64,000 nucleotides of DNA. It comes from Sulfurospirillum oryzae. GTDB lineage: Bacteria; Campylobacterota; Campylobacteria; Campylobacterales; Sulfurospirillaceae. The translations under genes and the position numbers were made by a program. The notes beneath the pieces are model-generated. The model did not search any database and was not told where the DNA came from. It saw nothing but the letters and a program-made list of their open reading frames with translations. The stretch's first letter is position 1. Each line of letters begins with the position of its first letter. The stretch is taken from the NCBI RefSeq assembly GCF_025770725.1, contig NZ_JANZKZ010000002.1, positions 1 through 64,000 on the forward strand, read 5' to 3'. Positions 1 through 64,000 of this stretch are shown one piece after another.

Positions 1-1
1 A

Positions 2-127
2 ATTGAGAAGATCAATGTGATCTCTAAAGAGAATGTTGGAAGTATCGACAATGTCTCTCAAGCATCAGAACATTTACATGTAATGACTGAAAATCTCAAC
101 AATGAGCTTGGGAAGTTTAAGTCGTAA
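2..127 (+). CDS. Methyl-accepting chemotaxis protein, C-terminal end (partial)
   Basis: The window opens inside a reading frame that stops at 125-127. The 41 visible residues form a heptad-like helix with the pattern SxxNVSQASEHL...LNxELxKFK, which is the usual end of the cytoplasmic signalling hairpin of a chemoreceptor. The sensor and membrane parts lie upstream of the window, so the ligand is unknown. The LHV tripeptide near the end is encoded by one copy of the TTACATGTAA palindrome. The family call is an inference from a short tail. Confidence 0.7.
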   Translation: MEKINVISKENVGSIDNVSQASEHLHVMTENLNNELGKFKS

Positions 128-137
128 ATGATCCTCT

Positions 138-168
138 TTGCCCACGTTGTATCTCACTACGTGGGCAA
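138..168 (+). terminator. Intrinsic terminator after the chemoreceptor gene
   Basis: A perfect 10-bp inverted repeat (TTGCCCACGT at 138-147, ACGTGGGCAA at 159-168) with an 11-nt loop begins 11 bp after the stop codon. A short T-rich run follows. It separates the chemoreceptor from thiE. Confidence 0.8.
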
Positions 169-218
169 TTTAAGCTTTGAGTCTGTACAATCTTTGTTAA
201 AAAAAACAGAGAGTATGC

Positions 219-863
219 ATGTTAAACAAAGAACTCCTCAAGGGACTTTATGTCCTTACCGACGCAACACTTACCCCTACTGAAACGATGCTTGAACAAG
301 TTGAACGTGTTTTAAAATCGGGTGTAAATATCATTCAGTACCGTGATAAATATGCGAGTGATGAAGAAGCTGAGAAACAGTGCATTAGACTTCAAGCCTT
401 ATGTGATTATTACGAGGCGATTTTTATCATTGATGATCGCTTAGAAATCGCCCATCGCATCAATGCGGATGGTCTACATGTAGGCATGGATGATGTAAGC
501 TATGAAGAGGCTAGGGAACTTTTGGGAGCCGATAAAATCATTGGTGTTTCGTGTTATGGTGACATTGAGCGTGCAAAAAAGTACGCGGCTCTTGGAGCAG
601 ATTATGTTGCCTTTGGTGCGTTTTTCCCTTCGCCTACAAAACCACTCGCACACGTGGTGGAACATGAGGTTCTAGGTGCTGCAAAAGCTGAGTTAAATGT
701 TCCTATTTGTGCCATTGGTGGCATTAATGAAGAAAACATCCATTGGCTTTCACAGTATGATATTGCGATGTATTCGGTGATAAGTGCAGTCTATCAAGAA
801 GATGCTATTGAGGAAAATTTAGAAAAATTACAAGCAAAAATAGACTTTTTGCAAAACAAATAA
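219..863 (+). CDS. thiE: Thiamine phosphate synthase
   Basis: Joins the thiazole phosphate and pyrimidine pyrophosphate moieties to make thiamine phosphate in the cytoplasm. The 214 residues match the usual size of this TIM-barrel family. Visible motifs in order are QYRDK (40-44, pyrophosphate-binding region), IDDRLEIA (71-78), LHVGMDD (86-92, Mg-binding acidic pair), IIGVS (107-111), the SPTK loop (138-141) and AIGGI (165-169, phosphate binding). GAGAG a few bases upstream of the ATG serves as ribosome binding site. It is flanked by a terminator on the left and a structured repeat on the right, so it is probably transcribed alone. No other thiamine gene is in the window. Confidence 0.93.
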   Translation: MLNKELLKGLYVLTDATLTPTETMLEQVERVLKSGVNIIQYRDKYASDEEAEKQCIRLQALCDYYEAIFIIDDRLEIAHRINADGLHVGMDDVSYEEARELLGADKIIGVSCYGDIERAKKYAALGADYVAFGAFFPSPTKPLAHVVEHEVLGAAKAELNVPICAIGGINEENIHWLSQYDIAMYSVISAVYQEDAIEENLEKLQAKIDFLQNK

Positions 864-967
864 AGCACCAAGGGTGCACGGGCTTTCTGCCGAAGAAAAC
901 CTAGTGTTAACGTAGTTTTTGAAGCTTTGCTTTAAAAACGTGTTTAAAGTTCTGCAAGAACTCTAAT
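864..967 (-). repeat. Dispersed stem-loop repeat, copy 1 (reverse orientation)
   Basis: Begins directly after the thiE stop codon. Read on the minus strand it contains an AGTTCT/AGAACT hairpin, the conserved box CTACGTTAACACT (900-915 region), a stem GGTTTTCT/AGAAAGCC closed by a TCGGC loop, and a GCACC-N3-GGTGC hairpin. The same order of elements recurs at 6881-6988 and 26836-26968 on the plus strand. Probably works as a terminator or RNA processing element; function unknown. Confidence 0.75.
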
Positions 968-979
968 AAAGGAGCGGGC

Positions 980-1966
980 ATGATTTTGGAAAAGTTTGAT
1001 GTCTCCATCACCAATGCGAGTAAAGGAATGGCGCTAATGCTTATTTTATGGCATCACCTTTTCTATGAGAAGCCAGAGGCTGGCTTTATCGTGTTTCAAG
1101 CAGCACTTTTAGCTAAAGTGTGTGTGGGCATTTACGTTGTGCTCAGTGGTTATGGTCTGGCAGAATCGGTGAAGAAAAAAGGGCTTGAATTAGGGGCATT
1201 CTATAAACGAAGACTCCTTAAACTCTACATGAATTACTGGCTAATCGCGCTTATTTTTGTGCCAATTGGCGTATGGTTTATGGGAAGAACCCTTTCAAGT
1301 GTTTATGGCGAGCATGTTTTTCAAGGCTTCATCATTCAAATGCTAGGGCTTCACATGTTCACGTGGGTGAGTTATGGTTATAACGCTACGTGGTGGTTTA
1401 TGAGCCTCATCATCGTACTGTATGCGATCTTTCCGTTTGTGAATACACTCACTAAAAAGTACCATCTTTGGTTTTTGGCATTGACGGCGCTACTATTATT
1501 TGCACCGATTCCTCTTGTCAACGACTGGATTTTTCCGTTTGCCGTAGGTGTCTATCTTTCGCATAAAGATGGCTTTGTCAAAATGATTATTTGGTTTGAT
1601 AAACAAGGCAAGTGGCGTTTTTTAACGCTGGCAATTTTCACAGCGTTTGCGGCATGGTACAGACAAAATGGTTGGCTTTTCGATAGCATAAGAGCCGATA
1701 CTTTTTTTGGAATTTTACTCATTCTTTGGACAACAGAGCTGATTGTTTTTTCTTCTTGGGCAAAGAAGGCATTTGAGTTTGTAGGGGTTCATTCGTTCAA
1801 TATCTTTTTATTTCATACATTCATTTACTACTATTATTTCCCGAATTTTATTTACAGCTTTAAATATCCTGTGGTAATTTTTGCGGTACTTTTAGGTGTT
1901 TGTTTAGTGGTTTCTGTGGGAATTGAAAAGTTTAAAAAGAAAATAGGATTTGATAAATTGATCTAA
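980..1966 (+). CDS. Acyltransferase 3 family membrane protein
   Basis: A 328-residue protein with about ten hydrophobic segments and the early WHHLFYE and LSGYGLAES motifs typical of acyltransferase 3 (OafA/NodX-type) enzymes. These move acetyl or other acyl groups across the inner membrane onto surface polysaccharides. AAAGGAG just before the ATG is a strong ribosome binding site. There are no polysaccharide genes beside it, so the acceptor cannot be guessed. A perfect terminator follows at once, so it is monocistronic. Confidence 0.82.
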   Translation: MILEKFDVSITNASKGMALMLILWHHLFYEKPEAGFIVFQAALLAKVCVGIYVVLSGYGLAESVKKKGLELGAFYKRRLLKLYMNYWLIALIFVPIGVWFMGRTLSSVYGEHVFQGFIIQMLGLHMFTWVSYGYNATWWFMSLIIVLYAIFPFVNTLTKKYHLWFLALTALLLFAPIPLVNDWIFPFAVGVYLSHKDGFVKMIIWFDKQGKWRFLTLAIFTAFAAWYRQNGWLFDSIRADTFFGILLILWTTELIVFSSWAKKAFEFVGVHSFNIFLFHTFIYYYYFPNFIYSFKYPVVIFAVLLGVCLVVSVGIEKFKKKIGFDKLI

Positions 1967-1969
1967 CGC

Positions 1970-2001
1970 AAAAAGGGAAAGATAACGCTCTTTCCCTTTT
2001 T
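1970..2001. terminator. Bidirectional intrinsic terminator
   Basis: A perfect 13-bp inverted repeat (AAAAAGGGAAAGA / TCTTTCCCTTTTT, 6-nt loop) with an A run on one side and a T run on the other sits between two convergent genes. Its T tail runs into a TTACATGTAA palindrome. Confidence 0.9.
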
Positions 2002-2009
2002 ACATGTAA
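2000..2009. repeat. TTACATGTAA palindrome
   Basis: Intergenic copy between convergent genes, overlapping the T tail of the terminator. Part of the 31-copy set described in the findings. Confidence 0.95.
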
Positions 2010-2014
2010 ACGCT

Positions 2015-2524
2015 TTAAAGCGTTATTTTTTGGACAAATTTTTCGCTCATGTGATTAAACTCCGCGCTTTCAATCCAACTCTCTGGTGCTGAGATATACT
2101 CAACTAAATTTTCCAAAAGAACATAGTGTGCTCTCTCTTCTTCTGCAATGCGTAGAAATGCAGCTTTTTGTTCGCTATCTTCAATCATAAGTGCTTTTTC
2201 TATGTAAAACTTGTAGCTGTTCTCTTCTGAGCGTAAAGCGCTTTTGTAAAACTCTATTTGGTCTTGGCTAAAACGAGGAGATTGATTCTCTTTTCGCATT
2301 TTTTCGAAGATGTTTTTTGTATGGCTAAAAAGATCGACACTTGGTTGTGTTGGGATGATTTGATTTTTGTTCATTCTATCAAATACAATGTAATGTTTCA
2401 CTTCTTCATCTGCAAGCATTGTCAGAATTGACTTTACACCTTTGTCTTTTGTTTTCTCCGCAAGCTCTCTGTAGTAACGTTCGCCGTCTTTTTCGACTTT
2501 CATCGCGTATTCGTAGACATTCAT
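2015..2524 (-). CDS. Ferritin-like (rubrerythrin-type) diiron protein
   Basis: A 169-residue four-helix protein with two repeats of the diiron ligand pattern. The first half has E11/E15 and DEEVKH (39-44); the second half has SEENSYKFY followed by AEEERAHY. This is the arrangement of rubrerythrin and ferritin-like (COG1633) proteins, which oxidise iron or reduce peroxide. No C-terminal rubredoxin CxxC pair is present, so it is not a full rubrerythrin. Its role in peroxide or iron handling is inferred from the fold. It stands alone, convergent with the acyltransferase gene. Confidence 0.82.
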   Translation of the reverse strand: MNVYEYAMKVEKDGERYYRELAEKTKDKGVKSILTMLADEEVKHYIVFDRMNKNQIIPTQPSVDLFSHTKNIFEKMRKENQSPRFSQDQIEFYKSALRSEENSYKFYIEKALMIEDSEQKAAFLRIAEEERAHYVLLENLVEYISAPESWIESAEFNHMSEKFVQKITL

Positions 2525-2603
2525 CGTACACCCCTTTTGTGATATTTCGATAGATACTTATTTTATAGAGTATCTAGGATAAAAATCTGATAAAGAATTA
2601 TGC

Positions 2604-3245
2604 TTAATTCAAGATCAACATTAAAACTGCAAAGAAATGGCAAATGCTTCCACCTAGAACAAAAAAATGCCAAATGACATGGTTAAGATACAATCTCTTC
2701 CATACGTAAAAGAGAATCCCTATGGTATAAACAAGTCCTCCCGCGACTAAAAGAGATAAAAGGAGCGTGTCAAGGTTTGCTAACATAGGTTTTACCGCTA
2801 CCACGACCATCCATCCCATCAGTGCATATAATGCTAAAGAGAGACGTCCAAATCGCTCTGGATAAAAAAGCTTTAAACTCATACCAATACTTGCAATCGC
2901 CCATGCAATACCAAATAATGTCCAACCAAAAGCTCCTTTAATCCCTAAAAGGCAGATGGGAGTATAGGTTCCGGCAATGAGAATATAAATGGCGCAATGA
3001 TCGGCTTGGCGCAAAATAGATTTTATTTCGGGAATACGTATAGCATGATAGAGCGTAGATGTTCCATACATAACCATTAAAGAGAGTCCAAAGACAAGCG
3101 CACTTGCAATTTTTGCACCATCGCCACTTTGTCCTGCAAAAACCGTTAAAAGTGTAAGCGCACTGACGCTCAAAAGAAGTCCTATCCCATGCGTAATGCT
3201 ATGCCAAATCTCTTCCATGAGAGAATAAGAATGGGTTTCATCCAT
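2604..3245 (-). CDS. trhA: Hemolysin III / TrhA family membrane protein
   Basis: A 213-residue protein with seven predicted membrane helices and the conserved residues of the hemolysin III branch of the PAQR superfamily: HSITHG near the N terminus, STLYHA, ADHCAIYILIAGTYTP, and IWHFFVLGGSICHFF near the C terminus. The His and Asp residues are the expected metal site. Members affect membrane lipid balance and only some show haemolysis when overexpressed, so a toxin role should not be assumed. A TATAAT-type promoter lies 30 bp upstream. Confidence 0.88.
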   Translation of the reverse strand: MDETHSYSLMEEIWHSITHGIGLLLSVSALTLLTVFAGQSGDGAKIASALVFGLSLMVMYGTSTLYHAIRIPEIKSILRQADHCAIYILIAGTYTPICLLGIKGAFGWTLFGIAWAIASIGMSLKLFYPERFGRLSLALYALMGWMVVVAVKPMLANLDTLLLSLLVAGGLVYTIGILFYVWKRLYLNHVIWHFFVLGGSICHFFAVLMLILN

Positions 3246-3274
3246 TAGGGGTGCTCCTTTGTCATTAATGGCTC

Positions 3275-3280
3275 ATTATA
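3275..3280 (-). promoter_or_regulatory. -10 element of the hemolysin III gene
   Basis: TATAAT on the minus strand, about 30 bp upstream of the start codon at 3245. No convincing -35 box, as is usual for sigma-70 promoters of Campylobacterota. Confidence 0.55.
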
Positions 3281-3340
3281 CTCCGAAATAGTCAATAGTT
3301 TTTCTATAATGTATTGAGAGTATAATCTAAGGCAGATGTC

Positions 3341-3356
3341 GATACAATTTTGTATC
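3341..3356 (+). promoter_or_regulatory. Dyad upstream of the LysE-type exporter
   Basis: GATACAA-TT-TTGTATC, a 7-bp inverted repeat, lies between two possible -10 boxes (TATAAT near 3304 and 3321) and the start codon at 3380. It could be an operator or a small leader hairpin. No regulator gene is adjacent. Confidence 0.4.
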
Positions 3357-3357
3357 T

Positions 3358-3367
3358 TTACATGTAA
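3358..3367. repeat. TTACATGTAA palindrome
   Basis: Sits between the GATACAA dyad and the ribosome binding site of the LysE-type exporter gene. Confidence 0.95.
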
Positions 3368-3379
3368 AAGGAGAGTGTG

Positions 3380-4006
3380 ATGCTCGAGCTTCAAACCATT
3401 ATGATGTTTGTGACTGCTTCAACGCTTTTAGCGCTAGCTCCTGGTCCTGACATACTTTTTGTTTTAACCCAGTCGATGACAAAAGGAAGCCGCTCAGGCA
3501 TTGTGATAGCACTGGGTCTTTGCAGTGGACTTATTTTTCACACAACAGCCGTAGCGCTTGGTGTTGCAGTGATTTTTCAAACTTCCATTCTTGCTTTTAC
3601 TATTCTCAAATTTGTGGGAGCAGCGTATCTTTTATACCTTGCTTATATGGCTTTTAAAGATGCCAGTAAGAGTAAACTAGAGTCTGACAAAAGCCCACTG
3701 AGCCTTAAAGCACTCTATAAGCGTGGCATTTTTATGAACATTACTAATCCGAAAGTTTCCATTTTCTTTTTAGCCTTTTTACCACAGTTTACGAACGCTG
3801 AAATTGGGAACGTAACCGCTCAAATCTTTACACTTGGGGCGCTTTTTATGCTTTGTGCTTTTGTGGTCTTTAGTCTCGTCTCTCTTTTAGCGGGTCGTGT
3901 GGGTGCATGGTTTGCTCAAACCAAAAGTGGCGAGAAGATTTTAAACCGTGCGGCAGGAACGATCTTTGCGGTCTTGGCGCTCAAATTAGCCTTTGCGTCA
4001 AAGTAG
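3380..4006 (+). CDS. LysE/RhtB family amino-acid exporter
   Basis: A membrane protein of 208 residues with six hydrophobic segments. The N-terminal ALAPGPDILFVLTQSMTKGSRSG stretch is the hallmark of LysE/RhtB translocators, which export amino acids or related metabolites. The central region MNITNPKVSIFFLAFLPQF is also typical. The ATG at 3380 is preferred to the GTG at 3377 because AGGAG is then six bases away. The substrate cannot be read from the sequence. Confidence 0.88.
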   Translation: MLELQTIMMFVTASTLLALAPGPDILFVLTQSMTKGSRSGIVIALGLCSGLIFHTTAVALGVAVIFQTSILAFTILKFVGAAYLLYLAYMAFKDASKSKLESDKSPLSLKALYKRGIFMNITNPKVSIFFLAFLPQFTNAEIGNVTAQIFTLGALFMLCAFVVFSLVSLLAGRVGAWFAQTKSGEKILNRAAGTIFAVLALKLAFASK

Positions 4007-4015
4007 GCTTGTACG

Positions 4016-4108
4016 ATGAAAAAGTCTCAGCTTTTAGCCATCATTCTTGCACTTTTTGCAGGAGTGTTACTTATTGAAATTTTTTTACAAAATATCTTAG
4101 GCTCATAA
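4016..4108 (+). CDS. Possible 30-residue single-pass membrane peptide
   Basis: An ATG ten bases after the exporter stop codon opens a 30-codon frame: a short basic start (MKKSQ), about 20 hydrophobic residues and a short polar tail. The composition fits a small membrane protein. The ribosome binding site is weak and I recognise no family. It could be co-translated with the exporter or be chance. Confidence 0.4.
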   Translation: MKKSQLLAIILALFAGVLLIEIFLQNILGS

Positions 4109-4171
4109 AAAAATATCATACGCTTGTTCGACCTAACTGTTACGATAAGCCAAAAAATTATGGGAGTCTGT

Positions 4172-4915
4172 ATGAAAATAGGTCTTTTTATCCCCTGTTT
4201 TATGAATGAGTTATATCCTGAAGCCTCTATGGCAACGCTTAAAGTGCTGGAGAATTTAGGATTGGATGTGGAGTACCCACTTGAACAAACGTGTTGTGGA
4301 CAAGCACAAGCCAATACAGGTTGTGCCAAAGAGACAGCCGTTCTTGCAGAACGATTTTTTAAAATCTTCAAAGATTATGACTACATCGTAGCCCCTAGCG
4401 GAAGCTGTGTCAGTATGGTGCGCCATAACTACGCGCAGTTTTTAGAAGGAAGGGATGGTTTTGAACGGATGCGAAGCCATACCTATGAACTTGTTGAGTT
4501 TTTACATGATGTTGTTAAACCAACCTCTATGAATGCTACCTTTCCTCACAAAGTAGGCATTCACAACAGCTGTCATGCTCACAGGGAACTTGGACTTGCT
4601 AGCATGAGTGAGAAAAATGTACCCGAATTTTCCAAAATCAAAAATTTACTGGATAAAGTAAAAGGCATTAGCTACTCAGAACTGACACGCAAAGATGAGT
4701 GTTGTGGTTTTGGCGGTACGTTTGCCATCACCGAAGAGGCGATGAGTGTTGCGATGGGCAGAGCACGTTTGCAAGATCATCTCGATGCAGGAAGTGAGTA
4801 CATCACAGGCGTGGATATGTCGTGCTTGATGCACATGCAAGGGGTGATTGATCGTGAAAAGATGCCACTTAAAACCATTTATATCGCCCAAATTTTAGCA
4901 GGAGATGTCCAATGA
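4172..4915 (+). CDS. lldE: L-lactate oxidation complex subunit LldE (cysteine-rich CCG protein)
   Basis: First gene of a three-gene operon equal to LldEFG/LutABC, which oxidises L-lactate to pyruvate at the membrane and feeds electrons to quinone. The protein (247 residues) has the two CCG domains of the family: TCCGQAQ with a following cysteine in the first half, and HNSCHAHRELG plus ECCGFGG in the second. These bind unusual iron-sulfur clusters. The ATG at 4172 is chosen over an upstream TTG because GGGAG lies six bases before it and the protein then starts at the conserved MKIGLFIPCF. It overlaps lldF by four bases (ATGA). Confidence 0.92.
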   Translation: MKIGLFIPCFMNELYPEASMATLKVLENLGLDVEYPLEQTCCGQAQANTGCAKETAVLAERFFKIFKDYDYIVAPSGSCVSMVRHNYAQFLEGRDGFERMRSHTYELVEFLHDVVKPTSMNATFPHKVGIHNSCHAHRELGLASMSEKNVPEFSKIKNLLDKVKGISYSELTRKDECCGFGGTFAITEEAMSVAMGRARLQDHLDAGSEYITGVDMSCLMHMQGVIDREKMPLKTIYIAQILAGDVQ

Positions 4916-6285
4916 GTCACAACCATCCTGAACTTGCCGAAAAATTTGCCAGCAACGTTGAGCGCATGAAATGGCACGACAAAGCACTTTGGTTTGTCCG
5001 TGTTAAACGCGACACTCAAGCAAAAAGCTTAGACGAGTGGGAAGCGCTTCGCAATACGGCTGATAAAATCAAATCGCACACGCTTAGTAATTTAGATGAA
5101 TACCTTGATATCTTTGAGAAAAATGCTCTTGCACGAGGTATTCGCGTGCATTGGGCCAAAGATGCGAAAGAGCACAATGAAATTGTTTTAGATATTTTAC
5201 GCTCTAAAGGTGTGAAGATGCTTGTAAAGAGCAAATCCATGCTGACCGAGGAGTGCCATCTTAACCCATACCTTGAAAAAAATGGCATTGAGGTGGTCGA
5301 TACCGATCTTGGAGAGCGCATTGTACAACTGCGAAATGAGCCACCTTCCCACATCGTTTTACCTGCGATTCACCTCAAAAAAGAGGACGTTGGAACCACT
5401 TTTGAGAAGTTTTTGAAAACAGAAAAAGGCAACTCTGACCCGACGTACCTCACTCGTGCCGCACGTGCGCATTTGCGTGAGAAGTTTTTAGGGGCGGATG
5501 CTGCGATGACTGGTGTGAATTTTGCTATTGCTGAAACGGGTGGCATTGTCGTGTGTACCAATGAAGGCAATGCTGACTTGGGGGCAAGTTTGCCAAAGCT
5601 TCATATTGCGTGTATGGGCATTGAAAAGATTATTCCTCGCCTAAAAGATCTCAGTGTTTTCACACGCTTACTCGCTCGTAGCGCAACAGGTCAGCCCGTT
5701 ACTACCTACACGTCTCATTATCATGGCGCAGTCGAAGGTGGCGAAATGCACGTGGTTATCGTGGACAATGGGCGATCCAAAATCCTCAGCGATGAGCGTT
5801 ATGTCAAATCACTTCAGTGTATCCGTTGCGGTGCATGTTTGAACACATGTCCGATTTATCGAAGAAGTGGAGGGTATAGCTATGGTTATGTGATCCCAGG
5901 ACCCATTGGCTCAACACTAGCCCCTAGCCGTGATTTGAAAAAGTATTATAGTTTGCCATTTGCCTGCTCGCTTTGTTCTTCGTGCTCAAATGTTTGCCCT
6001 GTCAAAGTCGATTTGGCGCAACAGCTTTATCTCAAACGCCAAGATGTGGTGGATGCGGGGTATTTGAGTCCAGTCAAACACAATGCCTTAAAGATGGCAA
6101 CATGGCTGATGTGTCGTCCAAAACTCATGGATTTAGCAGGGTTTATGGCGCGCAAGATGGTGCCTATCTTGCCACGTTTTCTTGTCTATTCAAAATTCAA
6201 TCTGTGGGGAAAAAATAGAGAGTTACCACCATTCCCAAAAAACAGTTTTAAAGAACTTTACAAAGCAAAAAAGGGTATTAAATGA
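4912..6285 (+). CDS. lldF: L-lactate oxidation iron-sulfur protein LldF
   Basis: A 457-residue electron transfer subunit. The N-terminal two thirds is an LUD-type domain (NFAIAETGGIVVCTNEGNADL). The C-terminal part has two [4Fe-4S] motifs, C303-x2-C306-x2-C309-x3-CP and C352-x2-C355-x2-C358-x3-CP. Both are complete, so the protein should be functional. It overlaps lldE and lldG by four bases each, which implies translational coupling. No lactate permease is in the window. Confidence 0.94.
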   Translation: MSHNHPELAEKFASNVERMKWHDKALWFVRVKRDTQAKSLDEWEALRNTADKIKSHTLSNLDEYLDIFEKNALARGIRVHWAKDAKEHNEIVLDILRSKGVKMLVKSKSMLTEECHLNPYLEKNGIEVVDTDLGERIVQLRNEPPSHIVLPAIHLKKEDVGTTFEKFLKTEKGNSDPTYLTRAARAHLREKFLGADAAMTGVNFAIAETGGIVVCTNEGNADLGASLPKLHIACMGIEKIIPRLKDLSVFTRLLARSATGQPVTTYTSHYHGAVEGGEMHVVIVDNGRSKILSDERYVKSLQCIRCGACLNTCPIYRRSGGYSYGYVIPGPIGSTLAPSRDLKKYYSLPFACSLCSSCSNVCPVKVDLAQQLYLKRQDVVDAGYLSPVKHNALKMATWLMCRPKLMDLAGFMARKMVPILPRFLVYSKFNLWGKNRELPPFPKNSFKELYKAKKGIK

Positions 6286-6869
6286 GTTCACGTGAAGCCA
6301 TTTTAAAAGCGATCAAAGAGGGTAAGCCACGAAGTGAAAACGCTTTGCCAGAAGTTAATATTCTTCACACAACGTATGAAGATTTGGATGCTAAGTTTGC
6401 AACGACGCTAGCCAGTGTGGGTGGTAATGCGGTTCATTTGGAAGACAAACACGCCATAGAAGCCTACGTTAAAGAGCATTATAAAGATGCAGCCGTGATC
6501 GTCTCAACCGTAGAAGGCTTGTCAATAAACACCAAAGAACTGAATGCAACGGACGATCCGCATACGCTAAAAGACGTTGATTTGGCGATCATCAAAGGCG
6601 AATTTGCCGTGGCAGAAAACGGCGCGGTATGGGTGAAAGAGGCAGATGCAAGACACCGTGCGCTCTATTTCATCGCTCAAAAGTTGATGATTGTTGTTCC
6701 TAAAGGTGAACTTGTCCACAGTATGCATGAAGCCTACACCAGAGTGAATTTTGATGCAAAGGATGTTTTTGGTCTTTTTATCAGTGGACCATCCAAGACA
6801 GCTGACATCGAGCAATCTTTGGTTATCGGAGCGCATGGCGCTACTGAGGCATGTGTGGTGTTCGTATAA
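6282..6869 (+). CDS. lldG: L-lactate oxidation protein LldG (LUD domain)
   Basis: Third gene of the lactate operon, 195 residues, coupled to lldF by an ATGA overlap. The start MSSREAILKAIKEGKP and the central GEFAVAENGAVWV and GAHGATEACVVFV segments match the LUD family (YkgG/LutC). It is needed with LldE and LldF for lactate oxidation, although its own chemistry is not settled. A structured repeat (copy 2) begins just after the stop codon and probably ends the operon. Confidence 0.92.
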   Translation: MSSREAILKAIKEGKPRSENALPEVNILHTTYEDLDAKFATTLASVGGNAVHLEDKHAIEAYVKEHYKDAAVIVSTVEGLSINTKELNATDDPHTLKDVDLAIIKGEFAVAENGAVWVKEADARHRALYFIAQKLMIVVPKGELVHSMHEAYTRVNFDAKDVFGLFISGPSKTADIEQSLVIGAHGATEACVVFV

Positions 6870-6880
6870 TAATGCTATAC

Positions 6881-6988
6881 GCTTTCAAAGCACAGCTCTG
6901 AAAGCTACGTTAACACTGGGTTTCCTTCGGCAGGAAGCCCATGCACCTTTGGTGCTTTTACTTCTTGCAAAATAGATTTTGCAAGAAG
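6881..6988 (+). repeat. Dispersed stem-loop repeat, copy 2, with terminator hairpin
   Basis: Four stems in order: GCTTTCA/TGAAAGC (6881-6905), the box CTACGTTAACACT (6905-6917), GGGTTTCC/GGAAGCCC (6918-6940) closed by TTCGGCA, GCACC/GGTGC (6943-6955) followed by TTTT, then a 12-bp hairpin CTTCTTGCAAAA/TTTTGCAAGAAG (6961-6988). Element order matches copies 1 and 3. It lies between convergent genes. Confidence 0.85.
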
Positions 6989-7010
6989 TCTAATATCGAT
7001 ACCTCTCTTT

Positions 7011-7020
7011 TTACATGTAA
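7011..7020. repeat. TTACATGTAA palindrome
   Basis: Intergenic copy between lldG and the convergent transporter gene, three bases from the latter's stop codon. Confidence 0.95.
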
Positions 7021-7023
7021 AGA

Positions 7024-7932
7024 CTAAAGAAGTTTCTCTTTGGCACGAAATCTAGGAAGTTGAGAGATAATAATTCCCCCAAAGATCACAAAGCTTGCCA
7101 TCATTTCCGTTTGACTAAGCACTTCTCCCAAAAGAATATAAGCCAGTAAAACCGTAAAGACAGGAATGAGGTTGACAAACACAGATGCTTTTGAAGCTTC
7201 AATGCGACCAAGGGCAAGGTTAAACATGCCGTATCCTCCAAGCGTAACCACAATGCCTAGATAGCAAATCCAGCCAACGACTTCTCCTGTAATGGTCATA
7301 GGAAGTGTTAGATACTCCCAAAGTGCCAATGGCGCAAAAAAGATTGTACCTATAAACGTTTGGATGGCAGTCAAGAAAAGGGCTGAAAATCTTTGGCTGA
7401 GGTAACGCACCGAGATGGCATACCATGTACCACAGACCATTGCACAAAATTCTAAGAGATTCCCTAAAAGTGGGTTACTGGCGTGTTCGCTGCTTTGTGC
7501 GCCAAGACTGAGCCAAACAGCTCCTGAAACGGCAAGAATAGAGCCGATGACGACGCGCTTGCTAAGATACTCTTTGAGCACGAAACTTGCGGCTATGGCA
7601 GTCATTAAAGGCATCATAGAAGTGATCATACCTGCTTGGGAAGCGGTGGTCAGTTGCAGTGCTTTGGCTTCAAAGATAAAGTAAAGGCATGGTTCAAAGA
7701 GCGTGAGCAAAAAAATGTATTTGACATCTTTTTTCGTAAATTCAAGTTTGCAAAAGCCTTTGATAAAATAGACAAAACAGAGACTGGCTACCAGCATACG
7801 ACCAAACATCAAGCTCATAGGTCCCAGCGGTCCTAAAGCGGCTTTAAAAGCAATAAATGAACTCGCCCATGTCAGCATAGCGGTGAGTAAAAATAAAATG
7901 CCAATCAAATCAATGCGTTGTTGCTTCATCAC
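7024..7932 (-). CDS. EamA/DMT family transporter
   Basis: A 302-residue protein with ten hydrophobic helices arranged as two repeats of five, the layout of the drug/metabolite transporter superfamily. The repeat starts are visible as LTWASSFIAFKAALGPLGPM and MVCGTWYAISVRYLSQRF, and the end as ASVFVNLIPVFTVLLAYILLGE. These proteins export amino acids or metabolites; the substrate is unknown. It is divergent from the esterase gene with only a short shared promoter region. Confidence 0.87.
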   Translation of the reverse strand: MMKQQRIDLIGILFLLTAMLTWASSFIAFKAALGPLGPMSLMFGRMLVASLCFVYFIKGFCKLEFTKKDVKYIFLLTLFEPCLYFIFEAKALQLTTASQAGMITSMMPLMTAIAASFVLKEYLSKRVVIGSILAVSGAVWLSLGAQSSEHASNPLLGNLLEFCAMVCGTWYAISVRYLSQRFSALFLTAIQTFIGTIFFAPLALWEYLTLPMTITGEVVGWICYLGIVVTLGGYGMFNLALGRIEASKASVFVNLIPVFTVLLAYILLGEVLSQTEMMASFVIFGGIIISQLPRFRAKEKLL

Positions 7933-8010
7933 GTAATCTCTTTATTAAAAAATGTTTGAAATTGTATCTTTTGTTTGCTAAAACCATCTGCCTTGGTGTA
8001 CAATGTACGC

Positions 8011-8661
8011 ATGGAACTTTTCAACCTACGCAACATCATTCTTATCATTGTTCTCATCGTAGGTATCAACTATTACAAAAGCAGACAAGAAGTTGATGTG
8101 CAAAGTCTCTCTTTGCCACTCGATACCAAAATACTCGCTTTTGGCGATAGCCTGACGTTTGGATATGGCGCACCCAGAGATAAAAGCTACCCCTCTGTGC
8201 TGGTTGAGCTTTTACATGTAAGCGTGATCAATGAAGGTATTTCAGGGGAACTCAGTGCGCAAGGATTGGAGCGATTGCCAAGTGCTCTTGAGCGTCACAA
8301 ACCCGATATTTTAATTCTTTGCCATGGTGCAAATGACATTTTACGTAAACAAGATCTGGTACAAACCAAAATTAATCTCGACAAAATGGTCAAAATGGCA
8401 AAAGAGAAGGGCATCTATGTCCTTATAGTGGGCGTTCCAACCTTTGATATTTTAAACTTTAACGTGCCTTCCTTTTACTATGAAGTTGCCAAAGAAAACA
8501 ACATTGAGATCGAAGATAGCAGTTTAAAAAAGATATTTGACAATGAAACCACGCTTAAATCTGACAAAGTGCATCCCAATGAACAAGGCTATGAATTGAT
8601 GGCAAAAAGCATCGCGCGCATACTCAGCGAAAACTACCACCCATCAGCGAAATCGTTTTAA
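8011..8661 (+). CDS. GDSL/SGNH esterase (TesA-like), membrane-anchored
   Basis: A 216-residue SGNH hydrolase. The N terminus (about 10-22) is one hydrophobic segment that exports or anchors it. The catalytic blocks are all present: FGDSLTFG with Ser47, NEGISGE (block II Gly), GAND (106-109) and DKVHPNEQGY carrying the Asp-His pair. Relatives act as arylesterase or lysophospholipase. The ATG at 8011 is preferred to the TTG at 7975, although no ribosome binding site precedes it. A TACAAT box ends only nine bases before it, so a leaderless message is possible. It overlaps the convergent gene by 18 bp. Confidence 0.85.
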   Translation: MELFNLRNIILIIVLIVGINYYKSRQEVDVQSLSLPLDTKILAFGDSLTFGYGAPRDKSYPSVLVELLHVSVINEGISGELSAQGLERLPSALERHKPDILILCHGANDILRKQDLVQTKINLDKMVKMAKEKGIYVLIVGVPTFDILNFNVPSFYYEVAKENNIEIEDSSLKKIFDNETTLKSDKVHPNEQGYELMAKSIARILSENYHPSAKSF

Positions 8662-8895
8662 AATTCCTTTGAGGTACTCTTCAGCTAAAGTCGCTATTTC
8701 AGCTTCAGAGAGCGTAATAGGTGTCGTTTGACTGGGTACATTGTTAAGAAGTACAGAAAGTTGTGTGCAGGTTTTAAAAAGCTCTTCAGGACTCATTTTT
8801 ACCATAACATGTAAAACATCACTGGGGAGATTTTTGGGCTCTAATTGATGAAGCGCGGTCAAGTTGGCTAAAAAAGTTTCGATCGTTGGGTGCAA
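8644..8895 (-). CDS. Hypothetical protein, about 83 residues
   Basis: A small, mostly helical soluble protein that I do not recognise. The frame is open from 8922, but a TTG at 8893-8895 is preceded by AAGGATAGGA, a good ribosome binding site, so I start there. It has a hydrophobic helical N terminus (IETFLANLTALHQL) and a basic end (LKGILKRFR). The 3' end overlaps the convergent esterase gene. Regular coding look and a sensible start argue that it is real. Confidence 0.55.
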   Translation of the reverse strand: MHPTIETFLANLTALHQLEPKNLPSDVLHVMVKMSPEELFKTCTQLSVLLNNVPSQTTPITLSEAEIATLAEEYLKGILKRFR

Positions 8896-9026
8896 GTTCC
8901 TATCCTTATTTTTTGTGTGCAATTATGCCACATTCTTTGTTTAACTTCTTTATTAATTTTACGGTGTAAGCATTTTTTGGCTCGCACCACGTTACAATCA
9001 AAGTCACTCTCACTAAAGGGCTTTGC

Positions 9027-10844
9027 ATGAGTATGTACGATCTTGAGGCATTTTTACGCTCCATTCACCCGTTTCAATTGCTTTCCAAAACAGAGATAAG
9101 CAAAGCCATAAGTGCTATGAACATTGCTTACTACAAAAAAGAGACGTTGCTTCTCTCTCCTTCAAAACCCTCCGAATTTCTTTACATCATCATCAAGGGT
9201 GAAGTAGGGGAGTATAACGAGGATGAACTTCTTAAAGTTTACAGTAAATCCAACTCGTTTGATGCTGATGCACTCATTTATAACAAAAGCGAGAGTAGTT
9301 TTAAAGTGCTGGAAGAACTCATCTGTTACGAGCTTAAAAAAGAGGATTTTCTCTCTTTGTTGGACTCAAATGCAGCCTTTAAAGCTTACTTCATTCAAGA
9401 CCTTGCCAACAAAATCCAATCTGCCAAAGCTAAAGAGTACACCACTGAACTTTCAGGTTTTATGATGGCGCGTGTGCAGGACAGTTACTTGCATGAACCG
9501 ACCATTGTTGAGAAGGATTGTTCCATTATGGAAGCTTTAAAGCAAATGGAAGCGAAAAAGAGCAGTTGTATCATCGTACGTAATGGCGATGGCTATGAAT
9601 ATGGCATTGTGACCGATAGCATCGTGCGTCGTCATGTGCTTTTTGAAGAGTACGATAAACATGCCGAAATTGGACCTATTGCGCTTCATCCCATCATCAC
9701 CATCGAAGCCGATGACTATCTTTTTAACGCACTTCTGGCGTTTACAAAGCATTCTATCAAGCGCATCGTTGTGACACGCGATGGCGAGATTATCGGTATT
9801 TTAGAACAGCTTGATTTGCTAAGTTACTTTGCCAACCACACCTATTTGGTTGCCGTTCAGATCCGAAAAGCGACGAGTATTGAAGAGCTCAAGCAAGCCA
9901 GCAGTGATCTTATTAACATTGTTAAAAAGTTACATGTAAAAGGGACAAAGGTTGATTATATTGCGAAGCTGATCTCTGAGATTAACGAGAAAATTTATGA
10001 AAAACTCTATGGTATGATCGTTCCAGAGGCGCTTGCCAAAAAAGCGTGTTTGATCGTCATGGGTAGTGAAGGACGTAAAGAGCAGTTATTGAAGACCGAT
10101 CAAGACAATGCGCTTATCATTGATGATGGGATGGAGGAAAGCCTTTATACACCTTACATGCAACGCTTCACCGAAACGCTCATCGACTTTGGTTTCCCAC
10201 GTTGTGAGGGAAACATCATGGTTTCAAACCCTTATTGGTGTAAGCATTGGAGTTCTTATCACAAGGAAATCGTAAGGTGGTTTGATGCTCCTACCATGGA
10301 AGATGTCATGAACCTTGCGATCTTTTTTGATGCCATCCCCGTGGCAGGCGATGCGTCGATGTTACGTAAACTCAAAGCTGAAGTGTTTGAACATATCGAA
10401 GAGCAGAGCCCTTTTTTAGCCAACTTTGCCAAAGCTGCCACGGCATTTGAAACACCTATCGGCATCTTTACAACTCTTATTTCGGAAAACAATAAAATCG
10501 ATGTCAAAAAAGGTGGCATTTTCCCCATCGTTCAAGGTGTTCGCGCCCTTGCGTTGGAGCATAAAATAGAGCCAACCGATACCGTAACACGCATCAAAAA
10601 ACTAGCAAAGCTCGATGTCATAGACAGCGATTTTGCGGGTGCTCTCATCGAAGCGCTCGATACGCTTTTGAACTTACGCCTCAAAGAACGATTGGCAAGG
10701 GGTGAAGACAAAGGGCTTGACAACTTTGTCAATATTGAAAACCTTAACCAATTAGAGCTAGAGCTTCTCAAAGACAGCTTTAAAATCGTCAATAAATTTA
10801 AGAAGTTTTTGACGCACCATTTTAAACTCTCGATGGTAAGCTAG
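9027..10844 (+). CDS. cNMP-binding / CBS / DUF294 nucleotidyltransferase-like protein
   Basis: A 605-residue signalling protein. In order it has a cyclic-nucleotide-type beta barrel (about 15-110), a pair of CBS domains (about 150-280), a GlnD-like nucleotidyltransferase domain with GSEGRKEQLLKTDQDNAL (about 346-363; the G-S and D-x-D residues are those of active nucleotidyltransferases) and a helical DUF294 C-terminal domain (about 470-600). This architecture is widespread and often lies next to a DnaQ-like exonuclease, as it does here with a one-base gap. It may sense nucleotides and modify a partner; neither ligand nor target is known. Confidence 0.88.
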   Translation: MSMYDLEAFLRSIHPFQLLSKTEISKAISAMNIAYYKKETLLLSPSKPSEFLYIIIKGEVGEYNEDELLKVYSKSNSFDADALIYNKSESSFKVLEELICYELKKEDFLSLLDSNAAFKAYFIQDLANKIQSAKAKEYTTELSGFMMARVQDSYLHEPTIVEKDCSIMEALKQMEAKKSSCIIVRNGDGYEYGIVTDSIVRRHVLFEEYDKHAEIGPIALHPIITIEADDYLFNALLAFTKHSIKRIVVTRDGEIIGILEQLDLLSYFANHTYLVAVQIRKATSIEELKQASSDLINIVKKLHVKGTKVDYIAKLISEINEKIYEKLYGMIVPEALAKKACLIVMGSEGRKEQLLKTDQDNALIIDDGMEESLYTPYMQRFTETLIDFGFPRCEGNIMVSNPYWCKHWSSYHKEIVRWFDAPTMEDVMNLAIFFDAIPVAGDASMLRKLKAEVFEHIEEQSPFLANFAKAATAFETPIGIFTTLISENNKIDVKKGGIFPIVQGVRALALEHKIEPTDTVTRIKKLAKLDVIDSDFAGALIEALDTLLNLRLKERLARGEDKGLDNFVNIENLNQLELELLKDSFKIVNKFKKFLTHHFKLSMVS

Positions 10845-10845
10845 C

Positions 10846-11457
10846 ATGTTCGCCTCTTTTTTTAAAGCGCGCAATGCTAAAAAGCTGAAAAACGAGCAGT
10901 ACCGCTTTTTATTTGAAGAAGCCCCCGAAGATGAGGTCGTGGTGTTCGATACTGAAACCACAGGACTGAACCCTAAAAAAGATGAGATTCTCTCCATCGG
11001 AGCGGTGAAGCTCAAAGGCAATAAAATCTTGATGTCCCAGAAGTTCGAGCTTTTTGTCAAACCCACACAGGAAGTAAACGAGCAGAGCATCAAAATTCAT
11101 CAGATTCGCAATATTGACCTACAAAATGGGTGCGAGCCCCGTGAAGCCATTACGCAATTTTTACACTTTATAGGCTCACGCCCACTGGTTGGCTACTACC
11201 TTGAGTTTGATATGAAGATGATCAACAAGTACGTCAAGCCCTATCTTGGTATCAACGTGCCCAATCCCCAAATCGAAGTCTCAGGACTCTACCACGATAA
11301 AAAGATAAAGTTCATTCCCGATGGTGTGATAGACCTGCGCTTTGATGTGATGATGAAAGATCTGGGCTTGCCCATTTTTGGGAAGCATGACGCGCTCAAT
11401 GATGCGGTGATGACAGCGATGATGTATATTAAACTTCAAAATATTGGGAAGGTTTAG
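10846..11457 (+). CDS. DnaQ-like 3'-5' exonuclease
   Basis: A 203-residue DEDDh exonuclease. The catalytic residues are visible: FDTETTG (D35, E37), YLEFD (D122) and KHDALND (H181, D186). It resembles the DNA polymerase III epsilon subunit but has an N-terminal extension of about 30 residues and no clamp-binding tail that I can see, so it is more likely a stand-alone nuclease. It follows the DUF294 gene by one base and must be co-expressed with it. Its last 77 codons reappear as a truncated copy at 12151-12369. Confidence 0.88.
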   Translation: MFASFFKARNAKKLKNEQYRFLFEEAPEDEVVVFDTETTGLNPKKDEILSIGAVKLKGNKILMSQKFELFVKPTQEVNEQSIKIHQIRNIDLQNGCEPREAITQFLHFIGSRPLVGYYLEFDMKMINKYVKPYLGINVPNPQIEVSGLYHDKKIKFIPDGVIDLRFDVMMKDLGLPIFGKHDALNDAVMTAMMYIKLQNIGKV

Positions 11458-11470
11458 GGAGGTTTTTGTT

Positions 11471-11480
11471 TTACATGTAA
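11471..11480. repeat. TTACATGTAA palindrome
   Basis: Intergenic copy 14 bp after the exonuclease stop codon, between the two copies of the exonuclease 3' end. Confidence 0.95.
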
Positions 11481-11597
11481 ACGTTAAAAGTTTAGCTCCA
11501 GTATGTTTGACTCCCATACTTTGTTTTTAGGTAGAGATGACCATTATATGACCGTCCTGATGGTAAAATTCTTGAGGAAAACAAAAGGAGTAAGAAT

Positions 11598-11915
11598 ATG
11601 AAATCAAAATGGATTTTAGGTGTATTGGCTTTTGTTGCCACTACAATGTTGAGTGCTGGGGATATTGATGGTGGAGCGGTAGTCGGCAGTATGGTTGGCG
11701 CAGGAGTTGGTTCAGCGGTCGGCTCGGCAGCAGGCGGTAAAAATGGCGCTATCATCGGTGGTGGAGTTGGTGGGGCCGTTGGTGCTGCGGTAGGCAGTAG
11801 TGAACCTGCAAAAACAGAAACACATGTTGTACATAGAGATGTGGTCTATGAGGACCATGAGCATCATGATAATGGAAAGCATAAAGGGCACCATAAGCAT
11901 CACGATGACGACTAA
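11598..11915 (+). CDS. Secreted glycine-zipper protein with a histidine-rich tail
   Basis: A 105-residue protein with a clear signal peptide (MKSKWILGVLAFVATTMLSA), a glycine-zipper region made of repeated GxxxG units (GGAVVGSMVGAGVGSAVG and more, about 25-67) and a hydrophilic tail rich in His and Asp (HEHHDNGKHKGHHKHHDDD). Glycine zippers pack into membranes; the tail could bind Ni, Zn or Cu. AAAAGGAG before the ATG supports the start. It stands alone between the intact exonuclease gene and its truncated copy, suggesting that it came in with a rearrangement. Confidence 0.75.
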   Translation: MKSKWILGVLAFVATTMLSAGDIDGGAVVGSMVGAGVGSAVGSAAGGKNGAIIGGGVGGAVGAAVGSSEPAKTETHVVHRDVVYEDHEHHDNGKHKGHHKHHDDD

Positions 11916-11937
11916 ATTGTGATGATAACTTTTAAAA

Positions 11938-11976
11938 ATACTGATTATGTGATAGATACAATCGCGTAATCAGTAT
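11938..11976. other. Stem-loop in the 235-bp gap before the exonuclease remnant
   Basis: ATACTGATTA (11938-11947) and TAATCAGTAT (11967-11976) form a 10-bp stem with a 19-nt loop, 22 bp after the glycine-zipper stop codon. No T run follows, so it is more likely an operator or RNA element than a terminator. The rest of 11977-12150 is AT-rich with no gene that I can support. Confidence 0.5.
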
Positions 11977-12150
11977 GCGAAGTTTTGCACTGAACTGGAG
12001 AAGTTAAATTACTTCGGAGTTTTGAACAGATATTTCGAAAACGATAATTCTTGCAGTAATACCCCTAAATCGATAAATCAGTCTTTCCCTCCCCACCATA
12101 AAGAAAAAAACTAAGCTAAATTTTTTCATTATACGAGGGCTAAACTTTTA

Positions 12151-12369
12151 AACAAGTACGTCAAACCTTGGCTTGGTATAAACGTGCCCAATCCCCAAAT
12201 CGAAGTCTCAGGACTCTACCACGATAAAAAGATAAAGTTCATTCCCGATGGCGTGATCGACCTGCGGTTTGATGTGATGATGAAAGAGTTAGGCTTGCCT
12301 ATTTTTGGGAAACATGATGCGTTCAATGATGCGGTGATGTATATTAAACTTCAAAATACAAAACTTTAA
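12151..12369 (+). pseudogene. Truncated second copy of the DnaQ-like exonuclease 3' end
   Basis: Matches the exonuclease gene from base 11224 to its end. A stretch of about 70 bases is identical, most other changes are silent, and there is one 12-base deletion (the TAMM codons). The copy starts abruptly at codon 127 and lacks the D35/E37 catalytic part, so it cannot be active. It has no start codon with a ribosome binding site. Mostly silent differences imply descent from a divergent functional allele rather than decay in place. Confidence 0.9.
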
Positions 12370-12764
12370 CACTTTCTATGAAGATCTTTGAGGGTAGAGT
12401 TTTTAAACATTTCATCAATAAGCTGTTTAGGTTTTGACCAACATTCGTGCAATGCACAATGTTCTCCTTGTCCACATAGACCTTCTCCCATAATGCAAAC
12501 ATCATCATTAAGATCGTTCATGGCTTCTAAAATATCATAGAGCGTTATCTCATCAACAGGTTTTGCAAAGATAAATCCACCATTTTTTCCTCTGGTAGAA
12601 CTAATAAATCCAGCTTTTCCTAAATTGGTCATAATACGAGTGAGGTATTTGTAAGGAATTTTCAATGTTTCAGAAAGTCCTTTTGCCGTATGCTGCTCTT
12701 CTTCATGGAGGCTCATGTGAGACAAGATACGTAGGGCGTATTCTGAAGTTGTTTTTAGTTTCAT
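12366..12764 (-). CDS. Rrf2-family iron-sulfur regulator (NsrR-like)
   Basis: A 132-residue repressor with the Rrf2 winged helix (MKLKTTSEYALRILSHMS, recognition region YLTRIMTNLGKAGFISSTRGKNGGF) and a cysteine cluster C90-x6-C97-x5-C103-x4-C108 that can hold an iron-sulfur cluster. It is divergent from the NO-reductase-like genes, which fits a nitric oxide sensor of the NsrR type. The C90-C97 spacing is one residue longer than in IscR, so the exact subfamily is uncertain. Its likely operator lies at 12927-12951. Confidence 0.83.
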   Translation of the reverse strand: MKLKTTSEYALRILSHMSLHEEEQHTAKGLSETLKIPYKYLTRIMTNLGKAGFISSTRGKNGGFIFAKPVDEITLYDILEAMNDLNDDVCIMGEGLCGQGEHCALHECWSKPKQLIDEMFKNSTLKDLHRKC

Positions 12765-12926
12765 GGTATTCTCCGTAAAATCGTGAGCTTCTTTAGATAG
12801 AAAAATTAATGTTATTGAGCGAAGAAGTCATCTGTATTGTATAGAAAAAATATTAAACACAGATAACACAGCCAATATAGTATTTTTAAAATAAGAAACT
12901 ATCAGGAATTTTTAATTTTTGCTTTA

Positions 12927-12951
12927 GTAGTATTGCATTGTTAAATACTAC
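12927..12951. promoter_or_regulatory. Likely operator of the Rrf2 regulator
   Basis: GTAGTATT (12927-12934) and AATACTAC (12944-12951) form a perfect 8-bp inverted repeat with a 9-base spacer. A further partial copy (GTAGTAATAATAC) follows at 12958. The site is 35 bp before the reductase start codon, in the gap shared with the divergent Rrf2 gene. Its size suits an Rrf2 dimer. Assignment is inferred from position and symmetry. Confidence 0.6.
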
Positions 12952-12985
12952 ATCAAGGTAGTAATAATACAACAAAGGATGAGGC

Positions 12986-13573
12986 ATGACGTTTTTGAAC
13001 TCTTTAGAGTTGTTGGCATTCCATAACGTTGCGTATACAGTGTATTCAGTGCTGATTATCGCAATTATTGCTTGGTTTGGTTACAACCTTACACGCAGTG
13101 AAAAAGCTGAACCTATGGTGCGTATCCCTTTTTATGGGTTTATTGCATTTTTAGTTGCGGCGGGTGTTGGACATCACATTTTTACTTACAATGTGGTTCC
13201 TTGGGTTGCGCAGGACATTATGCGTGAAAGCATAAAGCCTGATCAGGTTTATAAAGTGACGATTGAAAAACATCAGTTTCAACTTCCAAGTGAAAAACTA
13301 GTCGTTGAATGCGGGCAAAAGGTGTTATTTGACGTAACCAGCCAAGATTTGGTTTATGGTTTTGGGTTGTTTAGAAAAGACCATACGATGGTCACCCAAA
13401 TGCAGGTTAATCCAGGTTCAAAAAATACTATTTTATGGACATTTCACGAAAATGGTGTTTTTGACTTGATGTCAACAGAGTACTCTGGCCCTAAAGGCAA
13501 TGGTATGTTCGTACCAAGTATTATGGAAGTCAGAGGCTGTAAGACAAACGTAGCTCAAGGAGGTTCTAAATGA
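12986..13573 (+). CDS. Subunit II of a non-canonical heme-copper nitric oxide reductase (no CuA ligands)
   Basis: A 195-residue protein with two N-terminal membrane helices and a cupredoxin domain like subunit II of heme-copper oxidases. At the CuA site the ligand positions read S163-T-E165-Y-S167-G-P-K-G171-N-G-M174 where an oxidase has C-x-E-x-C-x3-H-x2-M, and Y124 replaces the first His. Both cysteines and both histidines are gone, so it cannot bind CuA. From memory, the gNOR family of epsilonproteobacteria has this kind of subunit. AAAGGATGAGG before the ATG is a strong ribosome site. The gene overlaps the next by four bases. Confidence 0.8.
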   Translation: MTFLNSLELLAFHNVAYTVYSVLIIAIIAWFGYNLTRSEKAEPMVRIPFYGFIAFLVAAGVGHHIFTYNVVPWVAQDIMRESIKPDQVYKVTIEKHQFQLPSEKLVVECGQKVLFDVTSQDLVYGFGLFRKDHTMVTQMQVNPGSKNTILWTFHENGVFDLMSTEYSGPKGNGMFVPSIMEVRGCKTNVAQGGSK

Positions 13574-15225
13574 GTTTTATGAATGATCTCATTCATGGTG
13601 CAGACAGTAAATTTGATCATACGAGTCTGAATGCTTTACAAAAAGCAACCCTTCGAGCGGTTGTTGTCTCATTTTTATTTTATGGGCTTGCAGCATTAGA
13701 GGGTATGATTATGCGTGCGGCGTCAATAGCGCCTTCTATCAAACCTGTCAATGGTAGTGTCGATCATTACTTTGCGATTATGACGGTGCATCCTATTGTT
13801 GGTATTTTTGGGTCAACCTATCAACTGGTTTTTGCAGCATTTCTTTTCTTAGTGCCGTTTTTAACAAAAAAGCCTTTGTATAGCATTAAATTGGCCAATG
13901 CTACATGGATTTTAATTACGATTGGCACAATGGCATCTTGGTTAGCTTCATTTGTCTATAACTATGCGCCATTGTACACACTTTACTGGCCATTGCCTGC
14001 CGATACAACACAGTTTAAAGCGATTGGTGGTGTGATGTTTATCGTAGGTGTTGCACTCATTATGGTGGGAACATTACTGTTCATTTACAACATTTACGCA
14101 ACAGTGTTCTCAAAAGTAGGCGTACATAAAAACAAAACAACGAAAGAGCTTTTGATTTCTGGTTTTGGTATTGACGGTATGTTAAACCTCGTTCATAAAT
14201 TGACTGGAAAAGAGCCATACTCAAAAGAGCCTGCACTCTCATTACCCGTTGTTGCTATCTTTAGAGGAACGGTTGATACGTTCCTAGATGCATTGGTTAT
14301 TTTATCGGCGGGTGTTTTGGTATTGGTTTATCTTTTTGCTGATATGGGTGGCGTTAAGTTAGATGTGGCTTCCATTGATGCACTTTTATATAAAAACTGG
14401 TTCTGGTGGGGACTCGATCTTGTAGCCGATGGCTTGGTGCTTATCTATGTTGCGGGCTCATGGTATCTTTTAGCAACGCTGATTACAGGGCAAAAACTCT
14501 TTATGGAGAACGTTGCGCGTGCAGCGTTGATGCTTGAACTTTTGGTTTCGTGGATGGTCTGGTCTCACCACTTGCTTGCAGATCAAGGTCAACCTGAAAT
14601 GATGAAACTCATCTCAGGTGAGATGGTCACCGCATTTGAGCTTCTCACACAAGGTTTAGCACTTTTCATTACGCTTGTCACACTTTGGAAAGCGCGACCA
14701 CTTAAAATGACAATGGAGCTCAAATACCTTCTTGGGGGTTTGATCGGCTTTGGTTTAGCTGTTCCTGCGGGTATCATTCAAGCTGATATGGCAATGAACC
14801 GTGTGCTTCACAATACACAATGGATCATCGGTGCGCACGTTCATATCGCGATTATCGTTGGTCTTTATATGACACTTTACAGTGCTGTTTATGTGCTTTG
14901 GCCGCTTGTAACCAACAATGCGAAACTTTGGAGTACAAAACTTGCCAATGCGCACTTCTGGTTGCACCTCATTGGTGGTATCGGTATGGGTGCATTTATG
15001 GGTATGGCAGGACTTGATGGTATGCTTAGACGTCATCTTTATTTCAATGGCGAATACAATTTCTTTATGATTCTTGCAGCAATTTGTGGCACGATGTTGC
15101 TTGTTGCTTGGCTTCTTTTCTTGTTCAACGTCATTATGTCTGTTGGGCTAAAAGGTCTTATTGGTATCTTCTTACCATCTCATAATAAAGAAGCAAGTTA
15201 TGGCATTGAGCCAGCAAATGCTTAA
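13570..15225 (+). CDS. Catalytic subunit I of a non-canonical heme-copper nitric oxide reductase (gNOR-like)
   Basis: A 551-residue membrane protein with about 14 helices. Heme-copper ligands are visible: H74 in TVHPIVG (low-spin heme), H333-H334 in WSHHLL (active-site metal) and H423/H425 in GAHVHIAI (hemes). The third active-site ligand, 50 residues before the HH pair, is D283 in WWGLDLVAD where oxidases have His of HPEVY, and the cross-linked Tyr position is D287. Loss of that Tyr and of CuA in subunit II argues against oxygen reduction. With the Rrf2 regulator next door, NO reduction to nitrous oxide is the best reading. Confidence 0.82.
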   Translation: MSFMNDLIHGADSKFDHTSLNALQKATLRAVVVSFLFYGLAALEGMIMRAASIAPSIKPVNGSVDHYFAIMTVHPIVGIFGSTYQLVFAAFLFLVPFLTKKPLYSIKLANATWILITIGTMASWLASFVYNYAPLYTLYWPLPADTTQFKAIGGVMFIVGVALIMVGTLLFIYNIYATVFSKVGVHKNKTTKELLISGFGIDGMLNLVHKLTGKEPYSKEPALSLPVVAIFRGTVDTFLDALVILSAGVLVLVYLFADMGGVKLDVASIDALLYKNWFWWGLDLVADGLVLIYVAGSWYLLATLITGQKLFMENVARAALMLELLVSWMVWSHHLLADQGQPEMMKLISGEMVTAFELLTQGLALFITLVTLWKARPLKMTMELKYLLGGLIGFGLAVPAGIIQADMAMNRVLHNTQWIIGAHVHIAIIVGLYMTLYSAVYVLWPLVTNNAKLWSTKLANAHFWLHLIGGIGMGAFMGMAGLDGMLRRHLYFNGEYNFFMILAAICGTMLLVAWLLFLFNVIMSVGLKGLIGIFLPSHNKEASYGIEPANA

Positions 15226-15231
15226 TCTTTT

Positions 15232-15254
15232 TCGCACCGCTTTATGCGGTGCGA
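15232..15254. terminator. GC-rich stem-loop after the reductase genes
   Basis: TCGCACCGC (15232-15240) and GCGGTGCGA (15246-15254), a perfect 9-bp stem with a 5-base loop, directly after the subunit I stop. Only a weak T run follows, so it may stop or only trim transcription into the downstream gene. Confidence 0.6.
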
Positions 15255-15276
15255 TCTTAGTGATAGAGTGTGAGCG

Positions 15277-15885
15277 ATGATACACTTAGAGCGCGTTGCG
15301 CGAGAGATTAAAACAATAGGTCTTTATGACTTGGTCTATCAAGATGTCGAAAAAGCGCTTGGTAAAAAGCATATTGAACTCATCGATATTGAAAACTGCT
15401 TACAAACACATCCCGAAATTCTGGAAGCTTACAAACAAACCAACCTCGAATATAACATCAGTAACATTCACATCAAAGCGATTGATGAAGCGAGTGTTAC
15501 TCTTACATGTAAAGATGACGTCAAACGTGTTAATGCCAATTTAGCAAAACTTCGTCAGATTGAAAAATATACAATAGATTTTGAACAAAGCTCCATCTTG
15601 GTCATTATCATGTCTATTGAATTTTTTGTCCTCTTTTCCGTGCAATATTTTATTGTCTTACTCAATCTAAAAGAGTGGCAATGGGAAATTTACGGTGTTT
15701 TTGGACTCTCCGTGCTTTGGGCTTGGTTGTATGCTAAAAAAGAGCGCAAAAAATTTGAATGCCATGCGCGTCATTATGCACAACTTTACGAAGAGACACT
15801 TCAACTTTTAGATGAACTTGAAACACATGGGTGTATTCATAAAAAAAGTTTAATGATTGAAGAGAGTAGCGAAGATCATATTTAG
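15277..15885 (+). CDS. Hypothetical membrane protein downstream of the NO reductase
   Basis: A 202-residue protein with a soluble N-terminal half, two hydrophobic helices (about 107-130 and 136-151) and a charged C terminus. I recognise no family. It starts 52 bp after the reductase gene beyond a stem-loop, so partial read-through from the reductase promoter is possible. The TCK sequence near residue 78 is encoded by a TTACATGTAA palindrome. Confidence 0.65.
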   Translation: MIHLERVAREIKTIGLYDLVYQDVEKALGKKHIELIDIENCLQTHPEILEAYKQTNLEYNISNIHIKAIDEASVTLTCKDDVKRVNANLAKLRQIEKYTIDFEQSSILVIIMSIEFFVLFSVQYFIVLLNLKEWQWEIYGVFGLSVLWAWLYAKKERKKFECHARHYAQLYEETLQLLDELETHGCIHKKSLMIEESSEDHI

Positions 15886-15926
15886 AAGTGTCTAGAATTT
15901 TTTGAAAATAAAGTTAAGGGATAAAT

Positions 15927-17540
15927 ATGTTTTTTGCGACGATTAAAAGAAAATTGTTTCTTATGTTGAGTATTTTATTGATAGGCGTTGTGATTTTAGG
16001 GTACGAAATTGTACTATTAAGCCATGATGGGAAAATGGCAGCAACAAGGCTATGGATCATTGGAAAAGTCGAGACACATGTGGCTCAAAGTATGATGGAA
16101 TTAAGAGGCTTCCAACTTTTTACTGATTCGAAGCGATTGGAAGCATTTGAACAAAATTATAAAGAATCACTCTCATCGATAGATACACTTTTTCCCATTT
16201 TACTTGCAAAAGTAAATCAAGATAGAATTTCCACACTGAAACGCGATGTCGAGAAATGGTATTCTATTAGTGGGCAACGCATTGTGTTGCTACAAAAATA
16301 TGGATCTATTATTCAAGAGAACTCTTTTGCTCAAACAAACAAGGCTGAATATGAAGCGTTTAAGACATTAACGCTCCAATCTGCGGCACTTTTTGATGCT
16401 ATTATTTATCAAACAAATGTATTGGGCGAGAGTGTGAAAGAAGTTAATTTTGATAGCCTTGATAGCAGTGCAATGACGGGGAAAATAGCTCTGGGCGCCG
16501 TCTCGTTTTTCTTGCTTCTCCTTTTTGGAATCACCAACCAAAGCATTCAAAAATCTGTTATCAACGCAAAGCAATGGATAGAGTACATTCAAAATCATAA
16601 AGATTTACATGTAAAGATAGAAACAGGTTCAAACGATGAGATTAATGACACTATGAACTCGTTAAATCTGCTTTTAGATGAGATAGCACAAACGCTTAAT
16701 GTTGCAAAAAATAACGCTATTGAAAATGCCTCTGTTGCGGAGGAACTTTCACAAACAAGCTTTCAAATTGGGCGAAGGGCGGAAGAAGAAGCAGGCATTG
16801 TGACCGCAACGACTCAAGAGGCGCAACAGGTTTTAGTGCAGATGGAAGAGATGAACCAGAGTAGCTATGAAGCAGAAAATATAACCCTTCAGGCACAAAA
16901 GAGTTTGATGATCGCACAACAATCTTTACATGAGACATTGACGCAACTTAATGAAACTGTTCAAATTGAAGCAAAAATGAATGATCGCCTCAATCATCTT
17001 TCAACCGAAGCAGTTCAAGTCAAGTCGGTTTTAAATGTTATTAGTGAGATAGCCGATCAAACCAATCTTTTAGCCCTTAATGCTGCTATTGAAGCGGCAC
17101 GCGCGGGAGAACATGGACGCGGTTTTGCCGTAGTGGCAGATGAGGTGCGAAAATTGGCAGAGCGAACACAAAAAAGTCTATTGGAAACCAATACGACAGT
17201 CAATTTGATTGTTCAGTCCATCAACGACATTAGTGGCGAGATGAATGCAAACAGCGTACGTATTCATGCACTATGTGATCTTTCTGAAAAAGTTTCGCTT
17301 CAAACCGATGAAGCTGTTTCAATGCTCAATCAAACTACAGATGTCACCCATCATGTCGTTTTGAAAATGAAAGCGAACATGCAACTTGTTAATGACGCTG
17401 TTATCAATAAAATGAGCTTAATTAATGAACTCTCAAGCTCAAATGCGAGAAGTGTTGAAGAGATTGCATCTTCTGCCAAATACGTATCGACTTTGGCAGA
17501 GTCACTTAGTCAGTCTCTCGCTGTTTTTAAAACAGCATAA
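15927..17540 (+). CDS. Methyl-accepting chemotaxis protein
   Basis: A 537-residue chemoreceptor. It has a membrane helix at about 10-30, a helical periplasmic sensor of about 150 residues (30-180), a second helix at about 184-202, a HAMP-like linker and the cytoplasmic signalling domain with the invariant hairpin tip [22 protein letters not shown]. The sensor looks like a four-helix bundle with no PAS or Cache motifs that I can name. Closeness to the NO reductase hints at sensing of nitrogen oxides or redox state, but that is guesswork. A strong terminator follows. Confidence 0.93.
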
Positions 17541-17565
17541 GGATGAGGAGAAATTCTCCTCATCC
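17541..17565 (+). terminator. Terminator of the chemoreceptor gene
   Basis: A 12-bp perfect stem (GGATGAGGAGAA / TTCTCCTCATCC) with a single-base loop, then CTTGAGTTTTT. It starts immediately after the stop codon. Its right arm overlaps the end of the metE relic. Confidence 0.85.
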
Positions 17566-17645
17566 CTTGAGTTTTTAAACTACAATCAGGGTTAATCCAA
17601 AGCTCCTCTTGAAGAATCACTTACAAACGTACCTTGGCTACTCAC
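17562..17645 (-). pseudogene. Relic of the metE 3' end
   Basis: Read on the minus strand, this segment translates as L-stop-VILQEELWINPDCSLKTQG, against LQVLPKEQLWINPDCGLKTRG near the C terminus of the intact MetE encoded at 18944-21139. The core CAATCAGGGTTAATCCA is identical in both. Upstream codons align weakly and contain another stop. It is a decayed fragment lying about 1.3 kb from the intact gene, with the arsenite exporter between them. The remaining 17646-17800 holds only promoter-like AT-rich sequence. Confidence 0.8.
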
Positions 17646-17713
17646 TTATTTTCAACACTTAGCACACGTAACAAATACATTTAGAGTATGCTATGTTCAT
17701 GCTATGAAATTGA

Positions 17714-17719
17714 TATAAT
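17714..17719 (+). promoter_or_regulatory. Extended -10 promoter upstream of the arsenite exporter
   Basis: TGATATAAT fits the extended -10 form TGnTATAAT. If used, the message has a leader of about 115 bases before the start codon at 17840. Confidence 0.5.
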
Positions 17720-17806
17720 ATTATTTAATAAATGTTTGAGATAAAGTTGCTGGGTCAAACTGGCTCATTTACATCGGTTGTTTGTTTCTACGAATGAACA
17801 ATTTAA

Positions 17807-17822
17807 ATCAATATATGTTGAT
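17807..17822 (+). promoter_or_regulatory. ArsR-like operator
   Basis: ATCAA-TATATG-TTGAT is a perfect 5-bp inverted repeat with a 6-base spacer, 18 bp before the exporter start codon. This resembles sites bound by ArsR/SmtB repressors. No arsR gene is in the window. Confidence 0.5.
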
Positions 17823-17839
17823 ATGTAAAGGATGTTGTA

Positions 17840-18895
17840 ATGGAAAATGAATCTACAAAACCCGCTTCGGGCATGGGCTTTTTTGAGCGTTATCTCACCG
17901 TATGGGTGATATTGTGTATTATCGCGGGTGTGGCTATTGGTCAGTTTCTTCCTATCATTCCACACACCTTGAGCCGTTTTGAATACGCCAATGTCTCCAT
18001 TCCTATAGCCATTCTGATTTGGCTTATGATTTACCCGATGATGCTCAAAATCGACTTTGCGAGTATTTTGGATGCGGGTAAAAAACCTAAAGGGTTGTGT
18101 ATTACGTGTACGGTCAATTGGTTGATTAAACCTTTTACCATGTATCTTATCTCCGCTTTCTTTTTTAAAGTTCTGTTTGTAAACTTTTTGCCTGAAAATC
18201 TCGCCAATGAATACTTAGCCGGTGCGATCTTACTAGGAGCAGCACCTTGTACGGCAATGGTGTTTGTATGGAGTCATCTCACCAAAGGCGATGCTGCTTA
18301 TACCTTGATCCAAGTTGCCGTCAATGACCTTATCTTGCTGATTGCATTTACTCCCATTGTGGCTTTTTTACTGGGTGTGAGCAATGTATTTGTACCTTAT
18401 GACACTCTGTTTTTATCGGTCATTTTGTTTGTAGTCATTCCCTTGTTAAGCGGTTATCTCTCAAGACGGTACATCATCAAGCACAAAGGGCTTGGTTACT
18501 TTGAAAATGTGTTTATTAAAAAATTTGATAAAACCACCATTCTTGGGCTTTTGCTGACGCTTATTATTATCTTTACGTTTCAGGGCGATGTTATTTTAAA
18601 CAATCCTCTGCATGTTCTTTTGATCGCTATTCCACTCACCATTCAAACCTTTTTTATTTTTTATATATCGTATGGTTGGGCACGTGTATGGAAGCTTCCT
18701 CATAACATTGCTGCACCTGCTGGAATGATCGGGGCGAGTAACTTTTTTGAGCTTTCCGTAGCCGTAGCGATTACTCTTTTTGGCTTGCAATCAGGTGCAA
18801 CATTGGCGACAGTTGTGGGCGTTCTTGTGGAAGTCCCTGTTATGTTAGCACTGGTACGCGTTGCGAACAATACTAGACATTGGTTTGAAAAGTAA
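17840..18895 (+). CDS. ACR3-family arsenite efflux transporter
   Basis: A 351-residue inner membrane protein with about ten helices. Family landmarks are FERYLTVWVILCIIAGVAIG at the start, IWLMIYPMMLKIDF, the conserved cysteine in GAAPCTAMVFVWSHLTKGD, and PAGMIGASNFFELSVAVAITLFG. The motif and length fit ACR3 rather than ArsB. It exports arsenite using the proton-motive force. AAAGGATG precedes the ATG. There is no arsenate reductase or arsR beside it, so arsenite is either met directly or reduced by products of genes elsewhere. Confidence 0.92.
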   Translation: MENESTKPASGMGFFERYLTVWVILCIIAGVAIGQFLPIIPHTLSRFEYANVSIPIAILIWLMIYPMMLKIDFASILDAGKKPKGLCITCTVNWLIKPFTMYLISAFFFKVLFVNFLPENLANEYLAGAILLGAAPCTAMVFVWSHLTKGDAAYTLIQVAVNDLILLIAFTPIVAFLLGVSNVFVPYDTLFLSVILFVVIPLLSGYLSRRYIIKHKGLGYFENVFIKKFDKTTILGLLLTLIIIFTFQGDVILNNPLHVLLIAIPLTIQTFFIFYISYGWARVWKLPHNIAAPAGMIGASNFFELSVAVAITLFGLQSGATLATVVGVLVEVPVMLALVRVANNTRHWFEK

Positions 18896-18909
18896 AGAAA
18901 AAAACGTGA

Positions 18910-18937
18910 GCTACGAGAGGAAAACTCCCCTCGTAGC
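18910..18937. terminator. Convergent terminator between the arsenite exporter and metE
   Basis: GCTACGAGAGG / CCCCTCGTAGC, 11-bp stem with one mismatch and a 6-base loop, in the 48-bp gap between convergent stop codons. The A run on its left serves the minus strand. Confidence 0.75.
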
Positions 18938-18943
18938 AAACGC

Positions 18944-21139
18944 TTAACGCGCTAAATGCACGGCTTTAATCATGTTGGTTAAAGCCGCTTTTGTCTCACT
19001 CCATCCTCTTGTTTTAAGCCCGCAATCAGGGTTAATCCAGAGTTGCTCTTTAGGAAGCACTTGCAAGAACGCTTTGATCTGCTCGCTCATCTCCTCCACA
19101 CTTGGAACGCGAGGCGAGTGGATGTCATACACACCCGGTCCAATTTGCGCTTTGTAGTTTGCTTTTTGAAAGACTTTAAGTAGCTTATTGCCACTGCGTG
19201 AAGTCTCGATGGTGATGACATCGGCATCCATGCGCTCTATCGTGTCGATGATGTCATTGAAGTTGCTGTAACACATGTGCGTGTGAATCTGTGTTTGATC
19301 CCATGCAATCCCAATTGAAGCTTTGAAACTCTCCACCGCCCATTTTTCATAGGCTTTGATTTTCTCTTCGCGCAGAGGATACCCCTCCTTGAACGCCGCT
19401 TCATCGACTTGAATGATCTTGATGTCATGACGTTGAAGCTCATCGACCTCTTCGGCGATTGCACGTGCGACTTCAAAAGCAACTTCACTTTTAGGAATGT
19501 CATCGCGTACAAATGACCAGTTGAGAATGGTCACAGGCCCTGTGAGCATGCCTTTCATTGGCTTATCGCTCAAGCTTTGCGCATAAACCGTCCAGTCGAC
19601 GCTTAGAGATTGTTTACGGCTCACACTTCCATAAAGAAGAGGTGGCTTGACACAACGACTGCCATAGCTTTGAACCCAACCATTTTCACTAAAGGCAAAA
19701 CCCTCTAAGAGTTCACCAAAGTACTCGACCATGTCGTTGCGCTCGAACTCGCCATGTACTAAAACATCCAGTCCCAGTTCCTCTTGGAGCTCAACGCACT
19801 CTTTGATCGATTCTTTTAAAGATGCCTCATACTGCTCACGTGAAATCTCACCTTTTTTATAGGCATTGCGCACGGTTCTCGTCTCTTTAGTTTGAGGAAA
19901 CGAGCCGATGGTGGTGGTAGGGAAAAGTGGCAGATTCAGCTCTTTTTGTTGTAAGGCAAAACGGGTAGCGTAAGGTGATCTGGTGTAGGCAATGGCACTG
20001 TTTTTAACCGGAGTTGCTTTTTTAGCGCAGATGCTAGCAACAGGTTTTTCTCTTTTTTCCCAAAGGGTATTGATCTGCTCTAACTCTTCAAGTTTTTCCA
20101 GTGCAAAACTGAGGCGACTTTTAGCTTCAGGTGCCATTTTCTCTTCAAAACGGGTTGAAAAAGGTACATGTAACAGCGAGCATGAAGTGGAAATAATGAT
20201 TTGCTTAGGATCAATTTTTTCGCTTATTCTTTCCAACAATTCATACGTTTTTGAGGCATTGTTTTTCCAAACATTGCGCCCATCGATGAGCCCAGCAATA
20301 AGTACTTTATCGTTTACATGTAAAAGGGCATCCAGATTTTCTTCACCGTAAACAAAATCAAGCCCAATCGCCCAAATAGGGCAGTTCCCTAAAATGACAA
20401 CGGCTTCATTGGCACGATCAAAATAGGTCACTACGGCGATTTTTAAGTTTTTGCTGACACTTCCTAATGTTCGATAAGCAATTTTAAGCAGGCTTAAAAA
20501 TTTTGGTTCTAAGCTTTTTGCACATAAAGGCTCATCAAATTGTACGACGATGTTTTCGCCTAAACTTTCAATGGCTTTTAGCACTTTGATATATGCCTCA
20601 AGAATTCCATCAAAAAGTGAAAAAATATCGCTTCCATCAATAGAATTTGAGAGTGCTAAGAAAGTCAATGGTCCGATCAGGTTTATCTTAGGATTGACGC
20701 CATGCTCTCTAGCCTCAAGATACTCTTCTGCAATTTTGGAGATGTCAACGTGAAAGTTCATGTTGGCATGAATTTCAGGCACAATGTAGTGGTAATTGGT
20801 GTTAAACCACTTGGTCATCTCCATTGCTGCACGTTCATCGTCGCCTCTTGCCATTGCAAAGTAACGCGCTGTTTTATCTTCAATATTTGCAAAGCGTGAA
20901 GGAATGGCTCCTAGCATTACGGTAGTGTCAAGCATCGTGTCGTACAGACTAAAGTCATTGCACGAGATAAAGTCTATATGACGCTCTTTTTGGTAGTTCC
21001 AATGGCGTGCACGCAATGTTTTTGCAACTGTTTTCACCGCTTCAAAATCTGTTTTTCCTGCCCAATACGCCTCTAATGCGAATTTGAGCTCACGTTTTTC
21101 CCCAATGCGAGGGAAACCGGTAACATAAGTTTGTGACAT
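18944..21139 (-). CDS. metE: Cobalamin-independent methionine synthase
   Basis: Transfers a methyl group from methyltetrahydropteroyl-triglutamate to homocysteine to make methionine. The 731 residues are close to the usual 750, with both halves of the double barrel. The zinc ligands are seen as HMC in QTHMCYSNF, E in VITIETSRSG and C in WINPDCGLKTRGW. The N-terminal half has FPRIGEKRELK and the linker region LFPTTTIGSFPQT marks the start of the second barrel. It is preceded by a leader of nearly 500 bases ending in a terminator-like hairpin, so it is probably controlled by attenuation. Confidence 0.96.
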   Translation of the reverse strand: MSQTYVTGFPRIGEKRELKFALEAYWAGKTDFEAVKTVAKTLRARHWNYQKERHIDFISCNDFSLYDTMLDTTVMLGAIPSRFANIEDKTARYFAMARGDDERAAMEMTKWFNTNYHYIVPEIHANMNFHVDISKIAEEYLEAREHGVNPKINLIGPLTFLALSNSIDGSDIFSLFDGILEAYIKVLKAIESLGENIVVQFDEPLCAKSLEPKFLSLLKIAYRTLGSVSKNLKIAVVTYFDRANEAVVILGNCPIWAIGLDFVYGEENLDALLHVNDKVLIAGLIDGRNVWKNNASKTYELLERISEKIDPKQIIISTSCSLLHVPFSTRFEEKMAPEAKSRLSFALEKLEELEQINTLWEKREKPVASICAKKATPVKNSAIAYTRSPYATRFALQQKELNLPLFPTTTIGSFPQTKETRTVRNAYKKGEISREQYEASLKESIKECVELQEELGLDVLVHGEFERNDMVEYFGELLEGFAFSENGWVQSYGSRCVKPPLLYGSVSRKQSLSVDWTVYAQSLSDKPMKGMLTGPVTILNWSFVRDDIPKSEVAFEVARAIAEEVDELQRHDIKIIQVDEAAFKEGYPLREEKIKAYEKWAVESFKASIGIAWDQTQIHTHMCYSNFNDIIDTIERMDADVITIETSRSGNKLLKVFQKANYKAQIGPGVYDIHSPRVPSVEEMSEQIKAFLQVLPKEQLWINPDCGLKTRGWSETKAALTNMIKAVHLAR

Positions 21140-21164
21140 ACTTCTTTTCCTTGTTCATTTACAC

Positions 21165-21189
21165 ATCAAAAAAGCACTGCTTTTTTGAT
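21165..21189 (-). terminator. Terminator-like hairpin just upstream of metE (candidate attenuator)
   Basis: ATCAAAAAAGC and GCTTTTTTGAT form a perfect 11-bp stem with a 3-base loop. On the minus strand the stem ends in a T run. It lies 25 bp before the metE start codon and after the promoter, so it must be read through for metE to be expressed. Confidence 0.7.
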
Positions 21190-21616
21190 AAATTAAGCCA
21201 GCGCATGCATGCGTGGCAAAGCTCGTTGTTTAATGGTTGAAAGAAAGGAAAAAGGGGAGGATGAACACCGGTTCGGCGGAAGCTGAAGTAGCGGGAGTGG
21301 CAGTTGCATTTACGTCTTTTTTTGGCACGCTTTATGGCAGAGTGGGCGCGTTTTGCAAACAGTCGACTGCATTTGCACAGTCTTGGGCGGTACGATGAGA
21401 CAAATCCGAGAAGAGCAGCGCTAAGAGGTGGCGGATCGTCCTCAACGGCTTCTTGGTCACACGTGTCGGCAAAGAGGCGGGTGGTATGCAATAGGCGTGT
21501 TTGATGGCGTTTGGTTTTGTATTCAATCGTAGAAGCTTGAATAGAAGCGAGCCTAAAGTAGCCCTTTTTGCCAAAGCCCAGAGGCAGTCTCACGTGTTGT
21601 GCATCCTTAAATTTGA
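21190..21616 (-). promoter_or_regulatory. metE: Long GC-rich metE leader of unknown class
   Basis: About 425 bases separate the -10 box at 21624-21629 from the hairpin at 21165-21189. The stretch is clearly richer in G and C than its surroundings and includes a perfect CGCATGCATGCG palindrome (21202-21213). Both strands carry open frames of 45 to 158 codons, but none has recognisable protein motifs. I could not fit it to a cobalamin, SAM or SAH riboswitch. It may be a riboswitch, an independent small RNA, or a degraded gene. Confidence 0.5.
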
Positions 21617-21623
21617 TGGCGGC

Positions 21624-21629
21624 ATTATA
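21624..21629 (-). promoter_or_regulatory. Extended -10 promoter of the metE leader
   Basis: TTGTGCTATAATG on the minus strand has the TGnTATAAT form. The same TGTGCTATAAT core occurs before rpiB and sdaA. A TTACATGTAA palindrome sits where a -35 box would be. Confidence 0.65.
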
Positions 21630-21639
21630 GCACAATGGT

Positions 21640-21649
21640 TTACATGTAA
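21640..21649. repeat. TTACATGTAA palindrome
   Basis: Lies between the divergent metE leader promoter and htpX, about 10 bp upstream of the metE -10 box. Confidence 0.95.
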
Positions 21650-21717
21650 AAATTGTGCGAAAAATTATTTACCAATCTTGGGTAAAATGAGTGTTTAATT
21701 TTCTCAAAGGAACGCAG

Positions 21718-22575
21718 ATGGAAGTCATAAAAACGGTTGTCCTATTGACCTTGATGACACTCTTATTTGTCTGGGTTGGTGGCATGATGGGAGGAACGCA
21801 GGGCATGCTTATCGCTCTTGTGATGGCAGGTGTTATGAACTTTGTGAGCTATTTTTACTCTGACCAACTTGTCTTGCGCCACTACAATGCTGTGCCTGTG
21901 TCGCGTCAAGAAGCCAATGGACTTTATACTATTGTTGAGCGTTTAAGCCAAAAAGCCAATCTTCCGCTTCCTCAAGTTTACATTATTCCCGATTCAACGC
22001 CCAACGCGTTTGCCACCGGACGCAACCCAAAACATGCCGCAGTTGCAGTCACCGAAGGGCTTTTACAGCTTTTAGATGATGAGGAGGTTGAAGCGGTTTT
22101 AGCGCATGAACTCAGTCATGTAAGACATTATGATATTTTAGTGGGAACCATTGCCGCAACCATCGCAGGAGCGATTGGTGTGATTGCCAATATGTTGCAA
22201 TTTGGAGCTATCTTTGGAGGTGGCGATAGGGAAAATAGACCAAATCCTATTGTAATGATCGCTCTTGCCATCATTTTGCCTCTTGCGGCAGCGGTGATAC
22301 AAATGGCGATTAGTCGCAATCGTGAATATATGGCAGATGAGGGAGCGGCTCGTTTGACACGTCATCCAGAGTGGCTTCAAAGCGCACTGGCAAAACTTTC
22401 GAACTACAACCGACAAGGCATGGTGCATGAGGCAACGCCAGAGAGTGCGCATCTGTTTATCGTCAATCCTTTTTCGGGTAAAGATATTTCGTTTGCTTCG
22501 CTTTTTTCAACGCACCCATCTACGGAAGATCGCATTGCGCGACTTGAAGAGCTCAAATTAGAGTTAAAATCATAA
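21718..22575 (+). CDS. htpX: Membrane zinc metalloprotease HtpX
   Basis: An M48 protease that helps remove damaged inner membrane proteins. The 285 residues have two N-terminal membrane helices, the HELSH zinc motif in [11 protein letters not shown], two more helices and the third zinc ligand region [16 protein letters not shown]. The ATG at 21718 is chosen over the upstream GTG at 21691 because AAAGGA lies six bases before it and the length then matches HtpX of other bacteria. It is divergent from metE. Confidence 0.93.
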
Positions 22576-22642
22576 GGCGAACTTAAAATCTTTGCGCTAA
22601 AATGAGCTATATTTTAAGGTAAAAAGTACATTACCATCTACA

Positions 22643-22652
22643 TTACATGTAA
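22643..22652. repeat. TTACATGTAA palindrome
   Basis: Ends 10 bp before the cupin start codon, directly abutting its AAGGAT ribosome binding site. Confidence 0.95.
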
Positions 22653-22662
22653 AGGATATAAG

Positions 22663-23034
22663 ATGAAAAAATCACTCCACGAAATTCCAAGTACACCGCT
22701 TCAAGCAGGCGAGGGTGCGAGTATGCAAATGCTGATTTCTCCAGAAGTTGCGCCTCATTTTGCGATGCGCAAATTTGTTCTTAAAAAAGATGGACACATG
22801 CCATTTCATACCAATACGGTTGAACATGAGCAGTATGTTTTAAAAGGCAAAGCCAGAGTTCAAATGGGAGATGAGAGTTTCATCGCTGTAAAAGACGACA
22901 TTATTTTTGTCCCAGCAGGTGTGCCTCATTCGTATCATGTAATTGGCGATGAAGATTATGAATTTTTATGCCTCGTTCCAAACAAAGATGACACAATAGA
23001 GATGGTTCCCACAGGTTCAATCAGTGGCTGTTAG
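22663..23034 (+). CDS. Small cupin-domain protein
   Basis: A 123-residue single-domain cupin. The metal-binding motif 1 is visible as MPFHTNTVEHEQYVLKGKARVQMG (two His and a Glu) and motif 2 as DIIFVPAGVPHSYHV. Such proteins bind a metal and may act as small dioxygenases, isomerases or sensors; nothing here fixes the activity. Its last 11 bases overlap the next gene, a transporter, so the two may work on one compound. Confidence 0.82.
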   Translation: MKKSLHEIPSTPLQAGEGASMQMLISPEVAPHFAMRKFVLKKDGHMPFHTNTVEHEQYVLKGKARVQMGDESFIAVKDDIIFVPAGVPHSYHVIGDEDYEFLCLVPNKDDTIEMVPTGSISGC

Positions 23035-24190
23035 AGCGCACTTACAACCAATTGTCGCAGGCATTTTGGTTGTATTTGCCTGTTTAGGGCTAGCTCGTTT
23101 TGCGTTTGGTATGATTCTTCCTAGCATGCAAGGCGAGCTTTTGATGAACGCTACTGAAGCTGGCATTGTTGGCAGTGCCAATTTTGTGGGTTATTTTATA
23201 GGTCTTTTTGTCACATCACAGTTTTACCGTAAATTTGGTGCGGCAACACTGATAACACGTTCTTTACTAACCCAGGCGATCAGCATGATCTTTATGGCAC
23301 TGGCTCCCAACTACTGGAGTGCGGCGATGATTTTTGCCGTAACGGGTTTTTTTGGAGCGCAGGCGAATATTGCGATTATGACTTACATTGCTCAAGTTGT
23401 TCCCTCTCATATCAAAGGACAAGCAACAGGCTTGGTGGTTGCTGGGATTGGCTGTGGCATTATTACCAGCGGTATCATTGTTCCGTATCTTGAATTTTTT
23501 CCTTTCCCTGAGTGGCGGGTAGGGTGGAGCTTGTTTGCGCTCATCATTGTGTTGATCGCTTGGTTTGCACACGGCACACTTAAAGCGTTTCCAATTCACA
23601 GTTCCCTCTCTTCTCATCACGATAGCCTTGAGTTCAAAACGATTTTAAGTTCACGTGCCTTCTTGAAAACAGGTGTTCTGTTTGGAATTTTTGGGATGAC
23701 TGCCATTATGTTTATGACCTTTTTTGTCTTGACGGCCGTTCGTAAATGGGGTGTAAGTACGGAGATTTCAGGGACATTTTGGTCAATCTTAGGCATTGCG
23801 AGTCTCTTCTCAGGACCTTTGTTTGGTTTTGTGAGTGATAGAATGGGGCGCTACAAAACGCTTGGAATTCTTTTTTTAGTGCAAGCAACAGCGCATGCTA
23901 TGCTCGCTTCAACACTTCCTTCTGGTTGGCTTTTTGTCTCCGCAACACTCTTTGGGCTTTCTACTTGGGCAGTGCCTTCCATTATGGCCACTTTAAGTAC
24001 GGAGTTATTTGGCACACAGCATACGGCACGCATTTTGAGCTTGCTTACGCTCTTTTTTGGCGTAGGGCAGATTGTAGGGCCTTTGCTTTCAGGCATAATG
24101 ATTGATTTTACAGGCGATTTTAGCGTGAGTTTTATAACCTCTGCACTCTGTTTGCTTGGTGCGATGATTATTTCATGGATAAGCCTCTAA
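23024..24190 (+). CDS. MFS transporter, YbfB/YjiJ type
   Basis: A 388-residue major facilitator protein with twelve hydrophobic helices. The first helix (GILVVFACLGLARFAFGMILPSMQ) is the characteristic start of the YbfB/YjiJ group, and the loop GFVSDRMGRYK is the MFS signature in the second half. The start is a GTG inside the cupin gene; later ATG codons would remove the first helix, so the overlap is probably real and implies translational coupling. The substrate is unknown. Confidence 0.83.
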   Translation: MAVRAHLQPIVAGILVVFACLGLARFAFGMILPSMQGELLMNATEAGIVGSANFVGYFIGLFVTSQFYRKFGAATLITRSLLTQAISMIFMALAPNYWSAAMIFAVTGFFGAQANIAIMTYIAQVVPSHIKGQATGLVVAGIGCGIITSGIIVPYLEFFPFPEWRVGWSLFALIIVLIAWFAHGTLKAFPIHSSLSSHHDSLEFKTILSSRAFLKTGVLFGIFGMTAIMFMTFFVLTAVRKWGVSTEISGTFWSILGIASLFSGPLFGFVSDRMGRYKTLGILFLVQATAHAMLASTLPSGWLFVSATLFGLSTWAVPSIMATLSTELFGTQHTARILSLLTLFFGVGQIVGPLLSGIMIDFTGDFSVSFITSALCLLGAMIISWISL

Positions 24191-24198
24191 AAAGAGGA

Positions 24199-24735
24199 TT
24201 ATTCACGTTGGAGTTGCTTTAAGTAGACAAGACCTTCTTCCCAAAGTCCTAAATTGCTAGCAGTGTTGATATGTCCTTTTTCGCCAATATTTACAAAATG
24301 ACTTCCCCATGCTTTGGCTAAATCTTGCGCGTAAGTAAGGCTTCCATAAGGGTCATTACTGCTTGCGATGATGATGCTTGGAAAGCCAAAAGATAGCAGA
24401 GGTGTTTGTTCAAAACCTTCGGCAATACGTGGAAATGAGCTTGTTGTTGGATCGGGTGGCGCGACAATCAGTGCGCCTTTGATGCGAGTGTGATTTTGAG
24501 AAGCTGCCCAGTGCGCAAGAACTAAACAGCCAATACTATGCGCAACAATAATGACATCTTGACCTGCTTGCTTAACACTTTTTTCAAGTTTCTCAACCCA
24601 TTCTTGACAGATAGGATGCTCCCAATCACGCTGTTCTACGCGTTTGAAATCAGCATGTTCTTTTTCCCAAAGTGTTTGCCAATGCATTTCTCCTGAGCCT
24701 TGATAGCCGGGTAAAATCAGTACCGATGTTGCCAT
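24199..24735 (-). CDS. RBBP9/YdeN-type serine hydrolase
   Basis: A 178-residue alpha/beta hydrolase. It begins with LILPGYQGSGEMHWQTLWE, contains the nucleophile elbow AHSIG, an Asp in the SSNDPYGS segment and a C-terminal His in KGHINTAS. This matches the small RBBP9/YdeN family of esterases with no settled substrate. It is convergent with the transporter gene and has its own start upstream. Confidence 0.85.
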   Translation of the reverse strand: MATSVLILPGYQGSGEMHWQTLWEKEHADFKRVEQRDWEHPICQEWVEKLEKSVKQAGQDVIIVAHSIGCLVLAHWAASQNHTRIKGALIVAPPDPTTSSFPRIAEGFEQTPLLSFGFPSIIIASSNDPYGSLTYAQDLAKAWGSHFVNIGEKGHINTASNLGLWEEGLVYLKQLQRE

Positions 24736-24829
24736 AAATCCCTCATATACTAAAATAAAAATGTATTGTAGTCTAGCATGACTTAAGAGAGTCTAGGTTA
24801 TGATAATATCAAAAAAATAAGGAGTTTTG

Positions 24830-25378
24830 ATGCGTCTAAATCCTGAACAGACCGCTATGTTGCTCGTTGATGTTCAAGAGCGTCTTTTCCCCCATATTGA
24901 GGGGCATGCGTCTTTAGAGAAGCATTTGGTAGTCTTACTCAAAGGGCTTCAAACTTTCAATATTCCCATTCTGTGCAATCAGCAATACACGCAAGGTCTT
25001 GGCGAGACAATTCCATCGCTATGTGCATTGTTGGACGATAAAACGGTGTATGAAAAACGTACATTTAGCTGTTATCAAAACGAAGAAGTCGTCAATGCTG
25101 TCATTCAAAGCGGAGCGAAAAGCATCATACTTGCAGGAATTGAAAGTCATGTTTGTGTGTTACAAAGTGCGCTCGATCTTTTAGAAGCGGGATTTGAATT
25201 AATCGTGTGTGTGGATGCAATGGGTTCTCGAAAAAGGCATGACCATGAGATAGCGCTTCGCCGTATGGAGCAAGAGGGAGCAAGACTATGTACCACAGAA
25301 TCACTTCTCTTTGAGTTGCTTCAAAGCGCGCTTCATCCAAAGTTTAAAGAGATAAGTAGCCTCGTTAAAGCACTCTAA
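24830..25378 (+). CDS. Isochorismatase-family cysteine hydrolase
   Basis: A 182-residue cysteine hydrolase with the family triad: Asp in LLVDVQERL, Lys in YEKRTFSCY and Cys in GIESHVCVLQSAL. A cis-peptide signature (GIESHV) precedes the cysteine. Members hydrolyse amides such as nicotinamide or have unknown substrates; this one lacks features that would name it a nicotinamidase. The ATG at 24830 has AAGGAG five bases upstream and is preferred to the TTG at 24827. Confidence 0.85.
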   Translation: MRLNPEQTAMLLVDVQERLFPHIEGHASLEKHLVVLLKGLQTFNIPILCNQQYTQGLGETIPSLCALLDDKTVYEKRTFSCYQNEEVVNAVIQSGAKSIILAGIESHVCVLQSALDLLEAGFELIVCVDAMGSRKRHDHEIALRRMEQEGARLCTTESLLFELLQSALHPKFKEISSLVKAL

Positions 25379-25383
25379 ATCTT

Positions 25384-25393
25384 TTACATGTAA
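25384..25393. repeat. TTACATGTAA palindrome
   Basis: In the 26-bp gap between two convergent genes, followed by AGAAGTTTGAACTACTTCTTT, which can form a terminator-like stem. Confidence 0.95.
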
Positions 25394-25404
25394 AGAAGTT
25401 TGAA

Positions 25405-26244
25405 CTACTTCTTTACATAATAGGAGAGTCGGTTGTCGGTGTGTTTGGTAAAGTAATGATTATCGGGGATAATGTCAGCATGCCCTAAAAAGAGCTTGCC
25501 CTCAGGCTTAAGAAGGGTAGCAAAGCGTTCAATGGTTTTAAGGCGAAAATCGTCATCAAAATAGATGAGCATATTGCGTGAGAAGATGATGTCAAATTTG
25601 CCTAGTGAAAGAAACTCATGCTCAAAAATATTGACTTTTGTAAACGAAATGGAGGAAAAATACTCTTTTCTCGCGTGATAATAACGATCTTCATGCGTGA
25701 AAAATTTGTCTTTAAGACGCTCTTCTAATTTGTGCAATGAACGCTCCGAAAAAACGCCTTTTTGTGCTTTGTCAATCGCTTCTGAGTTAATGTCAATGCC
25801 TGTAATGCTAAATTCTCTAGGCTCTCTGCGACGTTCTTGAAGCATCATGGAGAGAGAATAGACCTCTTCACCCGAAGCACAAGGAGCGCAGAGAATTTTG
25901 ACATTGGGAATGGCAAGTGCAAAGGTCACGGCTAGATCCAGTTGGGACTCTTCCCGGTAAAAATAGGTTTCGTTGACGGTGACCAAGTCAATGAGGTCTT
26001 GTCTGAGTGTTCGATCCGTTTGGAGTGTCTCAAAGAGCTTGCGAAAACTATAAATCTCTTTGCGTTCACAAAAGAGACGAAGCTTGGTTTCGATGACACT
26101 ATTTTTAGAAAACAGATCAACGCCAATTTCGCGTTTAATGTAATGCAAAAGGTCTTGGAGCCCAAATGTATTGAACTCTTGGGGTGTTACGACTTCTTGT
26201 TTGGTCGCAGTCGCTGGCTCTTTTTTTCGATTCCAAAAAAACAT
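25405..26244 (-). CDS. cheR: Chemotaxis protein methyltransferase CheR
   Basis: Methylates glutamates of chemoreceptors using S-adenosylmethionine, setting adaptation together with CheB. The protein has the CheR N-terminal helical domain, then the methyltransferase core with LCAPCASGEEVYSLSMML (SAM-binding loop) and FDIIFSRNMLIYFD. The ATG overlaps the cheB stop codon (TGATG), so the pair is translationally coupled. Two chemoreceptors are in this window. The charged N-terminal tail of about 25 residues is a small extension. Confidence 0.94.
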   Translation of the reverse strand: MFFWNRKKEPATATKQEVVTPQEFNTFGLQDLLHYIKREIGVDLFSKNSVIETKLRLFCERKEIYSFRKLFETLQTDRTLRQDLIDLVTVNETYFYREESQLDLAVTFALAIPNVKILCAPCASGEEVYSLSMMLQERRREPREFSITGIDINSEAIDKAQKGVFSERSLHKLEERLKDKFFTHEDRYYHARKEYFSSISFTKVNIFEHEFLSLGKFDIIFSRNMLIYFDDDFRLKTIERFATLLKPEGKLFLGHADIIPDNHYFTKHTDNRLSYYVKK

Positions 26245-26813
26245 CAAGATTCTCCAAATTTTTTAATGGTTTGAATAATATCGTCCAATGGTAACGAAAC
26301 GATATTAGGATTAATTTCCATAGCACGTTTTGGCATACCATACACTATAGCGCTTTTTTCACTCTCAGCAATACATTGAGCCCCATTTTTTTGCAATTCA
26401 CTGAGCCCATTGGCACCATCATGCCCAATTCCTGTGAGTAAAACTGCTAATATCTCCGCGTCTTTAATGTACTCAACCGCAGAAGAAAAAAGAGTGTCAA
26501 TGCTTGGATTGTAAGGCGTTTCTCCCTCAGCAATAGGCTCTATTTTAGGTGAAAAATCACCTTTGATGAGATGGCAATTTTGAGGACAAATATAAATATT
26601 GGTGTTACTTAATGGCATTCTTTGATTGATGGCATGAACAGGAAGGCTCAGTTCATTTTGAAATTGGCTAATAAAGCTGGGAATAAACGTTGCATTCATG
26701 TGTTGTGCAATAACAATAGCACCATTATACGTTGGGGAAATCGCAGATAAAATCTTTTTAAGATGACCGGGTCCTCCTGTAGAGGCTCCGATCAACACAA
26801 TTTTTGGTTTCAT
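26244..26813 (-). CDS. cheB: Chemotaxis methylesterase CheB without receiver domain
   Basis: Removes methyl groups from receptor glutamates. Only the esterase domain is present (189 residues), with the catalytic Ser in GASTGGPG, His in AQHMN and Asp in GIGHDGA. The receiver domain found in most CheB proteins is missing, as is known for Campylobacter and Helicobacter relatives, so activity is not controlled by phosphorylation in the usual way. A structured repeat (copy 3) lies just upstream. Confidence 0.94.
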   Translation of the reverse strand: MKPKIVLIGASTGGPGHLKKILSAISPTYNGAIVIAQHMNATFIPSFISQFQNELSLPVHAINQRMPLSNTNIYICPQNCHLIKGDFSPKIEPIAEGETPYNPSIDTLFSSAVEYIKDAEILAVLLTGIGHDGANGLSELQKNGAQCIAESEKSAIVYGMPKRAMEINPNIVSLPLDDIIQTIKKFGES

Positions 26814-26835
26814 AAAGCTCCAAGTCTTCTTATTA

Positions 26836-26968
26836 GAGTTCTTGCAAAACTCTAAACACGTCTTTAAAGCAAAGCTCTAAAGACTACGTTAACACTGGGT
26901 TCTCTTAGGCAGAGTGCCCACGCACCTTTGGTGCTTTTACTTCTTACAAAATGTGTTTTGCAAGAAGC
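26836..26968 (+). repeat. Dispersed stem-loop repeat, copy 3
   Basis: Contains an AGAGTT/AACTCT hairpin (26835-26853), a CTTTA/TAAAG stem, the box CTACGTTAACACT (26884-26896), the variable stem GGGTTCTCT/AGAGTGCCC with changed but still largely pairing bases, the GCACC/GGTGC hairpin and a final CTTCTTaCAAAA/TTTTGcAAGAAG hairpin ending at the pepA stop codon. It fills the gap between pepA and cheB and probably terminates pepA. Confidence 0.85.
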
Positions 26969-28420
26969 TTATTTTTTGTTGTCTTCAAACATCCAGTAAA
27001 GATTCATTCTAACCCCTGCTCCGCTTGCGCCAAATTGGTTGTATCCCCACGCTTTTTCAAGATAAGCAGGTCCTGCAATGTCGAGGTGAAGCCATTTGTC
27101 TTTATTTTCATCTTCAATGAAATTATCTAAAAATAACCCTGCTGTAATGGCACCACCGTAACGGCTAGAACTGATGTTTGACATATCGGCGACTGAGCTT
27201 TTGAGTAGTTTTTTAAGGTATTTGTTAAAAGGCAAGACACCACTAAGTTCACCACTGGTATCACTTGCTTTTCGCATAGAGTGTTTAAGCTCGCTGTTGT
27301 GACCCATAATGCCTGTTGTGTATTCGCCAAGTGCAACAACGCATGCACCCGTAAGTGTAGCCATATCAACCAGTAGGTCAGGCTTTAGCTCTTGTGCGTA
27401 GCACAGACAATCGGCCAAGACTAAACGACCCTCAGCGTCTGTATTGCGCACTTCAATCGTTTTACCGTTCTTGGCAACCAGTACGTCATCGGGTTTATAA
27501 GCATTACCACCGATCATATTTTCGGTCGCGCCAATAATGGCATGAATTTCATAAGGAAGCTCAAGGGTTGCAGCTGCTTTTAAGATAGCCATAACAGCCG
27601 CCGCGCCGCTTTTATCCGCTTTCATAGTGACCATGTGCTCACTAGGTTTTAGGCTTAGTCCACCGCTATCGTACGTTAAACCTTTACCCACATAAACCAG
27701 ACGCTTTTTAGCATTTTCAGGCTTATAGGTAAGATGAATGAGGCGAGGAGGGTGTACACTGGCACGATTGACGGCAAGGAACGCGTTCATGCCTTGCTCT
27801 TTTAGAAAATGCTCATCCATCACTTTACATGTAACATTTGGAATGGATGTTAACGTTTGCGCAGCTTCTGCAAGAGCAATCGGTGTCATGTCATTGGGTG
27901 TTGAATTGACAATCTCTTTGGCAAAGTTAGTCGCTTCGGCAACGGCTGTGGCTGCGCGAAGGGCTTTGTTAGCTGTTTCCATTGAAACATCTGTTCTGCT
28001 GTAATCTTCCAAACAGATCGTAATTTTTTCAAGTTTTGAAGGCTCTTTTTTGCTTTTATAAGCATCAAAAGTATAGCTTCCTAAGATGAAACCTTCTACG
28101 AGTGCCTTGATGTTCATACCAGGGCAATCATGAGAATACGTTCCAATCGCCAGTGTTTTGAGATTTGTTTTTTTGATACTCTCAAGTGCTTTAGAAGCTG
28201 CAAGGCGAATCTCATCAGCATCGAGCGAGTCACATCCAACATAAAGTGTTTTACTTGAAGGTATAAAAGCACTCTCTTCACTTTCGCCTTTAAATCCTAA
28301 AAGTTCCAAAGTCTCTTTATCGATAACCCATGTATGGGTTAAATCTTTATTAATAACAAAAACGATTTTAGCGTCAGCGGATGCGCTATTTAATTTTTGA
28401 TTGATAACTTCAATTTGCAT
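26969..28420 (-). CDS. pepA: Leucyl aminopeptidase (M17)
   Basis: A cytoplasmic two-metal aminopeptidase of 483 residues. The M17 signature NTDAEGRLVLAD is intact, and the metal and catalytic lysine region GKGLTYDSGGLSLKP and DMATLTGA are present. The N-terminal third is the variable DNA-binding-like domain. It overlaps dedA by 11 bases and follows the order apt, (trpB), dedA, pepA, which resembles the Campylobacter layout apart from the inserted trpB. VTCK in the middle is encoded by a TTACATGTAA palindrome. Confidence 0.96.
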   Translation of the reverse strand: MQIEVINQKLNSASADAKIVFVINKDLTHTWVIDKETLELLGFKGESEESAFIPSSKTLYVGCDSLDADEIRLAASKALESIKKTNLKTLAIGTYSHDCPGMNIKALVEGFILGSYTFDAYKSKKEPSKLEKITICLEDYSRTDVSMETANKALRAATAVAEATNFAKEIVNSTPNDMTPIALAEAAQTLTSIPNVTCKVMDEHFLKEQGMNAFLAVNRASVHPPRLIHLTYKPENAKKRLVYVGKGLTYDSGGLSLKPSEHMVTMKADKSGAAAVMAILKAAATLELPYEIHAIIGATENMIGGNAYKPDDVLVAKNGKTIEVRNTDAEGRLVLADCLCYAQELKPDLLVDMATLTGACVVALGEYTTGIMGHNSELKHSMRKASDTSGELSGVLPFNKYLKKLLKSSVADMSNISSSRYGGAITAGLFLDNFIEDENKDKWLHLDIAGPAYLEKAWGYNQFGASGAGVRMNLYWMFEDNKK

Positions 28421-29099
28421 GTTTTTCCTTAAATGTCTTGTCGGTTACTTTGTGAAAGTAGTAAGAGATGCCACCACCAATGATTCCCGCTAATGGGAGG
28501 GCGAAGTACCAGTGATCTTTTGCCCAGTGGATAACGATGAGAATTTCTTGACCAAAATACCATGTAGGTACGATGGTAAGTGCTGCCCAAAACCATGCTG
28601 AGATAAGATTGATTAAGGCAAACATTTTTCCACTGTACCGTGTCAGTCCTATGGAGATAGGAATAACCGTGCGTAAACCATAAAGGTAACGCTGTGCGAA
28701 AATAATAGGCCAGCCATGTTTTTTCAAAAGAAGATGTGCGAGAGCTAGTTTGCGACGCTGACTTCGGAGTTTTTTATAGACAAATTTTTTATTGAATCGG
28801 CCAATGTAAAAATAGACCTGATCCCCCGCAAACCCACCCAGTCCTGCCACGAAAATTGCAATGAAAAGATTCATATCTCCTGTATGGGTAAGAAGTCCTG
28901 CCATCACAAGTCCCATCTCTCCTTCAAGCATTCCCCAAAAGAAGAGAATGATATAGCCATACTGTTTCATAAGGTAGATAAATTTATTTTCTAACCCTTG
29001 GACAGGAGCCATGTATAAAACATAGCCCAGTGTTGAGAGAATGACGACCATGAAAAGGGTAAAAAGTTTTCCAGAGTGCTTATTGAAAAATTCACTCAT
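28410..29099 (-). CDS. DedA-family membrane protein
   Basis: A 229-residue inner membrane protein of the DedA/SNARE-associated family. The conserved segments are GMLEGEMGLVMAGLLTHTG, FVAGLGGFAGDQVYFYIGRF and RYLYGLRTVIPISIGLTRYS, including the paired acidic and arginine residues needed in characterised members. Relatives flip undecaprenyl phosphate or other lipids and support membrane energy state; the exact lipid cannot be told. It lies between trpB (four bases away) and pepA (overlap). Confidence 0.9.
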   Translation of the reverse strand: MSEFFNKHSGKLFTLFMVVILSTLGYVLYMAPVQGLENKFIYLMKQYGYIILFFWGMLEGEMGLVMAGLLTHTGDMNLFIAIFVAGLGGFAGDQVYFYIGRFNKKFVYKKLRSQRRKLALAHLLLKKHGWPIIFAQRYLYGLRTVIPISIGLTRYSGKMFALINLISAWFWAALTIVPTWYFGQEILIVIHWAKDHWYFALPLAGIIGGGISYYFHKVTDKTFKEKHAN

Positions 29100-29103
29100 C
29101 TTT

Positions 29104-30309
29104 TTATCCTATGTTTAAAATAGATTTTGCTTGCACCATGTCTTTATCACCACGTCCAGAAAGATTGACGATGATGACTTTGTTTTTGATCTCATCTTTA
29201 GGGATTTTTTTCAAATAAGCCACCGCATGAGCACTCTCAAAAGCAGGGATAATACCCTCTTTACGGCTCAACCATACAAACGCATCGAGTGCTTCTTGAT
29301 CGGTAATGTTATCGTAATGAGCCACGCCTTGCTCTTTGAGGTACGCATGTTCTGGTCCAATGCCAGGGTAATCAAGTCCCGCAGAAATAGAGTGCGCCTC
29401 TAAAATCTGTCCATCATCATCTTGGAGAAGGTAGCTCATTTGACCGTGAAGGACACCAGGACTTCCTTTAGCAAGAGAACAGCCGTGTTTATCGGTGTCA
29501 ATGCCAAGACCTCCTGCTTCGATGCCTACGCACTTAACACCCTCATCACCCAAGAAGTGACTAAAGATACCCATAGCGTTACTGCCACCACCAATACAAG
29601 CAACAACCATATCGGGAAGACGTTTTTCTTTGACTAAGATTTGCGCCTTAGCTTCATAGCCGATGATCGCTTGAAAATCACGTACCATCATAGGGTATGG
29701 ATGAGGACCTGCAACCGTTCCAATGATGTAAAAGGTGTCTCTTGCATGAGTTACCCAGTAGCGGATCGCCTCATTCATAGCATCTTTAAGGGTTCTACTT
29801 CCACTTTTTACGGCATGCACTTTAGCACCCAAAAGCTTCATGCGAAAGACGTTCAGTTCTTGTCGCTCGACATCTTTCTCCCCCATAAAGATTTCACATT
29901 CAAGTCCTAAAAGTGCTGCAACGGTAGCCGTAGCAACACCGTGTTGTCCTGCACCAGTTTCTGCGATAACACGTTTTTTACCCATCTTTTTAGCGATTAA
30001 GCCTTGAGCGATGGTGTTATTAATTTTATGAGCACCCGTGTGGTTAAGGTCTTCTCGTTTAAGATAGACTTTTGCTCCTAACTCTTGTGAAATATTTTTG
30101 GCGTAGTAAAGCGCAGAAGGGCGTCCTACATAATCTTTCATGTAGTGTTCAACTTCGCTCCAGAAGTTTTCATTGAAGCGAAGAGTCTGGTACTCTTTTT
30201 CAAGTTCAATCAGCACAGGCATTAATGTTTCAGGAACATAACGTCCTCCAAAAATACCAAAGTGTCCATTTTGATCAGGATCGAATTTAGAAATTCTAGG
30301 AATATACAT
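29104..30309 (-). CDS. trpB: Tryptophan synthase beta chain
   Basis: A PLP enzyme joining indole and serine to make tryptophan. The 401 residues and the motif [15 protein letters not shown] with H94 and the PLP lysine K95 mark the TrpB1 type that normally pairs with TrpA. The phosphate loop GGGSNAMG is also present. There is no trpA here; instead it is embedded between apt (TAATG overlap) and dedA, so it is expressed with unrelated genes. Its trpA partner must lie elsewhere, or this is an extra copy. Confidence 0.95.
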
Positions 30310-30866
30310 TAAAACACCTCTAAGACGGAATAAACAGAAGTGTTCTTTTTGATGTCAAGATCACCTTGCAAAAAGGTAAGGTTGATGATAAAACAGGCCT
30401 CAATACACTTTGCTCCAGCTTTGTTGATAAGGTTTACGGCTGCTGTTGCAGTACCACCTGTTGCAATAAGATCATCGATCAAAAGAACTTTTGGTTGAGC
30501 GATGCCAGCGGAAGTAAAGGCATCAATATGAATTGAAACAGCATCAACACCATATTCTAAAGAGTATTTTTCACTAATGGTTGTGTAAGGAAGTTTGCCT
30601 GGCTTTCGAATAGGAACGAAACGCGTTTTAAGACGCGATGCCAAAGCTGCACCAAAGATAAATCCACGACTTTCAATACCCGCAATATAGTCAATCTCCA
30701 TTTGAGAATAGCGATCAACTAAGTGATCCATCAAAAGTGTAAATGCTTTTGCATCGCCTAGAAGGGTTGTAATATCCTTGAATTTAATGCCTGGTTTTGG
30801 AAAGTCTTCGATTTCTCTAATAGAATTTAAAAGATAAGTTTTATCGGCTTCACTTAAATGACTCAT
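30309..30866 (-). CDS. apt: Adenine phosphoribosyltransferase
   Basis: Salvages adenine to AMP using PRPP. The 185 residues include the PRPP-binding motif [14 protein letters not shown] and the flexible-loop region KPGKLPYTT, both standard for Apt. First gene of the apt-trpB-dedA-pepA operon. Its stop codon shares bases with the trpB start (TAATG). A partial structured repeat (copy 4) lies upstream, between it and the coiled-coil gene. Confidence 0.95.
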
Positions 30867-30889
30867 ACAATAACCTTTTTTATTTTTAT

Positions 30890-30960
30890 ACGCTTTTTAA
30901 GCAAAGCTTAGAAAGCTACGTTAGCCACTGAGGCGCTAAAGCTTGCCTCTTGCGAGGCAG
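30890..30960 (+). repeat. Dispersed stem-loop repeat, copy 4 (divergent, partial)
   Basis: Carries the variant box CTACGTTAGCCACT (30916-30929) after an AAGCTTAGAAAGC segment like that of copies 2 and 3. It then has a different 6-bp hairpin TGCCTC/GAGGCA (30944-30959). The second half matches copy 5 at 51962-52010 rather than copies 1 to 3. Confidence 0.65.
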
Positions 30961-30968
30961 AAAAATGT

Positions 30969-30978
30969 TTACATGTAA
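30969..30978. repeat. TTACATGTAA palindrome
   Basis: Intergenic copy just after repeat copy 4, upstream of apt. Confidence 0.95.
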
Positions 30979-31013
30979 AACGAGAAAAGTAAAATACTTC
31001 CAACATAAATTTA

Positions 31014-31346
31014 TTATAAAAGTGCTTCGATTTTTCCTTCGAGCTCTTTGATATGTTGGCGTAGCTTATCGCCTTCCATGCGGTATTGACTGTTACGGGT
31101 ACGAAGTGATTTAAGGTCATTTTTGACCTTTTTAAGTTCATCACTTAAAATATCAATATTACCCAGTGAGCGTTGAAGCTGTACTTGATATTTACGGATG
31201 ACTACTTCGGCATCGTTGAGAGTTTGTTTGACGACAATATTACTGCGCTTCTCTTTGCGTAGAAGCGTTTTGAAGTAAAACACCATAATCAACAAATAGA
31301 TACAAGCGGAAAAAAGTACCGTTGCTACAACCCAGTCAAATGCCAT
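31014..31346 (-). CDS. Small membrane-anchored coiled-coil protein
   Basis: A 110-residue protein with one N-terminal membrane helix (about 5-25) and a long charged helical tail with heptad spacing (LRKEKR through ELEGKIEALL), so a coiled coil facing the cytoplasm is likely. I do not recognise the family. It starts two bases after rpiB and should be co-transcribed with it. A structural or scaffolding role is only a guess from its shape. Confidence 0.7.
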   Translation of the reverse strand: MAFDWVVATVLFSACIYLLIMVFYFKTLLRKEKRSNIVVKQTLNDAEVVIRKYQVQLQRSLGNIDILSDELKKVKNDLKSLRTRNSQYRMEGDKLRQHIKELEGKIEALL

Positions 31347-31348
31347 GG

Positions 31349-31777
31349 TTATAACTCTATTTTAAGAACGCGTTCAGCGTGTCTACCACCCTCGAATGAG
31401 GTAGTACACCAAGCTTTAAGCATGGACTCAATAACACCTAGTCCCACGATACGCTGACCAAAACAGAGTACATTGGCATCATTGTGTGCTCGCGCCATCT
31501 CAGCTGTGTAAGCATCATGACAAAGGGCTGCTCGAATACCAATATGTTTATTGGCAGCCAAGCTCATACCGATGCCTGATCCACAGATAAGAATGCCTTG
31601 TGTGCCACTGTTCTTGAGAACTTCGAGGCAAAGAGCGTGTGCGTAGTCAGGATAATCAACGCGCTCATCGTTAAAAGGTCCAAGATCAATGACTTCGTGC
31701 CCCATGTGCTGAAGCATGACAATGACATCGGGTTTGATGGCGATGCCTGCATGATCGGTTGCGATAAAAAACTTCAA
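31349..31777 (-). CDS. rpiB: Ribose 5-phosphate isomerase B
   Basis: Interconverts ribose 5-phosphate and ribulose 5-phosphate. The 142 residues show the RpiB/LacAB landmarks: ATDHAGIAIK at the start, DYPDYAHALC, the catalytic cysteine-type loop GILICGSGIGMSLAANK and HNDANVLCFG. The short spacing to the downstream coiled-coil gene makes a two-gene unit, with apt further on. A clear TGTGCTATAAT promoter lies 32 bp upstream. Confidence 0.95.
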   Translation of the reverse strand: MKFFIATDHAGIAIKPDVIVMLQHMGHEVIDLGPFNDERVDYPDYAHALCLEVLKNSGTQGILICGSGIGMSLAANKHIGIRAALCHDAYTAEMARAHNDANVLCFGQRIVGLGVIESMLKAWCTTSFEGGRHAERVLKIEL

Positions 31778-31808
31778 GGAAATGTCCTTCTATAAGGTAA
31801 TAAGGACG

Positions 31809-31814
31809 ATTATA
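31809..31814 (-). promoter_or_regulatory. Extended -10 promoter of rpiB
   Basis: TTGTGCTATAATC on the minus strand, identical in its core to the metE leader and sdaA promoters. No -35 box. Confidence 0.65.
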
Positions 31815-31840
31815 GCACAAGGATTATTATAAATTCCAAA

Positions 31841-31866
31841 AACAGACTCTCCTTAGAGAGCCTGTT
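31841..31866 (-). terminator. Terminator of the folD-lepB-M50 operon
   Basis: AACAGACTCTC / GAGAGCCTGTT, 11-bp stem with one mismatch and a 4-base loop, followed on the minus strand by TTTTT. The first arm overlaps the stop codon of the M50 protease gene. Confidence 0.8.
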
Positions 31867-32518
31867 AATATAACCATCCGATAACGTAGCGAATTGGTAG
31901 AAAAAAGTAGTGTGAAAGCGGGGTTGCAATGAAAATAATAAGAATGATCATGCCATAGCGTTCCATGGATTCATAAAAGCGCACAATAGGAGTCCATTTC
32001 ATAATCATCGCAAAGTACGTCAACGCATGTGAACCATCAAGAGGTGGAACAGGATAGAGGTTGAAAAGTCCTAAAACCACATTGTAGATTAACGACTGGA
32101 TTAAGAAATAGACAAAGAAATATTCTATCAGCGTATTGACTTCGTGCAGGTCTTTAAAAAAGCTGAGTAAGCCTGCGCATAAAAGTGCGAGCGTAAAGTT
32201 GTAAGCAATGCCCGCTAAAGCGACGTGAATGGCAGCCTTATAGCCGCCATTGCGAATCACCGTAGGGATAAAAATAGGCACAGGTTTTGCCCAACCAAAC
32301 ATAAAAGGAGCACCGCTAAAAAAAAGCACAGCGGGCACGATGATGGTTCCTACAATGTCAACATGTACAATAGGGTTGATGCTAAGGCGACCTTGATATT
32401 TAGCGGTTGTATCGCCATAACGGTACGCGACATAGCCATGCATGATTTCATGCCCAATAATAGCCATCATAAGGGCTAAAACAGTGGCAACGATCTCAAG
32501 AATGTGAATATTGTCCAT
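31865..32518 (-). CDS. Site-2 protease family (M50) membrane metalloprotease
   Basis: A 217-residue polytopic protease. The zinc motif HEIMH lies in the first membrane helix (GHEIMHGYVAYRYGD) and the third ligand in NLYPVPPLDGSHAL. It lacks a PDZ domain, so it is of the short YwhC-type group rather than RseP. Its substrate is unknown; such enzymes cut within membrane helices. It overlaps the lepB stop codon by one base and ends the folD-lepB operon. Confidence 0.9.
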   Translation of the reverse strand: MDNIHILEIVATVLALMMAIIGHEIMHGYVAYRYGDTTAKYQGRLSINPIVHVDIVGTIIVPAVLFFSGAPFMFGWAKPVPIFIPTVIRNGGYKAAIHVALAGIAYNFTLALLCAGLLSFFKDLHEVNTLIEYFFVYFLIQSLIYNVVLGLFNLYPVPPLDGSHALTYFAMIMKWTPIVRFYESMERYGMIILIIFIATPLSHYFFLPIRYVIGWLY

Positions 32519-33345
32519 TACAAAAAGCTCTCGTCGTATTGCATAGAGTCAACAAAACGGCCTATTCGGTTCCATCTGATTTTGTAGTCATCATCCCATG
32601 AAAAATAGATAAACCAAGGTTTTCCTACAATAAGGCTATACGGGACACTTCCCCAAAAACGACTGTCATTAGAGTGGTCACGATTATCGCCCATCATAAA
32701 AAAGTGATCTTTTTCAACTTTCGCATAAAACGCATTAAATCCATATCCTGATAGGCTAGGAAGCTCTTGGACAAGGGCTGGTTTCATTGCAAGTTGATTG
32801 GCGCCTAAATGTAAAACCATTTGTTGGAAAAGATTGATAGCGTCATCGTAGTGGATGCCATGAAATTTCTCAATGTAAGGGTTGTTTACCCAGAGTTTGC
32901 CAGCAATAGTTTTGATCTTCGCTTCAGGATAATTGGCTTTAATGTACTCATCACCTTCTGAAAAATGGATATAAAGGTTTTTTTCTTGGAAAAGAATCTC
33001 ATCGCCCTCTGTGGCAACACAACGCTTAACATAATGTACTTTTTCATCTTTTGGATAGCGAAAAACAACAATGTCTCCACGTTGGGGACGACTGCCTTCT
33101 ATAATGTGCCCATTACCTTTAAAATCGGGCAATACAGGAACTTCTATCCAAGGAAGATGTGGCGTTGCAATGCCATACGAGAATTTTTTAACAAAAAGAT
33201 GATCGCCAATAAGCAATGTTTTGATCATTGACCCACTAGGAATGACAAACGCTTGCGCGACAAAGAAAATAACAAATAAAACGATAACAATCGTACCTGT
33301 CCAACTGTTGGAAAAGGTATAAAAACGGTTTAGTAAATTTTTCAT
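32518..33345 (-). CDS. lepB: Signal peptidase I
   Basis: Cleaves signal peptides from exported proteins at the outer face of the inner membrane. The 275 residues begin with a membrane helix, followed by the catalytic Ser in IPSGSMIKTLLIGD, the catalytic Lys in DEKVHYVKRC and the structural box GDNRDHSNDSRFWG. The S26 dyad is complete. It lies between folD (14 bases away) and the M50 protease gene, so two membrane proteases share one transcript. Confidence 0.95.
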   Translation of the reverse strand: MKNLLNRFYTFSNSWTGTIVIVLFVIFFVAQAFVIPSGSMIKTLLIGDHLFVKKFSYGIATPHLPWIEVPVLPDFKGNGHIIEGSRPQRGDIVVFRYPKDEKVHYVKRCVATEGDEILFQEKNLYIHFSEGDEYIKANYPEAKIKTIAGKLWVNNPYIEKFHGIHYDDAINLFQQMVLHLGANQLAMKPALVQELPSLSGYGFNAFYAKVEKDHFFMMGDNRDHSNDSRFWGSVPYSLIVGKPWFIYFSWDDDYKIRWNRIGRFVDSMQYDESFL

Positions 33346-33358
33346 AGATATCCTAATG

Positions 33359-34198
33359 TTAACGGTGATGTGCAGCTTTGATGGTGTTTTCCAACAACAT
33401 TGCGATGGTCATAGGCCCAACTCCGCCAGGAACGGGGGTAATGTAACTGCATTTTGGTGCGACATTTGCAAAGTCAACGTCACCTACGATGCGTCCGTCT
33501 TCGGTTTTATTGATGCCAATATCAATGACAATCGCACCCTCTTTAATCATATCTTCGGTAATAAGGTTTTGCTTACCCACTCCCACGATGACAAGGTCAG
33601 CCTTCTTCGTATGTGCTTTAAGATCTTTGGTGAAGATATGGCAAATATCAACCGTTGCACCTGCATTTAAAAGAAGGTTCATCATCGGTTTTCCAACGAT
33701 ATTGCTTGCACCCACGACGCAGGCATCAAGACCTTTTGTGTCAATTTGATAGTGTTCTAAAAGACGCATTACACCCAGAGGGGTGCATGGTACAAAACTG
33801 TCCAGTCCAGCAACCAAACGACCAACATTGAAGGGATGAAAACCATCAACATCTTTTTTAGGATCAATCGCTTCAATAATTTTTGTGGTATCGATATGTT
33901 TTGGAAGAGGGAGTTGAACGAGGACACCATCAATATTTGGATTGTCGTTAATCATAGCGATAGTCTCTAGAATTTTCTCTTGCGAAATCGTCGTTGGCAT
34001 CTTATGAATGATGGAGTAAATGCCCGCAATATCACACGCTTTTTCTTTCATTTTGACATAGGTTTGGCTCGCGGCATCATCGCCGACTAAAATCACGGCA
34101 AGACCTGGTGTTACACCTTTTTCGCCTAGTTTGATACTCTCTTTTTTGAGTTCAAGTTTGATTTGATCTGATAGTGCTTTTCCATCGAGGATCTGCAT
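33359..34198 (-). CDS. folD: Bifunctional methylenetetrahydrofolate dehydrogenase / cyclohydrolase
   Basis: Supplies 10-formyl-tetrahydrofolate and NADPH for one-carbon metabolism. The 279 residues have YVKMKEKAC with the catalytic lysine, VLVQLPLPKHID, PCTPLGVMRLL and the NADP loop VVGASNIVGKPM. First gene of the folD-lepB-M50 operon. The upstream gap to the divergent cytochrome gene is about 70 bp and holds both promoters. Confidence 0.96.
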   Translation of the reverse strand: MQILDGKALSDQIKLELKKESIKLGEKGVTPGLAVILVGDDAASQTYVKMKEKACDIAGIYSIIHKMPTTISQEKILETIAMINDNPNIDGVLVQLPLPKHIDTTKIIEAIDPKKDVDGFHPFNVGRLVAGLDSFVPCTPLGVMRLLEHYQIDTKGLDACVVGASNIVGKPMMNLLLNAGATVDICHIFTKDLKAHTKKADLVIVGVGKQNLITEDMIKEGAIVIDIGINKTEDGRIVGDVDFANVAPKCSYITPVPGGVGPMTIAMLLENTIKAAHHR

Positions 34199-34268
34199 TC
34201 AAACATCCTTTTAGTTCATTTTTGATACTATACCAAATTACGAATAAAGAGAGGATAAAGCAGTTTTG

Positions 34269-34613
34269 ATGCGATTTTGGCTTACATGTAACGTGTTACT
34301 ATTTTTGTTTATAACACCACTTTTAAGTGAAGATTTTATCTCTAAAATGGAATACGCAAAGATGCTTTATTCCAATCCACGAGGTATTGGATGCAACAAA
34401 TGCCACGGTGAAAAAGGTGAAGGTGCGGTCATCTCAAAATACTCATCCAAAAACAGAGATGTTGTTCTTGAAGCGCCCAATATAACCACGGTTTCAAAAG
34501 AGCGTTTTTTTCAAGCACTGACCTCTCAGCACAGAGTGATGCCAACATACTTTTTAACATGGCAAGAGATCGACAGCCTGTACTATTATGTTTCCAGTGA
34601 AGTCAAAAAGTAG
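34269..34613 (+). CDS. Small periplasmic c-type cytochrome
   Basis: A 114-residue monoheme cytochrome: signal peptide (about 1-20), then the heme site GIGCNKCHGEKGEG and a methionine near the end (RVMPTYFLTWQEI) that can be the axial ligand. The fold looks like the single-domain cytochrome c class I used as an electron shuttle. The ATG at 34269 is preferred to the TTG just before it. LTCN inside the signal peptide is encoded by a TTACATGTAA palindrome. Partner enzymes are not adjacent. Confidence 0.87.
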   Translation: MRFWLTCNVLLFLFITPLLSEDFISKMEYAKMLYSNPRGIGCNKCHGEKGEGAVISKYSSKNRDVVLEAPNITTVSKERFFQALTSQHRVMPTYFLTWQEIDSLYYYVSSEVKK

Positions 34614-34674
34614 AAAGTCGTTTGTTTAAAAACTTTCTGTAAAATAATATAAAAATAACGAGAGGAAATGAAAA

Positions 34675-35961
34675 ATGCACTATGATAAAAGCATTAAAGC
34701 GTATGAAAAAGCTAGAAATGTTATTCCTGGCGGAGTAGATTCTCCTGTACGTGCGTTTAAAAGTGTGGGTGGAACGCCCTTGTTTATTAAAAAAGGTGAG
34801 GGTGCGTATCTTGTCGATGTCGATAACAATCGTTATGTTGATTATGTTCAAAGTTGGGGTCCACTGATTTTTGGGCATGCTAATAAAAAAATTGAAAAAG
34901 CGGTTATTAAAGCGGTTAAAAAAGGACTTAGTTTTGGTGCTCCTACCAAAGCGGAAACCAAGCTGGCAAGCCTTATCTGCTCACTCTTTCCTGAAATGGA
35001 TAAAGTGCGTTTTGTCAGCAGTGGCACCGAAGCGGTTATGAGTGCGATTAGACTAGCGCGCGGCTTTACATGTAAAGATGACATTATCAAGTTTGAAGGC
35101 TGCTATCACGGACATAGCGACTCGCTTTTAGTCCAAGCAGGAAGCGGTGCGGTTACTTTTGGGTGCCCAAGCTCTCCGGGTGTTCCTGCCGATTTGACGA
35201 AACATACACTTTTAGCAAAATATAACGACATCAAAAGTGTCAAAGAGTGTTTTAAAAATTCTAAAAACATTGCTTGTATTATCATCGAGCCAATTGCGGG
35301 CAATATGGGTTTTGTTCCTGCCGATGCAAAATTTTTGGAAGAGCTTAGAGCTTTATGCGACAAACACGGAACATTGCTGATTTTTGATGAAGTTATGAGC
35401 GGATTTAGAGCAAGCCTCAGAGGTGCTCAAGGTGTTTACCAAACCGTGCCAGACTTGGTGACGTTTGGTAAAGTTATCGGTGGAGGAATGCCTGTGGGTG
35501 CGTTTGGTGGACGTGCTGAAATCATGGATAAACTCTCCCCAGATGGTCCCGTATACCAAGCAGGTACACTCAGTGGAAATCCTGTAGCGATGGCGGCGGG
35601 ACTTGCTTCTTTGGAGCAAATTATTGATGAGTCTGATTTATATATAAGACTAGAGAAAAAAGCGAAAAGACTTGTTGAAGGGCTTAGAGATGCGGCTGCA
35701 ATTTCGGGCATTACCCTTCAAGTAGGCGCTATTGGCTCAATGTTTGGCTTCTTCTTTAATGAAAAACCTGTGAAAAATTTTGATGATGCCCTAAAAAGCA
35801 ATACAACATGTTTTGCCGCCTTTCATCAAGGTATGTTGAGTGAAGGTTTTTACTTTGCATGCTCGCAGTTTGAAACAGGCTTTATTAGTGATGCCATGAG
35901 CGATGAAATGATTGAAGATACCATCGAAGCGGCAATAAAAGTATTTGAAGAGATAGCATGA
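34675..35961 (+). CDS. hemL: Glutamate-1-semialdehyde 2,1-aminomutase
   Basis: Makes 5-aminolevulinate for heme synthesis by the C5 route. The 428 residues include the PLP lysine K266 in [17 protein letters not shown], the [15 protein letters not shown] substrate region and [20 protein letters not shown]-type ribosome site upstream. It is followed with a four-base overlap by an AtpZ-like gene and then by a run of tightly packed genes up to recG, so this is probably the first gene of a long operon. FTCK is encoded by a palindrome copy. Confidence 0.96.
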
Positions 35962-36260
35962 GCGAAGAGAAAAAACCAAAATACGGTAAACTCATTGAAG
36001 GTGCTGAACAGCTCTCATTAGGTATTTCTATTGTCGTCGCTGTTTTGATTGGTATTGGTGTTGGAATGCTTATGAGCAACTGGTTTAATACACCATGGCT
36101 TCTATGGGTCGGTGTTTTTTGGGGCGTTGGTGGAGCGATCCTCAATGTCTATAAAGCTTACCAAAAAAATGTTGCTTCCTTGGATGAACTCAAAGATGAT
36201 GTAAGGTATAAAAAATACCAACAACCCAAAGATGATGATGAAGATGAAGACGACAAGTAG
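35958..36260 (+). CDS. AtpZ/AtpI-like small membrane protein
   Basis: A 100-residue protein with two membrane helices (about 19-40 and 48-68) and an acidic tail (DDDEDEDDK). The sequence around [22 protein letters not shown] and [20 protein letters not shown] matches AtpZ/AtpI proteins that help assemble the F-type ATP synthase ring. No ATP synthase genes are nearby. It overlaps hemL by four bases and the next gene by 29. Confidence 0.78.
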
Positions 36261-36750
36261 GCTTTTGCGCTTTTACCTCATGGGTGATGTTCTTGTCATT
36301 CTTCTCTCTTTGGTGCAAGGCGGAGATTGGCTACTCAACACGCAAATAGCTTTTGCATGTTCACTGCTCATCACAATGGCATCGTTTCGCTCGTATCATA
36401 CATTTGTTCAAAGACGAGTCGATGCAGGACTCATTCCCAATGATAAATTTGACAAGTATTATGAAGATGACAAAGAAGATGATGAGGATGATGAAAAAGA
36501 GAGCGTTGCTCCAAGAGTCTCTAAAATAGGCTTTAAACAGAGCTTTCAAAATCTTGCTTTAAGCTATAAAAGTGCGCTTTCACTGTATCGTATCCTCTCG
36601 TATGGCGTACTTTTCTTGGCGGTGCTTTTTTTAATTCGCCATGATAACTTGGATGCGATGGCATTTTTTGTGGGACTCAGTGTGGTGCCACTTTCGAGCT
36701 TTTTATCTGTTTTTTTTGTTAAAAAGGGTTTGAATGAAACGAATGAGTAA
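36232..36750 (+). CDS. Hypothetical four-helix membrane protein with acidic loop
   Basis: A 172-residue protein with two helices at the N terminus, a long charged loop containing YYEDDKEDDEDDEKE (about 81-95), and two helices at the C terminus. Several ATG codons (36232, 36235, 36238, 36244) could start it; all overlap the preceding gene. I recognise no function. The hemL-AtpZ-like-membrane protein order looks conserved in Campylobacterota from memory, suggesting a role in membrane or ATP synthase assembly. Confidence 0.72.
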   Translation: MMMKMKTTSRLLRFYLMGDVLVILLSLVQGGDWLLNTQIAFACSLLITMASFRSYHTFVQRRVDAGLIPNDKFDKYYEDDKEDDEDDEKESVAPRVSKIGFKQSFQNLALSYKSALSLYRILSYGVLFLAVLFLIRHDNLDAMAFFVGLSVVPLSSFLSVFFVKKGLNETNE

Positions 36751-37783
36751 TGAAGAAGCCTTACGTCTGATTCGTGAGGTAGACCTTAATACATTAGGGG
36801 AAATGGCGTTGAAGCGAAAAATGGAGCTTCACCCTGAAAATTTGACCACGTTTGTTGTTGATCGCAATATAAACTATACCAATGTTTGCTGGGTTGATTG
36901 TAAATTTTGCGCTTTTTATCGTCACCATAAAGAAGATGAATCTTATGTGCTCTCTTTTGAAGAAATTGGTCAAAAGATTGAGGAATTGATCGAGATTGGT
37001 GGAACGCAAATTCTTTTCCAAGGCGGCGTTCATCCAAAGCTTAAAATCGAATGGTATGAAGAGCTCGTAGAGTGGATTAGTACGAATTACCCTAGCATTA
37101 CCATTCATGGATTTTCAGCCATTGAAATTGATTACATCGCTAAAATCTCAAAGATCAGCTACCAAGAGGTTCTGTTGCGTCTTCAGAAAAAAGGACTTTA
37201 CAGCATACCAGGAGCAGGAGCTGAGATACTGAGTGACCGTGTCCGTGACATCATAGCCCCTAAAAAATTAGGGACTGAAGAGTGGCTGGGTGTGCATAGA
37301 GCCGCCCATAAAATCGGTATGCGTTCAACGGCTACAATGATGTTTGGAACCTTAGAGAGTGATGAAGAGATCATTGAGCATTGGGAAAAAATCAGAGAGC
37401 TTCAAGATGAGACAGACGGCTTTAGAGCGTTTATCATGTGGAGTTTTCAAAGCGACCATACCAAGCTCAAAGAAGAACATCCTGAAATCAAAAAGCAGTC
37501 ATCAAATCGTTACCTCAGGCTTTTAGCCGTCAGTCGTTTATACCTCGATAATTTTAAAAACATCCAAAGCTCATGGGTGACGCAAGGCAGCTACATCGGT
37601 CAGCTTGCCCTCATGTTTGGAGCAAACGATCTAGGCAGTACGATGATGGAAGAGAACGTCGTCAAAGCAGCAGGAGCAGCAAACCGCATGAATCAAGCGG
37701 AGATGATTAAACTCATCAAAGACATCGGTTCTATCCCTGCCAAACGCGATACTTCGTACACGATATTGGAGAAGTTCGCATGA
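36734..37783 (+). CDS. mqnC: Cyclic dehypoxanthinyl futalosine synthase
   Basis: A radical SAM enzyme of the futalosine pathway to menaquinone, the quinone used for anaerobic respiration by this group. The 349 residues contain the cluster motif C-x3-C-x2-C in TNVCWVDCKFCAFYR, GGTQILFQGGVHP and a C-terminal partial barrel with QGSYIGQLALMFGANDLG. It starts within the preceding gene (17-base overlap) with AAAAAGGG in good position. Other mqn genes are not in the window. Confidence 0.93.
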   Translation: MKRMSNEEALRLIREVDLNTLGEMALKRKMELHPENLTTFVVDRNINYTNVCWVDCKFCAFYRHHKEDESYVLSFEEIGQKIEELIEIGGTQILFQGGVHPKLKIEWYEELVEWISTNYPSITIHGFSAIEIDYIAKISKISYQEVLLRLQKKGLYSIPGAGAEILSDRVRDIIAPKKLGTEEWLGVHRAAHKIGMRSTATMMFGTLESDEEIIEHWEKIRELQDETDGFRAFIMWSFQSDHTKLKEEHPEIKKQSSNRYLRLLAVSRLYLDNFKNIQSSWVTQGSYIGQLALMFGANDLGSTMMEENVVKAAGAANRMNQAEMIKLIKDIGSIPAKRDTSYTILEKFA

Positions 37784-39078
37784 AAAGAGTATTTTTTACA
37801 ATAATGATTTTGTTACAAGGAGTATTAGTGAGTCAAGAGATTAGTCAAATCAATGTCAATGGTGTGGAAATTCCTATCGTATTTGAAAAGGATGCCTCAC
37901 TTCCTCTGGCTTCGATACAACTTGTGGTTAAAAATGCGGGTAGCATGGAAGATGCGCATAATGAAGGTGTTGCCAAATTTTTAGCAGCAATGCTGGGCGA
38001 AGGTACCAAAGAGATGGGTGCAACGGCATTTGCAGAAGAGCTTGAATTTCGTGCCATTAGTCTAGGTGCTCACAGCGGTGTTGAAACCCTTGTCTTTGAA
38101 GCATCTGCCCTAAAAGAGCAGTTCCCTTATGCTATGGATATGCTTAAAAAATTGCTTAAAAGTCCGAACTTTACCAAAGAGAGCTTCGATAAAATCAAGC
38201 TTCTAACCCTTGGAATGCTTTCCAATAAAGAGAGTGATTTTGACTACATCGCCAATCTCAATTTGCAAAAACTCATTTTTGAAAATACGCCATTTGCCCA
38301 TGCGTACAGTGGCGATGTGAAAAGCATTAAAGCACTTAAACTGAAAGATGTTGAGAATTTTTACAAAGAACATGTGAATTTGGAGAGTCTTATCATCGTT
38401 GCGGGTGGCGATATAGAACTCGAAGAGGTGAAGAAACTGCTTCTTCCGGTGTTGGCTGAAATCAAACATGGAAAACGCCGTGACATGGCTTACTTTGATG
38501 CTAATAAAAATGCAAAAGAGCTGATTGTTTCTAAAGAGAGCGAACAAGCGTACATCTATTTTGGTGCTCCTTTTTACATGAAAAGTGGTGATGAAGAGGC
38601 GTATAAGGCCAAAGTAGCAAGTTTCATTTTAGGAGAGAGTGGTTTTGGAAGTCGTTTGATGGAAGAGGTGCGCGTGAAGCGAGGTTTGGCATATTCAAGT
38701 TATAGTCGAACGAGCATAGGTAAATCAAACAGTAGTTTTACAGGACATCTTCAAACGAAAAATGAGAATTTGGATGAAGCTAAAAAAGTGGTTGCCGCTG
38801 AAATTAAACGTTTTGTGGATGAGGGCGTTACAGAAGATGAACTTGCTCAAGCAAAACGCTTTTTACTTGGGAGCGAGCCACTTCGCAATGAAACGCTTTC
38901 TCAGCGTCTTTCTCGCGCATTTTTTGAGTATTATGGTGGATTTGAGTTGGGACATTCTAAAAAGCAGTTAGAGAAAATCGAGAAATTAAGCCTTGAAGAG
39001 CTTAACCGTTTCATTAAAAAACACGATGAGATCACAGCCCTTAGCTTTTCGGTAGTCACGAAACGTGAAAAACCTTGA
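37780..39078 (+). CDS. M16-family peptidase homologue lacking the zinc motif
   Basis: A 432-residue protein with a signal-peptide-like start and two M16 repeats. The zinc motif HxxEH expected in the first repeat reads KFLAA (66-70), so all three key residues are missing. The second repeat keeps the substrate-binding Arg/Tyr region, GSRLMEEVRVKRGLAYSSYS. By analogy with M16B pairs and pseudoproteases, it may be the non-catalytic partner of an active subunit or a chaperone-like periplasmic protein. It overlaps mqnC by four bases and recG by 14. Confidence 0.85.
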   Translation: MKRVFFTIMILLQGVLVSQEISQINVNGVEIPIVFEKDASLPLASIQLVVKNAGSMEDAHNEGVAKFLAAMLGEGTKEMGATAFAEELEFRAISLGAHSGVETLVFEASALKEQFPYAMDMLKKLLKSPNFTKESFDKIKLLTLGMLSNKESDFDYIANLNLQKLIFENTPFAHAYSGDVKSIKALKLKDVENFYKEHVNLESLIIVAGGDIELEEVKKLLLPVLAEIKHGKRRDMAYFDANKNAKELIVSKESEQAYIYFGAPFYMKSGDEEAYKAKVASFILGESGFGSRLMEEVRVKRGLAYSSYSRTSIGKSNSSFTGHLQTKNENLDEAKKVVAAEIKRFVDEGVTEDELAQAKRFLLGSEPLRNETLSQRLSRAFFEYYGGFELGHSKKQLEKIEKLSLEELNRFIKKHDEITALSFSVVTKREKP

Positions 39079-40903
39079 TCTTGATCCGATCGATAAGGAA
39101 CGCTTTAAAAAAATAGGGGTAGTAACGCTACTGGATTTAGCGCTACTCCTCCCTCATTCTTATGAAAACACAACCCTTTCTCCCACACCGCTTTTAGAGC
39201 AAATCAACACCTTACATGTAAAGGTGATTTCGCTCAAACAAAGCCCTAAAGTTTTTCAAATTCTCTTTTATGTTGAGGCATGGAAAACGCATCTTGACGG
39301 TGTCATTTTTGCGGCAAAACCTTACCATAAAACACTCTTTAAAGTGGGGAATGAGCTTTATATTAACGGGAAAGTGCAGTACAATGGTGGCAGGATGCAG
39401 ATGGTACAGCCTAAAATTGTGACAACCATCAACACCTTAATACCAAAGTATAAAACAACCCTTCAAAACAAAACGGTTATAGCTTTGATGGAGTGTTATC
39501 TCACCCTTGATGCACTCTTAAATGAGGGCTTACATGTAAAAGAAGCCGAGAGTATTTTAAGCTTGCATAGACCTAGTGCCAAAGAGGCAAGTACCATAAG
39601 CAGTTTTGGTTACTCGGAATCCATACAAAAAGTGTTGAAATATGTCGAAATTCATAACTACCTCAAAAAACTCTCTGGTAAAAAGGTGAGTTTTCCCTCT
39701 TGTGCAAAACTTGATGGCGATGAAAAACCGTTCATCGCCTCGCTTCCTTTTACGTTAACGACCGATCAGCAAAAAGTCATTGGTGAGATCAAAAATGATT
39801 TTTTAAGTGAAAATGCTGCCAAGCGTGTCATTATGGGTGATGTTGGCTGTGGTAAAACCATGGTTATCTTGGCATCAGTTATGATGGCGTATCCTAAAAA
39901 ATCTGTTTTGATGGCACCAACCACCGTACTTGCCAACCAACTTTTTGAAGAGGCAAAGAAGTTTTTGCCTTTACATGTAAAGAGTATTTTAGTGACACAA
40001 GAGGCAGAGAGTAAAGATCCTTTAGAGAATTTTGATTTTATTATCGGCACACATGCTCTTTTGTATAGGGAACTTCCAGAGTGTGCGCTTGTGATGGTCG
40101 ATGAACAACATCGCTTTGGTACGAAACAAAGAGCACTCCTTTCAGCACTTGTTTCAAAACAGGCGTGGCATCCGCATTACTTACAGTTCTCAGCGACGCC
40201 GATTCCAAGAACTCTGAGCATGATTCAGTCTTCCTTGGTTGATTTTTCATTTATTAAAATGCTTCCATTTCCAAAAGACATTACCACCAAAGTGATTGTC
40301 AAAAAAGATTTTAAAGCGTTGGTTGAGCATCTCAAAAGTGAAATTGCACACAATCATCAGTGTATTATCGTCTATCCTTTGGTGGAAGAGAGTGAGATGG
40401 TGAACTACCAGTCCATTGATGAAGGGCGTGGTTTTTGGGAGAAAAATTTTGAGAAAGTCTATGTAACGTATGGGAAAGATAAAAACAAAGAAGAGATATT
40501 AAAAGCCTTTAAAGAGGAGGGCAATTTGCTCATCTCTACGACAGTGGTCGAAGTGGGTATATCGCTTCCAAGGCTTTCAACCATCGTTATCGTCGGTGCA
40601 GAACGATTAGGGCTCGCTAGTTTGCATCAACTTCGTGGACGCGTAAGTCGAAATGGTTTAAAAGGATACTGTTACCTTTATACCAATTTAGCCAAAAGCG
40701 AGAGGCTTGAAAAGTTTAGTCAAACGCTTGATGGTTTTGAGATCGCGGAGCTTGATTTACAGTACCGCCAAGGTGGTGATGTGGTGGAAGGAAGCATCCA
40801 AAGCGGTAAAAAGCTGGTTTGGTTTGAAATGGGTAGCGATGAGGAAATTTTAAAAGAGGCGAAAAGCAGAATAGAGGAGGCTAAAAGCCTCCCCAAAGCT
40901 TAG
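39065..40903 (+). CDS. recG: ATP-dependent DNA helicase RecG
   Basis: Remodels stalled replication forks and branched DNA. At 612 residues it is shorter than E. coli RecG (693), mainly in the N-terminal wedge region. The helicase motifs are complete: Walker A GDVGCGKT, DEQHRFG (Walker B), SATPIPRT, STTVVEVGISLP and the QLRGRVSR motif VI. The start is a GTG within the M16 gene. It carries three TTACATGTAA palindromes (39212, 39530, 39971), each coding for LHVK, the densest cluster in any gene here. Confidence 0.94.
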   Translation: MKNLDLDPIDKERFKKIGVVTLLDLALLLPHSYENTTLSPTPLLEQINTLHVKVISLKQSPKVFQILFYVEAWKTHLDGVIFAAKPYHKTLFKVGNELYINGKVQYNGGRMQMVQPKIVTTINTLIPKYKTTLQNKTVIALMECYLTLDALLNEGLHVKEAESILSLHRPSAKEASTISSFGYSESIQKVLKYVEIHNYLKKLSGKKVSFPSCAKLDGDEKPFIASLPFTLTTDQQKVIGEIKNDFLSENAAKRVIMGDVGCGKTMVILASVMMAYPKKSVLMAPTTVLANQLFEEAKKFLPLHVKSILVTQEAESKDPLENFDFIIGTHALLYRELPECALVMVDEQHRFGTKQRALLSALVSKQAWHPHYLQFSATPIPRTLSMIQSSLVDFSFIKMLPFPKDITTKVIVKKDFKALVEHLKSEIAHNHQCIIVYPLVEESEMVNYQSIDEGRGFWEKNFEKVYVTYGKDKNKEEILKAFKEEGNLLISTTVVEVGISLPRLSTIVIVGAERLGLASLHQLRGRVSRNGLKGYCYLYTNLAKSERLEKFSQTLDGFEIAELDLQYRQGGDVVEGSIQSGKKLVWFEMGSDEEILKEAKSRIEEAKSLPKA

Positions 40904-40905
40904 GT

Positions 40906-41430
40906 TTAATAAAGTCCGAATCTTCCATCGGTTTTTTTATACATAACGCGGAATTTATCTTCCATATCGTGGAAAACGATAAATTGTCTATCTGAGGCTT
41001 TGAGTTCATTCATAGCATCTTCAACCTCGACAGGTTTATAGCTGTTAAGACGCATTGGAACGATCTCATCATCACTTCCTTCAGCATTCTCGACAACTTC
41101 AGGTACAGCAACAATACCTTCAATTGGTTTATGGGTATTAATTTTATCGTGGTGACGTCTAAGCACTTTTTTTGCTCGTTCAATCGCAAGATCTACCGCA
41201 GCATAAACATCTTTATCTTTTTGTTGAATAACAACGGTGTTTTTATGTGCCATGTTAATAGCAAATTCGACATTAAAGCCTTTTTTGCCATTTTTTTCAT
41301 CCGCTGAGATCACAGTACGCACAGAGATAATGTCCAAATTGTATTTGCCAAGAGCATCAACTGCTCCTTCGATATAAGCCTTGATTGGCTCGGTCAAATC
41401 AAATTGTTTTCCTACGATACTTGTGTTCAT
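40906..41430 (-). CDS. hpf: Ribosome hibernation promoting factor, long form
   Basis: A 174-residue protein with the RaiA/HPF fold at the N terminus (about 1-100, with KKVLRRHHDK) and the C-terminal dimerisation domain (about 120-174: PVEVEDAMNELKASDRQFIVFHDMEDKFRVMYKKTDGRFGL). The long form joins two 70S ribosomes into inactive 100S dimers in stationary phase. GGAGACAAG precedes the ATG. It is convergent with recG and three bases from it. Confidence 0.94.
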   Translation of the reverse strand: MNTSIVGKQFDLTEPIKAYIEGAVDALGKYNLDIISVRTVISADEKNGKKGFNVEFAINMAHKNTVVIQQKDKDVYAAVDLAIERAKKVLRRHHDKINTHKPIEGIVAVPEVVENAEGSDDEIVPMRLNSYKPVEVEDAMNELKASDRQFIVFHDMEDKFRVMYKKTDGRFGLY

Positions 41431-41520
41431 CTTGTCTCCTTTTCCTTACCCTTTTCGGGGTTGATAAAACAAGTATAACAAAACGAACCTTAAAGCAAAA
41501 GGAGGTTTGAAAGGCTAAGA

Positions 41521-41982
41521 TTAGGGCTTTTGGATAGTGCGGCGATGAAGACGAATTGGCTCTGAGGAGATGTTGTTATCAGTATTCGTTGAAACAATTG
41601 TGTCGATGATAACGGTACGATTGGAGTCTGCTGTTTCAACCAAGTCACTAAGGATATTGCAGTTGTTATTGGAAGCTGTAGCCAAACCTCTCCCTAAGTA
41701 ATTAATTGTGACATTGATGTCAAAAATGGCATTTGCTCCCGCTTTTGGGTATTGCGCATTAATAGCATTCAGACAACCATTAGTCGTGTTGATATCATGC
41801 CCACTAATCGCAAGAAGCGCGAACTCAGTGCCACTTTGCACGAGGAGTTCAGCTTGTTCTCTTAAAAAGAGATCGGTTGTTTGTTTGGTTGAGAAGCTCG
41901 AAAACGAGAGTGCAAGAGCGGCGATAGAAGCGACAAGCACTATAAAAATAATTGCGGTTATGAGTGTAAATCCTCTACGCAT
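41521..41982 (-). CDS. MshP/GspK-like minor pilin
   Basis: Last gene of a four-gene adhesin and minor pilin operon. The 153 residues start with a short basic leader and a class III cleavage site G-FTLITAIIFIVLVAS, followed by a hydrophobic helix. Residue +5 is Thr instead of Glu, as in tip-located GspK/PilX-type pilins. The rest is polar with single cysteines that could form disulfides. It shares its start with the end of the preceding pilin gene. Confidence 0.75.
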   Translation of the reverse strand: MRRGFTLITAIIFIVLVASIAALALSFSSFSTKQTTDLFLREQAELLVQSGTEFALLAISGHDINTTNGCLNAINAQYPKAGANAIFDINVTINYLGRGLATASNNNCNILSDLVETADSNRTVIIDTIVSTNTDNNISSEPIRLHRRTIQKP

Positions 41983-42917
41983 TAGAATATTACCTTTTCT
42001 TTACAGGCACTAAAATCAAAGTCGCCACTTTGGTTATTGTCATGAATACAAAGTTTGATACGCACAACATCTCCTTCTTGGCGAATTCTAAAGGTACTGA
42101 CGTGTTCAGAAAGGACAGAGGTTGTTCCATTTGCTGTATATGTTTCGCCTTGCCAAGGTTGATAATTATAGACAAGCGTAAGGTTGAAATCACTGGCATT
42201 GCCAACAGGTACGAGTGCATAAGCGGTATGCGAGAGATAGTACTGCTCGAAGAGATCACCAGAACCAACACCATCGTTATCAAAATCGGTCAAATTGTCA
42301 TCAGCAGGAATATGTAAGCGGGTATTGGCTCCAGCAACTTTCGAAACGCGAACCGTATAATTCCCACCACCTTGTGAATAGTAGCTGTTAACATTATAAA
42401 GAGGTTTAGAATTTTTGAAAATGAGAGCTGGTAAATTTCCATTTTCATTGTTCATATCGACGTCACCGTTTGTGAGTGCCAAAATGATATCGCGTGCAAA
42501 ATCAAGTCTACTACCAGGTGTTTCCAATGTTCGTGTGGCAAGCTTGGTATTGTTACTATCCATATCGATAAATCCACTCCACCCTGGCACAACAGAAACA
42601 CCATCATGTTCACCTAAAAAGCTTTCATTGCTAATGCCAATCCATTCAATCGTTCCATAAGTACCATCAGCACTTGGAAGAGGAACAATACTTCCTGGTT
42701 TGATAGCTCTTACACTATCTTTAATGCGGTATTGTAATCGTTTGGCTATTTGCTCTAGTACAATTTCTGTTTGGCTTTGCAGACGATTTATAGCGCGGGT
42801 ACGCAAATAGTTTTTATATAAACTCGCCACAATCTCTGCTCCAATACTCGCCACAATACCAAAAACGACGATAACCATTACCAATTCTATCATAGTAAAA
42901 GCGGAGTGTTTTTTCAT
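41982..42917 (-). CDS. MshO/GspJ-like minor pilin
   Basis: A 311-residue prepilin with the N-terminal signal KKHSA-FTMIELVMVIVVFG; Glu at +5 is present. The long globular domain has a pattern of small aromatic and Gly-rich segments and a C-terminal pair of cysteines. It fits the MshO/PilW/GspJ class of minor pilins that prime pilus assembly. It overlaps its neighbours by a few bases on both sides. Confidence 0.77.
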   Translation of the reverse strand: MKKHSAFTMIELVMVIVVFGIVASIGAEIVASLYKNYLRTRAINRLQSQTEIVLEQIAKRLQYRIKDSVRAIKPGSIVPLPSADGTYGTIEWIGISNESFLGEHDGVSVVPGWSGFIDMDSNNTKLATRTLETPGSRLDFARDIILALTNGDVDMNNENGNLPALIFKNSKPLYNVNSYYSQGGGNYTVRVSKVAGANTRLHIPADDNLTDFDNDGVGSGDLFEQYYLSHTAYALVPVGNASDFNLTLVYNYQPWQGETYTANGTTSVLSEHVSTFRIRQEGDVVRIKLCIHDNNQSGDFDFSACKEKVIF

Positions 42918-43600
42918 TGGTAAGGCCTTGATGGAAGAAGAGTTGATTCACCTATGTTGCATGAAAAAGCCCGTAAAGTTATAGCACTTTGTGCTCCAGC
43001 AACTTGAACAGAAATCGTTTTAATGTTGGTAATAGTTGCATTGTTGTCAGGATTTAACACAAAAGTTCCCAGCGTTGATGAAGTATAGTTTGCAGCATCT
43101 GCAGCATAGGTAACAGTCGTGGTTAAGTTAAGATCAAAAATATAATCTAAATTTTGAGCATCTTCGCCTGCTGTAACCGTTAGAGCAATAGCTGGCAAGC
43201 CACTAAAATCATCAATGTCATCTAAATCTCCACCATCAGAACCAATAGCAGACGCAGATCTATTATTTAGAGCTACTGTTGCATCATACAATTTACGTCT
43301 ATTGTCGGCATTGATATGACCTATACGCTGATTGGTTGTTCCAATGCGTCCTAGTTCTGGATCGCCATTGGTAGTATCTAAAACAAACGAGCGCTGTGCA
43401 GTTGCATCATAGCTTTTATCATCCCATTCGTAGGTCAAAATATCGCCTATTTTGGCTTTCGCAGCAAGGATGGCTTCTTGTTGCATAGCAAAGGCATTGT
43501 TGTTTTGTACTTGGGTGAGAATGAGTGGTAAGCTCATGACGACTATGCCCATGACAACTATAGCAACAACTAATTCGAGCATCGACATTGCAGAACGCAT
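42914..43600 (-). CDS. PilV/GspI-like minor pilin
   Basis: A prepilin of 228 residues if started at the ATG whose bases overlap the stop codon of the giant gene upstream (TAATG at 43602-43598); two codons more if the earlier ATG at 43606 is used. The leader MRSA-MSMLELVVAIVVMG has Met at +1 and Glu at +5. The soluble part is rich in Asp, Asn and Thr. It probably sits near the pilus tip with the two other minor pilins. Confidence 0.76.
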   Translation of the reverse strand: MRSAMSMLELVVAIVVMGIVVMSLPLILTQVQNNNAFAMQQEAILAAKAKIGDILTYEWDDKSYDATAQRSFVLDTTNGDPELGRIGTTNQRIGHINADNRRKLYDATVALNNRSASAIGSDGGDLDDIDDFSGLPAIALTVTAGEDAQNLDYIFDLNLTTTVTYAADAANYTSSTLGTFVLNPDNNATITNIKTISVQVAGAQSAITLRAFSCNIGESTLLPSRPYQ

Positions 43601-46600
43601 TACCATTCCATCCTACGGTTCGTTCGTGTAGAAGTGTTAACATCCACAGTTTGACCAAGCTTTCCTTCTCCTGCCCAATTTCCAGGACGTGTGAATTCAA
43701 CATTAAAATCATTGGTTGCAGCGTTAGCGTTGAAAAGGTTGAACAGTAACCAAGAAGAAGGCGTCATTTGTATACGGTCAGTGTAAGGGGCTAGTGTTCC
43801 AATTGGTAAGGAAAGCGTATTTGCTTCAAATCCATTAACAATAGCATTTGACGCATTTGGATTAACAATTGTTGTTCCTCGTGGTGTAAAGGCTGTTACT
43901 TTACCATTTGTTAAATCATTATGCAAGTTGTTTTGATACCAGTTGAGTGAAATAGGGCTTTGGGAACCTGTGATATTAAAATCAGCTTTATTACAGTTTG
44001 AATTACAATAAACTTCATAACGAATTGTTGCAGGAATGGGGCTTTGACCTCGATAATCTGTAGAATTTACCCTACCATAGTAAAAAAGAGAGCTTTGGTT
44101 CAGGTCTGTAGTTCCTTTAATTGTATCGGTATCGGTTACATTGAGGTCACGAAGATTAAGCTTTATAGGATTAGAAGATTTTGTAGTATTCCTATCAAAA
44201 TTGAGTTTAAGATTTAGTTTTGCTGTACCATTAGTGTCTGTTCCAAAAATATTTTTGCTAATTCCTGCAAGGTTTAGTCCTGCATTAATAAGAGAAAACC
44301 CCGATGTTGAAGTATTGGTCTCTAAAAATTTGATTTGTGTAATGGAATTAGCAGGAGAAACTGTAAGTGCATCATAAGAGATATTGTAGTCTGTAGCTTT
44401 TGCATAACAAGCACTGTTATAGTTTGTTGCATTAGTGTCTAAAAACGATTTAGCAGTAATGGTAACATTAAGCTCTGAAGACATATTCAGATCATTTGAA
44501 ATATAGGTAAAATTGCCATCATTGTAATTCTTAAACGTTGAAGCCAATGAAAAATGATCTGGAGTATAAGATATATTTTGATCAAATGGTGTTATATAGC
44601 GTTGAGAATCTGATGTATCACTTCGATCAATGTATGCGAATTCTGTGCCAGATGTTTCTCTCATTTTTACATTAATAATCCCTATTTCACTATAAACAAG
44701 ATCATAAGTAGCAAAACCATCTATTAAAGGGACGGAGGTTCCTGTTATATTATAACTTCCTGTCAGACAACCTGTTTTTGTTTCAATGTATTCAAAAGGA
44801 GCACCTTGTGTATAGTTTAGAGCTGCAGCATCGGCATCATCTTTAGCATAAAACGAAACAGTGTATGTTTTTCCAGCTTTATATGGAGTTGCTCCTGTAA
44901 TAACAAAATCAAACTTATTGGGTCTTACTGCAAAATCATCAGAATCGACAGATTTACAATACGTCTCTTTACCCGATATGCATGTAGCCGTATTGCCTGT
45001 TTTTGTCCAGCAATCTGTCCATTCTTGTGTGTCCAAAGAACAGTACTTAAATTTGACAAATAGCCTTTTTTTTGCTTGTGGCCATATCTGATTTCCTGAT
45101 GGCCAACTAGAAGCAGGGAGTTCAAATCTACCTGTGGTTTTTAATGCATTAAATGACCCTGATCCATTTCTCTTTATATCACCAAAATAGTGTATGTCTC
45201 GAGGCGTTTCAGTAGATCCAACCATATAGGTATCATCCATAAAAATACCAACACTCACATTGCGATTAGCTTCAAGTGCTGTTAAAGAGTCATTTAAAAT
45301 AGCGATATCAAGGCTGAAAGGTCTGTTGACAACTTTTGTTTGAATCGCTGTATTAGTAGCTTCACTGCCCGAAGCAACCGAATGTTCAATCGCTTTAAAG
45401 GGTCCAAGTACAAGTCCATAACGTGTGGTAAAGTCATAGTTGTCTTCTGCCATACACATGTAATCGTAGTAAGCATAACGAGCGTCGTAGTCATCCAGAT
45501 GTCTTACTCTTCCATTACTATCAAATAAAAAGTTGAGCCAAGCACCACCAGTATAGTTACCATTCGGCTCATAGTAGGGGTAGTCTGACGTTGAATGATC
45601 AAAATTGACACCCGCTCCTGTCCTTGAGATAAACCACTCATTGGTTTTATTGAGATCTGCTGCACCTAAAATAGAAACCCAACCTTTAGCACCCATGGTT
45701 GCTGAAAAAGGATATGCGCCATCTGATGAGTTTGTATCGGTCGTTGAATATATTGCTTTTGCAGATGAAATACCTAATTCTGATGTGTTTAGCCCCCAAC
45801 TGTAATAATCCCTATTGGCATCACCTCCATCATTACTGACACGTGCATAATCTGTTGCAATTGCGCTAATGTTGTGCATGGGTGAGCCGCTCATCCATCC
45901 TGGAGAATGATTGTCAGTGCCGTTATTTCCTTTCCACATTTTGCTTGCACCTGAAGAGTCATGGTTGCCATTGTAAGGAAAATAGACACCAAAGGAACCA
46001 TACGGCCAAATAATACTACTTTGTTCTGAGGCTAAATAGTAATGATCATTCATAAAAACATTATATTTTTCTTCAATGGTGCCGGTATAGTGTACCCATT
46101 CCGATTTTTTATTGTATAAAAATGCTCTAACTCTCTCAAAAGTGTCTTCATTGTTGGGGACAAAAGGGAAAAGCCCAAACTTTGAGCATGTATCACTTTT
46201 ATTGACCAAATCACTTTTTGTATTAGTTACTTTTCCATCCATTGCCAAAGAAAATGTCCATACCCAGTTTAGGTCGGTCTGATACCAACAGTAGGTAACA
46301 ATAGGGCGACTAGCAGATGTAATATCAGTAGCGTTATAACTTCTTGCTTTAGAAAAAGGTGAAATCCAATAATGCCCTTGTATAGAAGAGCTGGCTAAAA
46401 AAGTTGTTGGCACAGCTTCTGCCATCGTTTTACAGCTTTTTTGTAAGACTTCATTTCCGTCATAGACTAAATAACGGTAATCATCCAGTAGTTTTAATTT
46501 CATCTTATCAATATTACAGATGGCTTTATTATCGTAATCAAGGCTATTAATTTTGACATCTTGCCCATAATAGGCAGTTCTTAGTTTTGCTTGTGTACAG

Positions 46601-47805
46601 TTTGAGATGGTTGTATTGCCCCAGTCGATAGCAAAAGGTGTAGCTGTCAAGTTAATATTACTAAATGAAGAGCCCATCGTTTGAAACGTACTGACTGTTT
46701 GAGGAGATCTTAATGAAGGATTGACAATGACATCCAGTGTGTATGCATTAATTTCTATAGCTTGAAAAGGGACTCCATTAGTTGTAGCTTCATTATAATA
46801 ATTTGTACTACCTAATGTATTGCTATTAAAGACAAAGTTATTCGAACTATTTTTATTTGGGAGGGCTATAAAATCGCGATTGTTATAGCAGTAAATCTCA
46901 ATCGATTTGTTGATGTCATTATAAGGGTTAACAACATGAAAGCCATTAGAAAGTGCATTTGTGCCACAGTATCCCATGTCATCATTGATGATAGTACCTG
47001 TAGCAGTTGCTCGTGCAAGAGTTGCGTTGACTTCATTGGAAAGTATGATGGTGAATGTCTCATTATTTTCTACTAGAGTATCGCCTTTAGTGAGTACAGA
47101 AATAATTTTTGTGAGATTTGCATCTGATGAGCGAAAAAATAGTGTTCCATTTGTAGCGTTATAATCGCTTCCTGCCGTTGCAGTTCCATCCAATGTCGCG
47201 TACTGCACAGACGCGTTTGCCGCTTCTGAAATGGTAACAGTGAAGTTCATATTGCTATAGCTGGTATTGCCTTCTGTTAGATTTGCATCGGCAATAGTTA
47301 TTAAAGGATACGTGCGAAGGTTTGTTGATGGAACAATTTGAAAAGGAATAGATTTATTATTTTGCCAAGCAAAATGAGCATAAGCTCCTCCACCACCTTC
47401 TTGAAAACGAATTTCAATAGGATAAGTACCTGCATTCAAGTTATTAATCGAAAAATTATTATATGATGTATCTCCTCCTGTCCATGTTCCGTTGCTATAA
47501 TATTGCGTTCCATTAATTTTAACACTCATAAAATCATCATGTGCGCAATAAAAAGTATAATTCGCTTTTTCTGGGATGATAATATAGCCTGACCAGATAA
47601 TGCTAAAGTTATCATTATTGATAGAGCCAGAAGGACTCCCATATCCCCAGCTAAAATCGATAATTGAATCTGTTCGTATGAGTGTAACAGGTTCTGTATA
47701 ACTAGTATTGTTATAGTATTTACCCGTTAAACCATTTGCGGCATTTAAGTTTGAAATAGAGATTAACAGTAAAAAAAATAATATTAAAAGGCTATTTTTT
47801 TTCAT
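43600..47805 (-). CDS. Giant MshQ-like surface adhesin (PA14, Calx-beta, DUF6701)
   Basis: A 1401-residue secreted protein, the first gene of the minor pilin operon. After a signal peptide (1-22) comes a PA14-type carbohydrate-binding domain (about 24-165: LTGKYYNNTSY...FSWGYGSP...HDDFMSVKING), a Calx-beta domain (about 168-275), a cysteine-containing central part with GON- or fibrinogen-like traits (about 280-800, tentative) and a C-terminal region resembling the DUF6701 domain of MshQ. By analogy with MshQ and PilY1 it may be a pilus-tip adhesin. Asn, Thr, Ser and Tyr are abundant. No pilus motor or major pilin gene is in the window. Confidence 0.78.
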   Translation of the reverse strand: MKKNSLLILFFLLLISISNLNAANGLTGKYYNNTSYTEPVTLIRTDSIIDFSWGYGSPSGSINNDNFSIIWSGYIIIPEKANYTFYCAHDDFMSVKINGTQYYSNGTWTGGDTSYNNFSINNLNAGTYPIEIRFQEGGGGAYAHFAWQNNKSIPFQIVPSTNLRTYPLITIADANLTEGNTSYSNMNFTVTISEAANASVQYATLDGTATAGSDYNATNGTLFFRSSDANLTKIISVLTKGDTLVENNETFTIILSNEVNATLARATATGTIINDDMGYCGTNALSNGFHVVNPYNDINKSIEIYCYNNRDFIALPNKNSSNNFVFNSNTLGSTNYYNEATTNGVPFQAIEINAYTLDVIVNPSLRSPQTVSTFQTMGSSFSNINLTATPFAIDWGNTTISNCTQAKLRTAYYGQDVKINSLDYDNKAICNIDKMKLKLLDDYRYLVYDGNEVLQKSCKTMAEAVPTTFLASSSIQGHYWISPFSKARSYNATDITSASRPIVTYCWYQTDLNWVWTFSLAMDGKVTNTKSDLVNKSDTCSKFGLFPFVPNNEDTFERVRAFLYNKKSEWVHYTGTIEEKYNVFMNDHYYLASEQSSIIWPYGSFGVYFPYNGNHDSSGASKMWKGNNGTDNHSPGWMSGSPMHNISAIATDYARVSNDGGDANRDYYSWGLNTSELGISSAKAIYSTTDTNSSDGAYPFSATMGAKGWVSILGAADLNKTNEWFISRTGAGVNFDHSTSDYPYYEPNGNYTGGAWLNFLFDSNGRVRHLDDYDARYAYYDYMCMAEDNYDFTTRYGLVLGPFKAIEHSVASGSEATNTAIQTKVVNRPFSLDIAILNDSLTALEANRNVSVGIFMDDTYMVGSTETPRDIHYFGDIKRNGSGSFNALKTTGRFELPASSWPSGNQIWPQAKKRLFVKFKYCSLDTQEWTDCWTKTGNTATCISGKETYCKSVDSDDFAVRPNKFDFVITGATPYKAGKTYTVSFYAKDDADAAALNYTQGAPFEYIETKTGCLTGSYNITGTSVPLIDGFATYDLVYSEIGIINVKMRETSGTEFAYIDRSDTSDSQRYITPFDQNISYTPDHFSLASTFKNYNDGNFTYISNDLNMSSELNVTITAKSFLDTNATNYNSACYAKATDYNISYDALTVSPANSITQIKFLETNTSTSGFSLINAGLNLAGISKNIFGTDTNGTAKLNLKLNFDRNTTKSSNPIKLNLRDLNVTDTDTIKGTTDLNQSSLFYYGRVNSTDYRGQSPIPATIRYEVYCNSNCNKADFNITGSQSPISLNWYQNNLHNDLTNGKVTAFTPRGTTIVNPNASNAIVNGFEANTLSLPIGTLAPYTDRIQMTPSSWLLFNLFNANAATNDFNVEFTRPGNWAGEGKLGQTVDVNTSTRTNRRMEW

Positions 47806-47823
47806 ACATCACCTCTTGAATCT

Positions 47824-47833
47824 TTACATGTAA
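47824..47833. repeat. TTACATGTAA palindrome
   Basis: In the upstream region of the adhesin operon, 19 bp before its start codon, next to the CCTCTTG-type ribosome site (read on the minus strand). Confidence 0.95.
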
Positions 47834-47866
47834 AGGTTTGAAAACGGGTACAAAGTAGTACACGTT

Positions 47867-48262
47867 TTACTCAGATTTTTCTTTATTCAAAAATTGTGAA
47901 ATACTTTCCATTAAGCCAAAATCAGGATAGAGGTTTGCGTCTAAAACAACTTGTGCAACGCTTCCATTGTCGACGTTAAAGACAAGTGGCGCAATAAAAT
48001 TAATCGTTGAAGTCTCGATAGGGGTTGCAATAATCATAATGTTTAAAATAAGAATGTTGGTTTTTTCATTAATATCAAGGAGTGCTCTAAAGTACTCAGG
48101 AATCTCAAACTCGTAAGGACGAATCATAAAAGGATTGATAAGGACAAAGGTTGTTGCATCAGATTTTGAGATAAATTTCACAAAAAAATCATCGACTTTT
48201 TCAAGTTCAGCTTCTTTAATGGTTTCAAATCCAGGGATCGGTGCTTTAACAGAGAAGATCAT
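47867..48262 (-). CDS. fliW: Flagellar assembly factor FliW
   Basis: A 131-residue beta-barrel protein that binds flagellin and antagonises the RNA-binding regulator CsrA, so flagellin synthesis follows secretion. Recognisable stretches are PIPGFETIKEAEL at the start, FVLINPFMIRPYEFEIPE and NFIAPLVFNVDNGSVAQVVL. It is divergent from bamD, as in Campylobacter. Here it also lies upstream of the adhesin operon on the same strand, 61 bp from it. Confidence 0.94.
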   Translation of the reverse strand: MIFSVKAPIPGFETIKEAELEKVDDFFVKFISKSDATTFVLINPFMIRPYEFEIPEYFRALLDINEKTNILILNIMIIATPIETSTINFIAPLVFNVDNGSVAQVVLDANLYPDFGLMESISQFLNKEKSE

Positions 48263-48428
48263 ACTATTCCTTTTGCAAAATAATTATTTTATCTATTGTA
48301 TCATTTTGTACGTTAAATGAGTCAATAACCTCAAAACAAATCGTCTCAAATGGGAAAATATCTATTTTTATTTTAGGATAACAAAAAAGAAGATACAATA
48401 GGTTTTTTTAACACAAAGGATAGAGTGA

Positions 48429-49076
48429 ATGAAGATAGCAAATGTTCTTATTGTGGCGTCATTGATGGTTTTAATCAGCGGTTGTGCCTCCAAAGATAAA
48501 GAGGTTTTCAATATGCCAGCAACCTATTGGTATGAAGAGATTGCCAAAGAGATTAAAGCTCAAGATTTGGAAAAAGCAGACTCGCGCTACACTTCTTTAG
48601 CCAGTGAGCATATCGAATCTCCACTACTTCCTGAAGCAATGATGATGTTAGCCAATGCACATATTCAAGACGAAGAATATGTTTTGGCAAATTTTTACCT
48701 TGATGAGTATCTTAAGCGTTATGGTAACAAAGCCAATGCTGATCATGTTCGTTATATGAAGATCAAAGCTAATTATGAAGCATTCCCTAACCCAAATAGA
48801 AATCAACAACTTCTTTTAGATACCATTGTTCAAACAAAAGATTTTTTAGCGAAGTATCCAAATTCGAAATTCCGCCCTTTGGCTGAGACTATTTTGGTGA
48901 GATTGCAACTAGGTGAGTACTTTTTAGATGAAAACATCAAAGATCTCTACTCACGTGTTGATAAACCAGAAGCATCTAAATCATTTGAAGAAAAATTGAA
49001 ACAATCTTCTTTGGGTGAAGCTAAAATCGTAGAACCAAACATCCCTTGGTATCGTTCTTGGTTTGAAAAAAAGTAG
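48429..49076 (+). CDS. bamD: Outer membrane assembly lipoprotein BamD
   Basis: Essential lipoprotein of the BAM complex that folds outer membrane proteins. The 215 residues start with a lipoprotein signal ending in LISGC (Cys19 is the lipidated residue) and continue with TPR helices, including WYEEIAKEIKAQDLEKADSRY and the middle stretch ANFYLDEYLKRYGNKANADHVRYMKI typical of BamD. It is followed by lon on the same strand. Confidence 0.93.
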   Translation: MKIANVLIVASLMVLISGCASKDKEVFNMPATYWYEEIAKEIKAQDLEKADSRYTSLASEHIESPLLPEAMMMLANAHIQDEEYVLANFYLDEYLKRYGNKANADHVRYMKIKANYEAFPNPNRNQQLLLDTIVQTKDFLAKYPNSKFRPLAETILVRLQLGEYFLDENIKDLYSRVDKPEASKSFEEKLKQSSLGEAKIVEPNIPWYRSWFEKK

Positions 49077-49122
49077 ACAACAAAACTTTTTATTTACTTC
49101 TTTACTATACAATCTAATTATC

Positions 49123-49145
49123 GCATAAGAGCTTGGCTCTTATGC
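49123..49145 (+). terminator. Stem-loop between bamD and lon
   Basis: GCATAAGAGC / GCTCTTATGC, a perfect 10-bp stem with a TTG loop. It may end bamD transcription. A TACAAT box at about 49108 lies just upstream, so it could instead form the start of the lon leader. Confidence 0.65.
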
Positions 49146-49147
49146 TC

Positions 49148-49157
49148 TTACATGTAA
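49148..49157. repeat. TTACATGTAA palindrome
   Basis: Directly after the bamD-lon stem-loop, 35 bp before the lon start codon. Confidence 0.95.
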
Positions 49158-49191
49158 AATACCAAAAACACAATATGACGGAGGTTGAGAG

Positions 49192-51615
49192 ATGAAACTC
49201 AGTGACTATACCGCATTCCCAGCGGACATTCCTATTGTCGTAGAAGACAATCTATTTTTATATCCTTTTATGATTTCACCACTTTTTTTAACCGATGAAG
49301 AAAATATTCGCGCGGCTAATGATGCATTAGATCACAATTCCTTAGTCATGGTTTGTACAGCAAAATCGGGTAGTGAGCATGGGCGCGATTTTAATGCGAT
49401 TTATCCAGCCGGTGTCATCGGCTCTATTATGCGCAAAGTTGACCTTCCTGATGGAAGAGTGAAAATTCTTTTTCAAGGCATGCAAAAAGGCAGAATTATA
49501 AAAGAGCTCACGAGCACACCCCTTCGGGCAACAATCGATTTGATCCATACGCATCGCTCTGAGGCTATGAAAGTTGAAGCGACGTTGGCAGTTTTGAGAG
49601 AAAAAATTGCGCTTTTAGGAAGCTTGGGAGGACAATTTCCACCTGATTTGATTAAAACGATTGAAGATAACAATGACATTCATCGCATCACCGACCTTGT
49701 TGCAAGCAGTATGAAACTCAAAAAAGAGCAAGCTTATAAGCTTTTTATCGAAGAAGATGATGAAGCTAGGTTGTTACAACTTATTGACTATGTCATTGAA
49801 GAAATTGAGTCAAGCCGTTTGAAAAAAGAGATTAAGACTAAAGTGCATTCTCAGATTGAAAAAGTGAATAAAGAGTATTTTCTTAAAGAACAACTCAAAC
49901 AGATTCAAAAAGAGTTAGGAACGGACAATCAACGCGAAGAAGAGATTGAAGAGTATCGCAAAAAATTAGAAACTAAAAAAGAGCACATGGACGAAGATGC
50001 GTACAAAGAGATCAAAAAGCAGATCGACAAGCTTTCTCGTATGCACCCAGATTCGGCTGATGCCAACTTAATTCAGAGCTATCTTGATTGGGTTATTGAG
50101 ATACCTTTTGGAAAAGCAGCGAAGAAAAACCTTGATGTTTTAGAAGTTAAATCACAACTTGACAAAGACCATTATTCGCTTGAAAAGCCAAAAGAACGCA
50201 TTGAAGAGTTTTTTGCTGTACGCGAGTTGCTTTCAAAACGTGGCATTGCAGACAAATCAGCGAATGGTGCTATTTTATGTTTTGCAGGCCCTCCAGGTGT
50301 GGGTAAAACCTCTTTGGCAAATTCGATTGCAAAAGCGCTCAAGCGTAAACTTGTACGTATTGCACTGGGCGGTCTAGAGGACGTCAATGAGTTAAGAGGT
50401 CATAGACGCACGTACATTGGTGCGATGCCAGGGCGTATCGTGCAAGGCATCATCGAAGCTGGAGAGATGAACCCTGTTGTGGTACTTGATGAGATCGATA
50501 AAGTCGCACGAAGTTTCAGGGGAGATCCAACAGCGGTTCTTTTAGAAGTGCTTGATCCAGAGCAAAATAACAAATTTAGAGACTATTACCTAAACTTTAA
50601 CATTGATCTTAGCAAAGTGATCTTCATTGCCACTGCGAATGAAGTAGGCTCTATCCCTGCACCGCTTCGTGATCGTATGGAGTTTATCTTTGTGAATTCG
50701 TATACGCCACAAGAAAAGTATGAAATCGCTAAAAAATACCTCATTCCTCAAGAGCTGAAAAAGCATGGTTTGAAAAATAACGAAGTGAATATTTCTAAGC
50801 CTACATTACAGCTGGTTATTGCAAATTATACACGAGAATCAGGGGTAAGAAATTTACGTCGTAGAATCGCTGATATTTTACGTAAAGTGGCGAAACAGCT
50901 TTTAATAGATCCAACGATTGATAAAGTGAGTATTACCCATACTAATTTAAAAGAGTACTTGCCAAAAACCGTTTTTGAAATCGATGAAGTCGATAAAGAA
51001 AACAGTGTTGGTATCGTTAATGGACTTGCTTGGACGAGTGTCGGTGGCGATGTGCTCAAAGTTGAGGCGATTCGCATTCAAGGAAAAGGCGGCATTCAGA
51101 TCACAGGCTCACTCGGTGATGTCATGAAAGAGTCTGCCAAAATAGCACTTAGTGTGGTTAAAGTCTTGATCGATAACGGCAAGATAGACGTACCACTTTC
51201 CATTATCCCAACAACAGGGACGGATAAAGAAGATACCGCTAAGAAGATTGAGCCAAGCGATGTGTACAGACGCTATGACCTTCATATACATGTACCAGAG
51301 GGTGCTACGCCAAAAGACGGCCCAAGTGCGGGTATTACCATGGCAACAGCGATTGCTTCGATACTGTGTGATAAAAAAGTCAAAAGCGATGTGGCGATGA
51401 CGGGTGAGTTGACCTTAACGGGTAAAGTACTCCCTATTGGTGGACTTAAAGAAAAACTCATAGCTGCGTACAAAGCAAAGATCAAAACAGCATTGATTCC
51501 TAAGAAAAACTATGAAAAAGATTTGGACGAAATTCCTGATGAAGTCAAAGAGAAGATGAAGATTATCCCTGTGTCTAGGGTAGAAGAAGTCTTGGAATTT
51601 GCGTTAGTGAAATAA
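49192..51615 (+). CDS. lon: ATP-dependent protease Lon
   Basis: A cytoplasmic AAA+ protease that degrades misfolded and regulatory proteins. The 807 residues comprise the N-terminal substrate domain, a coiled-coil linker, the ATPase with GPPGVGKTS and VVLDEIDK, and the protease domain with Ser712 in KDGPSAG and Lys755 in GGLKEK, spaced 43 apart as in E. coli. GGAGG lies before the ATG. It is convergent with rpsR. The hairpin and palindrome in its leader are the only regulatory signals visible. Confidence 0.97.
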
Positions 51616-51649
51616 ACAAGAGAGAAGCTAGATGGGAGACCATCTAGCT

Positions 51650-51659
51650 TTACATGTAA
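51650..51659. repeat. TTACATGTAA palindrome
   Basis: In the 47-bp gap between convergent lon and rpsR, three bases from the rpsR stop codon. The preceding GAAGCTAGATGG...CCATCTAGCTT stem forms a terminator with it. Confidence 0.95.
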
Positions 51660-51662
51660 GGC

Positions 51663-51929
51663 TTATTGTTGTAATTGCTCGAAAGGAACAGCAACAACTT
51701 TTTGAGTGTCAATGATGTATGGGATAACCGCTGTAGCACGAGCGCGTTTGATCGCTAGTTCTACCATCTCTTGATGTCTTTTGCAGTTACCAGTTAAACG
51801 ACGAGGCATGATTTTGTATCTCTCGGAGAGAGAATGTCTCAAAATTTTTGCATCTTTATAGTCAACGTATTCTACTTTTGCTTCACAGTATTTGCAGTAT
51901 TTGCGTGCAAATTTTCTTTTCTCTGCCAT
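51663..51929 (-). CDS. rpsR: Ribosomal protein bS18
   Basis: An 88-residue small-subunit protein that pairs with bS6. It shows [45 protein letters not shown], the core of bS18, including C8 and C11-type cysteines that form part of a zinc-ribbon-like (C+) form. Third gene of the rpsF-ssb-rpsR operon but separated from ssb by 106 bp that hold hairpins. Confidence 0.97.
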
Positions 51930-51961
51930 TTTTTATCCTTTACTTATTTTTATCACGACTC

Positions 51962-52010
51962 TTAGGCAAAGCCTAATCGTCACTAAAGCTTGCCTTTTTC
52001 AAGGCAGATA
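51962..52010 (+). repeat. Dispersed stem-loop repeat, copy 5 (partial)
   Basis: TTAGGC/GCCTAA hairpin, then CACTAAAGCTTGCCT and an AAGGCA closing arm, matching the second half of copy 4 (CTAAAGCTTGCCTC...GAGGCA). It lacks the CTACGTTAACACT box. It lies between ssb and rpsR. Confidence 0.55.
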
Positions 52011-52032
52011 TTTTTACATTGTTATGTAAAAA
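52011..52032. terminator. Hairpin after ssb
   Basis: TTTTTACAT / ATGTAAAAA, a perfect 9-bp stem with a 4-base loop, three bases after the ssb stop codon. The A and T runs on either side fit a terminator or a partial attenuator lowering rpsR expression. It looks like a TTACATGTAA palindrome split by an insertion in its centre. Confidence 0.65.
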
Positions 52033-52035
52033 TAG

Positions 52036-52542
52036 CTAAAACGGTATTTCGTCATCGTTAATATCGATGCTCGGAATTTCATGACCACTATATTCAGGAG
52101 TAGATTGTCTTGGATAGGCTGCGGGTTTTTGTGGGTTAGCGTTATAACCTACGTTTGGCGTAGCTGAAGGCTCACCATAACTTCCACCCATCTCTGCACC
52201 GCCTTCTTGTCCAGCACCACGTGAATCAATCATCTGGAGTGTTTCAACAGTGATAGAGTGCTTAGAGCGCTTTACACCTTGTTGATCAGTCCATTGATCG
52301 AGTTTCAAACGACCCTCTACCAATACTTTTTTGCCACGGCTTAGGTATTGATTCGCGATCTCTGCAGTACGTCCAAAAAAGGTGATGTCGATAAAGCACA
52401 CTTCTTCACCTTGACTTCCATCTTGCTTTTTAAAGCGACGATTGGTCGCAAGTCCAGTGGTACAAACAGCGCCACCATTAGGTAGGTAACGAAGTTCGCA
52501 ATCACGTGTGAGGTTACCAAGCATAATTACTCTATTGAACAT
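52036..52542 (-). CDS. ssb: Single-stranded DNA-binding protein
   Basis: Coats single-stranded DNA in replication and repair. The 168 residues have the OB-fold start MFNRVIMLGNLTRDCELRYLPNGGAV, a flexible Gly/Pro/Gln-rich linker and the conserved acidic tip DINDDEIPF that recruits partner proteins. The second of two adjacent ATG codons (52542) is better placed behind AAGGAG. It lies between rpsF and rpsR, the common bacterial order. Confidence 0.97.
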   Translation of the reverse strand: MFNRVIMLGNLTRDCELRYLPNGGAVCTTGLATNRRFKKQDGSQGEEVCFIDITFFGRTAEIANQYLSRGKKVLVEGRLKLDQWTDQQGVKRSKHSITVETLQMIDSRGAGQEGGAEMGGSYGEPSATPNVGYNANPQKPAAYPRQSTPEYSGHEIPSIDINDDEIPF

Positions 52543-52555
52543 CATGGCTCCTTAA

Positions 52556-52966
52556 TTAAGCTTCAGTTGTAACAACAGTTGGTTCTTCTACGATCTCTTT
52601 AGCTTCAACAACAGCAGCAGGTGCTTCACTTTTTTTAGTGATTTTCTCAACTTGTTTGTTCCAGAATCTAAGTTCTTTTTGATTTTCAAATTTAACAGTC
52701 ATAAAGCGAATAAACTCTTCAGTAATTCTGATAAGTCTCTCAACTTCAGCAATAGCAGCTGTAGGAGCAGTGAAGTAGAATACTACATAAGTTCCGCGCT
52801 CAAATTTATCGATTTGATACGCAAGTTTGCGTGTACCCATCTCAAGTTTTGCAGTGATTACTGCACCATTTTTCTCTAAAATTTCTTTTAGATAGTTTAG
52901 TTTTGCTTGTAGTTCTTCTACAGTTAATGTAGGTTTTACTACAACAAGCAACTCATAATGTCGCAT
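52556..52966 (-). CDS. rpsF: Ribosomal protein bS6
   Basis: First gene of the rpsF-ssb-rpsR operon. The 136 residues begin [19 protein letters not shown] and include [26 protein letters not shown], the bS6 core. A C-terminal extension of about 30 residues rich in Ala, Glu and Val follows. AGAAGGAGAAACG before the ATG is a strong ribosome site. bS6 with bS18 can repress such operons, but I could not identify the leader motif. Confidence 0.97.
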
Positions 52967-53034
52967 CGTTTCTCCTTCTGGATTTCACCCAAATAGATTA
53001 GTATTTGAGTAAGGATTTTTTAGAATAGGCGTGG

Positions 53035-53040
53035 ATTATA
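53035..53040 (-). promoter_or_regulatory. -10 promoter element of the rpsF operon
   Basis: ACAGTATAATCC on the minus strand, about 70 bp upstream of rpsF. No clear -35 box. The leader includes ATTTGGGTGAAAT, a short inverted repeat. Confidence 0.6.
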
Positions 53041-53085
53041 CTGTAAATCACCTTATGCATTTCTTATTTCGCTAAGTCGGGAAGG

Positions 53086-54072
53086 TTATAAAGAACTTTG
53101 AAGTTTAATTAAACGAGAGAGAAGATAACTTGTTTTTTCAACATTTCCCATTTTTTTGAGGCGGTATTCAGCATCGATCAATAGATTAGAAAGCTTATGA
53201 TAGGTCGCAAGATCAATCTTGATAGAGTGCTGGGAGCGTTGCGCTGCTAACTGTGGAGGAAGAGGGTAGCCAAGAATGGCCTTAGCATCGAAGGCACCGT
53301 TTAATTTAATATAAGCATGGAACAAAAAGAGCTGTGTTACATGGGCTTGAATAGCGTTTATAATTCTAATTTCTTCGACGCCATCACCTTCAACAAGGCG
53401 TTCAAACTCTTCTTTGATGTCTTTTTTCTCAAGTAGTTTTGTAATGAAATGATCCATGGAAACAGACCCAAGTCCATAGACAAGTGTGTTAATATCGTTG
53501 ATTCCAATTTCGCGATTTAGCACCAAAAGTTTTTCGCATTCATTAACACACAAAGAGAGATCTTCGGTGTGGATCATGTAGAGGTGCTGCAGGGCATAGC
53601 GGTCAATGGAAAGTCCAATGGCATGGGCATGGTTGTGCAGTAGCTGTATGGCTTCATTAAACTCGGCTTTAAAGAGGCGTACAAAAGCACCCTCATTTTG
53701 TTTATCGAAGAGCTTGGTAAGTGGGGTTGCTTTTTTATCTTCTCCAAAATATTGGTAGATAAAGTAGCTTGAATCATTTTTGGTACACAATCCAACGAGT
53801 GTCTCAATCTCTTTTGTGGGAATCGTTTTATCGGTTTTAACAATCAAAATATTGCGATCGCCAAAAAGAGATGACTGGGAGAGAAAATTCTTCGCAGAAC
53901 TGAAGTTGTACTCATCAAAATACATCATCACTTTCTCTTCGCTTCCCGCATTTAAAAGAGTCAAAAGTTGTTGTGCAAGCACGTTGTTTTGGTATGCGCA
54001 TGCACCGTACAAAAGAGTTGATTTTGGGGCTTTATTCGCTTTTAAAAGTCCTTCAAATTCTCTTTTATACAT
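53086..54072 (-). CDS. holA: DNA polymerase III delta subunit
   Basis: Clamp-loader wrench that opens the sliding clamp. The 328 residues are weakly conserved but have the delta layout: an early LLYGACAYQNN segment in place of a P-loop, an AAA+ fold without Walker motifs, and the C-terminal helical collar. The start ATG overlaps the end of rnr. The holA-rnr pair followed by divergent ilvC matches Campylobacter gene order as I remember it, which supports the call. Confidence 0.85.
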   Translation of the reverse strand: MYKREFEGLLKANKAPKSTLLYGACAYQNNVLAQQLLTLLNAGSEEKVMMYFDEYNFSSAKNFLSQSSLFGDRNILIVKTDKTIPTKEIETLVGLCTKNDSSYFIYQYFGEDKKATPLTKLFDKQNEGAFVRLFKAEFNEAIQLLHNHAHAIGLSIDRYALQHLYMIHTEDLSLCVNECEKLLVLNREIGINDINTLVYGLGSVSMDHFITKLLEKKDIKEEFERLVEGDGVEEIRIINAIQAHVTQLFLFHAYIKLNGAFDAKAILGYPLPPQLAAQRSQHSIKIDLATYHKLSNLLIDAEYRLKKMGNVEKTSYLLSRLIKLQSSL

Positions 54073-56011
54073 CAAAACTCCTCGTTACTCTGGCGTAAAT
54101 TCTAGCGGTTGCAATATTACTCTCGACAATTTTAATTTCAATACGTTGGAGCAAATGGACATCATTGTCGAGTAAAAAGATGCGAGCACCTTTAAGTTCA
54201 TCGTCCAGTTTCGCAATAGGATTTTGTTCGGTTTCAACGACAATGGCTTTGAAATTATCGCCTACATGTAACGCCATATAACGCGCAAATTTACGGTCCA
54301 TAAAATCCCACGCGACTTTGTCACTCTCTCGTTCTAGGTTACTAATTTTTTCGCACAGCGGTGCAATGTCTTTAAGTAAGAAGGTGAGCTTTTTCTCATC
54401 ATTCGCCATCTTCGCTTTTAACAGACGGTGCAACGTAAGATCACTGTATCGTCTAATTGGGGAGGTGAAGTGTGTGTACATATCAAAGCCAAGTCCAAAG
54501 TGTCCTTTGTTCTCAGGCTCATAAATTGCCTTTTTTTGACTTTTGATGATGAGTTTATCGACTTCTTCACGAAGTCCTAACGTATCAGCTTTGGCTTGAA
54601 TTCCTTGGATCATCTTAGGAATATCAGCACTTAGTTTTGCATTAATGCCAATAAGGGCTAAGTCATTTAAAAGCATTTCCATTCGTTCATACGACGGGCT
54701 ATCGTGTGTTCTAAAAATACCAAAGCCCAGTTTTTTTGCTGCGGCTTTATTGGCTAAAAGCATACAATCTTCAATCAAACCATGCGAAGGTGTCTCTTCT
54801 TCTATGGTTGTGGAAAGGAGGTTTTGGTGCTCATCAACCCGCATTCGCACTTCGGAAGAACGAAACGAGAAGGCATTTTCAAGCCTCATGTCTCGCAATT
54901 TTTGGGTGAGTGAATGCAAGGGTAAAAGATACGCTAAGATTGTTTTATCTGCAGCATCAGCCTCATCGGTTTTACCTTGTAAAAATTGGTCTATTTTTTC
55001 ATAAGTATAGCGCTTGGATGAATGAATAATACTTTCAAAAAGTTCCTCTTTGAGCGGTTTACATGTAAGAGGATCGAGCGTGATTTTAAAGGTATAAGCA
55101 AGGCGGTCGACATTGGGTTTTAGGGAACAGATGTTTTCACTGAGTGCGCGTGGAAGCATCGGAATAGATTTGTGGGGAAAATAGATCGAAAAGCCGCGTT
55201 CAATGGCTTCTTTATCGATAGGTCCCATTGGATAAACGTATTCACTGACATCGGCAATAGCAACGTAGAGCGTGTGGTTTTCGACATCAAAATAGATGGC
55301 ATCATCAAAATCTTTCGCGTCTACGGGGTCGATGGTGCAAAAAGGCAAATGAGTGAGATCAACACGGTGCGGATAGTACGATTTTTCGACAAAATCACCG
55401 TGGCTTTTGGCTTCCGTTTCGGCTTCTTTAGAGAAAAACTCTTTTTTATCAAAAAGAGCTAAAGAAATTTTTTCATCGACCAATGGGTCGTTCAATACGC
55501 CTAAAACTTCTTCAATGACATTGGTAATGTTATCAATCTTTAAAACGCTTCCAAGTGGAAGTTGCTTGAGTGATTTTTGGCTGGCAGTAATGTCAAAAAT
55601 AGACTCATTTTTAACATTAATCCCAACGACTTTACCTTTACTCATCTTCGTGTAAACAATGCTTTTTGCAAAAGCGCGTTGGGCAATGTAGACAACAACA
55701 GCTTTGGCACGTCCTCCTCGTTTATTGGCGACGCGTTTTGCGACAACGAAATCGCCACGCATGGCACCATGCAGGTCTTTCGCTTCAATGATAATGTCTT
55801 TTGAACGCGTAGGTTCCAAAGAGCTTAAAAATCCTGTTCCACTAAAAGCCACGTCCATTTTTCCGACGAGATGGGAAGAATCGAGTACATAAAGATCATT
55901 TTTAGCAACCAGTGCTCGAAGTTGGATTAAGGTTTTAAAATGAGGGAGAAAAGGGGAAGGCACATCTTTTTGTGCCACCCCTTGGCTAAGGCTTAAAAGA
56001 AAGTTTTTCAC
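54065..56011 (-). CDS. rnr: Ribonuclease R family exoribonuclease
   Basis: A processive 3'-5' RNA exonuclease. The 648 residues are shorter than E. coli RNase R (813) but usual for this lineage. The RNB catalytic domain shows FCTIDPVDAKDFDDAIYFD with the metal-binding aspartates, and EDCMLLANKAAA and HFTSPIRRYSDLTLHR further on. An S1-like domain follows at the C terminus. It starts inside the end of the HDOD gene (ATGA overlap). LTCKP is encoded by a palindrome copy. Confidence 0.93.
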   Translation of the reverse strand: MKNFLLSLSQGVAQKDVPSPFLPHFKTLIQLRALVAKNDLYVLDSSHLVGKMDVAFSGTGFLSSLEPTRSKDIIIEAKDLHGAMRGDFVVAKRVANKRGGRAKAVVVYIAQRAFAKSIVYTKMSKGKVVGINVKNESIFDITASQKSLKQLPLGSVLKIDNITNVIEEVLGVLNDPLVDEKISLALFDKKEFFSKEAETEAKSHGDFVEKSYYPHRVDLTHLPFCTIDPVDAKDFDDAIYFDVENHTLYVAIADVSEYVYPMGPIDKEAIERGFSIYFPHKSIPMLPRALSENICSLKPNVDRLAYTFKITLDPLTCKPLKEELFESIIHSSKRYTYEKIDQFLQGKTDEADAADKTILAYLLPLHSLTQKLRDMRLENAFSFRSSEVRMRVDEHQNLLSTTIEEETPSHGLIEDCMLLANKAAAKKLGFGIFRTHDSPSYERMEMLLNDLALIGINAKLSADIPKMIQGIQAKADTLGLREEVDKLIIKSQKKAIYEPENKGHFGLGFDMYTHFTSPIRRYSDLTLHRLLKAKMANDEKKLTFLLKDIAPLCEKISNLERESDKVAWDFMDRKFARYMALHVGDNFKAIVVETEQNPIAKLDDELKGARIFLLDNDVHLLQRIEIKIVESNIATARIYARVTRSFDV

Positions 56012-56820
56012 TGTTTAAATTGCTCAACGGTTTGTAAAAATGGCTCAGTGTTTAATCCGTACTCTTCAAGAAGTTTGAGTGAGCGATCAATCGATGTCTC
56101 ATCAAGTTGTCCAAAAATATTAATACTGTTTTTAACAATATTGAGTGCAGCAGAAAAAGCACGGATGTGCTCTTGCGCATTTTCTGGGTCATTCGAAAAT
56201 TTAATGGATTCGACCAGTTCAGCTTCTAAATTCCATTGTTCAAAAATTTTTGCTGTAATCTCTTCGTTTGAAAAGCCCACATACTCTTTTTCTAAGGCTG
56301 AAAGTTCATTGGGTGTTCTAACAGAGGCAAGCGCTGCTTTAAAAGCACCATCTTTTTGTTGCTCAATGAGCTCATGCGCAATGATGATTTTGCCAACTTC
56401 CATCATAAAAGAAGCAGGTTGAAGAACATCGAGCATTGCCTTATTGACTTTTGAGTACCACTTAAACATGAATGTGCTTTGAAGCGTACTAATTTCTAAA
56501 AAAGTGGTGTTCGATAAGTGGTATGGTGCAAGATCAATTTTGATGTTTTGTTTGATAGCACTAGAAAGGGCAAAACCACGTACGGTTGCCATGCCAAAAA
56601 GCGATACCGCATGAGCGATATTTTTAATTTCCCTGCTAAAGCCATAAAGAGGTGAGTTGGAGGACTTTAAAATGTTGGCAGTTAGCATTGGATCGCTCTC
56701 AACGACTTTGACAAGATCGGCTAATGAGCTGTTTTTATCGACGCAAATACGCTGTATTTTTAAAACCGTATCATCAAGAGGCGGAAGCGCTTTGATTTTT
56801 TTTAAAATATTTTCGTCCAT
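56008..56820 (-). CDS. HDOD-domain signalling protein
   Basis: A 270-residue protein consisting of one HDOD domain (about 1-200): LPPLDDTVLKIQRICVDKNSSLADLVKVVESDPMLTANILKSSNSPLYGFSREIKNIAHAVSLFGMATVRGFAL. HDOD domains are degenerate HD domains that act as scaffolds in signalling, often in chemotaxis or stress responses; catalytic His-Asp pairs are absent. It is the first gene of the HDOD-rnr-holA operon. Its partner is unknown. Confidence 0.88.
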   Translation of the reverse strand: MDENILKKIKALPPLDDTVLKIQRICVDKNSSLADLVKVVESDPMLTANILKSSNSPLYGFSREIKNIAHAVSLFGMATVRGFALSSAIKQNIKIDLAPYHLSNTTFLEISTLQSTFMFKWYSKVNKAMLDVLQPASFMMEVGKIIIAHELIEQQKDGAFKAALASVRTPNELSALEKEYVGFSNEEITAKIFEQWNLEAELVESIKFSNDPENAQEHIRAFSAALNIVKNSINIFGQLDETSIDRSLKLLEEYGLNTEPFLQTVEQFKQ

Positions 56821-56889
56821 AAGTGATTCCTAGTGATTTGTTTATGACCAAATTCTATCTCTTGTTGGTTTATAGTTTCCTTTGTTCAT

Positions 56890-56899
56890 TTACATGTAA
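56890..56899. repeat. TTACATGTAA palindrome (ilvC upstream, distal)
   Basis: First of two copies before ilvC, 51 bp apart, on either side of a TGTAAAATG promoter-like box at about 56918. Confidence 0.95.
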
Positions 56900-56940
56900 A
56901 GTTTTTAAGTAACTATTCTGTAAAATGCCGACATTTAATA

Positions 56941-56950
56941 TTACATGTAA
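56941..56950. repeat. TTACATGTAA palindrome (ilvC upstream, proximal)
   Basis: Second copy, directly before the AAGGAT ribosome binding site and 11 bp before the ilvC start codon. Confidence 0.95.
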
Positions 56951-56957
56951 GGATTGA

Positions 56958-57983
<1,026 letters not shown>

Positions 57984-58002
57984 ATCGTACTAAAGAGGTT
58001 AC

Positions 58003-58812
58003 ATGGGTATAGTTATCACCGTAACGTCTGGTAAAGGTGGGGTGGGTAAATCCACTACCACCGCGAACCTAGCCGTTGGACTTGCAAATTTAGGCAAAAA
58101 AGTTGTTGCGATTGACTTTGACATAGGTCTTAGAAATCTTGACATGATCTTGGGACTTGAAAATCGCATTGTGTATGATGTGGTCGATGTTATGGAAGGT
58201 CGTTGTAACCTTGCACAAGCCCTTATCAACGATAAAAAGTCTAAAACACTCTATTTTTTACCTGCGAGTCAAACCAAAGATAAAGATATTTTGAATAAAG
58301 ATAAAGTTAAAGCATTGATCGAAAATCTCAAAGAGAGTTTTGACATCGTTATGATTGACTCACCTGCGGGTATTGAAAGTGGATTTGAACATTCTATTTT
58401 TCTAGCCGATCGTGCACTCATCGTTTCGACTCCCGATGTAAGTTCTGTACGCGACGCGGATCGTGTTATTGGTATTATTGATGCTAAAAGTGAGCGTGCT
58501 AAAAATGGTTTAGAAGTTGAGAAGCACATTATCATTAACCGTATTAAGCCAGAGATGGTTGATGCGGGCAATATGCTCAGTGTGGATGATGTTCTAAGTA
58601 TCCTTGCACTTCCACTTATTGGTATTGTGCCTGATGATGAAGATATTATTACATCAACGAACACAGGCTCACCAATTGTGAATAAAGATAAATCACTCTC
58701 AGCAGAAGCATACCGTAACATTGCACGACGTATTTTAGGCGAAGAGGTCGAATTTTTAGACATTCGTGTGAAAAAAGGACTTCTCTCAGCACTCAAAGGA
58801 ATTTTCAAATGA
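58003..58812 (+). CDS. minD: Septum-site determining ATPase MinD
   Basis: Positions the division septum by oscillating between cell poles with MinE. The 269 residues have the deviant Walker [33 protein letters not shown] and a C-terminal amphipathic membrane-binding helix ([12 protein letters not shown]). minC is not adjacent. It follows ilvC by 20 bp and overlaps minE by four bases. Confidence 0.97.
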
Positions 58813-59048
58813 GTTTCTTCAGTGATCTTTTTGGAAAGAAAAAAAATACGGCAGATGTGGCAAAAAATCGCCTTAAAATCATGCTTTCCCATGAGAGAGC
58901 GAGTTGTAAGTTACCTTATTTAGACGATCTTCGCAACGATTTGATCGCTGTTATTAAGAAATATACCAAAGTGGAAGATGTTAAAATCACCTCCCACAAC
59001 AATCAAAATCTCGAGCTACTAGAAGTTGAAGTCATTCTTGGAAAGTAA
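58809..59048 (+). CDS. minE: Cell division topological specificity factor MinE
   Basis: A 79-residue protein that stimulates MinD ATPase and frees it from the membrane. It begins [30 protein letters not shown], the standard MinD-interacting region, and ends with the short dimerisation domain. Coupled to minD by an ATGA overlap. Confidence 0.95.
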
Positions 59049-59056
59049 TTGCATTT

Positions 59057-60199
59057 ATGGTAAAAAAAAATAAAGAAAATCAAAAAACAGAAGAGGGTAT
59101 GCCTCTTACAGAGATAAAGTCCGCTCAACTTAGAAAGTATAGTTTGCTTATAATGCTTATTTTTACGCTTCTACTGACAGCTTTTGGTGTGTATATCTAC
59201 ATGACTACTTCGTACGAACGCTACAAAATAGTTCAAAAAGACCAGATGTCCGCTAATGATGAATTGATGCGTAAGATGAAGCAGATGTTAGATGATGAAA
59301 AAATGCGTCAAGCATCGCTGCCTCAACCACCATCGACTCCTCTTGTTGAAGCCAATGTGACAGAAAGTAATCAAAGTAGTGAAAAACCTGTTGAAAACAA
59401 CGAGACACACACGACTCCTGTTGTGGTGCAACAGACTCCTGAAGAGGAGAGTAAGACGCAAGAACTCTCCGAAGTCCATGATTATCAGCGAAGTATCAAA
59501 GAGAGTGGAAAGCCAGCGCGCCCACACGAAGTTGTTCGTAAAAAATACCCAGAAGGAACAACGCCAAAGCTTGCCATTATCATCGATGATGTTTCTTTCG
59601 CTTGGCAAACACGCTCCATTAAAGAGATACCGTATAAAGTGACTCCTTCATTTTTTCCTCCAACAAAAGGGCATCCTGATACTGTACGTTTGTCGCATGA
59701 TTTTGAATTTGCGATGATCCATCTCCCCATGGAGTCAAAAAACTACTCTTCGCCTGAGCCTGAAACACTTAACGCGGTTGATTCAAGTGAGGTGATTGAG
59801 AAGAGAATTAAACGTATAAAAGCGTTGTTTCCAGAGCTAATTTATTACAACAACCATACCGGTGGTTCCTTCACAGCAGATTACAATGCAATGGATCGCT
59901 TGGTGAAAGTTTTGAAAGAGAATGGTTTGGTGTTTGTTGATAGCCGCACCGTTGGTAACAGTAAAGCGCCTGAGATTACGAAAAAATACGATATGTTTCT
60001 CTACTCAAGAGACGTTTTTCTCGATAACTCACTTGATAAAAACTTGATTCGTACGCAACTGAGAGAAGCTGTTACAAAAGCTAAAAAACATGGTTATGCC
60101 ATTGCAATTGGACATCCGCACAAAAATACTTTAGAGGTTTTAAGAGATTCGAAAGAGCTCTTAGAAGGTGTGGATTTGGTTTATCTAAAAGACTTATAA
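59057..60199 (+). CDS. Divergent polysaccharide deacetylase family protein (YibQ-type)
   Basis: A 380-residue protein with one N-terminal membrane helix (about 30-50), a charged linker of about 120 residues, and a C-terminal divergent polysaccharide deacetylase domain (KLAIIIDDVSFAWQTRSI, FEFAMIHLPMES, NNHTGGSFTADYNAMDRL, FVDSRTVG, GYAIAIGHPH). The IIDD and HxxG residues match active members, probably acting on cell-wall or envelope polysaccharide. The gene lies between minE and dprA in a conserved cluster. Confidence 0.88.
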   Translation: MVKKNKENQKTEEGMPLTEIKSAQLRKYSLLIMLIFTLLLTAFGVYIYMTTSYERYKIVQKDQMSANDELMRKMKQMLDDEKMRQASLPQPPSTPLVEANVTESNQSSEKPVENNETHTTPVVVQQTPEEESKTQELSEVHDYQRSIKESGKPARPHEVVRKKYPEGTTPKLAIIIDDVSFAWQTRSIKEIPYKVTPSFFPPTKGHPDTVRLSHDFEFAMIHLPMESKNYSSPEPETLNAVDSSEVIEKRIKRIKALFPELIYYNNHTGGSFTADYNAMDRLVKVLKENGLVFVDSRTVGNSKAPEITKKYDMFLYSRDVFLDNSLDKNLIRTQLREAVTKAKKHGYAIAIGHPHKNTLEVLRDSKELLEGVDLVYLKDL

Positions 60200-60969
60200 T
60201 GATCCAAACGATAGACTTTCATGTCCCTGAATTGGAGATAATGAAAGTCTATCCAAAACCGCTTTACTACCTCGGTAATCCTGCTCTTTTAAAACGCCCT
60301 AAAATTTCTATCGTGGGTACTCGCCATCCCATTGCTTACACAAAAATTTACACACAAGAGATTGCTCGAAAACTCTCCCTTGCAGGTGTCTGCGTTGTAA
60401 GTGGCGGAGCGCAAGGCGTTGATGGGCTAGCGCACTTTTCTGCAGGGGTTGAAAACACGATAATGGTTGCAGGAACGGGTTTAGATATTCGTTATCCCTC
60501 TTTACATGTAAAGCTAATTGAGGGGATTGAAAAAGAGGGGTTGGTGCTCAGTCAATTCGAGGCAGGGCAACCCTCACTCAAATGGAATTTTCCTCTGCGC
60601 AATGAACTTGTTGTAGCCCTTGGTGACGCGCTTATTGTCACACAAGCCGATCTTAAAAGTGGCACAATGCACAGCATAGAGTTTGCTCTTAAAATGCAAA
60701 AGCCTATTTATGTGCTTCCACATCGTTTGGGTGAGAGTGAAGGCACAAACTGGCTTCTCTCCAAAGGGTTGGCCACACCTATTTATGACATTGATGCGTT
60801 TGTCGCTCTTTTTGGTAAAATTGATGTTACATGTAAAGATGATTTCCTCATCTATTGTGACACACATCCGCTCTACCACGATGCTGTCGCAAAATTTTCA
60901 CAAAAAGTATTTGAATATGAATGTTTGGGTAAAATAAGAGTTGAAAATGGACGCATTCTACGCGCGTAA
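60199..60969 (+). CDS. dprA: DNA-processing protein DprA
   Basis: Loads RecA on incoming single-stranded DNA during natural transformation. The 256 residues are a compact DprA with the Rossmann-like core: ISIVGTRHP, VVSGGAQGVDGLAH, MVAGTGLDIRYPS, FPLRNELVVALGDALIV and SGTMHSIEFAL. It starts with a TAATG overlap. It carries two TTACATGTAA palindromes (60502 and 60827, coding LHVK and VTCK), of interest if that repeat is an uptake signal. The cell is therefore likely to be naturally competent, although no other com gene is here. Confidence 0.94.
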   Translation: MIQTIDFHVPELEIMKVYPKPLYYLGNPALLKRPKISIVGTRHPIAYTKIYTQEIARKLSLAGVCVVSGGAQGVDGLAHFSAGVENTIMVAGTGLDIRYPSLHVKLIEGIEKEGLVLSQFEAGQPSLKWNFPLRNELVVALGDALIVTQADLKSGTMHSIEFALKMQKPIYVLPHRLGESEGTNWLLSKGLATPIYDIDAFVALFGKIDVTCKDDFLIYCDTHPLYHDAVAKFSQKVFEYECLGKIRVENGRILRA

Positions 60970-60978
60970 AGGAAAAGT

Positions 60979-61785
60979 ATGGGTTTTGAATGGATTTTGG
61001 CATTTTTAGCTTTGGGCTTAGTCGTTGGTTTTATGGCGGGATTACTTGGAATCGGTGGAGGAGGCATTATGGTGCCTGTTTTGACCTCAATTTTCTTAGC
61101 GCAAGGTGTTCCTGTGGAGCAAGTTGTCCACATGGCACTTGGAACCTCAATGGCATCCATTGTTTTTACATCCTTTGCCAGTATGCGAGCACACCATAAA
61201 AAAGGTGCTGTGATGTGGAATGTTGTCAAATATATGGCTGGTGGCGTTGTCATTGGCACTTTTGCGGCAACGTTTCTCGCAACCTACATGAAATCTGTTC
61301 ATCTTGCCATCTTTTTTGCTATCTTTATGGCGTATGTTTCCATTCAAATGGCGATCGATAAAAAGCCAAAACCAAGCCGTGAACTCTCAACTCCTGCTTC
61401 TTTGTTCAGTGTGGGCTCACTGATTGGCATAGTCTCCGCTTTGGTTTCCATCGGAGGAGGCTCACTGACTGTTCCTTATCTTGTGTGGCAAAATGTGGAT
61501 TTGAAAAAGGCAATAGCAACGTCTGCAGCCATTGGATTTCCACTCTCCATAGCGGGCACGGTTGGTTACATCGTTAATGGCATGATGCACAGCTCCGGTA
61601 GTGGAGCAGAGATGATGTTAGGATTTGTGTATCTGCCGGGTGTTGTGCTTATTTCAATTGTGAGTTATTTTACTGCCCCGTTGGGTGCAAAGATGGCACA
61701 TACCCTTCCTGTTGGCAAACTCAAAAAGATTTTTGCTTTACTTCTGATGATACTCAGCATTAAAATGCTCACGTCTGTCATCTAA
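60979..61785 (+). CDS. TauE/SafE family sulfite exporter-like transporter
   Basis: A 268-residue membrane protein with about eight helices in two repeats. Each repeat has the family GIGGGGIMVPVLTS or SIGGGSLTVPYLVW motif, followed by HMALGTSMASIV or ATSAAIGFPLSI. The family moves organosulfonates, sulfite or related anions; in a sulfur-metabolising organism sulfite or sulfoacetate are possible, but the sequence alone does not decide. It starts ten bases after dprA. Confidence 0.9.
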   Translation: MGFEWILAFLALGLVVGFMAGLLGIGGGGIMVPVLTSIFLAQGVPVEQVVHMALGTSMASIVFTSFASMRAHHKKGAVMWNVVKYMAGGVVIGTFAATFLATYMKSVHLAIFFAIFMAYVSIQMAIDKKPKPSRELSTPASLFSVGSLIGIVSALVSIGGGSLTVPYLVWQNVDLKKAIATSAAIGFPLSIAGTVGYIVNGMMHSSGSGAEMMLGFVYLPGVVLISIVSYFTAPLGAKMAHTLPVGKLKKIFALLLMILSIKMLTSVI

Positions 61786-61792
61786 AATATTT

Positions 61793-61802
61793 TTACATGT
61801 AA
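61793..61802. repeat. TTACATGTAA palindrome
   Basis: In the 27-bp gap after the TauE-type gene, directly before the AGAGGA ribosome site of the next gene. Confidence 0.95.
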
Positions 61803-61812
61803 AGAGGAAAAT

Positions 61813-62346
61813 ATGATGCGAAAAGGTTTTTTACTGACACTTTTACTTCCACCGTTTCTTATGTGCGCGAGCAGTAGCAATCTTTTTGATGAAAATAAGC
61901 CGCTTGTTGCCCTAAGCAGTTGCATGGAGCGCGTTGAGATCAAAAATAGTCATACCCCTGTTGATCTATTTAAATCGAGTGCAAAGTGCATTGAAGAAGA
62001 AAAATACCCTCAAGCAGTTGAGCTTTATCTGGTGGCGACGGCGTATGGCTATTTTGATGGAGCACGTGTGGTTGATAAAAGCACACGACAAGTTTTAGAT
62101 ACGCTCAAAACAGAAATTTTTGGACCACTCGATGCCAATAAGCGCAACCAGTTTGCAGAAGTTTTACGTACTAAATTGGACGATATGAAATCAAGCTGCA
62201 ACTTTTTAGAAAAACTGGGAAAGCCGACCTATTATCCAAAATACATGGTACAAAATGGTGTCACACGTGGTGATGGACTTATTTTGAATTATGATGCAAG
62301 AGTGATCTGGGAAGATACCCGCTTTAGCTATTTGAAATGCCCGTAA
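61813..62346 (+). CDS. Secreted hypothetical protein
   Basis: A 177-residue protein with a signal peptide (about 1-19, ending LMCASSS), and several cysteines spaced so as to form disulfides in the periplasm (C37, C58, about C134 and a C-terminal CP). The sequence around ASVAKC and YPQAVELYLVATAYGYFDGARVV looks TPR- or Sel1-like in places, but I cannot name the family. AGAGGAAAAT precedes the ATG. Function unknown. Confidence 0.7.
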   Translation: MMRKGFLLTLLLPPFLMCASSSNLFDENKPLVALSSCMERVEIKNSHTPVDLFKSSAKCIEEEKYPQAVELYLVATAYGYFDGARVVDKSTRQVLDTLKTEIFGPLDANKRNQFAEVLRTKLDDMKSSCNFLEKLGKPTYYPKYMVQNGVTRGDGLILNYDARVIWEDTRFSYLKCP

Positions 62347-62353
62347 ATCATCT

Positions 62354-62363
62354 TTACATGTAA
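62354..62363. repeat. TTACATGTAA palindrome
   Basis: In the 21-bp gap between two convergent genes. The flanks extend it to CTTTACATGTAAAG, a 14-bp perfect palindrome. Confidence 0.95.
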
Positions 62364-62367
62364 AGCT

Positions 62368-63558
62368 CTAAAGATAACGTTTGGCTAGACCTCCGAGCGA
62401 AGTCTCTTTGTAGTTGGTGTTCATGTCTTTTCCCGTTTCGACCATCGTTTGGATGATCTCATCAAAACTTACTTTATGCGCTCCATCGGTGTATGAGGTG
62501 TATTCTGCTGCGTCAATGGCGCGAATGGCCGCCACCGCGTTGCGCTCGATGCAGGGTACTTGCACGTAGCCTGCTATGGGGTCGCACGTCATACCAAGAT
62601 GATGCTCTAACCCCATCTCTGCCGCATAATCAATCTGTTGTAAATTGCCGCCAAAAAGATACGATGCCATGCCTGCTGCCATCGAACATGCCACACCTAC
62701 TTCGCCTTGACATCCCACTTCTGCACCCGAAATGGAGCCATTGAATTTTACGATATTCCCCAAAAGTCCCGCAACGGCAAGAGCACGCAAACAGTCAATT
62801 TGATCTAAGTTGTAGAGTTCTTTAAGGTAGCGAAGGACAGCAGGTACGACCCCACATGCCCCACAAGTGGGTGCTGTCACGACAATATTGCCAGACGCGT
62901 TCTCTTCACTGGTGGCGAGGGCATAGGCGAAGATGATGCCATGTGCTCGTTTTTCTTCTTTTCGTGCTTTGGCAAAGAACATGGGAGCTTTTCTGGGGTA
63001 TTGGAGAATGCCTGGCAGAACGCCGGATTGTTTCAATCCTCGATCGATTGTAGTCTGCATGCTCGCCCACACCTCGGCAAGATACTCCCAAATCGCTTCG
63101 CCTTCGTACGTTTCGACGTATTGCCACAGCTCTTTATGCTCTTTTTCGCACCATTTTATAATCTCGCCAAGCGTTGTGAGCGGATAGATCGAAGGCTCAG
63201 GTGTAGCACTCTCTCCCGCTTCTTTAAGCGCACTGCCTCCCACGCTGTAAACTTCCCAAGAGCCTAGTAGCTCTTGTTTATTGTCAAATGCTTCAAAAAA
63301 CATGCCATTGGAGTGAAACGGTTTGGTGATGTCGGGGCGAAAAAGGATTTCAACACCCTTCGTTGCTAAGGCTTGATGCAAGGCATCATCGGTTAAGTGA
63401 CCACGCCCTGTGGCGGCAAGCGAGCCAAAAAGCGTGACGCGGTACAAAGAGGCATTTGGGAAGCGTTTTTTAAAAAGCGTGCCAGCGTTATAAGGTCCCA
63501 TCGTGTGGCTAGAAGAGGGTCCATGCCCAATGCAGTAAAATGATTTGAGTGATTGCAT
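62368..63558 (-). CDS. sdaA: L-serine ammonia-lyase (single-chain)
   Basis: Deaminates serine to pyruvate using an oxygen-sensitive iron-sulfur cluster. The 396 residues are somewhat short of the usual 450. The substrate loop GPSSSHTMGPYNAG lies at the N terminus and the cluster cysteines in TCGACG and MTCDPIAGYVQVPCIERNA in the catalytic domain. Both domains are in one chain. The short length comes mostly from the regulatory N-terminal part. A typical TATAAT promoter lies 33 bp upstream. It is convergent with the preceding gene. Confidence 0.93.
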   Translation of the reverse strand: MQSLKSFYCIGHGPSSSHTMGPYNAGTLFKKRFPNASLYRVTLFGSLAATGRGHLTDDALHQALATKGVEILFRPDITKPFHSNGMFFEAFDNKQELLGSWEVYSVGGSALKEAGESATPEPSIYPLTTLGEIIKWCEKEHKELWQYVETYEGEAIWEYLAEVWASMQTTIDRGLKQSGVLPGILQYPRKAPMFFAKARKEEKRAHGIIFAYALATSEENASGNIVVTAPTCGACGVVPAVLRYLKELYNLDQIDCLRALAVAGLLGNIVKFNGSISGAEVGCQGEVGVACSMAAGMASYLFGGNLQQIDYAAEMGLEHHLGMTCDPIAGYVQVPCIERNAVAAIRAIDAAEYTSYTDGAHKVSFDEIIQTMVETGKDMNTNYKETSLGGLAKRYL

Positions 63559-63568
63559 GACACACCTT

Positions 63569-63578
63569 TTACATGTAA
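63569..63578. repeat. TTACATGTAA palindrome
   Basis: In the sdaA 5' untranslated region, between its -10 box (63591) and its start codon (63558). Confidence 0.95.
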
Positions 63579-63590
63579 AAATTGTGGTGG

Positions 63591-63596
63591 ATTATA
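63591..63596 (-). promoter_or_regulatory. Extended -10 promoter of sdaA
   Basis: ATGTGCTATAATCC on the minus strand, sharing the TGTGCTATAAT core with the metE leader and rpiB promoters. Confidence 0.65.
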
Positions 63597-63714
63597 GCAC
63601 ATAAACAGATTTTCATTTCGAGAGAATGCTTAAAAAATGAGCCAATAAAAGGTGTAAAGAGCGCTTTAAATCAATCTTAGATAGAATTAAGTCATTCCAA
63701 TAAAGAGCAAATTC

Positions 63715-64000
63715 GTGAAAAAAATAGCAAGTATTGATATTGGGTTGAAACGTATTGGTGTGGCACTCTGTTTGGCGGCGGGAATTGTCTCACCGCAAGA
63801 GGCGATATTGCGTAAAAATCGTGACCAAGCCGCGCGCGATGTTGATACTTTTTTAAACGAATGGAGCATCGAGCTTCTGGTTGTAGGACTTCCAAAAGGC
63901 GGCAGTAGCAGCGAAGAGATGGAGCGGCGCATCAAACACTTTGTAAGCCTGCTAAAATTTAGCGGCGAAGTGGTGTACCAAGACGAGTACGGCTCAAGCA
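63715..64000 (+). CDS. ruvX: RuvX/YqgF Holliday junction resolvase-like nuclease (partial, 3' end cut off)
   Basis: Starts at a GTG with AAAGAG upstream and runs off the window after 95 codons. The RNase H-like start KKIASIDIGLKRIGVAL has the catalytic Asp, and VVGLPKGGSSSEEMERRIKHF and VVYQDEYGSS match the next conserved blocks; the usual DER(L/T) reads DEY here. YqgF proteins process 16S rRNA ends and have nuclease activity on branched nucleic acids. It lies near dprA, a pairing also remembered from Campylobacter. Confidence 0.85.
   Translation, partial: MKKIASIDIGLKRIGVALCLAAGIVSPQEAILRKNRDQAARDVDTFLNEWSIELLVVGLPKGGSSSEEMERRIKHFVSLLKFSGEVVYQDEYGSS

Follow-up and report, generated by a model that had tools for sequence, protein, structure and literature searches.

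gNOR is treated as an established class of heme-copper NO reductase, taken from Murali et al., in the passages of PMC12569097 and PMC10359470 that deal with it. In Table A4 of PMC8756737, which was adapted from Hemp and Gennis 2008, the defining feature is an Asp at the position of the active-site Tyr; the class has no proton channel, and its listed holders are Sulfurimonas, Sulfurovum, and Persephonella. The sources for the family, at the points where PMC8756737 and PMC12569097 cite them, are Sievert 2008, Hemp and Gennis 2008, and Murali 2024. Like gNOR, the eNOR, sNOR, and bNOR/CuANOR enzymes are NO reductases whose subunit II is a cupredoxin. However, Table A4 of PMC8756737 gives Gln or Asn at their Tyr position, rather than Asp. 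In cNOR (NorBC), Glu211 is an FeB ligand in the crystal structure (PMC10256718), Glu211 and Glu280 are reported to be critical for activity and proton uptake (PMC3431322), and FeB is inserted by NorQD (PMC9976466). The quinol site of bo3 oxidase is an Arg71-Asp75-His98 cluster (PMC10256718). Note that a survey of eleven Sulfurospirillum genomes found a nor cluster in one only, and described the NorBC type alone (PMC4794192). Hence, gNOR could have been overlooked in this genus.

Locus organisation and conserved substitutions

The window, which is the whole 64 kb stretch of DNA analysed, comes from a 2.63 Mb genome that is 99.96% complete. Two genes on the forward strand, with open reading frames that overlap by 4 bases, encode the enzyme. 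The first (12986-13573) specifies subunit II, a protein of 195 amino acids with two transmembrane helices and a CuA-type cupredoxin domain, from which the CuA Cys and His residues have been lost. The second (13570-15225) specifies subunit I, of 551 amino acids. Its Pfam match (COX1/PF00115, 7.8e-51), fold, and position in a tree identify this as the catalytic subunit of the heme-copper superfamily, holding two hemes together with a non-heme metal site. When compared with NCBIfam profiles, subunit I fell below every curated oxidase equivalog cut-off. Subunit II is directly upstream of subunit I here, as it is in almost every locus for which upstream DNA is available. Of the named relatives, Sulfurospirillaceae MAGs are nearest (92-93% identity), and close homologues occur in Sulfurimonas, Sulfurovum, Sulfurospirillaceae, and other Campylobacterota. 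Across genera, gNOR proteins are 62-97% identical. A gene for an ACR3-type arsenite efflux transporter (TIGR00832, over cut-off) is also near the operon, at 17840-18895 on the forward strand.

We aligned subunit I to E. coli bo3, and to other A-type, B-type, cbb3, and cNOR sequences. The three CuB His ligands and cross-linked Tyr of A-, B-, and C-type oxygen reductases are not all present. Instead, the motif D283-L-V-A-D287 (14416-14430, forward strand) has one Asp replacing a metal-ligand His and another replacing the Tyr. Specifically, D283 aligns with the first CuB His, H284 of bo3. D287 is four residues further on, the same distance that separates H284 from Y288 in bo3, and at which the FeB-ligand Glu is found in cNOR. 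Similarly, when compared with the FeB site of cNOR and qNOR, consisting of three His and a Glu (HxxxE), D283 takes the place of the first His and D287 that of the Glu. The remaining His ligands of the non-heme metal are H333-H334 (14566-14571, forward strand). The preliminary description had placed all four residues in this way, and the alignment bears this out. It had also counted 50 residues between D283 and H333, which is correct, and equated this with the spacing in bo3, which is not. The equivalent span is 49 residues in bo3 and the B-type oxidases, while cNOR has 51, and this difference explains a one-residue gap in the oxidases at position 287 of the multiple alignment. Among 99 distinct homologues, D283, D287, H333, H334, H74, H423, and H425 are invariant. 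Hence, the substitutions are due to neither chance nor sequencing error. H74 and H425 are the predicted bis-His ligands of the low-spin heme, with H423 the predicted proximal ligand of the high-spin heme.

A further carboxylate, E357 (14638-14640, forward strand), occupies a column that is hydrophobic (V, I, or L) in the aligned oxidases and is Glu280 of helix VIII in cNOR (Pseudomonas numbering). Two acidic residues next to the metal site are common to gNOR and cNOR, namely a carboxylate four positions after the first metal ligand, and the Glu of helix VIII. Conversely, cNOR has three His ligands, a heme c subunit, and a requirement for NorQD, and belongs to a separate clade. Residues of the D and K channels are absent from gNOR; those aligned with N124, D135, E286, T359, and K362 of bo3 are L, P, V, Q, and A respectively.

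The best PDB matches of subunit II are CuA domains, including that of Thermus (3.6e-7). In an alignment to the Thermus domain, the former CuA motif reads S163-T-E165-Y-S167-G-P-K-G171-N-G-M174 (13472-13507, forward strand). The ligand positions Cys, Cys, His, and His have become S163, S167, G171, and Y124, and E165 and M174 are kept, as the preliminary description had proposed. The two Cys, two His, Met, and Glu of a CuA-containing enzyme are therefore not all found. Y124, E165, and G171 are invariant in the 99 homologues, where position 167 is always Ser or Ala. Hence, CuA binding is impossible in all members of this set.

An AlphaFold model of subunit I (pTM 0.81) has the superfamily fold, with Z scores of ~33 against aa3 oxidases and of 30.8 against cNOR (4xyd). 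Nearly all of the top fold matches are oxidases. Confidence is poor at the active site (pLDDT ~50 at residues 284-286 and 335-342) and metal geometry taken from the model was rejected for this reason. In a maximum-likelihood tree, for which the comparison set was A, B, C, and cNOR sequences and one Asn-type row, all sampled gNORs formed one clade (100/100), apart from the A, B, and C oxidases and cNOR. The clade is on the A/B side of the tree but, because long branches meet, deeper joins are not claimed. The Asn-type row, from Thermomicrobium, has a long and unreliable branch. This protein, encoded on a Thermomicrobium roseum plasmid (L167, 1755-3239), is annotated as a cbb3 oxidase. It has Asn at the Tyr position, as would be expected for an NO reductase of the sNOR or CuA-NOR type, and is probably misannotated.

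The preliminary description had considered the locus a mismatch for cytochrome oxidase, and likened it to the gNOR of Epsilonproteobacteria. Both views hold: there is no cross-link Tyr, one CuB His is replaced, the CuA ligands are lost, and the grouping with true oxidases that would have counted against it did not appear. In common with the published family, the locus has Asp at the Tyr position, two subunits with the cupredoxin subunit II adjacent, no predicted proton channel of the D or K type, a clade of its own, and a Campylobacterota host. From its sequence, we assign the locus to the published gNOR family. The host differs from those already listed, in that it is a Sulfurospirillum-like nitrate ammonifier and lacks both NirS and cNOR. 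With the A-type (aa3, bo3) and B-type (ba3) oxidases, gNOR shares the subunit I fold, a conserved RR pair, and a CuA-type subunit II, but not the Tyr, the full set of CuB His ligands (one is lost), CuA, or the D/K channel residues. The enzyme would have its origin on the A/B-oxidase side, distinct from that of cNOR/qNOR.

Predicted metal site and supply of protons and electrons

The reaction proposed for gNOR is 2 NO + 2 e- + 2 H+ -> N2O + H2O. The non-heme metal would be held by H333/H334 together with D283, with D287 at the place of cNOR Glu211 and E357 at that of Glu280. Since two His are combined with carboxylates, we infer that the metal is iron, not copper, and the site of H333, H334, D283, D287, and E357 would fit non-heme iron. 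Note that no CbbQ/NorQ-type ATPase is encoded in the host genome. The carboxylates may also help proton delivery. Protons are predicted to come from the periplasm and gNOR would, for this reason, be non-pumping.

Two residues of subunit I bear on electron supply. E44 (13699-13701, forward strand) lies on D75, and H66 (13765-13767, forward strand) on H98, of the bo3 quinol site. Each is invariant (99/99). Taking the site as a whole, R71, D75, H98, and Q101 of bo3 correspond to L40, E44, H66, and S/A69 of gNOR, which is a match at two of four positions. Among ~30 comparison sequences, an acid in the D75 column is found only in bo3, and a His in the H98 column in bo3 and one B-type row. Hence, conservation of E44 and H66 points, with moderate support, to quinol as the donor. 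Given that CuA has been lost and these residues kept, (mena)quinol would be the likely electron donor, rather than cytochrome c.

A third gene and a divergent regulator

Downstream of subunit I is a third gene (15277-15885, forward strand), encoding 202 amino acids with a helical soluble part and a predicted transmembrane hairpin. The product belongs to no known family, having no Pfam or NCBIfam match. The helical model is confident (pLDDT 87) and no PDB entry matched its fold with E below 3. In 70 of 80 loci, a homologue immediately follows the subunit I gene. In a profile search of 397 genomes, the gene was found in 37, all of which have gNOR (37/37), and in none of the 352 genomes without. 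It adjoins gNOR in every carrier where the contig permits a check. Eight gNOR genomes gave no match, and most of the more divergent ones are among these. The product is probably an assembly factor or accessory subunit. A fourth conserved gene, of ~169 amino acids and likely encoding a membrane protein, follows the third in 61 loci (e.g. L064, 3714-4223) and is absent here. A more specific scheme is that gNOR is a three-component, CuA-less menaquinol:NO oxidoreductase, in which non-heme iron is held by two His and two or three carboxylates, convergent with cNOR, and the third-gene product is an undescribed dedicated subunit, or a metal-insertion factor replacing NorQD. We offer this tentatively, since as a whole it is somewhat less probable than not to be right.

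Divergent from the operon is a gene for an Rrf2-family regulator (12366-12764, reverse strand) of 132 amino acids (PF02082, 5.4e-31), with three Cys arranged as C-x6-C-x5-C. The protein is over the rrf2 superfamily cut-off, with weaker matches to IscR and NsrR. The divergent gene is present at all Sulfurospirillum-like gNOR loci examined (this and four distinct others) and the three Cys are conserved in five aligned copies. Between the regulator gene and subunit II, 35-60 bases before the latter, is an operator-like palindrome, AGTAGTATT-N9-AATACTAC (12926-12951), that occurs once in the window. Two relatives have a strict match at the same place, and a third has a looser one. We rejected the regulator as a demonstrated NsrR; it scored 52.6 bits against an equivalog cut-off of 182, and no copy of the palindrome lies upstream of hcp in G012, the only relative that we checked for it. 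Instead, the protein is probably an Fe-S sensor controlling the gNOR operon, and NO sensing by its cluster is plausible. We found no mention in the literature of the E357 and Glu280 correspondence, the E44/H66 match, the third gene, or the Rrf2 gene and its palindrome, in a comparison that the primary gNOR papers lay outside; these features may already be known.

Genome context and competing explanations

Of 397 Campylobacteria genomes, 45 have gNOR. NirS was found in 40 of these, compared with 37 of 352 genomes without gNOR (odds ratio 68, p 6e-28), and NosZ in 36/45 compared with 91/352. Counting by genus, NirS is present in 17/19 with gNOR and 6/49 without (p 3e-9). Of 80 loci searched within 8 kb of gNOR, at least 14 have genes for heme d1 or NirS, and at least 31 have nitrate-assimilation genes. 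Note that, because many loci end at contig ends, counts of neighbouring genes are lower bounds. A second, cNOR-like enzyme, counted by score and length, with the HxxxE motif in the sample read in sequence, is encoded in 39 of 46 gNOR genomes. Hence, gNOR is mostly found as a second enzyme, and we rejected functional replacement of cNOR as a general rule. No cNOR-like protein was found in the other seven: four Sulfurospirillum-like genomes, including the host, together with G152, G158, and G370.

Within its genus, gNOR is patchy (4/24 genomes). The host genome encodes NosZ, in an apparently full nos cluster, NrfA, Hcp, and a cbb3 oxidase. Neither NirS nor cNOR was found there. Hence, gNOR is the sole recognisable NO reductase of the host, in a comparison that covered the heme-copper types. 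Elsewhere in the host genome, L004 (1018-2595, reverse strand) and L003 (565-1827, reverse strand) encode degenerate heme-copper-like proteins of 525 and 420 amino acids, with weak COX1 similarity. A 487-amino-acid CcoN-like open reading frame in another Campylobacterota genome (L156, G394) has CuB His and heme His residues replaced (QSYD, GGQN, Y63), and is a ligand-poor paralogue. Separately, while Campylobacteria normally have cbb3, L150 (genome G189) from this class encodes an A-type (aa3-like) oxidase.

Our data argue that the locus encodes a heme-copper-superfamily NO reductase making N2O from NO, and we consider this assignment probable. We favour it because the active-site substitutions are invariant, the clade is distinct, CuA is lost, E357 matches Glu280, and gNOR co-occurs with NirS. 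The E44/H66 match, the nearby heme d1/NirS and nitrate-assimilation genes, the gNOR genomes without a cNOR-like protein, and the divergent Rrf2 gene with its palindrome also speak for it. In the host, gNOR would most likely remove NO arising from nitrite ammonification, or from neighbours, under control of the Rrf2-type regulator. NosZ could then carry N2O on to N2. Points against this explanation are poor model confidence at the active site, the absence of a NorQ-type ATPase, retention of only two of four bo3 quinol residues, the Rrf2 score below the NsrR cut-off, and the usual presence of gNOR as a second enzyme.

The last of these points would be accounted for if a protein of the same fold and family catalysed a different N-oxide step, such as NO dismutation, or turnover of nitrite, hydroxylamine, or N2O. 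Most gNOR genomes also have a cNOR-like NorB near NirS, gNOR loci are often near nitrate-assimilation genes, and we found no report of activity for purified gNOR in the literature. However, G158 and G370 have NirS, NosZ, and gNOR with no cNOR-like protein, which fits a plain NO reductase, and the gNOR carboxylates match those of cNOR. Hence, we regard a different N-oxide step as improbable. Less probable still is a divergent terminal oxidase that reduces O2 to water. While the oxidase homology is clear, subunit II is derived from a CuA protein, and oxidases dominate the fold matches, gNOR has no cross-link Tyr, has lost one CuB His and the residues of the D and K channels, and has an active site that is invariant in 99 sequences. 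Furthermore, the host already has a cbb3 oxidase, and gNOR distribution tracks NirS. An NO-binding sensor, or a decayed and non-catalytic oxidase relative, is equally doubtful: loss of CuA and one CuB His is what decay would give, and other degenerate heme-copper-like proteins do occur in these genomes, but the identity across genera, invariant heme and metal-site residues, and a third gene kept together with gNOR indicate strong purifying constraint.

As an NO reductase, gNOR represents a named but little-studied family, and the NO-reducing step is where the greenhouse gas N2O is formed. To the published family, our analysis adds a taxonomic setting, a third gene, residue-level predictions, and co-occurrence statistics. 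The third gene is the strongest new lead. Together with D283, D287, E357, E44, and H66, it allows the supply of metal, protons, and electrons to be addressed with point mutants. The host is a natural test case, being a nitrate ammonifier without NirS, in which gNOR is the only recognisable heme-copper NO reductase and has a nos cluster behind it. Hence, the function of gNOR can be tested there without a cNOR background.
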